From the NCBI GenBank assembly GCA_024278835.1, contig JAJRSK010000074.1:1-33715 (forward strand): a stretch of DNA of 33,715 nt. Direction: 5' to 3'. Each line of letters begins with the position of its first letter. The first letter of the stretch is position 1. Positions 1-33,715 of the stretch are shown piece by piece. Below the pieces are notes generated by a model that searched no databases, was not told where the DNA came from, and saw only the letters and a program-made list of their open reading frames with translations. Both the position numbers and the translations under genes were made by a program. The stretch comes from Campylobacterales bacterium (GTDB taxonomy: Bacteria; Campylobacterota; Campylobacteria; Campylobacterales; QNZT01).

Positions 1-206
1 CTAAAAATAAGGTTTTTAGAGAAAATGAGCTAAAAAAGGAGTGAAATTATAAAAGAGTAGTGCAGAGCATTTTTTTAAACTGAGAATTTACCGAAGGTTA
101 AATCTGTGGGTTTGGAAATTATGAATTTGCAAGTGGCTCTTTAGAGTATATATTAAAATAATTTAAATAATGATGTATTTGATAGATGGGTTATTCTAAA
201 ACTTGT
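1..206. other. Upstream intergenic region, possible tail of a preceding gene
   Basis: No gene is supported here. On the plus strand, one frame entering from the left edge reads a charged tail ending in ENELKKE before TGA at 42-44, which could be the end of an upstream gene, but it is too short to judge. The rest is A/T-rich and leads into the promoter of the glutamate dehydrogenase gene. Confidence 0.25.
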
Positions 207-235
207 TATAATCATGATAGTTAAAATTCAAGGGG
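204..235 (+). promoter_or_regulatory. Extended -10 promoter and RBS for glutamate dehydrogenase
   Basis: TGTTATAAT at 204-212 is a good extended -10 element. Transcription would start near 218-220. An ATG at 214, inside ATCATGAT, lies at or before that start, so it is a poor translation start. AGGGG at 231-235 sits five bases before the ATG at 241, which favours 241. Confidence 0.55.
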
Positions 236-240
236 TATTT

Positions 241-3200
241 ATGCAAAAACAACTTCAAGCTGTATGTAACCAACTGATTAGTGAAAAAGATTTGATGATT
301 AGTGAGAAGGTCTTGACACAGTTAAAATCTGATGATATCACAGCGATGATTTGTGAAGATGCTAAATGTGAGATAAAGATTTATGCGAAGAATCGTTTTG
401 CAATTTCTGAGATTATTCCTATTTTGGGAGATTTTGGCTTTGTCACTTTGAGTGAGATAACATATGAAACGACCTACCATGATAAAAATATCTACATCAC
501 TAAGTTAAATCTCGAAGCCCAAGCAGAGGGGAAGTTAGTCGAACATCAAGAAAATGTCAAAGACTTACTTTTAAAAGCATTGCAAGGGGATATCAAAAGT
601 TCTACCTTATTTGAACTGGTCTATTTAGAAGATTTTTGTGCTCGTGGGATATTGTTGTTTCGGGCATTTATCGCCTATGCTGAACAGTTGATTTTGGAGT
701 TAAATCAAAAGAGTTTGGAAGCGTGTGTTGTACGGTATCCACATGTTGCAGGTCTCTTTTTGGCGTATTTTGTAGCCAAGTTTGACCCAGAATTGAGAGA
801 GCATGAGAAGCGCACAGAGAAGATTGCAAAGCAGATTGAAGAGGCGTTAAAAGAGGTGGAAAATATCTCTGATGATAGGGTGCTTAAACTGCTTTTTGAG
901 ATACTTCAAAGTATGGTACGGACAAATTACTTTTCGACGAGTGAGACGCTGGCTTTGAAGATAGATGTGTCAAATCTTCGCCAGCACTTAAAAGGCATTC
1001 AGCCCCATATCGAAACCTTTGTGTATGCCCATGATATGAGTGGGACGCATCTGCGTATCTCTAAAGTATGCCGTGGTGGGCTTCGTTGGAGTAACCGCCT
1101 TGAAGATTATCGTGTGGAAGTAAAATCACTGATGGCGACACAAGAAGCAAAAAATTCTGTTATTGTTCCCAAGGGAGCCAAGGGTGGTTTTGTGATATTT
1201 CGTGATGCTAGTGAAATCACGCCTGAGATTTTTGAGGGGTATTATACCCGCTTTATCAATGCTCTTTTAGATGTCGTGGATAACCAAAAAGAGGGTAAAG
1301 TCATCCATCATGATACTAGTGTTTTTTATGATGGGGATGATAGTTACTTTGTTGTAGCGGCAGACAAGGGAACCTCTAGTATGAGCGACAAAGCAAATGC
1401 CATAGCAAGAGCGCGTGGTTTTTGGCTAGATGATGCTTTTGCTAGTGGTTCTAGTACGGGCTATCATCACAAAAAGCTTGGTATTACGGCGAAGGGAGCG
1501 ATAAAAGCGTCGGAGCGTTATTTTATCGAAAAGGGTGTGGATTTTTACAAAGAGCCTATCTCTATCGTGGGTGTGGGGTCGATGAGTGGGGATGTATTTG
1601 GCAATGGTCTGTTAGAGAGTGAACAGTTTAAGCTCATAGGTGCGATAAGCCATGATGAGATATTTATCGATCCAAATCCGACTATCAAAACTGCCTATAA
1701 AGAGCGAAAACGCCTCTTTGAGATGAAGAGAGGTAAATGGTCACAGTATGATGAAAAGAAGATTTCAAAGGGTGGGGGTGTTTTTAAGCGGGCATCAAAA
1801 AGCATCAAGCTGAGTGATGAGATAAAGAGACTTTTAGGGACGAAAAAAGCGTCTATGAGTGGAGAACTCTTAGCAAAAGAGTTGCTAAAACTTTCCGTCG
1901 ATATGCTCTATTTTGGTGGTGTGGGGACTTATGTCAAGTCAAGTACGGAGAGCAATATCGCATTGGGTGACAAAGAAAACGAATACGTACGTATCGATGC
2001 AGAAGAGATAAATGCTTTTTGTGTATGTGAAGGAGCCAATCTGGCTTTAACGATGCAAGCAAGGATTGATTATGCGCTTCGTGGTGGAAAAATCAATCTT
2101 GATAGTATCGACAACTCAGCAGGCGTAGATACGAGTGATCATGAAGTCAATCTCAAGATACTTTTAAATGCCCTAAAATCCAAGTCTCTTATGAGTGAAG
2201 GTGAGAGGAATAGTACCTTACAAGGCATCACTGACTATGTGGTTAATACTGTACTATGGACAAACTATTTACAATCACTTTCTATCTCCTTGGATAAGAT
2301 ACGTTCTCGAAAAAAGCTAGATTTGTTTAAAAAGGCACTTGTCGTGCTGGAATCAAATATAGAAGTCTTTAAAAGAAGTTCTTTTAATATCCCAAAAGAG
2401 AGGGATTTTCATGAGGTGTTGGATGAGGATGGGGAAATTATACGTCCTGTGATTGCGACGATGACGCTTTATGCCAAGATATTTTTGCAAGATGTTTTAA
2501 ATGAAGGGACACTTTATCATGATGGATTTTTTGATAGATATCTTTTTAAGTATTTTCCAAAGTCATTTGTCTCTATCTACGAGGATGAGATTTTTGCACA
2601 TCCGCTTAAAAAAGAGATTACCTCGATGATTATCGCCAATAAAATTATCAATAATGCGGGAGTGACTTTCATCTCAGATTTTCAAGATAAAGAGAAGTTT
2701 CTAAGCAAAATAAAAGCTTATCTCATTACCAATCAACTCTTTGATGCCAATGATATTCGTTATGAAATATACCGAAGTGATTTTGATATCAATGTGGAAA
2801 AACAATATGAGATGTTGATGAAGATAGAGAAGAAGATAGCCTTTAACATCGACTCTCTAGGAAAAAACTTTGATATCACAGAGATAGATACAGGCTCTAT
2901 GCTAGAGTATAAAATGCAAGTATGTGAAGTGATAAAGGGATTTAAAAGTGGTGCTGAAGACACGATAGAGGGTCATGAAAAAATCAATAACTTCTTTAAA
3001 GAGTTAAATTACATGAAGTATATCTCTACGATATTAAAGATAAAGAGTAGTACAGATTTTCATTTTCATGATATCACAGTAGTTTTTTATAAGATTGTGC
3101 ATAAATTAGCAATTGATAAGGTGATGAATATTGTAGAAAAAGTGAATATCACAGATAAAAATGAAGAGGTGTTGGCACTTCAATTTAAACAACTTTTAGA

Positions 3201-3408
3201 CAGTACTACTTTGGATATCACGAAGTCTATATTGCACTTTATGCGTAAAGATGAAGACGTAGATAGTGCCATTTTAGAATTTTTAAGTAGAAGTGGATTT
3301 GATGAAGAACGATACCTTGACAAATTAAATCTTTTAAGAGAGAGTGAAAATACCTCTATGATAGAGTTATCCGTTGTTGTAAATGAGCTAGTGCTCTTAA
3401 AGGAGTAG
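241..3408 (+). CDS. gdh: NAD-dependent glutamate dehydrogenase (large type, ~1,055 aa)
   Basis: Oxidatively deaminates glutamate to 2-oxoglutarate and ammonium with NAD, in the cytoplasm. The catalytic block is clear around residues 265-330: RGGLRWSNRLEDYRVEV followed by VPKGAKGGF, which carries the substrate-binding lysines. The dinucleotide-binding half has TYVKSSTESN, CEGANLALT and IDNSAGVDTSDHEVN at about residues 560-650. Length fits the shortened large NAD-GDH class rather than the ~450-aa hexameric enzymes or the 1,600-aa GDH-180. The N-terminal ~250 residues are the divergent regulatory part. I start at 241 because of the RBS; the in-frame ATG at 214 would add nine residues but overlaps the likely transcription start. 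The gene stands alone and ends at a hairpin. PII and Amt genes lie ~28 kb away, so ammonium release and uptake are both encoded in the window. Confidence 0.93.
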   Translation: MQKQLQAVCNQLISEKDLMISEKVLTQLKSDDITAMICEDAKCEIKIYAKNRFAISEIIPILGDFGFVTLSEITYETTYHDKNIYITKLNLEAQAEGKLVEHQENVKDLLLKALQGDIKSSTLFELVYLEDFCARGILLFRAFIAYAEQLILELNQKSLEACVVRYPHVAGLFLAYFVAKFDPELREHEKRTEKIAKQIEEALKEVENISDDRVLKLLFEILQSMVRTNYFSTSETLALKIDVSNLRQHLKGIQPHIETFVYAHDMSGTHLRISKVCRGGLRWSNRLEDYRVEVKSLMATQEAKNSVIVPKGAKGGFVIFRDASEITPEIFEGYYTRFINALLDVVDNQKEGKVIHHDTSVFYDGDDSYFVVAADKGTSSMSDKANAIARARGFWLDDAFASGSSTGYHHKKLGITAKGAIKASERYFIEKGVDFYKEPISIVGVGSMSGDVFGNGLLESEQFKLIGAISHDEIFIDPNPTIKTAYKERKRLFEMKRGKWSQYDEKKISKGGGVFKRASKSIKLSDEIKRLLGTKKASMSGELLAKELLKLSVDMLYFGGVGTYVKSSTESNIALGDKENEYVRIDAEEINAFCVCEGANLALTMQARIDYALRGGKINLDSIDNSAGVDTSDHEVNLKILLNALKSKSLMSEGERNSTLQGITDYVVNTVLWTNYLQSLSISLDKIRSRKKLDLFKKALVVLESNIEVFKRSSFNIPKERDFHEVLDEDGEIIRPVIATMTLYAKIFLQDVLNEGTLYHDGFFDRYLFKYFPKSFVSIYEDEIFAHPLKKEITSMIIANKIINNAGVTFISDFQDKEKFLSKIKAYLITNQLFDANDIRYEIYRSDFDINVEKQYEMLMKIEKKIAFNIDSLGKNFDITEIDTGSMLEYKMQVCEVIKGFKSGAEDTIEGHEKINNFFKELNYMKYISTILKIKSSTDFHFHDITVVFYKIVHKLAIDKVMNIVEKVNITDKNEEVLALQFKQLLDSTTLDITKSILHFMRKDEDVDSAILEFLSRSGFDEERYLDKLNLLRESENTSMIELSVVVNELVLLKE

Positions 3409-3410
3409 CT

Positions 3411-3445
3411 CTACCATGATAGGCTCTTGCCTATCATGTAGTTTT
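3411..3445. terminator. Bidirectional terminator hairpin between gdh and the coiled-coil gene
   Basis: CTAC(C)ATGATAGGC, loop TCTT, then GCCTATCATGTAG, with one bulged C on the left arm, followed by TTTT on the plus strand. It sits between two convergent genes and overlaps the minus-strand stop codon. Each arm carries a partial copy of the TATCATGATA word. Confidence 0.8.
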
Positions 3446-3914
3446 AAGCTTTACTGCTGAATTTATCGCCTAGAGAAGAGAAAAATTCTTTGATTTCTTC
3501 ACCAGCGTCCATCGCTAACTTTTCAAGAGAGTGGCTCGATTCTTGGACTTCTCTTGAAATCTTTTTCTTGCTCTCTTCGAGGAAGTCTTCTGCATCCATT
3601 TTTGCTAAATGTGCACGAAGAGCAGCTATGTCCATATCTCCTTTATAATCATCTTTAAGGCTACTTGCAAAAGTAGTCACAGACTCTTTCATATGATTGA
3701 GTTTTTCTTTGGCTTCAAGTACTTTTTCTTGCGCCTTCTCTTTGTCATCATCATCAATCAATTCATCAGAAATTTTTGAGAAACTCTTTTTGATATCTGC
3801 CCACAACTCACCAGCATCATCGCCTAAATCTGAGGCTACACCATCAACCTTCTTTTCAACTTCACTAATTATTTTTTTTGAACCCTCTAACAGTTCTTTA
3901 AACTCTTTTCCCAT
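3444..3914 (-). CDS. Charged helical coiled-coil protein of unknown function
   Basis: A 156-residue protein with no signal peptide or membrane segment. It is rich in K, E, D and S and looks almost wholly helical, with heptad-like runs (EVEKKVDGVASDLGDDAGELW; KAQEKVLEAKEKLNHMKESV). A segment like it recurs near the C-terminus (SLEKLAMDAGEEIKEFFSSL), suggesting an internal amphipathic-helix repeat. It resembles small stress-associated coiled-coil or apolipoprotein-like proteins in composition only; no function can be assigned. The start is supported by AAAGGAG upstream and a strong promoter at 3942-3950. It is convergent with gdh and has its own promoter just after the malic enzyme gene, so it can be expressed separately. 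Confidence 0.8.
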   Translation of the reverse strand: MGKEFKELLEGSKKIISEVEKKVDGVASDLGDDAGELWADIKKSFSKISDELIDDDDKEKAQEKVLEAKEKLNHMKESVTTFASSLKDDYKGDMDIAALRAHLAKMDAEDFLEESKKKISREVQESSHSLEKLAMDAGEEIKEFFSSLGDKFSSKA

Positions 3915-3941
3915 TGTAAGCTCCTTTACTTGATATGACGT

Positions 3942-3950
3942 ATTATATCA
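3942..3950 (-). promoter_or_regulatory. Extended -10 element for the coiled-coil gene
   Basis: Read on the minus strand the sequence is TGATATAAT, a perfect extended -10. It lies between the malic enzyme stop codon and the coiled-coil gene start, about 28 bases before the ATG. Confidence 0.5.
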
Positions 3951-3960
3951 TAACTTGGCA

Positions 3961-5244
3961 TTATTCGAGATGAGAATCCTCTTGTGAATCAAGGTAGGCA
4001 ATGGCGCGAAGCTTTTCTTTATACTCTTCGACATGGCACTCTTGCATATCGGTAACACCGTCTTTAAAGGCTGCTTCTGCCACGGCTGAGGCTACCCAGA
4101 TAACGACTTCTTTAGAGAAAGGTTTTGGGATGATATGTCGAGATCCAAACTCTAAGTTAGGGTCGTTGTATGCTGCTTTGACATAGTAGGGGACAGGTTC
4201 TCTAGCTAGAAGTGCGAGTGCCTGGGCTGCTGCCATCTTCATGTTTTCTGTGATTTTTTTGGCGCGTACATCAAGGGCTCCTCTAAAGATAGAAGGAAAT
4301 CCTAAGACGTTGTTTACTTGGTTTGGAAAGTCACTTCGACCTGTTCCCATGATGATATCATCACGTACGGCAAGTACTTCTTCGGGCATAATTTCGGGTG
4401 TGGGATTTGAGCAGGCAAAGATGATGGCATTTGGTGCCATGGTTTTGACCATCTCTTGAGAGACGATACCACCTGCTGAGAGTCCTAGCATCATATCTGC
4501 ATCTTTTAGGGCGTCTTCCAGCGTCGTATCTTCTGTATCAAGGGCAAACTCTGCTTTGTACTTGTTTAAGTCATCTCTTTTAGTTGTGATAACACCTCGT
4601 GAATCAAGCATCACGATATGTTTAGCCCCAAGTTTTTTGTACATTTTTGCACTGGCTATTCCTGCTGCACCTGCACCGATAACGACTATCTTCATCTCTT
4701 CTATTTTTTTCCCAGTGATTTCAAGGACATTGATGAGTCCAGCGGTAGTGATGATAGCTGTACCGTGTTGGTCATCGTGAAAGACAGGGATGTTAAGTTT
4801 TGCTTGTAGTTTTTCTTCTATTTCAAAACATTGTGGTGCTTTGATGTCTTCAAGATTTATACCACCAAAACTATCACCCATCGCAGCACATGTGTTGACT
4901 ATTTCATCAATACTATGAACATTGAGTTCGATATCGATAGCATCTACGTTGGCAAATGTCTTAAAAAGAACTGCTTTACCCTCCATGACAGGTTTCCCAG
5001 CAAGGGCTCCGATATTTCCCAGTCCAAGTACGGCGGTACCGTCCGTAATAACTGCAACAAGATTTCCTTTATTTGTGTACTTATAGGCGAGACTTGGATC
5101 TCTCTCTATCTCCAAACAAGGGTATGCTACACCAGGTGTGTATGCCATGGCAAGGTCAGCCTGTGTGTGACAAGGTTTTGTGAGGAGTGTTCCTATCTTG
5201 CCATTTTCGTGGTAGTCGAGGGTTTGTTGTTTAAATTTATCCAT
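3961..5244 (-). CDS. mae: Malic enzyme (malate dehydrogenase, oxaloacetate-decarboxylating)
   Basis: Converts malate to pyruvate and CO2 with NAD or NADP, in the cytoplasm; it links the TCA cycle to pyruvate. At 427 residues it is the short bacterial form without the C-terminal phosphotransacetylase-like domain of MaeB. Visible elements: [10 protein letters not shown] with the catalytic tyrosine at about 35, MEGKAVLFK with the catalytic lysine at about 90, metal ligands in NLED (about 130-133) and FHDDQHGT (about 155-162), and the Rossmann motif VVIGAGAAG at about 187. AAAGGA precedes the ATG. Cofactor preference cannot be read safely. It lies 17 bp downstream of the MBL-fold gene, suggesting one transcript. 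The order malic enzyme - gltX - SurA-like protein matches what I recall of C. jejuni Cj1287c-Cj1289. Confidence 0.93.
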
Positions 5245-5261
5245 TTTGTTGTCCTTTATTT

Positions 5262-6224
5262 TTATTCTTCATCTGCCAATGAGATTTCATCATAGGCTTT
5301 CATCATGTGTCTGCCCAAAGCATACTCAAAACCGTCCCAGTGCTCAAAAGCTGTCAATTCTTTGATGGCTTGTGGCTTGACTTCATAAGCTTCCAGGTCA
5401 TCATCATAGGCTTTTTGTGCCCATTTTGCAACAGTTTTTAGGTAGGTAAGATAAGGGGTGATGGTCTCAACTTGTTTCCCTGATATGCCATGTCCTGGTA
5501 TATAAAAGTCCAGATTTTTGTTTTTGAGTAGTTCTTCCAAGAGTGTGATATTTCCAAAAACACTAGAAGAAGCATCAAATGCACCAAGTCTACCTTTCAT
5601 GACATTGTCACCTAAAAAGAGTGTTTTTAAATTGACATGGGTGATGAGAAGGTCAGTATCAGTATGTGCAATCTTAGGGTGATGTGCGATAAATTTTTCA
5701 CCATCTATGACTATGTTCTCTCCCTCTTTAAGTGCGTGATTTGGATAGGCAAATGCATTGTTTGTCCCTTTGAGGTTTTTGGTCAGTCTATCTAAGATGT
5801 CGTACCACTTGTCAGCTTCACCACCTTTGACTTCTTTTATCATCTGAGGGTGGGCGTAGATTTTGAGTTTTGGATACTTTTCTAGTAGTGCTTTGTTGGC
5901 AAACCAGTGATCACCATGTTTGTGCGTGTTGATAGTGGCAAGAATCGGTTTTTTAGAGATTTTTTCTATTTCTACGAGGACTTTTTTACCTATATTGTAG
6001 CTTCCACCTGGATCGATGATGATAAGACCTGTTTTCCCTTCGATGATGGCAGGATTGTTCATAAATCCTTCGTTTTCCATGTCAGGTGAGACGATAGGCC
6101 CATGCATAACATAGATATTTTCATGCACCTTTTCAAAGTGAAATTCGCCATACTTTTTTAGGGTAAATGCTGATAATGAAGTGGTTAATACTATCATGAT
6201 AAGAAAGATATATGTTTTTTTCAT
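5262..6224 (-). CDS. Secreted MBL-fold metallohydrolase (SoxH-like)
   Basis: A 320-residue metallo-beta-lactamase-fold protein with an N-terminal signal peptide (MKKTYIFLIMIVLTTSLSAF), so it acts in the periplasm. The zinc motif is NTHKHGDHW, with H101, H103, D105 and H106. Further ligands are likely in HTDTDLLI, FLGDNVM and YIPGHG. The pattern resembles the SoxH / quinoprotein-relay zinc-hydrolase group, whose substrate is poorly known; a thiol-ester or glutathione adduct is possible but not shown here. An upstream in-frame ATG at 6314 would add 30 residues, but AAAGG at 6231-6235 and the signal peptide support 6224. It precedes malic enzyme by 17 bp. Confidence 0.85.
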   Translation of the reverse strand: MKKTYIFLIMIVLTTSLSAFTLKKYGEFHFEKVHENIYVMHGPIVSPDMENEGFMNNPAIIEGKTGLIIIDPGGSYNIGKKVLVEIEKISKKPILATINTHKHGDHWFANKALLEKYPKLKIYAHPQMIKEVKGGEADKWYDILDRLTKNLKGTNNAFAYPNHALKEGENIVIDGEKFIAHHPKIAHTDTDLLITHVNLKTLFLGDNVMKGRLGAFDASSSVFGNITLLEELLKNKNLDFYIPGHGISGKQVETITPYLTYLKTVAKWAQKAYDDDLEAYEVKPQAIKELTAFEHWDGFEYALGRHMMKAYDEISLADEE

Positions 6225-6356
6225 TGGAATCCTTTTGTAGAAGAATTTTAGCATATCCTTTGTAAATATCAGGTATGCATAAAAAATAATTATTGCGACA
6301 TATATCGTCGTCATAATGGTCTATACTGATGCAAAGATTTGAGGAGGAAGTATCAA

Positions 6357-6403
6357 GTACTATTTTAACATCCAGTCTTTAAAATAGTATCTTAAAATAG
6401 TAC
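6357..6403. promoter_or_regulatory. Repeat operator and promoter of the toxin-antitoxin operon
   Basis: Two direct copies of TTAAAATAGTA start at 6379 and 6392 (13 bp apart), and an inverted copy TACTATTTTAA lies at 6358-6368. TACAAT at 6401-6406 could be the -10 element. Closely spaced inverted and direct repeats before an antitoxin gene are typical of autoregulatory operators. Confidence 0.55.
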
Positions 6404-6425
6404 AATCTAAAAAACAGGAGTATTC

Positions 6426-6605
6426 ATGATAACCATATCTTCAAGTGATGTCATCAAAAAACCATCATACATAACAAACCCAAAAGAGGTAACCATAGTT
6501 GAAGATGCTAAAAAACATATCATTAAGCGTGTTGTAATACCTTATGATTTATACGAAAAACTAAGAGAAAAGATAGAAGATGAACTCTATTTTAATGGAA
6601 AATAA
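6426..6605 (+). CDS. Antitoxin of a PemK/MazF-type system, C-terminus frameshifted
   Basis: A 59-residue reading frame starting MITISSSDVIKKPSYITNP, with AGGAG at 6416-6420 five bases before the ATG. It lies directly upstream of a PemK/MazF toxin, the standard antitoxin position. The frame stops at 6603-6605, 39 bp before the toxin. In the +1 frame the following DNA continues as LMENKDALDESVCEDLSR and ends in TGA overlapping the toxin ATG as ATGA, which is the usual coupling. Removing one T from the TTTT run near 6591 would join the two into a ~73-residue antitoxin. It is therefore probably a recent frameshift, a sequencing error, or less likely a slippery site. Antitoxin C-termini usually bind the toxin, so neutralisation may be weakened. 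Confidence 0.7.
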   Translation: MITISSSDVIKKPSYITNPKEVTIVEDAKKHIIKRVVIPYDLYEKLREKIEDELYFNGK

Positions 6606-6648
6606 AGATGCTTTAGATGAAAGTGTTTGTGAAGATTTATCACGATGA
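6595..6648 (+). pseudogene. Out-of-frame C-terminal tail of the antitoxin
   Basis: Seventeen codons reading MENKDALDESVCEDLSR and then TGA, in the +1 frame relative to the annotated antitoxin. The acidic composition fits the toxin-binding tail of such antitoxins, and the stop overlaps the toxin start (ATGA at 6645-6648). Confidence 0.55.
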
Positions 6649-6992
6649 AGAGAGGAGAGATTTATCTAGTTAATTTTGCTAAAAAATATAACAGTGAGAT
6701 TGGAAAAATCAGACCAGCACTCGTCATACAAAATGATATCGCAAATAGAAATATCGACAAGGTGGCATTTAAAGGAGTCTCTCTTCTTCCAATGACAACA
6801 AACATCAAAGGTGGAGCTCTTCGAGTAAAAATAAACGCTAGAGAAAACCTAAAACAAGATAGTGAAGTCTGCCTCAATGAGATATGTACACTTGATTTAT
6901 CTCGTATTGATTTTACAAATCTTTTAACAACACTAACTGATAGCGAACAAAAAGAGGTGGATATGAAGTTGATAAAGCATCTTGATATTTAA
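6645..6992 (+). CDS. PemK/MazF-family mRNA interferase toxin
   Basis: A 115-residue toxin-like protein, the usual length for the family. The N-terminus MKRGEIYLVNF and the block GKIRPALVIQND match the conserved RGDI(V/Y)... and RPxxVIQ motifs of the MazF/PemK fold. SLLPMTTNIKGG supplies the conserved core strand and CLNEICTLDLSRI the later one. Family members are ribosome-independent endoribonucleases that cut mRNA at short motifs; the motif cannot be read from the sequence. The start overlaps the shifted antitoxin tail by four bases. The gene itself looks intact. It sits as a cassette between the MBL-fold gene and gltX, within otherwise conserved gene order. Confidence 0.85.
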   Translation: MKRGEIYLVNFAKKYNSEIGKIRPALVIQNDIANRNIDKVAFKGVSLLPMTTNIKGGALRVKINARENLKQDSEVCLNEICTLDLSRIDFTNLLTTLTDSEQKEVDMKLIKHLDI

Positions 6993-7075
6993 AATAAGCA
7001 CCATTTTTCATCCTATACATAGGTGACAGGCAAGACCTCTTCAATCCCCTCTAAAAAGTTCTAAACATAAAATGG

Positions 7076-8470
7076 TTAAGGGTTAAATGTTTTTAACAAT
7101 CTCTCTATGTGTTCTCCCAATCCCTCATGCCCGATGATACACATAGTGTCATAGATAGAAGGACTCACAGCAGAACCGACCATCGCGATACGAAGGGGTT
7201 GGGCTAAGACTTTTAGTTTTAAATCATTTTCTTCCATAAATGCTTTTGTAAAAGCCTCAAATTCGCTCGATTCTAACATTTTTGTCGCTTGTTTGAAGCT
7301 ATCATGATAGGCTTGGAGTGCGGCGATGGACTCTTCGTTGAGGAATTTTTTTACTGCTTTTTCATCATAGCTTTGTGTCACTTCGAGGATAGGTTTTGCC
7401 ATCTCTACGAACTCTTTGAGTGTTTTAGCGCGTTCACGAAGAGCATCAACTATGACCTCTTTTTTAGGGTGCTTAGAGATATCCATGCCAAAGTGTTTGA
7501 TATCCTCAATGATGCGCGCGCTAGGCATGACTTTCATATGTTGTGCATTTATCCAGAGAAGTTTTTCTGCATTGTAGGATGAGGCTGAAGCGTTGACATC
7601 TTTTGGGTCAAAGTGCTCTAACATCTCTTCCATCGAGAAAATTTCTTGGTCTCCATGACTCCATCCTAAACGGATGAGAAAGTTTAGCAGGGCTTCTGGG
7701 AAATATCCCATTTCTTTGTACTCCATCACATCCGTAGCACCATCTCTTTTTGAGAGTTTTTTACCTTGAGGATTTAAAATCATCGGGACATGGTAGAATT
7801 TTGGTATATCAAGTCCTAGTGCGTTGTAAACCACTATCTGTTTTGGAGTATTGGAGAGATGATCATCGCCACGGATGACGTCTGTTAAACCCATCAAAGA
7901 ATCGTCAATCGCAACGACAAAATTATAGGTAGGGGTGCCATCACTTCGTGCGATGATGAAGTCATCCAACATATCATCTACGTTAAAAGACAAATCTCCT
8001 TTTATCCCGTCTGTAAACTCTATCTTTTCGCCGTTTTGTGGGGCTTTTATGCGTACAACTGGTGCTATACCTTCTGGAGGTGTACCAGTAAAGTCACGAT
8101 AGGTACCATCATAACGTGGGCGTTCTTTTTTGGCTTGTTGTGCTTCTCTCATTGCATCTAACTCTTCACGACTCATGTAACAGTAGTATGCTTTTCCCTC
8201 ATCGAGGAGTTTTTGAACATACTCTTTGTAGAGGTCAAATCGTTTGGATTGATAGATGACTGCGCCATCATGGGCAAAGTTGCACCATTTAAAGGCGGCT
8301 TCTATCGCCTCTGCTGCTTCCTTGGAGTTTCTTTTTAAGTCTGTGTCTTCGATGCGAAGTAGAAATTTTCCCTCATTTTTTTTAGCCCATAAGTAACTAT
8401 AAAGTGCGGTACGAAGCCCTCCGATGTGAAGATAGCCCGTAGGACTTGGTGCAAACCGTGTAACTGTCAT
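7076..8470 (-). CDS. gltX: Glutamyl-tRNA synthetase (GltX1 type)
   Basis: Class I aminoacyl-tRNA synthetase charging tRNA-Glu. The 464-residue length matches the GltX1-type enzymes of Campylobacterota. The HIGH motif appears as HIGG (15-18) in RFAPSPTGYLHIGG, and KMSKS as KLSKR at about 238-242. The catalytic-core block ARSDGTPTYNFVVAIDD and RGDDHLSNTPKQ are intact. Many Campylobacterota carry a second GltX that charges tRNA-Gln for the amidotransferase route; this one looks like the standard Glu enzyme, but specificity is not proven. An upstream ATG at 8500 exists; I chose 8470 because AAGGGAA lies in front and the family starts there. It is divergent from the SurA-like gene. Confidence 0.95.
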   Translation of the reverse strand: MTVTRFAPSPTGYLHIGGLRTALYSYLWAKKNEGKFLLRIEDTDLKRNSKEAAEAIEAAFKWCNFAHDGAVIYQSKRFDLYKEYVQKLLDEGKAYYCYMSREELDAMREAQQAKKERPRYDGTYRDFTGTPPEGIAPVVRIKAPQNGEKIEFTDGIKGDLSFNVDDMLDDFIIARSDGTPTYNFVVAIDDSLMGLTDVIRGDDHLSNTPKQIVVYNALGLDIPKFYHVPMILNPQGKKLSKRDGATDVMEYKEMGYFPEALLNFLIRLGWSHGDQEIFSMEEMLEHFDPKDVNASASSYNAEKLLWINAQHMKVMPSARIIEDIKHFGMDISKHPKKEVIVDALRERAKTLKEFVEMAKPILEVTQSYDEKAVKKFLNEESIAALQAYHDSFKQATKMLESSEFEAFTKAFMEENDLKLKVLAQPLRIAMVGSAVSPSIYDTMCIIGHEGLGEHIERLLKTFNP

Positions 8471-8512
8471 GATTTCCCTTGTTTGTAGTGTGTTAATCAT
8501 TTTAACATATTG

Positions 8513-8534
8513 TGTTATAATATCTGTTTATAAC
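8513..8534 (+). promoter_or_regulatory. Promoter with overlapping inverted repeat upstream of the SurA-like gene
   Basis: TGTTATAAT (8513-8521) is an extended -10. The sequence GTTATAA (8514-8520) is repeated inverted as TTATAAC (8528-8534), so a dimeric regulator could bind over the -10. It lies in the short divergent region shared with gltX. Confidence 0.4.
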
Positions 8535-8553
8535 AATAAAAGGGTTACCTATC

Positions 8554-9384
8554 ATGATAAAGATTTTAACAGTATTGGCGTTGATGATGACGCTTTCATC
8601 TGCACGGATGATTGGTGGAATTGCGATGACAGTGGACAATGAGCCTATCACACTTTCAGAGATTAGAACATTTCAACAACAAAATAAGTTATCTAAAGAA
8701 GATGCAGTCAATGCTTTAGTGCAAAAGAAGTTAGAAGAACAGGCGGTTCGTGAAGCTGGTATCTTTGTCAATCCTTTAGAGATAGACAAAGAAGTTGAAT
8801 TTTTTGCTAAGAAAAATGGCATCGATGTCGCAGGACTAAAAGCAGAACTAACCAAACAGGGTACGTCGTTTGAAAAGTTTAAACCGGATATAGCCGCAAA
8901 GCTAAAACGAGATAAATTATATAAAAAGGTTATAGGTACTCGGCTCAAAAAAGCGGATGATGCCTCTTTAAGAGCCTATTATGATACACATAAAAAAGAA
9001 TTTAAATTGCCTGGAAATATGCAAGTCATTGAGTATACATCAACCGATGGTAGAGCGTTACAGATGATTCAGATGAATCCTATGATGAACCAAGCAAATG
9101 TTAAGATGCAAGAAAAGACGATAGAAGCTGCCAAAACAAATCCTAAACTTTTTGCCTTATTGCTTCAGACACCTGAAACGACATTTACACAGATTATCAA
9201 TACAGGAAAAGCTCTCGTGATGTTTTTTGTGAAAGAGAAGGGACGTGATCGTGTGTTAGGATTTGATAAAGTCAAACAAAATATCTTTGCTAGAGTGATG
9301 AAAGAGAAAGAGCAGGCTTTGTTGATTGAGTATTTTGAAAAGAAGAAATCTGAAGCAACGATAAAGGTTATTAGAAAACCATAA
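8554..9384 (+). CDS. Periplasmic SurA-like chaperone
   Basis: A 276-residue exported protein with a short signal peptide (MIKILTVLALMMTLSSA). The N-terminal part, MTVDNEPITLSEIRTFQ and then EDAVNALVQKKLEEQAVREAGI, has the layout of the SurA/PpiC chaperone domain. The region after about residue 150 is in the position of a parvulin domain but lacks clear PPIase motifs, so it may be a pure holdase for outer-membrane proteins. From memory it resembles C. jejuni Cj1289, which also lies next to gltX. The ATG is inside a TATCATGATA palindrome, with AAAAGGG upstream. The downstream gene has its own promoter. Confidence 0.8.
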   Translation: MIKILTVLALMMTLSSARMIGGIAMTVDNEPITLSEIRTFQQQNKLSKEDAVNALVQKKLEEQAVREAGIFVNPLEIDKEVEFFAKKNGIDVAGLKAELTKQGTSFEKFKPDIAAKLKRDKLYKKVIGTRLKKADDASLRAYYDTHKKEFKLPGNMQVIEYTSTDGRALQMIQMNPMMNQANVKMQEKTIEAAKTNPKLFALLLQTPETTFTQIINTGKALVMFFVKEKGRDRVLGFDKVKQNIFARVMKEKEQALLIEYFEKKKSEATIKVIRKP

Positions 9385-9391
9385 ATTTAAA

Positions 9392-9423
9392 TAGTTTAAT
9401 TTTATATATAAATAATTAAACTA
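9392..9423. terminator. Inverted repeat after the SurA-like gene
   Basis: TAGTTTAATT at 9392-9401 is perfectly repeated inverted as AATTAAACTA at 9414-9423, with a 12-base A/T loop. It begins eight bases after the stop codon. It could be a weak A/T-rich terminator or a regulator site for the lipoprotein gene downstream. Confidence 0.4.
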
Positions 9424-9442
9424 ATCTTAATAAAATATTTTA

Positions 9443-9470
9443 TATAATAGTCCAAACTTTATTGTAAGGA
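9443..9470 (+). promoter_or_regulatory. Promoter and RBS of the large lipoprotein gene
   Basis: TATAAT at 9443-9448 is a good -10 element. AAGGA at 9466-9470 lies seven bases before the ATG at 9478. Confidence 0.45.
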
Positions 9471-9477
9471 TAGTTAT

Positions 9478-11766
9478 ATGAAATATATTTCGAAGTCTCT
9501 TGTTAGCACTCTGCTAGCAGGATTGTTGATAGGTTGTGGTAGCTCATCAGAGCCTAGTGTCTCTTTTTCTAATATCTCAGGTGTTGCTGTTGATGATTTG
9601 ATTGTAGATGGTGATGTGGTGGTATATCCAGTTGGGCATCCAAATAATATCCTCAAAAGAGGTAAAACTGATGCATCCTCTGGAGCATATGCCTTGGAAC
9701 TTAGTCATAATGGCGTCGTTGTCGTTGAAGTGACATGTGGTACAACGGGCAAGATGAAAAATCCTCAAACAGGTCAAATGCGTAGTTGTGAGCAGGACTT
9801 GAAACTACACTCTGCTGCGGCTATATCTTCAAAGGTCTCAAAAGTAACAGTCAATGTCTCTCCAGTAACTGACTTTGTCGTAGCCCAGATGAATGCCAAT
9901 GGTGGAGATAAAGTAGCATTGGAAGCTGCACAAAAAAATATTGGTGAGATGTTTGGATTTGATCCTATTGGTGAGAATCCTACCAAACATTCCAATTATG
10001 CGGCAACGATTGATTCTATTCGTAAGTTGGCAGATGATCAAAATAAGACGATGAAGCAAATAGTAGAAGCAATCAATGATGATTTAGAAGATGGTGAAGC
10101 AGGCGATGATGGCGAGATAGCTTTTGAATTGGCTAAGGTGATGAAAAAGGAGAATGTAAATACCAAATTTGCACAAAATGATGGTGTTGTTAAACCAGAT
10201 GCTTCTGAGTCAAAAAGTGATATAGCAGTAACGAAAGATTTTTTCAACGAACTTCGTACGCAAGCGATGAGTGTTGTTGATTATGATAAAAATGGTACAG
10301 ATGGATTTTTGGATACTGAAGCTAAGGATTTAGGTGAAATATTGAAAAATGAAACACTGAATGTCAACATAGTAGGTGAGTATGCCGTAGGTATCATAAA
10401 GGATATTTTAGACGCTATTGATAATAATCAGACGACACATACTGAAAGTGGCGACCGTACTGTAATAGTTGATAAGAAGAGTGCATATGTGTGGGATTAT
10501 AGTATCACAGAAAATGGGACTGAAGCCTTTAGTGGAACTGTAAGCCTTCCAGAGCAAACTATTAAAGATATTACGCCTGCAAATTTCACGACACTTGTAG
10601 CAAAATTTGATGGGACATTACCACTTAAAGAGAATGCATCTGGTTCTCAGAATGTCAAAATGGATGTACTTTTGACTAAAACAAGTGAAGGTGCAAGTGT
10701 GCATGTCAAAGAACTCTCTATTGCACATGATAAGACATCGGTTGTTTTATCTGATTTAAAAGGTTCTGCTTCTTATGCTTATGATGCTTCTAAACCAGAA
10801 GATGAAAGCTTAACTGCAAATTTTATTCAATTTGATGGGGGAAAAATCGTAGGAAAAGTTGATGGATATCAACTTGATGGCGTGTTAAAAATCTCTGAGT
10901 ATGTCAGCAATACTAGTATCAAAGATGATGGCTGGGAAAAGAAAGATTATACGACAAATATCAATGGACAATTATTCTGTTTTGATAATAATCAAAGAAC
11001 CAGTATAAGTAGTGGTGTCGTGCAATATACTGATAAGCACAGTGTTACACATGATATAAATATTAGTTCAGATGGCTATTTCCGTAGAGAGATTATAGGG
11101 AATATCGATGACCTTTCAGAGGGCAGTGGCGGAAATGCTATGAATGTTGGTCCTGACTATAGTTTGCCGTATTATACCTTGTCAGATAATATAAAAGTTA
11201 TAGATACAAATTGTACTCTTATCAAGAAGCAATATATGGAAGTCCATGTCCGGAGTGATAGAGAATTTTATAACTCAGGAAAGCTTCCTAAAAAATTAAG
11301 TTTTACAGGAAGTATCAAAAATACAAAAACTAGTGGGGAGATTTCTGGTGAAGTTAAGGTTGATTGGCTCAATGCAAAGAGTATCAATATGATAAAAGGT
11401 AGTAAAGAAAAACCAGAGGTGGAGGCATCCATCAATGGTAAAATCAAGATGCCTTCTCGTCCTGAGATGACATTGACTTTAGGATATAAAAATCCAAGTC
11501 AACACAATAATTTTACTTTCTCTTATGCTTATGATGCTACTACGATAAGTGGTATCGGGGCATTTGATAAAGATATGCAAGATGGAAAAGTAACATTGAC
11601 GACGCATGAGGGTGTGAAATTTATCATCAAGGTAGAAAAAGGTGATATTACTTATGGCGATGATAGTCCAGTTACTAGAAATGGTAGAAGAGTTGGAACA
11701 CTAGAGGAGAGAGAAAGTGTGCCTGTGATAAAATACACAGATGGCACTTTTGAATCACTTCTGTAA
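9478..11766 (+). CDS. Large surface or periplasmic lipoprotein, function unknown
   Basis: A 762-residue lipoprotein. The signal sequence MKYISKSLVSTLLAGLLIGC ends in a lipobox (LIGC, Cys at 20), so it is lipid-anchored. Residues ~30-110 (GVAVDDLIVDGDVVVYPVG... GKTDASSGAYALEL) look like a carboxypeptidase-regulatory/Ig-type beta domain. Residues 268-279, DYDKNGTDGFLD, fit a single EF-hand-like calcium loop. The C-terminal half is beta-rich with repeated SYAYDA motifs, which may reflect an internal duplication. Two cysteines in the N-terminal domain (CGTTG, RSCEQ) could form a disulfide. No TATCATGATA lies in this gene. The next gene overlaps its end by 26 bp, so they are co-transcribed. It is probably a surface adhesin or scaffold, but this is only inferred from architecture. 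Confidence 0.75.
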   Translation: MKYISKSLVSTLLAGLLIGCGSSSEPSVSFSNISGVAVDDLIVDGDVVVYPVGHPNNILKRGKTDASSGAYALELSHNGVVVVEVTCGTTGKMKNPQTGQMRSCEQDLKLHSAAAISSKVSKVTVNVSPVTDFVVAQMNANGGDKVALEAAQKNIGEMFGFDPIGENPTKHSNYAATIDSIRKLADDQNKTMKQIVEAINDDLEDGEAGDDGEIAFELAKVMKKENVNTKFAQNDGVVKPDASESKSDIAVTKDFFNELRTQAMSVVDYDKNGTDGFLDTEAKDLGEILKNETLNVNIVGEYAVGIIKDILDAIDNNQTTHTESGDRTVIVDKKSAYVWDYSITENGTEAFSGTVSLPEQTIKDITPANFTTLVAKFDGTLPLKENASGSQNVKMDVLLTKTSEGASVHVKELSIAHDKTSVVLSDLKGSASYAYDASKPEDESLTANFIQFDGGKIVGKVDGYQLDGVLKISEYVSNTSIKDDGWEKKDYTTNINGQLFCFDNNQRTSISSGVVQYTDKHSVTHDINISSDGYFRREIIGNIDDLSEGSGGNAMNVGPDYSLPYYTLSDNIKVIDTNCTLIKKQYMEVHVRSDREFYNSGKLPKKLSFTGSIKNTKTSGEISGEVKVDWLNAKSINMIKGSKEKPEVEASINGKIKMPSRPEMTLTLGYKNPSQHNNFTFSYAYDATTISGIGAFDKDMQDGKVTLTTHEGVKFIIKVEKGDITYGDDSPVTRNGRRVGTLEERESVPVIKYTDGTFESLL

Positions 11767-12880
11767 AACGCTTTTTGTACTCTGCATCTGTAGCTCATTT
11801 ATGAGGGCAGATGTAGGGGCTTTTTTTGATCCTACGAGTTCTGATAAATCTTCTACTCTTGAGAGTAAAATTTCCTTTTATCTTGCCAATGATGCGATAT
11901 CCTTAAAGGAATTTTTTGGAGATTGGCGTAAAAACTATCATCCTCGAAATGGTGATAATGTTGCTTTGCAAGATATGCGTATAGATATTGGTGGAAATTT
12001 TTATAAAGATTTTTATATTGGTATCTTTCATAAATACAATGTTTTTATAACAACAAATAAGGATTTTGTTGATCTCTACCATACTATCAAAAATAAGGAT
12101 GATTTAAATCAAGGCAAAACTTATCTTCTTGATTTAAAGGTGCAGGGGATTCGGGCTAGTGGACTACTACTCTCAGGGCAGAAATCACTCTATCATGATA
12201 AGAGTCAGACTATCATGATAGGTGCTTCTCTCTCACTGATGTTTGGGCATGATATGCAAGATGGCATAATCAATGGGCGTGCAATATCTTTAAATTCTAA
12301 GCAGTATCAAGCCCAAGGTAGTTCTCGCTATTACTATACAAAAAACTATCTTTATGACTTAGATGTTAAAAGTGCTTATGGGGTTGGGTATGGAAGTGAT
12401 ATCGCACTCTCTTACGAAAATAGTCTCTATGATTTTAGGATTAAATGTATCGTAAATGATATCTTTTCGCGTATCTATTGGCAGGATTTACCCTATAGTT
12501 TTGTAGATATTCAGACAAAAAACAAAGATTTTGATGCAGATGGGTATGTTAAATATGCTCCTGTGATTTCTGGCGTAGAAAAATATGTGGATTTTAGTCA
12601 ACATATTGAGGCTAGATACAAGATTGTAGTTGAAAAAAATGTTTATAATACATTTCTCCTTTTAGTGGGAATGGAACAACTATATCAGATGAAAATACCT
12701 TTTATACAACTAAAGACTTCGCTTGATTCTAAACAAGATTTCGCTATTTCTTATGAAAGTAGATTTAGCGGTTTTGGTTTAGACTATAGGTATGAAAATT
12801 TTAAGATTGGTTTGATAACAGATGATTTAGTAGATTTTTCTTCATTTGGTATAAGGACATCTTTTCGATATAAATTTTAA
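11741..12880 (+). CDS. Predicted outer-membrane beta-barrel protein
   Basis: A 379-residue protein with an N-terminal export signal (FCKTLFVLCICSSFMRA) and a C-terminus ending in alternating residues and a final Phe (GIRTSFRYKF), the classic recognition end of BAM-inserted barrels. The body is full of alternating aromatic and polar strands (YYYTKNYLYDLDVKSAYGVG). Family not recognised. The ATG at 11741 overlaps the lipoprotein gene by 26 bp; a TTG at 11750 is an alternative start that keeps the signal. No strong RBS is visible, which suggests translational coupling. Two exact TATCATGATA palindromes lie 20 bp apart at 12191 and 12211, encoding YHD and IMI. It is followed after 18 bp by the patatin gene. 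Confidence 0.7.
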   Translation: MALLNHFCKTLFVLCICSSFMRADVGAFFDPTSSDKSSTLESKISFYLANDAISLKEFFGDWRKNYHPRNGDNVALQDMRIDIGGNFYKDFYIGIFHKYNVFITTNKDFVDLYHTIKNKDDLNQGKTYLLDLKVQGIRASGLLLSGQKSLYHDKSQTIMIGASLSLMFGHDMQDGIINGRAISLNSKQYQAQGSSRYYYTKNYLYDLDVKSAYGVGYGSDIALSYENSLYDFRIKCIVNDIFSRIYWQDLPYSFVDIQTKNKDFDADGYVKYAPVISGVEKYVDFSQHIEARYKIVVEKNVYNTFLLLVGMEQLYQMKIPFIQLKTSLDSKQDFAISYESRFSGFGLDYRYENFKIGLITDDLVDFSSFGIRTSFRYKF

Positions 12881-12898
12881 TTTTGTTAAACTTCCATT

Positions 12899-14986
12899 AT
12901 GAAAAAACTATTACTTTCTCTCATCTTACTAACCACTTTACAGGCGCAAGCGACCAAAAAAGAGTTTTCCCTTATCATCTCTGGTGGTATCTCCCTAGGG
13001 GCGTATGAAGCAGGGTATAACTGGGCACTTTTAAAGTATATGAGGCATATCAAATATAACTCAACAAATAGTGATATTGATTTAAAGTCCATTGCGGGTG
13101 CTTCTGCAGGGGCTATCAATACCCTCATGTCTGCGATGGCATGGTGCCGTTCTCGTGAGTCATTTGATATCAACAATACTATTGAGCAAAATCTCTTTCA
13201 TGATATGTGGACAGATGTGGATTTTGAGGATTTGTTTATCAATAAAGATGCGACAACTGACCCTGACAATCAAACCTCTCTTTTTTCACGCAATCAAATC
13301 GCTTATTTAGCTGGTAAAATTATGGAAGAGATGCACCAGCCTTTTTACGAGAGAGAGTGTAAAGTCCCGTTTGGTTTTGCAGTCACACGGGTCAATCCTA
13401 AAGAGGTGACGATAAAAAATATCAAAATTGCCAATAAACTTTTTCATATTCCTTTTTATTTCACGGTAGATGAATCGGGAAAAGGTGTAGTTCTGGACAA
13501 TATGGATAGCTATATCCAAAGAGACAACATAATCCACCTCTCTGAGCATGGGAAGCCTTCGGATGAGGCGGTTAAAAACGCGATGTTTGCCTCTTCGGCT
13601 TTTCCTATCGCGTTTGAGCAAGTGGCGTTGGATTATCTCTATAAAGGGAAGAAAGAACATGCGCTCTTTTTAGATGGTGGTGTGTTTGACAATGTGCCGC
13701 TTGATTTGGCTATCAGACTGGCAAACTACCAAAGTACGGACTTTATCTTTATGGATCCTAAAAATATGCGTCGTACCTATGAACGAACCAAAGAGGATAA
13801 TGAAAAAGATTTTAGAGAGAGCCCTATCAACACAGCCATCGGGCTTTTGATGCAAATCTTCTCTTCCTCAGAATCTTCTGTACTGTACAATACCCTTTCA
13901 GAACATTTTTTAAAGTCTGATAAACAGATACATCTCTCTTCGCGTTATTTTCCGATAACGGGGAAGTTTTTGGAGCATTTTGGAGCATTTTTGGATGTGG
14001 GTTTTCGTGAGTATGACTACTATGTTGGGGTCTATGATGCGACGATAAATGCGGCAAAATACGCTTGTGAGTATGGTAGTGGCAAGGGACAAAAAACAGA
14101 TATTTGTGAAAATAGGGCACGTACCTATATCTACAATATCTTGACAAAAAATTCCCAAAAATCAAAACACTTTTTAAATCTTCTCTCCCAAGAGGAATTT
14201 GGTGCACCTTTTGAGCAGGGAAGTTATGAAGCCAATGCTTCGTTGGTGCAGGTATATGAGGCGATAAAAGATACCACGGTTGGGGATATAGATGATTATC
14301 ATGATTTTATAGATAATTTACGAAAAAGTGACTATAAACCAACCAATAACTTTTTAAAACACACGTTAGCTCATCCTGATAACTGGTATCGAAAACCTCT
14401 CACAAATATAGTCCAACGCATCGTCACCCTAGAAGATAAAAACTCTGAAAATCTCTCTTCTGCTATCGCATCAGTCGCAGCATATACGGCGGGGAGTTTT
14501 TATAGAACTAAAAGTGGATTTACCTACAATCCTGTCTCTGCACCTCTTGATAAAGATAAATTATGGGTGAAAGCATTGCCTTATGAGTTGGCGCTTACTA
14601 AAAATATGCTCTCTTTTGGATATGAGTATTACTATTACTTTGATCATGATAAATTTTATCTGCCACGTGCTGTTGAGGTGAAACCAAGTATTTCATTTGA
14701 GATGAATAATCGTGATGATCAGGTGAACTTTGCCAGAGTGGATTTCAACCTTCATTATGACATCAAAAAAGACTTTATCATGATAGGAGCTGGCCCCTCA
14801 CTCTATCGAGACTTTACTAACGAACTTGATAAAGATGTGGCAGTTGGATTCAATGCTTATGTGGACTTGCTAAATATCCTGCGTATCACCTATACAAAGA
14901 GAGATGATTATGCGGGTCGTGAGCATAATGTCTATTTGGGTATCAATGATATTCCTTCTTTTATCTATTGGGTCTTTGGAAATTGA
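12899..14986 (+). CDS. Secreted patatin-like phospholipase with C-terminal beta domain
   Basis: A 695-residue exported patatin-fold lipase with signal peptide MKKLLLSLILLTTLQAQA. The oxyanion loop is GGISLGAYEAG (29-39), the nucleophile elbow is GASAG with S69, and the catalytic Asp is D259 in LDGGVFDN, so the Ser-Asp dyad is complete. A middle region contains the GAFLDVGFREYDYYVGVYDA block seen in bacterial patatin proteins. The last ~170 residues are beta-rich with alternating aromatic strands (FGYEYYYYFDHDKFYL; IMIGAGPSLYRDF) and may form an outer-membrane anchor. This resembles type Vd autotransporters (PlpD), although a clear POTRA domain is not seen and the final residue is Asn, not Phe. 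It probably cleaves phospholipids at the cell surface. The next gene starts within its stop codon. Confidence 0.85.
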   Translation: MKKLLLSLILLTTLQAQATKKEFSLIISGGISLGAYEAGYNWALLKYMRHIKYNSTNSDIDLKSIAGASAGAINTLMSAMAWCRSRESFDINNTIEQNLFHDMWTDVDFEDLFINKDATTDPDNQTSLFSRNQIAYLAGKIMEEMHQPFYERECKVPFGFAVTRVNPKEVTIKNIKIANKLFHIPFYFTVDESGKGVVLDNMDSYIQRDNIIHLSEHGKPSDEAVKNAMFASSAFPIAFEQVALDYLYKGKKEHALFLDGGVFDNVPLDLAIRLANYQSTDFIFMDPKNMRRTYERTKEDNEKDFRESPINTAIGLLMQIFSSSESSVLYNTLSEHFLKSDKQIHLSSRYFPITGKFLEHFGAFLDVGFREYDYYVGVYDATINAAKYACEYGSGKGQKTDICENRARTYIYNILTKNSQKSKHFLNLLSQEEFGAPFEQGSYEANASLVQVYEAIKDTTVGDIDDYHDFIDNLRKSDYKPTNNFLKHTLAHPDNWYRKPLTNIVQRIVTLEDKNSENLSSAIASVAAYTAGSFYRTKSGFTYNPVSAPLDKDKLWVKALPYELALTKNMLSFGYEYYYYFDHDKFYLPRAVEVKPSISFEMNNRDDQVNFARVDFNLHYDIKKDFIMIGAGPSLYRDFTNELDKDVAVGFNAYVDLLNILRITYTKRDDYAGREHNVYLGINDIPSFIYWVFGN

Positions 14987-15522
14987 AAGAGATTACGCTT
15001 TTAAGGCACTTTCGGGTCAAAGATGCGTGTGAGAAAAGACTTTTTTCTTCTTCTGAGATAGATGCGTGGGTGGAACTTTATGATAAGTATGATTTGGATT
15101 ATCATGATATCTTTTTTGTGCCTCCGCAAAAAGTTTATACTTCTGCGCTAAGTCGGGCGAAAAGAACGGCTGAATTTTTAGGGTTAGACTATGAAGAAAA
15201 TGCCCTTTTAAATGAAGTTTCGGCGGCTGCTTTCATCGACACAAAGTGGCGATTTCCAAAACTGCTTTGGTTGATGTTAGGAAGGTTATACTGGTCTAGT
15301 GGGAAAGTAAAAAAGTCTGAGACTAAAAAAGAGACCTATGCCCGTGCACGCAAAGTGATAGATAGCATGATAGCGGCAGATGAATCGTCTATCATGATAG
15401 TCTCACATGGATTTTTTATGCGTGTTTTAGCAAAGGAACTTAAGGAGCGTAGTTTTATCGGAGAGATGGATAGGCACCCCAAAAATGGGAAGCCTTATCG
15501 CTTTAAACATACTTTTTTATAG
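14983..15522 (+). CDS. Histidine phosphatase (phosphoglycerate-mutase-like) family protein
   Basis: A ~179-residue cytoplasmic protein of the histidine phosphatase superfamily. The catalytic His is in TLLRHFR, where the usual RHG glycine is replaced by Phe. Other family features are present: SALSRAKRTAEFL (substrate-binding Arg) and the second catalytic His in VSHGFFMRVL. Substrate unknown. The start is a TTG overlapping the patatin stop (TTGA, 14983-14986), implying translational coupling; another TTG at 14968 would add five residues. Two TATCATGATA copies lie in it (15100 and 15390). It is convergent with the cytochrome gene, with a six-base overlap of the coding ends and no room for a terminator. 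Confidence 0.8.
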   Translation: MKEITLLRHFRVKDACEKRLFSSSEIDAWVELYDKYDLDYHDIFFVPPQKVYTSALSRAKRTAEFLGLDYEENALLNEVSAAAFIDTKWRFPKLLWLMLGRLYWSSGKVKKSETKKETYARARKVIDSMIAADESSIMIVSHGFFMRVLAKELKERSFIGEMDRHPKNGKPYRFKHTFL

Positions 15523-16293
15523 CTTAGATTTAGCCTGTCTCATCTTTTTTTGCTTTGAGAGTAAGAATGTTAACTGTTCATCATTTAGGATATTTTTCGT
15601 ATCATGAATACACTGGATATGGGTCATCGTTGCTGCTGCTTTGAGTGAGGAGAGCTTGTCTACTTTTGCTTTGAGATTGGCAGGAGTTTCACCTGACATA
15701 GTTGCTTTAGCAATCTCTTTTTCAAGTGGTAAAATCTCTTTTTTTAGTTTTGTGACTGAAATCATCGTTGCTTTTCGTACTTGAATAAGTTTCTCTTTTT
15801 GTGCCTGTGTTAATGCTAGTGTTGGATTGTCCCAATTTTTTTTGACCATTTTTGTGAGATGAGGCATCTTTCCTGTGATGAGAAAAGGTGAATTTTTGGC
15901 TTTGCCTTTTTTGTTATGTGTAAAACCTTTTGGTGGAAAGTTTTTGTAGAGATAGTCTGCTACCTCAGTCAACTGTGCCTCAGTCAGTACACCCTTTAGG
16001 GATGGCATCAAGCCAAATCTTTGAATCTTTCTAGGCATACAAATCGCTTTTTCTTTACTTGGGTTTTGTACATAATCTACGAGAAATGTTTTTACTTTTT
16101 GCTCATCTTTTAGTGTTTCTTTGAGGTGAAACATCACACCCATCATCGGTGGTGCTTTCATGGAGCCTTTTTGTGCTTGTGTTGGTTTGCTCAGCATGTG
16201 ACACGCACTGCAGTTATCTTTGACAAGTTGTTCTGCGTTGTTGGCAAACATCAGCGACGTGGCTAAGAAACTTAGTACTAATATCTTTTTCAT
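15517..16293 (-). CDS. Periplasmic c-type cytochrome with LTxxQ (Spy/CpxP-like) C-terminal domain
   Basis: A 258-residue exported protein (signal MKKILVLSFLATSLMFA). One heme-binding site, CSACH at 28-32, lies in a class I cytochrome c domain of about 110 residues; the axial Met is probably in RFGLMPSLKG. The C-terminal ~100 residues are helical and charged and carry LTQAQ and LNDEQ, like the LTxxQ motifs of Spy/CpxP periplasmic proteins. The combination suggests a redox protein with a metal-stress or chaperone-like helical hairpin. No second CxxCH is present. A start with ATG and AAAGGAT upstream is clear. It appears monocistronic, with a separate promoter for the divergent VWA gene. Confidence 0.85.
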   Translation of the reverse strand: MKKILVLSFLATSLMFANNAEQLVKDNCSACHMLSKPTQAQKGSMKAPPMMGVMFHLKETLKDEQKVKTFLVDYVQNPSKEKAICMPRKIQRFGLMPSLKGVLTEAQLTEVADYLYKNFPPKGFTHNKKGKAKNSPFLITGKMPHLTKMVKKNWDNPTLALTQAQKEKLIQVRKATMISVTKLKKEILPLEKEIAKATMSGETPANLKAKVDKLSSLKAAATMTHIQCIHDTKNILNDEQLTFLLSKQKKMRQAKSKL

Positions 16294-16353
16294 GATTTAT
16301 CCTTTTAGTTTTGGGTAGTATATATTAAGTTTGTGAACTGAAAATGAACCAGA

Positions 16354-16359
16354 TATAAT
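16354..16359 (+). promoter_or_regulatory. -10 element upstream of the VWA lipoprotein gene
   Basis: TATAAT at 16354-16359, in the 130-bp divergent region between the cytochrome and the VWA gene. The 5' leader would be about 58 bases, with AAGGAAAA just before the ATG at 16424. Confidence 0.4.
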
Positions 16360-16423
16360 GCTTGCATGAGGGCAGCTTAAGTGAAGTAAAGGTAAAATAG
16401 CTTTAACAAATCAAGGAAAAGTT

Positions 16424-17560
16424 ATGAATATTTATCGTTATGTATTGGTAGTAGGATTACTGTTACTCTCAGGATGTAATAGAAGTGGGGAAGATACGGG
16501 AAGTCATTTAGGTACGAGCTCTTATCCTAGTGGCGGAAAAGTGGCTTTTGATGTCATCTCCAAGAGTAATACTTTGAGAGATATCAGTGGCGAGGGTTAT
16601 CTTGACCGAGGGCATTATAGTATGATTTTTCAAGCTAAAACGGTAAATGGAGATTTCCCTGTTTCTAGTTTAACGAAAGATGAATTTTACACCATGTATG
16701 AAAATGGCGTACACATCGATGAATCTAAAGTTCGCATCTCCCAAGATACGAAAAATGTCTCAAATCAGATACTTTTGCTTTTGGATTTTTCAGGTTCTAT
16801 CGTGGATGATTGTTCTGATCCAAATGCTACCACTTCTTCGAGTAACCTCTGTTATCAAATCGTCAAATCTTCAGAGCAGTTTGTGGATAAAATCATTGCA
16901 AAAAATCAGACGATTGCTATCTGGTACTTTAACTCTCAGCAGAAGATTATGCCATTGTACGGCACACCAACAGATGACAGTAGTGTTTTAAAAACAGCAC
17001 TGAATAATCTCTATTCTTCTTCTTGGAGAGAGAAAAATCTTGAAGGTTTTGAGTCAACAAATCTCTATGGAGCAGTAGAAAATGCCACAGAAGTAGTCTG
17101 TCAATGGTTTCAAGATTGTGAGATAGGTAAAGCAACAGTGATAAGCAATAATAAGCAAAACTATGACTTTGCGACGATAGTGACATTTACAGATGGACGA
17201 CACAATGTCAATAGTGATAGCGTAAGTTCGATATTGCCAACACTTGACTTATATAAACGAAATTACTACTACACTATCGGTTTGGGTAAAGAAGTAGATG
17301 ATGATGTGTTGAAGTTGATAGGAAAAGATGGCTATTTTAAAGCATCGCAAACGGATAAGCTAGATGAGGAGTTTGATAAGCTTGGTGAGCAACTTAGTTC
17401 CTTTTCTAACAGTTTTTATAGGCTGGATTACTGTCCTGCACAGCAAGGTGGTACGTTAGATTTGGGTATCAAAGTGGATGATAAAGAGCGAAGGTTTTAT
17501 GGTGAGATAAAAGAGAGGGTCAATCTCATCAATGGTATCGATTTTAGATGTGATTTATAA
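16424..17560 (+). CDS. Lipoprotein with von Willebrand factor A domain
   Basis: A 378-residue lipoprotein: signal MNIYRYVLVVGLLLLSGC with lipobox Cys18. A VWA domain spans roughly residues 110-330. Its MIDAS is visible as DFSGS (D121, S123, S125) in ILLLLDFSGSIVDD, with the later Asp in TFTDGRHN. VWA domains bind protein partners through a divalent metal, so this is likely a surface or periplasmic adhesion or assembly protein. Cysteines flanking the domain (DDCSDPN, SNLCYQ, VCQWFQDCE, DYCPAQ, FRCDL) could form disulfides. The partner is unknown. The dcd gene starts 42 bp downstream and a TATCATGATA copy lies in that gap. Confidence 0.85.
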   Translation: MNIYRYVLVVGLLLLSGCNRSGEDTGSHLGTSSYPSGGKVAFDVISKSNTLRDISGEGYLDRGHYSMIFQAKTVNGDFPVSSLTKDEFYTMYENGVHIDESKVRISQDTKNVSNQILLLLDFSGSIVDDCSDPNATTSSSNLCYQIVKSSEQFVDKIIAKNQTIAIWYFNSQQKIMPLYGTPTDDSSVLKTALNNLYSSSWREKNLEGFESTNLYGAVENATEVVCQWFQDCEIGKATVISNNKQNYDFATIVTFTDGRHNVNSDSVSSILPTLDLYKRNYYYTIGLGKEVDDDVLKLIGKDGYFKASQTDKLDEEFDKLGEQLSSFSNSFYRLDYCPAQQGGTLDLGIKVDDKERRFYGEIKERVNLINGIDFRCDL

Positions 17561-17602
17561 GTCTATCATGATAAAATCCCTCAAAATTTAATAAGGTTAT
17601 AC

Positions 17603-18163
17603 ATGGGCTTAAAAGCAGACAGTTGGATACGAGAAAAATCGCTAAACGAGGAGATGATTTCACCATTTTGTGAAGAGCAGGTGGGGAAAAATGTTGTCAG
17701 CTATGGCTTGAGCTCTTATGGCTATGATATCCGTGTGGGGCGTGAGTTTAAAATCTTTACCAATGTTAATTCTACCGTAGTAGATCCAAAAAACTTTGAT
17801 GAAAACAATGTCATCGATATCGAGGCGGATGTAGCTATCGTACCACCAAACTCTTTTGCCCTTGCAAGAACGGTAGAGTATTTTAAGATGCCAAAAGATG
17901 TTTTGGCGATTTGTCTAGGTAAGAGTACGTACGCGCGCTGTGGAATTATCGTCAATGTAACGCCATTTGAGCCTGGGTTTGAGGGACATATCACGATAGA
18001 GATATCCAACACCACGCCACTTCCTGCCAAGATATATGCCAATGAAGGTATCGCACAAGTGCTATTTTTGCAAGGAGATACACCTTGTGAAGTGACATAT
18101 GCAGATAAAAAAGGAAAGTATCAAGCGCAGACGGGGATTACGCTGCCTCGTATCTTAAGCTAG
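17603..18163 (+). CDS. dcd: dCTP deaminase
   Basis: Deaminates dCTP to dUTP, the main bacterial route towards dTTP. At 186 residues it has the usual length. Hallmarks are [14 protein letters not shown] near the N-terminus, the catalytic-site block [20 protein letters not shown], and the C-terminal [12 protein letters not shown]. The terminal region [14 protein letters not shown] closes the nucleotide site. A monofunctional enzyme needs a separate dUTPase; a bifunctional form cannot be excluded by eye. AAGG lies just before the ATG. Its end overlaps the convergent GGDEF gene by nine bases. Confidence 0.95.
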
Positions 18164-19408
18164 GACTGCTTGGGAGTCCAAGCAGACTTTGTTTCGACCG
18201 CTTCTTTTTGCATCATAAAGGAGTTGGTCGCTGTGTTGTATCATCTCTTCTAGGCTATCATGATAGCTTGTGGCTACACCGATAGAGATAGTAAAAGAGA
18301 TTTGTTTTTCTTCATTTACTTTGATGCGTAATGACGCTACTTTTTCTTTCAGTGACTCAAAAAACATGAGTGCTGGATCTGGTGAAATATCTTTTAACAC
18401 CACACAAAACTCTTCCCCACCAAAACGCGCTACGATATCGCGCCCTTTGATATTGTCTTTGATAGTACTTGCTAGTAGTTTGATGACTTCATCACCGACA
18501 TCATGACCATAGGTATCGTTGACTTGTTTAAAGTGGTCGATATCTATCATCGCTAGCGCAAATGGTGTGTTGGAGTGCTTACTTTTTCTATAATAATCAA
18601 ACATATCATGATAGAAGGCTTTTCTGTTGGCAACTTGTGTGAGGTAATCAGTGTTGGCAAAAGTATTGAGCTTCTCTATGTTTTCCATGGCGTCTAGGGT
18701 ATTGTTGACACGGGTGCTTAGCTCTTCTTTGAAAAATGGTTTTTTGATAAAGTCATTGACACCATGTTTTAAAAATGTGATAGAGGTGATATCATCAGAA
18801 GAGATACCGATGATAGGAAATTGATCCTTTTTATACTGTTTTCTTATCGTGATAGCAAGGTCTAGGCCATTGACGATAGGCATGTTATAGTCCGTGACTA
18901 GTAGAGATATGTTTTTATTGTTTCGTAACTCTTCTAAGGCTTCTTGTCCATTCTTGACGGTGATAGTATTAAGCAGTTGTGTGGAGAGGATATTTTTGAT
19001 TTGTGCTCTATAGAGGGCGGAATCATCAGCGATAAGTACGGTGTAAGATTGATTTTTTAACACGCGTTTGATATGGTCTATCATATAGTCGATGGACTCT
19101 GCACGGTCTTTTAAAACATAGTCGATGATATCTTTTTTGGATATTCTCTCCTGAAGTGCTGTGTCATCAGAGCCTGTCATGATGATAGAGGGGATAGACT
19201 TTTCTAGAAAGTAATCCACTATCTCATCTTCTTGGGCATCGCCTAAATAGAGGTCAAGTGTAGCCATAGTAAAGTGGTGTTGCTCTACCAACTCTTTTGC
19301 CTCAGCCAATGAGTTAGCGATATAAATCTCCATATCCAACTCTTTGCCTAGTTTGATGGACAATATTTTAGCTAAGGCGACACTATCTTCCAAAATTAAA
19401 AGTTTCAT
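18155..19408 (-). CDS. Response regulator with two REC domains and a GGDEF diguanylate cyclase
   Basis: A 417-residue cytoplasmic regulator. REC1 (about 1-118) has acidic residues E7/D8, phospho-acceptor D52 and K100. REC2 (about 122-240) has DD (128-129), D173 in VTDYNMP and the KKPF lysine near 223. The GGDEF domain (about 250-415) carries the active signature GGEEF at 330-334, so it should make cyclic di-GMP from GTP. The product-inhibition I-site appears altered: the expected RxxD reads KGRD (321-324), so feedback control may be weak. The layout is PleD-like. No kinase gene is adjacent. Two TATCATGATA copies lie inside (18256 and 18604), both encoding YHD. Confidence 0.9.
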
Positions 19409-19463
19409 ACCATATACATCGTCCTAGTCGATTTTTTTTAAAGCTTTTTGCTATAGTTTTTGT

Positions 19464-20798
19464 ATGAAAAGAGATATATTAGTCCAAATTGCCCAAAAAC
19501 TTTCCCATGTGAAGAAGATAAATGCCATTGAGAGGGTAGAGGATACCATTGTTAAAATCATTTTTGATAGAGATGAACCCTACTATTTTGATTTAAAGAG
19601 GGGGGATCCTTATGTTTTTAAAAAAGAGGAGAATTATCAGCGGGTTAAAAATTATACCGCCCCTTTTGATGTGGTGCTGAAAAAGAGATTCACCAATGCG
19701 CGGGTAGAAAAGATAGAAGTCCAAGAAGGCAATAAAATCCTGCGTATCTATGTGGAATCAGCCTCAAAGTACAAGGTAGAACCGACTACCTTGCAGTTTG
19801 AATTTACAGGGAGAAATACTAATATCATACTATTGGATGCAGATGAGATGATACTAGAAGCCCTGCGTCACATCGATATTTCAACCTCATTTAGAGAAGT
19901 GCGGGTTGGTGTGATCTTACTTGCCTTGCCACCCAAGGAGTTTCAAGAAACGCCTATCATGATAGAAGATATGGATACTTTTTTGTTAGAGGAGTACAAC
20001 AGAAGGGAAAATCATCGTTTAGACTCTATCAAAAAACAGAAGATTACAGCACTAGAAAAGAAAAAAGTAAAATTCAACAAAATCTTACAAGGCTTGGAAA
20101 ATGAAGAGAAGCTTTTAGAAGAGGCAACACGTTTAGAATATGATGCCAATCTAATTTTGGGAAATATACACACTATCAAAAACTATCAAAAAGAGGTGCT
20201 TTTGTCAGACTACGAAGGCAATGAACGACGTATCATGATACCTTCTCAAGCACATACGCCTGCCCTTGCTGCTAATTTGTTATTTACTCAATCAAAAAAG
20301 AAGAAACAAAAAGCAAAAAATGCTTACATAGAGCGTGATAATTTGCAAGGGAAAATAGACTTTTTGGAAAAACTCATGCACTCTGTCGAGTCTGCAAAGT
20401 CAGTAGATGAGGTCAACCTCTATCTGCCAAAACAACCCAAAAAACAGAAAAGTCGTCTCAAAGTAGATACAAATATAGAAACTTTTTTTATCGAAGGGGT
20501 TAAAATCAGCCTTGGAAAGAACGAGAAAGGGAACATCACCCTACTAAAAGAGGCAAAAATGGGAGATATTTGGCTACATCTGAAGGATATGCCCTCAACA
20601 CATGTTATAATACGTACAGACAAAAAAAATGTACCTGAATCTGTGTTGATGTTTGCAGCGAAGCTTTGTGTGCAATTTAGCGTAACTAGTGCTGGTTCTT
20701 ATCTTGTCGATTATACCTATAGACGACACGTAAAGATGAGAGAAGGAGCAAATGTCAATTATGTCGAGTATAAGACGCTAAGAGTAGATAAGGATTGA
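19464..20798 (+). CDS. NFACT-family protein (RqcH-like ribosome quality control factor)
   Basis: A 444-residue protein with an NFACT-N domain (about 1-150, including EFTGRNTNIILLDADE), a coiled-coil middle (about 180-330, KKQKITALEKKKVKFNKI...) and an NFACT-R domain at the C-terminus (GDIWLHLKDMPSTHVIIR; SYLVDYTYRRHVKM). Bacterial relatives (RqcH; older name fibronectin-binding protein A) bind stalled 50S subunits and add C-terminal alanine tails. Some relatives were reported to bind fibronectin, but no export signal is present here, so the cytoplasmic role is more likely. From memory the gene order with cdsA and dxr matches C. jejuni Cj1349c-Cj1346c. Its last codons are duplicated 123 bp downstream around an insert. 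Confidence 0.85.
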   Translation: MKRDILVQIAQKLSHVKKINAIERVEDTIVKIIFDRDEPYYFDLKRGDPYVFKKEENYQRVKNYTAPFDVVLKKRFTNARVEKIEVQEGNKILRIYVESASKYKVEPTTLQFEFTGRNTNIILLDADEMILEALRHIDISTSFREVRVGVILLALPPKEFQETPIMIEDMDTFLLEEYNRRENHRLDSIKKQKITALEKKKVKFNKILQGLENEEKLLEEATRLEYDANLILGNIHTIKNYQKEVLLSDYEGNERRIMIPSQAHTPALAANLLFTQSKKKKQKAKNAYIERDNLQGKIDFLEKLMHSVESAKSVDEVNLYLPKQPKKQKSRLKVDTNIETFFIEGVKISLGKNEKGNITLLKEAKMGDIWLHLKDMPSTHVIIRTDKKNVPESVLMFAAKLCVQFSVTSAGSYLVDYTYRRHVKMREGANVNYVEYKTLRVDKD

Positions 20799-20919
20799 GT
20801 GCGGTTCACCTGCACGTGAGCCCTCTGTTGAAGAGTCTCAGCGAAGCGTAGTACAAAAGAGCTTTGCTCTTTGTGCGTCATATAGATGAGAAATAAGACG
20901 CTAAGAGTAGATAAGGATT
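20770..20919 (+). repeat. 27-bp direct repeat flanking a ~96-bp hairpin-containing insert
   Basis: Positions 20770-20796 (the last codons of the NFACT gene) are identical to 20893-20919. Between them 20797-20892 holds two hairpins: GGTTCAC / GTGAGCC (20803-20822, one wobble pair) and AAAGAGC / GCTCTTT (20856-20872). The second copy also supplies the AAGGAT ribosome-binding site for the next gene, so the duplication kept both neighbours working. The stop codon after the first copy is TGA and the matching position in the second reads TAA. This looks like a small element insertion or a replication-slippage duplication. Confidence 0.8.
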
Positions 20920-20924
20920 AAACA

Positions 20925-21254
20925 ATGCCAATGACACCACTTGATGCTATCACCTTTGCTAACCAAAACATGCAAGTGGCAGCATCCAAACAAAATGACT
21001 ATCGAAACCGAATAGAGAGCCAAAAGTATGCGGTCGTGGCCAAGATGGTAGAAAAAGAGACATCAGTTTCTGGTGTTGACGAATTAACAGATGATCAGAA
21101 AATAGACGCGGAGCGAGAACACAACAAAGAACACTCTGAAGAAGAAACGGGTGAAAAAGCCAAAGAGACACAGAGAATAGAACCAAAAAAACCTAAAGTA
21201 GAAGTAAAAGAGGAGAAGGTTTTAACAACGCACATACTTGATATAAAAGTATAA
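20925..21254 (+). CDS. Small charged protein, conserved position upstream of cdsA
   Basis: A 109-residue hypothetical protein. The first ~45 residues (MPMTPLDAITFANQNMQVAA) are moderately hydrophobic/helical without a signal peptide. The remainder is highly charged and probably disordered, rich in E and K (EETGEKAKETQRIEPKKPK). No family recognised. It sits between the NFACT gene and cdsA, where I recall C. jejuni also has an uncharacterised small gene (Cj1348c), which argues that it is real. AAGGAT in the second copy of the 27-bp repeat serves as its RBS. Confidence 0.7.
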   Translation: MPMTPLDAITFANQNMQVAASKQNDYRNRIESQKYAVVAKMVEKETSVSGVDELTDDQKIDAEREHNKEHSEEETGEKAKETQRIEPKKPKVEVKEEKVLTTHILDIKV

Positions 21255-21324
21255 TTTCTTCATTAAAGTGACATTTGAGTCACCTTATCGTATACTTTGC
21301 CTTATAAAATAAAAAGGTCATTGT

Positions 21325-22077
21325 ATGTTTAAAAACCTAGATAAAGAGAGAATTACCACGGGCATTGCGTTAGTCGCTTTTATCATGATAGTGGCATGGG
21401 TAGATAGTTTTTTACTCACTTGGCTCTTTTTAGGTGTGGCTTTTCTCTTCTCTTTTTATGAAGCGATGAAACTTTTTGGGGTGGAGGATAACTCACTCTA
21501 TTTTTACGCGCTGGCACTTTGGTTGCTTGCGGCTATCTACCCAAATCCTGATGATTTAGTTTTTGTGGTGCTTATCGTGTTTATCTCACTTATGATTTAT
21601 AAAGGCAATCCTGATTTTAAAAAGATTCAACCTTTTGCGTATCCTGCAGCGCCTTTTCTCTTTTTACTTTCTCTTTATACGGGTTTTGGGATGGAGACAC
21701 TCATCTGGCTTGTGTTGGTAGTGGCGTTGACAGATACGGCAGCGTACTTTGTGGGTAAATCTATCGGAAAGACGCCATTTTGTGAAGTATCCCCTAAGAA
21801 AACGTGGGAGGGGGTTGCTGGTGGTGTTATCGTGGCGACTATCGCTGGGACGTTTTATGGTATGGGATTTGTGGCAGCACCTTTGGCTTTTGTCATCTCT
21901 CTTATCGTGGCGTTTACCTCTATCTTCGGGGATTTGTTTGAGAGTTATCTCAAGAGAAATGCAGGGGTAAAAGATAGTGGTGCGGTACTTCCTGGACATG
22001 GTGGGGTGCTAGACCGTGTAGATGGATATATGTTTGCAGGTATCATGATGGTTATCTTACTTCGTGGTTTGGCGTAA
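21325..22077 (+). CDS. cdsA: Phosphatidate cytidylyltransferase (CDP-diglyceride synthase)
   Basis: Makes CDP-diacylglycerol from CTP and phosphatidate, the branch point of bacterial phospholipid synthesis, in the inner membrane. The 250-residue protein has about seven to eight membrane segments. The family signature is complete near the C-terminus: SYLKRNAGVKDSGAVLPGHG and then GVLDRVD. The upstream SPKKTWEG block is also typical. AAAAAGG precedes the ATG. A TATCATGATA copy at 21381 encodes IMI in the first membrane segment. It probably shares a transcript with dxr, although two small genes now separate them. Confidence 0.95.
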   Translation: MFKNLDKERITTGIALVAFIMIVAWVDSFLLTWLFLGVAFLFSFYEAMKLFGVEDNSLYFYALALWLLAAIYPNPDDLVFVVLIVFISLMIYKGNPDFKKIQPFAYPAAPFLFLLSLYTGFGMETLIWLVLVVALTDTAAYFVGKSIGKTPFCEVSPKKTWEGVAGGVIVATIAGTFYGMGFVAAPLAFVISLIVAFTSIFGDLFESYLKRNAGVKDSGAVLPGHGGVLDRVDGYMFAGIMMVILLRGLA

Positions 22078-22160
22078 GCTATATTTCATTTTGAAATATT
22101 ATTTTACTATCTATGAAATTCATGTTATATTGCCCATGAAGAAAAAGGCGGTATAATGAT

Positions 22161-22388
22161 ATGAAAAAGTTGGAAGTTATAGGCAAAGAGATTGAGATTT
22201 ACAAGATAAAGCTACTTCTATTTATGGCAGCTGCTGGTGGAAGTTGGGTTTACATTTTAAAGTTTGACAAGATAGTTTTTATTGTGGTGCTTATTTTTAC
22301 ATTTGTGATAGCAAGTTTTGGAATTTATTTTAATGTTTTAAAATTAAGTGATTTACAAAAAGAGTTAAAAGGATTTAAAAATGATTGA
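22161..22388 (+). CDS. Small two-helix membrane protein
   Basis: A 75-residue protein with a charged N-terminus (MKKLEVIGKEIEIYKIK) and two hydrophobic helices (LLLFMAAAGGSWVYIL; IVFIVVLIFTFVIASFGIYF), ending in a charged tail. No known family assigned. It overlaps the next, even smaller, membrane-protein gene by eight bases. The pair splits cdsA from dxr, which are usually adjacent, so it looks like an added cassette. Similar small paired membrane proteins occur in related genomes as I recall, but their function is unknown. Confidence 0.6.
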   Translation: MKKLEVIGKEIEIYKIKLLLFMAAAGGSWVYILKFDKIVFIVVLIFTFVIASFGIYFNVLKLSDLQKELKGFKND

Positions 22389-22476
22389 AACAATTTTAGC
22401 GATAATTTTTATAGTTGTTGGTATTGTTGCACATATTGCCTATAAGAAAAAATGGAAAATAGTAGATTATTTTTAG
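22381..22476 (+). CDS. 31-residue single-helix membrane protein
   Basis: Reads MIETILAIIFIVVGIVAHIA followed by the basic tail YKKKWKIVDYF. It has one hydrophobic helix, then lysines (positive-inside), so an N-out, C-in orientation is likely. Its ATG lies eight bases inside the preceding gene (shared ATGATTGA), with AAAAGG upstream, indicating coupling. It may act with the 75-residue neighbour. Confidence 0.5.
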   Translation: MIETILAIIFIVVGIVAHIAYKKKWKIVDYF

Positions 22477-22591
22477 AGAATTATAGTATGAAAAAGATGC
22501 AGATTGATTTATAAACCTTATGCTAATGCTGATGGAGTTTATCGTTCTATTTCATAGGAAAAATTCGAATTATTTCTAAAGAAAAGGGTTG
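22477..22591 (+). other. Short gap before dxr, possible gene remnant
   Basis: No complete gene is seen. One frame reads RLIYKPYANADGVYRSIS before TAG at about 22553-22555, without a start codon, and could be a degraded fragment. AAGGG lies about 8-10 bases ahead of the dxr start. Confidence 0.25.
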
Positions 22592-22595
22592 TATC

Positions 22596-23669
22596 ATGAT
22601 AGTACTAGGTTCAACAGGCTCCATTGGAGTCAACACCCTCAACATCGCTAGAGAATTTCATCTTGAGATAGAAGTGCTTGTGGCGGGGAAAAGTATAGAG
22701 TTACTCAATCAGCAGATAAAAGAGTTTTCTCCCTCTATCGTTGTGGTAGCAGATAAATCTTCTCTTAACGATGTCTATCATGATAGGGTCTATTTTGGTG
22801 AAGAGGGGATTTTACAAGCTATTAGTGAGAGCAAAAGTGCACTAGTGGTTAATTCACTTGTAGGCTTTGCAGGGCTAAAACCCACCATAGAAGCGATAAA
22901 ACAAGGCAAACGCGTGGCATTGGCAAACAAAGAGTCTTTGGTCGTTGCTGGGGCATTTATAGATACGTCTAAAATCATTCCTATCGATAGTGAACATTTT
23001 GGGCTTTGGTATCTTTTGCAGGATGATAAAAAGATAGAGAAGATGACAGTGACGGCTAGCGGGGGCTCTTTTCGTGATACACCACTAGATGAGCTTGAAA
23101 ATGTTTCCGTAGAACAAGCGCTCAACCATCCAAACTGGAGCATGGGGCGTAAAATCACCATCGATTCTGCTACGATGACCAACAAGCTTTTTGAACTTTT
23201 AGAAGCCAAGTGGCTTTTTGATATCGACAACCTTGATGCTATCATGGAGACAAAATCTATCATTCATGCGATGATAGACTTTACAGATGGTTCTACCACG
23301 GCGCACATCGCCAACGCTGATATGCGTCTGCCTATCGCGTATGCTATCATGGGCAAGGTAGAAAAACAGATTTTAAAGCCTGTGGATTTGTTAGAAGTAG
23401 GCTCTTTGGAGTTTCGACGCATAGAAGAAGCGCGTTATCCTATCTGGCAGATAAAAGATGAGATACTACAAAAGCCTCATTTAGGTGCGGTGATTAATGC
23501 GGCAAATGAAGTGGCGATAGAGCAGTTTTTTGCAGGAAAAATTTCATTTTTAGATATATCTCGTACCTCTATCTTTGCTTTTGAAAAGTTTAATGACTTC
23601 TCTGCTTCTTCTTTGGATGATATCTACACACTCGATACTGAAGTACGAAATTTTTTTAAATCAATATAA
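22596..23669 (+). CDS. dxr: 1-deoxy-D-xylulose 5-phosphate reductoisomerase
   Basis: Converts DXP to 2-C-methyl-D-erythritol 4-phosphate with NADPH, the committed step of the MEP isoprenoid pathway. The 357-residue protein starts at the nucleotide-binding motif VLGSTGSIG, as usual in Campylobacterota. Metal and substrate motifs are intact: ALANKESLV, DSEHFGLWYLL, SGGSFRDTP, KITIDSATMTNK and NAANEVAIEQF. The start codon lies inside a TATCATGATA palindrome (22592), and a second copy at 22776 encodes YHD. No terminator hairpin is evident after it. Confidence 0.96.
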   Translation: MIVLGSTGSIGVNTLNIAREFHLEIEVLVAGKSIELLNQQIKEFSPSIVVVADKSSLNDVYHDRVYFGEEGILQAISESKSALVVNSLVGFAGLKPTIEAIKQGKRVALANKESLVVAGAFIDTSKIIPIDSEHFGLWYLLQDDKKIEKMTVTASGGSFRDTPLDELENVSVEQALNHPNWSMGRKITIDSATMTNKLFELLEAKWLFDIDNLDAIMETKSIIHAMIDFTDGSTTAHIANADMRLPIAYAIMGKVEKQILKPVDLLEVGSLEFRRIEEARYPIWQIKDEILQKPHLGAVINAANEVAIEQFFAGKISFLDISRTSIFAFEKFNDFSASSLDDIYTLDTEVRNFFKSI

Positions 23670-23829
23670 TTTATACTTTTAGCTCATAAATCAAGCCAAT
23701 TTAAATTTTCTCCTAAAGAACCTGTAAATAGGTCATTTTAAACGTCTAAATTTTCTAAAAACATTTTATAATTGACCGATGCTTCATACTTAAGAGAAGA
23801 AAACTAAGAATGAGGCACGGCATAAACGC

Positions 23830-25356
23830 ATGAAAAATGAGACAAAGAATTTTCTAGATAACCTTTCTATTGCTAAAAAGACAGCGATGTTAACGGTTGT
23901 CGTCACGATTGGTACACTTCTCATTGGGATTGTGGCACATTTTGCCGTTACTAGCATGAAAGAAAATTATAATGCATTTTACAATAAGCGTTTTACTACC
24001 ATCCAAACACTTGATAAAGTGCGTGAGATTTATACGACTGACATACAAAGAACGCTATTAAATGTTCAAAATGAAAAGTTAGATACCGATAAAACCACAG
24101 CGTATATAAAAGCGAGTAGAGAAGAGGCACTTGCAAACTGGAAAAACTTTCTCTCTCTTTATTACAACAGTATGGATAAAAGTGACATAGAACAACAAAA
24201 TATCGTGGATGCACTACAAGGGCATATCTTGCGGGTCAACAAGTTCTTAGAAGATTCGATGCTTGTGCTTAATAAAGAGGGTAAAGAGACTTTTTATGAG
24301 ATAGCATACACACCACTTTTAAAAAGTATCAATCTTCTTGACATCAAGATATCCAATCTTGTTGCATATCATTTCAGACTTGCCTCGCAAGAGAAAGAGA
24401 AGATATCTCAAAAGTATAGTGATACACAATGGATGGTTATCATGATAACAACATTGGTGCTTTTCCTTTCTCTTTATTTTACATTTATGATTGCCAAAAA
24501 TTTTCAAAGGCTATTACAAAATCTTTCACGAATCGTAGAAAAGAGAAATAAAGAAAATGAAAAGATGCAATTGGAACTTGAAAAACGCGTCAATGAAGCA
24601 GTAGAAAGAGCAAGAGAAAAAGATCACATCATGTATCAGCACGCACGCTTGGCTTCTATGGGTGAGATGATTGGAAACATCGCCCACCAATGGAGACAAC
24701 CGCTCAATGCCCTGACACTCCTCATCCAAAGCTTTGGTACTAAGAGCCTCTCTGGGAAACTTAATCAAACGTTTATAGATAAACAAGTCAATGAAGGGAT
24801 GCGTTTGGCTGTCTCTATGTCTGATACTATCGAGGATTTTAGAAACTTTTTCTCTCCTTCTAAGGAAAAAGAACACTTCAATCTCAGCAAATCTATCCAC
24901 GACACACTAGAGATGAGTTCCTTTTTCTGTAAAGACGAAAACATCGATATCCAAGTGCATTGTGGTGAAAATATCACTATTTATGGCTATTCAAATGAGT
25001 TTTCACAAGTCATCCTTAACTTCATCAACAATGCTAGAGACAACTTTAAACATAGACAGATGCATGAAGATAAAAAGATAGAAATTATTGTCAAAGAGAT
25101 GCACGGAAAACATCCAGCAGTCAATATCTATTTTGCAGATAATGGTGGTGGGATAGAACAGCACATCATAGATAGGGTTTTTGAGCCCTACTTCACTACC
25201 AAACACAAGGCAACGGGTACGGGGATAGGGCTTTATATGTCTAAGCAGATTATCGAAGCGCAGATGAGTGGCGAAGTGACGGTGAGAAATGCACAAAAAG
25301 AGTTTGATGACAAAGCATATATGTGTGCGGAGTTTAAGATAGCGATACCGGTTTAA
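23830..25356 (+). CDS. Membrane sensor histidine kinase
   Basis: A 508-residue kinase. TM1 is at about 18-40 and TM2 at about 201-222, enclosing a ~160-residue helical periplasmic sensor region that resembles four-helix-bundle sensors. A coiled coil follows (about 225-270), then the H-box GNIAHQWRQPLNAL with H286, a form common in Campylobacterota. The ATPase domain has the N-box NFINNARDN (about 397-405), DNGGG (437-441) and GTGIGLYMSKQ. The ligand is unknown. A seven-codon out-of-frame ORF (23810-23833) overlaps the start by four bases, which may couple translation. The nearest regulator gene is at 28348, beyond the accessory pair. Confidence 0.9.
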   Translation: MKNETKNFLDNLSIAKKTAMLTVVVTIGTLLIGIVAHFAVTSMKENYNAFYNKRFTTIQTLDKVREIYTTDIQRTLLNVQNEKLDTDKTTAYIKASREEALANWKNFLSLYYNSMDKSDIEQQNIVDALQGHILRVNKFLEDSMLVLNKEGKETFYEIAYTPLLKSINLLDIKISNLVAYHFRLASQEKEKISQKYSDTQWMVIMITTLVLFLSLYFTFMIAKNFQRLLQNLSRIVEKRNKENEKMQLELEKRVNEAVERAREKDHIMYQHARLASMGEMIGNIAHQWRQPLNALTLLIQSFGTKSLSGKLNQTFIDKQVNEGMRLAVSMSDTIEDFRNFFSPSKEKEHFNLSKSIHDTLEMSSFFCKDENIDIQVHCGENITIYGYSNEFSQVILNFINNARDNFKHRQMHEDKKIEIIVKEMHGKHPAVNIYFADNGGGIEQHIIDRVFEPYFTTKHKATGTGIGLYMSKQIIEAQMSGEVTVRNAQKEFDDKAYMCAEFKIAIPV

Positions 25357-25462
25357 GAAATTTCGATACTTTTATAAGAGTAAATCATTTTATATTTTAC
25401 TAAAATATTTAAAAATCAAACATCTTAAATTCTTAAAAAGTATTTTATAACATTTCGTAACA

Positions 25463-25493
25463 CCCCCCCAGTTCAATCCGTTTATGTTATAAT
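25463..25493 (+). promoter_or_regulatory. Promoter with C7 tract upstream of the accessory pair
   Basis: TGTTATAAT at 25485-25493 is an extended -10. A run of seven C bases lies at 25463-25469, roughly where the -35 region would be. Homopolymeric tracts at this position can vary in length and alter promoter strength in related bacteria; here this is only a possibility. Confidence 0.45.
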
Positions 25494-25557
25494 TAATTGA
25501 CTTTTACTGTCTATATGCTTACAATAGTCTTATATATTTTACCAAAAGGAGACAATT

Positions 25558-26859
25558 GTGAGAATAATGTTACTAGTATTTATGCTATTTAGTTTGTCTA
25601 TTTCATTGGATGCCAAGGAGATAGATATAACAAAGTCTAAAGGAACCAACCAAGAGGTAATAACCTCACTATATCCAGAACCTATGGATGATGCAGTAAA
25701 AAGAGGTGCAAATATCAAAATTACTTTTGATAAAAAGCTAAAAAGAGAGAAGATTCAAAAAAGTATCAAACTAAAATACTTAGGATGTAAACAAGAAAAA
25801 AAAGAGAAATTAAAACAGAGACGAGATCGTAAACTCAAAAGATGCAACACAAAATTTAAACACAATAAACATCTAAAAAAATCATGCAAACAGTGTGTAA
25901 GAGAGGTATTTAGATATCAAAAAAGAAGAAACTGTAAACCAAGAGTCATACAAGGCAAAATAAGATATCTAAAAAATAGAGATATACTAAGGTTTAATCC
26001 AAACAGAAAACTTCGTCTAGGTTTTTACCAAGTAACAGTAAAAGGGCTAAAAACAACAGATAATAAAAAAATCAAAAAGATAAGTTACAGATTTGAAGTA
26101 TCTAAAGATAGAATCGAAACTATCACACTTTCACAAACAGATATAAAGCTACAAGAGCAAGAGAGTACAAAACTAACACTACAAGCTACCTATAAAGATG
26201 GCAAAACAGAAGACATCACAAAAGATATAAACTGGATTATAGGAGATACAACACTTGTATCCATAGATGCGGATGGAAACTTAAAAGCTCTAAAAGAGGG
26301 AGAGACACTACTCCAAGCTGAATACCATGGAAAAGTAAGTGATGAAGTAAAAGTAACTATTACTAAAAAAGCAGAAGTGATAAATGGTTACACCCTTCCA
26401 CCTGAACCAGATTCAAAAATAAACAATGCAACTTTGCTTGGTGTGGATGTGAATAATAATGGGGTGAGGGATGATGTAGAGAGGTATATCATCAAACGGT
26501 TTGCAAAAGACCCAGAATTTCCTAAAACTAAAACTGCAATAGCTTTGCAATATGCTTGGGCAGACCAGAAAATTATAGAAAATCCAACTAAAGATAGTAT
26601 GCAATATGAGGATAATGCATGTAATTGTGAATATTATTGGTATGACAAAAAAACAGCAGATATGGGGGGCTATGATAGTATCCAGTGGACAATAAAACAT
26701 AAAATTTATGATAATGCACTTAAAGAGAAGATTTTCAATACAAAAGAGAGAATTAAGCAATATATTAAATACAATTCTGCGTTAAGTGGTGGTATCTATC
26801 AAGGTAGCTTGCACTCTATTAACAATTGTCAAACCAATATTGATGTGATAGGAGAATAA
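25558..26859 (+). CDS. Secreted Ig-like (SbsA/BIG2) protein with basic cysteine-containing insert
   Basis: A 433-residue exported protein starting at GTG; AAGGAGA lies six bases upstream, better spaced for GTG 25558 than for ATG 25567. A signal peptide (IMLLVFMLFSLSISLDA) is followed by an SbsA-type Ig-like domain (about 30-180), interrupted by a Lys/Arg-rich stretch with four or more cysteines at about 78-138. A BIG2-like domain covers about 185-275 (TLSQTDIKLQEQESTKLTLQ). The C-terminal ~150 residues begin GYTLPPEPDS and contain DVNNNGVRDDVERYI, a calcium-loop-like motif. Its coding strand is far more A-rich than its neighbours and has no TATCATGATA, suggesting recent acquisition. It ends one base before the hydrolase gene, so the two form an operon. 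Function unknown; a surface or secreted partner of the hydrolase is a guess. Confidence 0.7.
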   Translation: MRIMLLVFMLFSLSISLDAKEIDITKSKGTNQEVITSLYPEPMDDAVKRGANIKITFDKKLKREKIQKSIKLKYLGCKQEKKEKLKQRRDRKLKRCNTKFKHNKHLKKSCKQCVREVFRYQKRRNCKPRVIQGKIRYLKNRDILRFNPNRKLRLGFYQVTVKGLKTTDNKKIKKISYRFEVSKDRIETITLSQTDIKLQEQESTKLTLQATYKDGKTEDITKDINWIIGDTTLVSIDADGNLKALKEGETLLQAEYHGKVSDEVKVTITKKAEVINGYTLPPEPDSKINNATLLGVDVNNNGVRDDVERYIIKRFAKDPEFPKTKTAIALQYAWADQKIIENPTKDSMQYEDNACNCEYYWYDKKTADMGGYDSIQWTIKHKIYDNALKEKIFNTKERIKQYIKYNSALSGGIYQGSLHSINNCQTNIDVIGE

Positions 26860-26860
26860 G

Positions 26861-27814
26861 ATGAAAAAGATAATAATACTTTTTACGATTTTAGTCTCAT
26901 TATTTACAGGACTCCAAGCTGGAACTGATATCTATTTTGGAAATGGAGTTTGGAATGATAAAAGAGGTGCAAACTATGGTAAAGATGCATTGGCCAGATT
27001 AATTAAAAAAGATGTTCTGAAAAATAAACCAGAGCTAATAGCCAAATACACACCAATAAAACTGTCTTTTAATTGGACTGGGGCTTCTTCAACAGGGGAT
27101 ATTGATAAGATGTTTGACGTTGTTGAGACTTTTTATCAACTTCGAGATAGTGGACAACTTGATGAAAGTACACTTTTTCAAGTGCTAGATGCGTTTTTAT
27201 CAAGTGACCCATTGCGAGATATTCTTATGGAGAAGCTTGATGATATCATTTCTGAGAATGTTAGAGCTGTTTCTGGTGCTAATCTTGTAGAAATGATAAC
27301 TCAATATGAATCTGAAACACTTGAAAATGGGGATAAAGTACTACTAGTAGCACATTCTCAGGGAAATCTATTTGGAAACGAAGTCTTTGATAATTTACTT
27401 AGCGATGCGTATCGTAAGAGATTTAATATGGTATCGGTAGGAACACCTGCAAACAGGGTAACAAATAGTGTTGAACCTTATACTACTTTAGTGTGTGACC
27501 AAGTGATAAATAGTAATAAATTATTGCCAAGTGGCATTCCTTTTCACTTAGAAGGCAAGATGGGTTGTACGGGTGCAGAGGAGTCTTCTGGGCATGAATT
27601 TGAAAGAAGTTATTTGGAAAATAAATGGTCTTATGATGAGATTGTGGAAAATATCAAAAAGAAATTAAGAGAAAGTGTTTATCTACAAGTTTCAAGATCT
27701 AGTGCTTCAATCTCTAGTGTGAAGCTATATATGACAGATGGTACAAAAAGTATTCTCGTTTATCCTAGAGATGTAGATGTGCATGGCAGTGGTGAAGGTG
27801 GTAGTGTAAAATAA
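26861..27814 (+). CDS. Secreted alpha/beta-hydrolase (lipase-like), ends at an in-frame TAA
   Basis: A 317-residue exported hydrolase (signal MKKIIILFTILVSLFTGLQA). The nucleophile elbow is LLVAHSQGN, an A-H-S-Q-G variant of GxSxG with S166. SVGTPANR and SGHEFERSYL (H245) fit the rest of a serine-hydrolase triad. The frame stops at TAA 27812-27814, but the same frame continues for 91 sense codons to TAG at 28088-28090, followed by a hairpin. The original protein was therefore probably ~408 residues, with the catalytic residues all before the stop. The truncated form may still be active. It starts two bases after the Ig-like gene. Substrate unknown; lipid ester is likely from the fold. Confidence 0.75.
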   Translation: MKKIIILFTILVSLFTGLQAGTDIYFGNGVWNDKRGANYGKDALARLIKKDVLKNKPELIAKYTPIKLSFNWTGASSTGDIDKMFDVVETFYQLRDSGQLDESTLFQVLDAFLSSDPLRDILMEKLDDIISENVRAVSGANLVEMITQYESETLENGDKVLLVAHSQGNLFGNEVFDNLLSDAYRKRFNMVSVGTPANRVTNSVEPYTTLVCDQVINSNKLLPSGIPFHLEGKMGCTGAEESSGHEFERSYLENKWSYDEIVENIKKKLRESVYLQVSRSSASISSVKLYMTDGTKSILVYPRDVDVHGSGEGGSVK

Positions 27815-28090
27815 TTTTCAGTTCGAGATGGTTCTAGCGGAACACCATCAAATACCTATGATAGATACCTTAGCAGTAAATGGGCAGGTACTATTTATGA
27901 AGGGTATTTTAATGATATGGTTTTATCAACTATGCCATTTGATGGATTTACAGAAGGGTTTTGGTGCAATAATACCCATGGTGGAAACTGTAAAAGAGAT
28001 GATAATTTTCCTACTTATTATATCTTGTCTAATAATAGTGACTACCTAAATAATATTTATCAAGAAAACTTTTTGTCTGTTAATCAGTAG
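27815..28090 (+). pseudogene. In-frame C-terminal extension of the hydrolase beyond a TAA
   Basis: Read directly on from the TAA, in the same frame, there are 91 codons without a stop: FSVRDGSSGTPSNTYDRYLS near the start, GFWCNNTHGGNCKRDDNFPT in the middle and NFLSVNQ at the end. Composition is protein-like (paired Cys, aromatic residues, Asn and Gly), and it ends just before a strong hairpin. No start codon with an RBS opens it, so it is most likely the severed end of the hydrolase, or is reached by readthrough. Confidence 0.7.
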
Positions 28091-28111
28091 AAGTATGGAT
28101 ATTCCTTTTAA

Positions 28112-28136
28112 GGAAAGAGATAAATAATCTCTTTCC
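28112..28136 (+). terminator. Hairpin terminator after the accessory pair
   Basis: GGAAAGAGAT (28112-28121) and ATCTCTTTCC (28127-28136) form a perfect 10-bp stem with a five-base loop. It starts 22 bases after TAG 28090. There is no T-run after it. Its position suggests that the transcript was built to end after 28090, not 27814. Confidence 0.7.
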
Positions 28137-28347
28137 CTACTAAGAATAGTTAAATATTTTAGTAAAAACACAAAATAATCTACCTTCGAAAAAGTATCAA
28201 AAATCCCTTAAAATAGCTTATATGTCAAATTATTTAAACAAAATACCAAAAAAATTACACTTTTTTCATTATTTTATTAAAAATTTATAAAACTATTGAT
28301 ATAGTTCACAAATATTAATTTTAATTGTCTTTTTAAAGGAGTGTTTT
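28137..28347 (+). other. A/T-rich intergenic region before the response regulator
   Basis: No gene is seen. The region is very A/T-rich. AAAGGAG at 28335-28341 is an excellent RBS for the GTG start at 28348. No single promoter stands out. Confidence 0.4.
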
Positions 28348-29001
28348 GTGGATTTAAATAGTTTAAAAAACTTAGAGTTGTTGTACATCGAGGATGATGT
28401 AGATGTTATGAATCAGACCAAGCTTATCTTGGATGATTTTGTCAAGGTTGTGCATACTGCAGTCAATGGTGAAGAGGGTTTAGAAAAAGCACTTTCTCTT
28501 CCTATTGATATCATCGTCGTGGATATCAACATGCCAAAGATGAATGGTATCGACATGATAAAGACGCTCAAAAACGAGCATGAGAAAAATATCCCATGTA
28601 TCATCACCACAGCGCATACCGATACAGAGTATTTGATAGATGCTATCAATCTCAAAGTAGACGGCTATATCATCAAGCCTATCAATATCAAAGACCTTAT
28701 CAACTCGATTTATACTGTGATGCTTCCAATCATCCAGAAAAAAGAGATAGAGGGTTGTGCGCATGTGGTTGAGTCACTCTCAGCTCTTGTGGGTGGTAAG
28801 AAGATAGAGATACTCAAGTTCATCATCGAAAATCTCGATGAAGAGAAGATTTTCCATGGCTCATACCAAGATATCATGGAAGCACTCGATGTTTCTAAAC
28901 CAACGGTGGTCAATATGTTTAAACAACTCATCGGCGCAGGCATCTTAGAAAAAATCAAAAACAAAGTCTATAAGTTCAAACGAACAGACTTGATAGCATA
29001 G
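28348..29001 (+). CDS. Response regulator with REC and winged-helix DNA-binding domains
   Basis: A 217-residue regulator with a GTG start; AAAGGAG lies six bases upstream. The REC domain (about 8-125) has the acidic pair in YIEDD, phospho-acceptor D59 in VVDINMPKMNG, T/S in ITTAH and K110 in GYIIKP. The C-terminal ~75 residues (SYQDIMEALDVSKPTVVNMF) form a winged-helix of MarR/ArsR-like type, unlike OmpR or NarL outputs. It may be the partner of the kinase at 23830, now separated from it by the accessory pair. The next gene starts 12 bp after its stop. Confidence 0.88.
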   Translation: MDLNSLKNLELLYIEDDVDVMNQTKLILDDFVKVVHTAVNGEEGLEKALSLPIDIIVVDINMPKMNGIDMIKTLKNEHEKNIPCIITTAHTDTEYLIDAINLKVDGYIIKPINIKDLINSIYTVMLPIIQKKEIEGCAHVVESLSALVGGKKIEILKFIIENLDEEKIFHGSYQDIMEALDVSKPTVVNMFKQLIGAGILEKIKNKVYKFKRTDLIA

Positions 29002-29013
29002 AGGATGGATATC

Positions 29014-29628
29014 ATGAGCGCGAAAGCCTGCCCTTGGGGTATAAAAGTATTATTGTTAAGTAGTGTATTGATATTTGCCACGGCTTGTACGGCAGAGACG
29101 AAGTCTGCACCAACAGCAACAGAGAAAAAAACAGAAGTCAAAGCACCAAGCGATAAATCACATCCGATAGTGGTGCTTGAAACCAATCAAGGAGATATAG
29201 AGTTAGAACTTTTTCCAGAAGTGGCACCAAAAGCGGTTAAAAACTTTATAGAACTCTCAAAAAAGGGTTATTATGATGGTATCATTTTCCATCGTGTTAT
29301 CAAGCACTTTATGATTCAGGGTGGAGATCCTACTGGTACTGGTATGGGTGGAGAATCTATCTATGGAGGGGTATTTGATAATGAATACGCAGCAAATGTT
29401 GTCTTTGATAAGCCTGGTATACTTGCTATGGCAAATGCTGGTCCAAACACTAATGGTAGTCAATTTTTCATCACAACTGTAGCGACACCACACTTAAATG
29501 GTGGCTATACTATTTTTGGTAAAGTAGTCAATGGTTACAATGTCGTCAAAAAGATAGAAAATACTAAGACTGCTCGTGGTGATAGACCTGTTGAAAAACA
29601 AGTTATCAATAAGGCCCACTTAAAGTAA
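29014..29628 (+). CDS. Cyclophilin-type peptidyl-prolyl isomerase, probable lipoprotein
   Basis: Catalyses proline cis-trans isomerisation, probably in the periplasm. From M4 (29014) the protein is 204 residues; the ATG at 29005 directly abuts GAGG and is badly spaced, whereas 29014 is nine bases after it. The N-terminus has a hydrophobic stretch and a plausible but non-ideal lipobox (FATAC), then a Thr/Lys-rich linker. The cyclophilin domain has the catalytic Arg in [19 protein letters not shown], then NGSQFFIT and [10 protein letters not shown]. It probably shares a transcript with the response regulator. Confidence 0.88.
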
Positions 29629-29632
29629 ATCA

Positions 29633-29860
29633 GTGTCAAAATTTACTATTTTTCTCATTTTTAATATCTTGGTTTATGTTATATATATGGTGATAGATAA
29701 GGGGTTGACATCTTTAAATGTATATTCTAATCCTCAATTGGGAGAAGATATACTGGTGATGCCAACCTCTAGTGATATCATGATAATTGTCATGAACACG
29801 ATCATCTCATCTGTGCTTGCATGGGTGATTTTGCGTAGAATCCAAACTTCTTATTTATAA
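29633..29860 (+). CDS. Small two-helix membrane protein
   Basis: A 75-residue protein with a GTG start four bases after the cyclophilin stop and a weak RBS. Two hydrophobic helices (FTIFLIFNILVYVIYMVI; IMIIVMNTIISSVLAWVIL) enclose a ~25-residue loop (KGLTSLNVYSNPQLGEDILV). No family recognised. The second helix includes IMI encoded by a TATCATGATA copy at 29776. Its end overlaps the convergent LtaS-like gene by ten bases. Confidence 0.6.
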   Translation: MSKFTIFLIFNILVYVIYMVIDKGLTSLNVYSNPQLGEDILVMPTSSDIMIIVMNTIISSVLAWVILRRIQTSYL

Positions 29861-31755
29861 AGCTTCTCATTGTAAAGATGATTTAAGAGCACGATAAAGG
29901 CTAAAGCGTCTTTCTCTAGTTTCTCATCGTGTTCTATCTCCTCCAAGTGTTTATCATGATAGTTAAAGGTAATAGGCTTTTTATTTGGTCTCAATACGGC
30001 GACTTTATTATTACTTCTAAAGGCATAGTAGTCGTTAAATTGCATCAGTGTGATATTTTGTTTTTTATCGCTAAAGATAGAGTGTCCCATGATAGGGTAT
30101 GCTAAGTCAAGTCCAATAAGGTCAAGTGCTGTGGCTAATATGTCTGGCTGGGTGACGAGCTGCTTGTAAACCTTTGCTTGAACATCACTTCCAAGGATAA
30201 GGGCAGGAATCTGAAACATATTGACTGGCACCACGTCATCTCCATAGACACGCACATTGTGATCAGCTACGATGACGAATATGGTGTCTTTGTAATAAGC
30301 TTCTTTTTTGGCCAATTCTATGAGTTTTCCGATGGCAAAGTCAGCATATTTGATGGCATTTTTAACGCCTTTTTTAGGCAATCCGTTTAATAGTCTTATC
30401 TTATCTTCTGGGTAGTCAAAAGGACTATGATTAGAGGTAGAAAAGATAACTGAAGCAAATTTTTCACCTTTGGCATAGTGTTTTTTGAACTCTTCATTGG
30501 CTCTTGTAACCACTTCACCATCACATACTCCCCAGGTGCCAATGTAACTTGGATTTTCAAACTTTGACTGGTCTATAATTTCGTCAAATTCATTGCCAGA
30601 GAACCATCCTTTCATATTGTCAAATCGACTCTCTCCACCGTAGATAAATGAGGTATAGTAACCAAAGGGTTTGAGCAGTTTGGCAATCGTGAAGTAGTCT
30701 TTTTGAGACTTATTACGTTTGAGTACCCCTTTACCTGGTATGGAAAAGTTTCCTGCTACCATACCAGCGATGCCACGGATACTACGTGTGCCATTAGAGT
30801 AAGCATCCTTAAAGAGTATCCCCTCTTTTGCAAGCTGGTTTAAGTGCGGTGTGATACCTTTTTCTCCGCCTACTGCTTCGACAAATTGGTATCCTAAACT
30901 TTCTTGTAAGAAGATGACAAGATTTTTTGGTTTAACACTTTTGAAGTGGGTTTTTTCTACTCTTTTTAGTGGTGATTCAGCACTTGTACTTTGGATGTTG
31001 AGTCGTTTTTTTACACGGCTGAGTGCTTCATCTACTTTCATCTTTCCGTAGCGTTTGACAAGTTTATTACCACCACTTTTAGCGTTTGTATAGGCAGCAA
31101 ATAGGATGCTATGAGGGGAATTTTTGGTGATTTCATTGACCATTCTGTTTGAGGAAAATATAGCATCAGATGTATTGGCTGGACGATGCCCAAGTGAGGA
31201 TCTAATCCCTAAAAATAGTAGTATACCTAATGGTAAAAAGAGTGCTATCCTCTTCAAGTAAGGTGTGTTGAAGATAGGTTTTGTTCTATCATGATAGCGT
31301 TTGAGATAGAAAAATATAAAGCTTGTGATGAGTACAAGAGCGATAAAAAGTTCACGCTTATATTCAGCAAATATCATCGAAAAAACTTCTTTAGGATATT
31401 CGAGGTACTCAACAAAAAGGTAGTTTGGTCGTACATCGTACTGGGCGATAAAAGGAAATGTCGCAATTTCGATGTAGATAAGGATTGAGAAAATGATTAA
31501 AAAATAATATTTTAAAAACCCTGATACAAGAGGCTGTAGTGTTTTTGGCATAAGAGTAAGAAGTAAAAGTGGGATAACAAGTAGTGCACTGGCAGAGATG
31601 GTATCCATACGAAGTCCATAGAGAAATGTTAGCCAATAGTTTGCATCACTAGTTTGTAACTTATCAAAGTAGAGTATAAAAAGTCCCATGCGTCCAAGTA
31701 AGAAGATAGTTATCATGATAAGGTACTGTTTGCATAAATATATAAAAATTTCCAT
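29851..31755 (-). CDS. LtaS-family sulfatase-fold phosphoglycerol/phosphoethanolamine transferase
   Basis: A 634-residue inner-membrane protein with about five N-terminal helices (1-195) and a periplasmic sulfatase-fold domain (about 275-600). Catalytic residues typical of LtaS are in place: E285 in FLQESLG, the nucleophile T323 in NGTRSIRG, H443 in STSNHSPF, and D498/H499 in IVADHN. Gram-negative relatives move phosphoglycerol or phosphoethanolamine from phospholipids onto glycans, lipid A or other envelope targets. Lipoteichoic acid itself is not expected in this organism. The target is unknown. The RBS is weak (AAAAGAG). TATCATGATA copies at 29952, 31287 and 31711 encode YHD, YHD and IMI. 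Confidence 0.88.
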   Translation of the reverse strand: MEIFIYLCKQYLIMITIFLLGRMGLFILYFDKLQTSDANYWLTFLYGLRMDTISASALLVIPLLLLTLMPKTLQPLVSGFLKYYFLIIFSILIYIEIATFPFIAQYDVRPNYLFVEYLEYPKEVFSMIFAEYKRELFIALVLITSFIFFYLKRYHDRTKPIFNTPYLKRIALFLPLGILLFLGIRSSLGHRPANTSDAIFSSNRMVNEITKNSPHSILFAAYTNAKSGGNKLVKRYGKMKVDEALSRVKKRLNIQSTSAESPLKRVEKTHFKSVKPKNLVIFLQESLGYQFVEAVGGEKGITPHLNQLAKEGILFKDAYSNGTRSIRGIAGMVAGNFSIPGKGVLKRNKSQKDYFTIAKLLKPFGYYTSFIYGGESRFDNMKGWFSGNEFDEIIDQSKFENPSYIGTWGVCDGEVVTRANEEFKKHYAKGEKFASVIFSTSNHSPFDYPEDKIRLLNGLPKKGVKNAIKYADFAIGKLIELAKKEAYYKDTIFVIVADHNVRVYGDDVVPVNMFQIPALILGSDVQAKVYKQLVTQPDILATALDLIGLDLAYPIMGHSIFSDKKQNITLMQFNDYYAFRSNNKVAVLRPNKKPITFNYHDKHLEEIEHDEKLEKDALAFIVLLNHLYNEKLYK

Positions 31756-31821
31756 TTTTTCTCTTTTATTAAAATATTTTCTACTATAGCAAATCTTTCA
31801 TTAGTGCTTTAACCATGATGA

Positions 31822-32196
<375 letters not shown>

Positions 32197-33372
32197 ATGG
32201 AAGATTTTGCCTATATTATAGACACCTTTTTCACACTCTTTGCCATGGTGCTTATCATCTTGATGGTGCCAGGATTTGCGATGCTAGAAGCAGGTTTGGT
32301 GCGAACTAAAAATGTCTCTACTGTGCTTACTGTCAATATCATGATATATGTCGTGGCATCTATGGCATTTTTGCTTTTGGGATACGATATCGCTTTTGGT
32401 TCATGGGAAAATGACTCCATGAGTAAATGGGCAGCGTTTCTCTTTCAGATGGCATTTGTCGGAAAAGCTATCAATATCATGAGTGGTGGCGTGAGTGAGC
32501 GTGTAAAAGTTATCCCTCTCTCTATCTTTACTGTTCTCATGGGTGCGTTTATCTATCCGCTCATCGTCAATATCACTTGGGGAGCAAATCTGCTCAAAGA
32601 TACTTTTTTAGAGCTTAGTATGTATGACCTTGCGGGTTCGACTGTTATACACTCTACGGGTGGTTGGGCGCTTTTGGCAGCTATCATGATAATGGGTCCT
32701 CGTTATAAAAGATATGTCAAAGGTAAAATCCGTGTTATCCCTGCTTCAAATATCCCCCTTGTGGTTTTGGGTGCGATGCTCCTTTGGATAGGGTGGTTTG
32801 GGTTTAATGGTGGTTCAGTTGGTTCAATCAGCACAAAAGAGAACGCTGACTTAGTGGCTAAAACAATCATGAATACCAATACAGCAGGACTTGCAGGTGC
32901 TATCATCGCCTCGTTGATGATGCTTTGGAAGTATAAAAAACTAGATATCACGATGATACTCAATGGCGCACTTGGTGGTTTGGTGGCTATTACTGCGGGA
33001 CCAGATTTGTATGATATGTATACACCAATTTTGATTGGTGCAATCGGTGGGGCATTGGTGGTGTTTGCGGTACCATTTTTCGATAAGCTTCGTTTGGATG
33101 ACCCTGTGGGTGCACTCTCTGTGCATTTAGTCAATGGGATATGGGGAACATTAGCCGTAGGAATCTTCGCTTCCAATGGTGATGATATCACATTTTGGGG
33201 ACAATTAAAAGGGGTATTGGTTGTGGGTGTGATAGCCTTTGTACTCTCTTATATCGCTATCTATGCTATCAATAAAGTAGTCGCTTTTAGAGCCACAGAT
33301 GATGATCAGCAACAAGGGTTGGATTTTGAAGAGTGTGGATTAGAGAGTTATCCTGAGTTTGTGAGAAACTAA
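32197..33372 (+). CDS. amt: Ammonium transporter (Amt family)
   Basis: Inner-membrane channel-like transporter for ammonium, regulated by PII. The 391-residue protein has about eleven membrane helices. It shows GFAMLEAGLVRTKN in the first helices, the twin pore histidines in HSTGGWALLA and SVHLVNGIWG, and WFGFNGGS. The N-terminus MEDFAYIIDTFF lacks the cleaved signal of E. coli AmtB. TATCATGATA copies at 32337 and 32682 both encode IMI in membrane segments. The gene ends shortly before a perfect palindrome that probably terminates the transcript. Confidence 0.95.
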   Translation: MEDFAYIIDTFFTLFAMVLIILMVPGFAMLEAGLVRTKNVSTVLTVNIMIYVVASMAFLLLGYDIAFGSWENDSMSKWAAFLFQMAFVGKAINIMSGGVSERVKVIPLSIFTVLMGAFIYPLIVNITWGANLLKDTFLELSMYDLAGSTVIHSTGGWALLAAIMIMGPRYKRYVKGKIRVIPASNIPLVVLGAMLLWIGWFGFNGGSVGSISTKENADLVAKTIMNTNTAGLAGAIIASLMMLWKYKKLDITMILNGALGGLVAITAGPDLYDMYTPILIGAIGGALVVFAVPFFDKLRLDDPVGALSVHLVNGIWGTLAVGIFASNGDDITFWGQLKGVLVVGVIAFVLSYIAIYAINKVVAFRATDDDQQQGLDFEECGLESYPEFVRN

Positions 33373-33386
33373 AGAAGACCTCTAAA

Positions 33387-33412
33387 CTAGTAGCTATCAT
33401 GATAGCTACTAG
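33387..33412. terminator. Perfect 26-bp palindrome with the TATCATGATA word at its centre
   Basis: CTAGTAGCTATCA at 33387-33399 is followed directly by its exact reverse complement to 33412. It lies 15 bp after amt and four bases before the stop codon of the convergent small gene, so it probably acts as a bidirectional terminator. On the minus strand it is followed by TTT; there is no T-run on the plus strand. The centre is an exact TATCATGATA copy (33395-33404). Confidence 0.7.
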
Positions 33413-33416
33413 GTAA

Positions 33417-33560
33417 TTACTTGGTCACATTGTGCTCAAATATCGTCCAGTATGCACCATTTCTTACTATCATGCTATTGCTTGGGTGTTTGATGTTGTA
33501 GTAGATATATCCACCCATGATGAGCATCGTGATGCCAAAAAATATTAAAAAACCTTTCAT
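33417..33560 (-). CDS. 47-residue single-helix membrane protein
   Basis: Reads MKGFLIFFGITMLIMGGYIY and then YNIKHPSNSMIV, ending FEHNVTK. One N-terminal hydrophobic helix and a short soluble tail. AAGGAAG precedes the ATG, which overlaps the stop of the preceding gene as ATGA. Family not recognised. Confidence 0.6.
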   Translation of the reverse strand: MKGFLIFFGITMLIMGGYIYYNIKHPSNSMIVRNGAYWTIFEHNVTK

Positions 33561-33667
33561 TTTGTATCTTCCTTCTCTTGATTTTCTGCTTCTTCGCCTG
33601 CTTTTGCCATGATGATTAAGATGACAACAAAGGTGATGATAACGCCTGCGTATATATAATCTAACAT
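33557..33667 (-). CDS. 36-residue single-helix membrane protein
   Basis: Reads MLDYIYAGVIITFVVILIIM followed by an acidic tail (AKAGEEAENQEKEDTK). It has one hydrophobic helix. It starts one base after the stop of the preceding gene fragment and overlaps the next by four bases, so the three form a tight minus-strand operon. Such small subunits often accompany respiratory complexes, but nothing here proves it. Confidence 0.6.
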   Translation of the reverse strand: MLDYIYAGVIITFVVILIIMAKAGEEAENQEKEDTK

Positions 33668-33668
33668 T

Positions 33669-33715
33669 TTATAAGTTCCCGTTGATAAAAAGATAGAGGT
33701 GTTCTTTGTCTTTAA
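33669..33715 (-). CDS. C-terminal end of a gene cut by the window edge
   Basis: In the minus frame ending at TAA 33669-33671 the last residues read KDKEHLYLFINGNL. The stop lies one base before the next ATG, fitting an operon. Too short to identify. Confidence 0.45.
   Translation of the reverse strand, partial: KDKEHLYLFINGNL

What the first reader, a model, noticed from the sequence alone, without database searches (positions are those of the whole stretch)
26861..28090. In-frame TAA splits a secreted hydrolase from a coherent 91-codon tail
The frame of the lipase-like gene continues without interruption from 27815 to TAG 28088, with protein-like composition, and a strong hairpin follows only after 28090. 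All predicted catalytic residues (S166, H245) precede the TAA. It is either a recent nonsense mutation, a sequencing error, or programmed readthrough that gives two protein forms, with and without a C-terminal domain.
Basis: seen in the sequence. Interest (0 to 1): 0.6.

Follow-up and report, generated by a model that had tools for sequence, protein, structure and literature searches.

The report
Hydrolase gene cut short by stop
A secreted enzyme gene in a Campylobacterales bacterium carries a premature stop codon inside its C-terminal accessory domain, most likely an ordinary nonsense mutation, in a patchily distributed two-gene module whose copies are often broken.

Summary
The 317-codon gene ends in TAA (27812-27814) and its frame runs on for 91 codons to TAG 28088-28090. 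The tail is real protein: it aligns with the uninterrupted C-termini of two related hydrolases (L029, 500 aa; L037, 463 aa; E about 1e-14), and third codon positions differ more than first and second. The C-terminal domain starts before the TAA (about residue 272), so the stop lies inside a domain, not between two.

Programmed readthrough is poorly supported. The relatives have no stop there, the context is UAA-U, RNA structure after it is no stronger than in shuffles, and none of the 33 tRNAs found is a suppressor.

The gene is the second of a conserved pair (A-B), absent between the kinase and response-regulator genes in eight relatives. The second pair in the same genome is broken several times, and several relatives carry stopped or fragmentary B copies. 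The best reading is a recent nonsense mutation that removed the accessory domain and left the hydrolase domain whole; sequencing error or strain variation cannot be excluded.

The ordinary finding scores low. The unnamed A-B family, with tandem lipoprotein A genes beside variable hydrolases, is the more interesting lead.

The parts
25558..26859 (+). gene A: exported protein, two Ig-like domains plus a conserved helical C-terminal domain with the motif DxNxNGxRDD
   Evidence: Big_2 E 6e-6; model pLDDT 89; directly upstream of B in 18 of 18 contig loci
26861..27814 (+). gene B as it would be translated, 317 aa, start codon 1 nt after the stop of gene A
26861..27667 (+). signal peptide and alpha/beta-hydrolase domain; inferred S166 (27356-27358), D213 (27497-27499), H245 (27593-27595)
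   Evidence: HSQG motif and conserved D and H; weak Foldseek match to cutinases
27677..28087 (+). C-terminal accessory domain, interrupted by the TAA
   Evidence: profile match spanning the stop; alignment with L029 and L037; the part before the stop matches L037 collinearly, 1 of 3000 shuffles as good
27812..27814 (+). in-frame TAA, followed by T
27815..28090 (+). 91-codon tail ending in TAG
28112..28136 (+). hairpin after the ancestral end of the gene, 10-pair stem without T-run
23830..25356 (+). histidine kinase gene; left flank of the A-B module
   Evidence: HATPase_c; adjacent to the response-regulator gene in eight relatives
28348..29001 (+). response-regulator gene; right flank. About 165 bp upstream of it is shared with relatives that lack A-B
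   Evidence: Response_reg

Best explanation
Gene B encodes an exported serine hydrolase with a C-terminal accessory domain. A point change made an in-frame TAA inside that domain, recently enough that the remaining 91 codons are still open and recognisable. The cell should make a 317-residue protein: the complete hydrolase domain plus a meaningless stub of about 45 residues, without the accessory domain. B belongs to a patchily distributed A-B pair that was probably acquired between two regulatory genes, in a family in which broken copies are common, so loss of this domain fits ordinary gene decay. Shown: the stop, the homology across it, the pair, the flanks, the broken second copy. Inferred: that the change was recent, that the truncated enzyme folds, and that the hydrolase is active.
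For: Uninterrupted domain in L029 and L037. Stop inside the domain. Tail evolves like coding sequence. The second A-B pair in the genome has a TAG in A, a frameshift in B and a TAA after the hydrolase domain. Seven of 75 family places listed from 399 genomes have stops within the hydrolase domain. Closest relative lives with the hydrolase domain alone, 269 aa. UAA followed by U is an efficient stop in E. coli (PMC5289835). No suppressor tRNA.
Against: Only one stop and no frameshift in 138 codons, so decay rests on a single base; no reads and no second strain were available. Some of the weak family places with stops may be chance matches.
Confidence: 0.77

Rival explanations
1. The TAA is a base-call or assembly error, or one strain's variant in a mixed assembly; the organism has an intact full-length gene.
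For: A single base decides the reading; the genome is in 77 contigs and no reads are available; the frame is otherwise clean.
Against: Nothing else in this gene or in gene A looks damaged; errors that make a stop in exactly one gene are rare; the second copy of the module is broken by several independent lesions.
Confidence: 0.14
2. Programmed readthrough of the TAA makes a minor long form with the accessory domain.
For: The tail is open and conserved at protein level; a published survey argues that some in-frame stops in bacteria are read through (PMC7918605).
Against: Homologues with the tail have no stop there; UAA followed by U; structure after the stop is unremarkable, z -1.05; no suppressor tRNA; the stop is inside a domain; the TAA in the C67 copy is at another place.
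Confidence: 0.05
3. The tail is translated separately from an internal start as a small second protein.
For: There is an in-frame ATG about 35 codons into the tail (read).
Against: That start would omit the best conserved stretch (YDRY to F-x-D); no ORF of 60 aa or more in this frame; homologues have one fused protein.
Confidence: 0.02

Closest known systems
Nonsense-interrupted bacterial genes (pseudogenes or truncated alleles)
   Same: single in-frame stop, intact homologues, recognisable remainder
   Different: the predicted catalytic domain is complete, so the product may still be active
Hydrolase relatives L029 and L037 (Nitratiruptor and Campylobacteraceae MAGs)
   Same: same hydrolase domain, same C-terminal domain, same upstream gene A
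   Different: uninterrupted, and with an extra linker of about 100 aa that the window gene lacks
Cutinase / lipase class of alpha/beta-hydrolases
   Same: G/H-S-x-G nucleophile, predicted Ser-Asp-His order, best Foldseek neighbours
   Different: E no better than 8e-3, no Pfam family reached, helical insertions; substrate unknown
Phospholipase effectors with periplasmic lipoprotein immunity proteins (Tle-Tli, from memory)
   Same: hydrolase gene beside a small lipoprotein gene, partner genes in tandem arrays
   Different: B has its own signal peptide; no sequence link was tested or found; toxicity unknown

Membership tests
Nonsense-interrupted gene | homologues read through the position without a stop | tested here: met
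   L029 and L037 continuous
Nonsense-interrupted gene | the stop removes part of a conserved domain | tested here: met
   domain starts before the stop
Nonsense-interrupted gene | stop present in the living strain and tail not made | not testable with these tools
   no reads or proteomics
Programmed stop-codon readthrough | stop conserved at the same place in homologues | tested here: not met
   absent in L029 and L037
Programmed stop-codon readthrough | leaky context or stimulatory RNA structure | tested here: not met
   UAA-U; z -1.05 for the next 90 nt
Programmed stop-codon readthrough | decoding tRNA | tested here: not met
   33 tRNAs, none with a stop-reading anticodon
alpha/beta-hydrolase, cutinase/lipase-like | nucleophile elbow and Ser-Asp-His residues | tested here: met
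   HSQG and D213 invariant, H245 nearly so
alpha/beta-hydrolase, cutinase/lipase-like | fold match | tested here: inconclusive
   best E 7.8e-3, prob 0.97 to cutinase
alpha/beta-hydrolase, cutinase/lipase-like | curated family score | tested here: not met
   no Pfam or NCBIfam family for the window protein
Exported effector with lipoprotein immunity partner | linked partner gene, often in tandem | tested here: met
   18 of 18 loci paired; four A genes in a row at L149
Exported effector with lipoprotein immunity partner | B toxic to neighbouring cells and neutralised by A | not testable with these tools
   needs an experiment

The most novel reading that the evidence does not exclude
A-B is an unnamed exported-hydrolase/partner module, possibly effector and lipoprotein immunity, spread patchily through Campylobacterales and on Cupriavidus plasmids; the hydrolase is constant while its attached regions are exchanged, and the window gene is a copy that has just lost its attached domain.
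Probability: 0.3. Interest if true: 0.5.

Novelty: new member of a known kind. Interest (0 to 1): 0.2.

Why it matters
For the finding as given, little: it is one truncated gene, useful mainly as a warning that an intact-looking tail after a stop is normally a young nonsense change. The module around it matters more: a recurrent pair of exported hydrolase and Ig-like or lipoprotein partner with no name in Pfam, NCBIfam or PADLOC, in tandem arrangements that resemble effector-immunity loci and can be tested in a laboratory strain.

Tried and rejected
A viral-contig hit for the tail domain (L045) covers 41 residues only and its sequence looks unrelated. Codon score as proof of a coding tail: ambiguous. 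Scanning 711 kb of the genome for same-frame runs after stops gave mostly neighbouring genes in the same frame, so it gives no base rate; the window case at 17561 is simply the next gene. Stop-codon reassignment: TAA is the commonest stop of long ORFs here, 235 of 439. Orphan displaced tail: rejected because the domain starts in frame before the stop. The AlphaFold model of the read-through protein is uninformative for the tail (pLDDT below 50 from residue 272).

Full report
Observation. The frame opened by ATG 26861 ends in TAA 27812-27814, and after that codon it stays open for 91 codons to TAG 28088-28090. The hairpin lies at 28112-28136; it is strong (z -3.5) but has no T-run.

Is the tail more than chance? 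Base composition and codon usage alone do not settle it: open shuffles are rare (0.045%) but the codon score is low. Relatives settle it. The tail matches the C-terminal ends of two hydrolases of the same family, L029 (Nitratiruptor MAG, 500 aa) and L037 (Campylobacteraceae MAG, 463 aa), with E of 5e-15 and 2e-14. Both read through without a stop. Between the window tail and either relative, third codon positions differ in 57-59% of codons against 36-45% for first and second, as expected of a sequence that was translated for most of its history.

Where the stop falls. A profile of the C-terminal domain matches the window from 27677 to 28087 with the TAA inside; that profile includes the window sequence itself, so the independent test is the next one. 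The segment before the stop, residues 273-290, is collinear with L037 and scores better than all but 1 of 3000 shuffles; against L029 the support is weaker (64 of 3000). So the stop cuts a domain. The closest relative of the hydrolase domain (60% identity; L003 and L027 are the same gene) stops at residue 269, before that domain. The hydrolase domain can therefore stand alone in nature, and the truncated product may still fold.

Readthrough. Features expected of programmed readthrough were tested and not found: no conserved stop in homologues, UAA followed by U (a context with reduced readthrough in E. coli, PMC5289835, abstract seen), no unusual RNA structure in the next 90 nt, and no tRNA with a stop-reading anticodon among 33. 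Basal leakage cannot be excluded. PMC7918605 argues that in-frame stops in prokaryotic genes are often read through but that many such cases are short-lived.

Setting. B starts 1 nt after gene A, which has two Ig-like domains and a C-terminal domain with the motif DxNxNGxRDD. In all 18 loci found in the genome collection a gene A copy lies just upstream of B; where both ends were worked out in Campylobacterota loci the gap is 1 to 12 nt. In eight relatives (G003, G005, G006, G010, G012, G014, G015, G019) the kinase and response-regulator genes that flank the pair here are neighbours with no A-B between them, and about 165 bp upstream of the regulator is shared with them. The pair was most likely inserted in this lineage.

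Decay. The same genome has a second A-B pair on contig C67 with a TAG in A, a frameshift in the N-terminal part of B and a TAA after the hydrolase domain. L033 has a TAG at codon 37 of B. In 399 genomes of the order, 38 carry the hydrolase domain, and 7 of the 75 listed places contain stops within it; several more are fragments. Some of the weakest may be chance.

Interpretation. A recent nonsense change in a copy of a turnover-prone module explains everything seen without a special mechanism. An assembly error or strain variant is the main alternative and would need reads.

The family. Neither gene has a specific family in Pfam, NCBIfam or PADLOC; gene A has only its generic Ig-like match. 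The hydrolase model resembles cutinases weakly. Open frames of B range from about 270 codons to about 2,500. A copies often start with lipoprotein-like signals and occur in arrays: four in a row at L149, A-A-B at L152, B followed by two A genes at L150. On Cupriavidus plasmids the same order A then B is found, with overlapping genes and a similar motif in A. This looks like an exported enzyme with a partner or immunity gene; that is inference from arrangement only.

Noticed in passing
L149 5904-8216; L150 3993-6975; L152 2375-5476: Gene A homologues with lipoprotein-like signals occur in tandem arrays next to, or without, the hydrolase gene, as immunity genes do.
   Followed up: partly
L143 3274-5233 and L144 2898-5035 (Cupriavidus plasmids): The A-B pair exists outside Campylobacterota, on plasmids typed as conjugative or mobilizable, with A and B overlapping by about 10 nt.
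   Followed up: partly
L094 (contig C67 of the same genome): Second A-B pair with stops and a frameshift; a clear pseudogene pair.
   Followed up: yes
window 29010-29044: A stretch of about 34 bp at the 5' end of the cyclophilin-type isomerase gene (29005-29628) recurs elsewhere in this genome and in a relative; it codes for the first residues, which fall outside the homologues' aligned part.
   Followed up: partly
L154 4798-6537: The hydrolase domain sits at the C-terminus of a protein with RCC1-like repeats, unlike the N-terminal position in the window gene.
   Followed up: no
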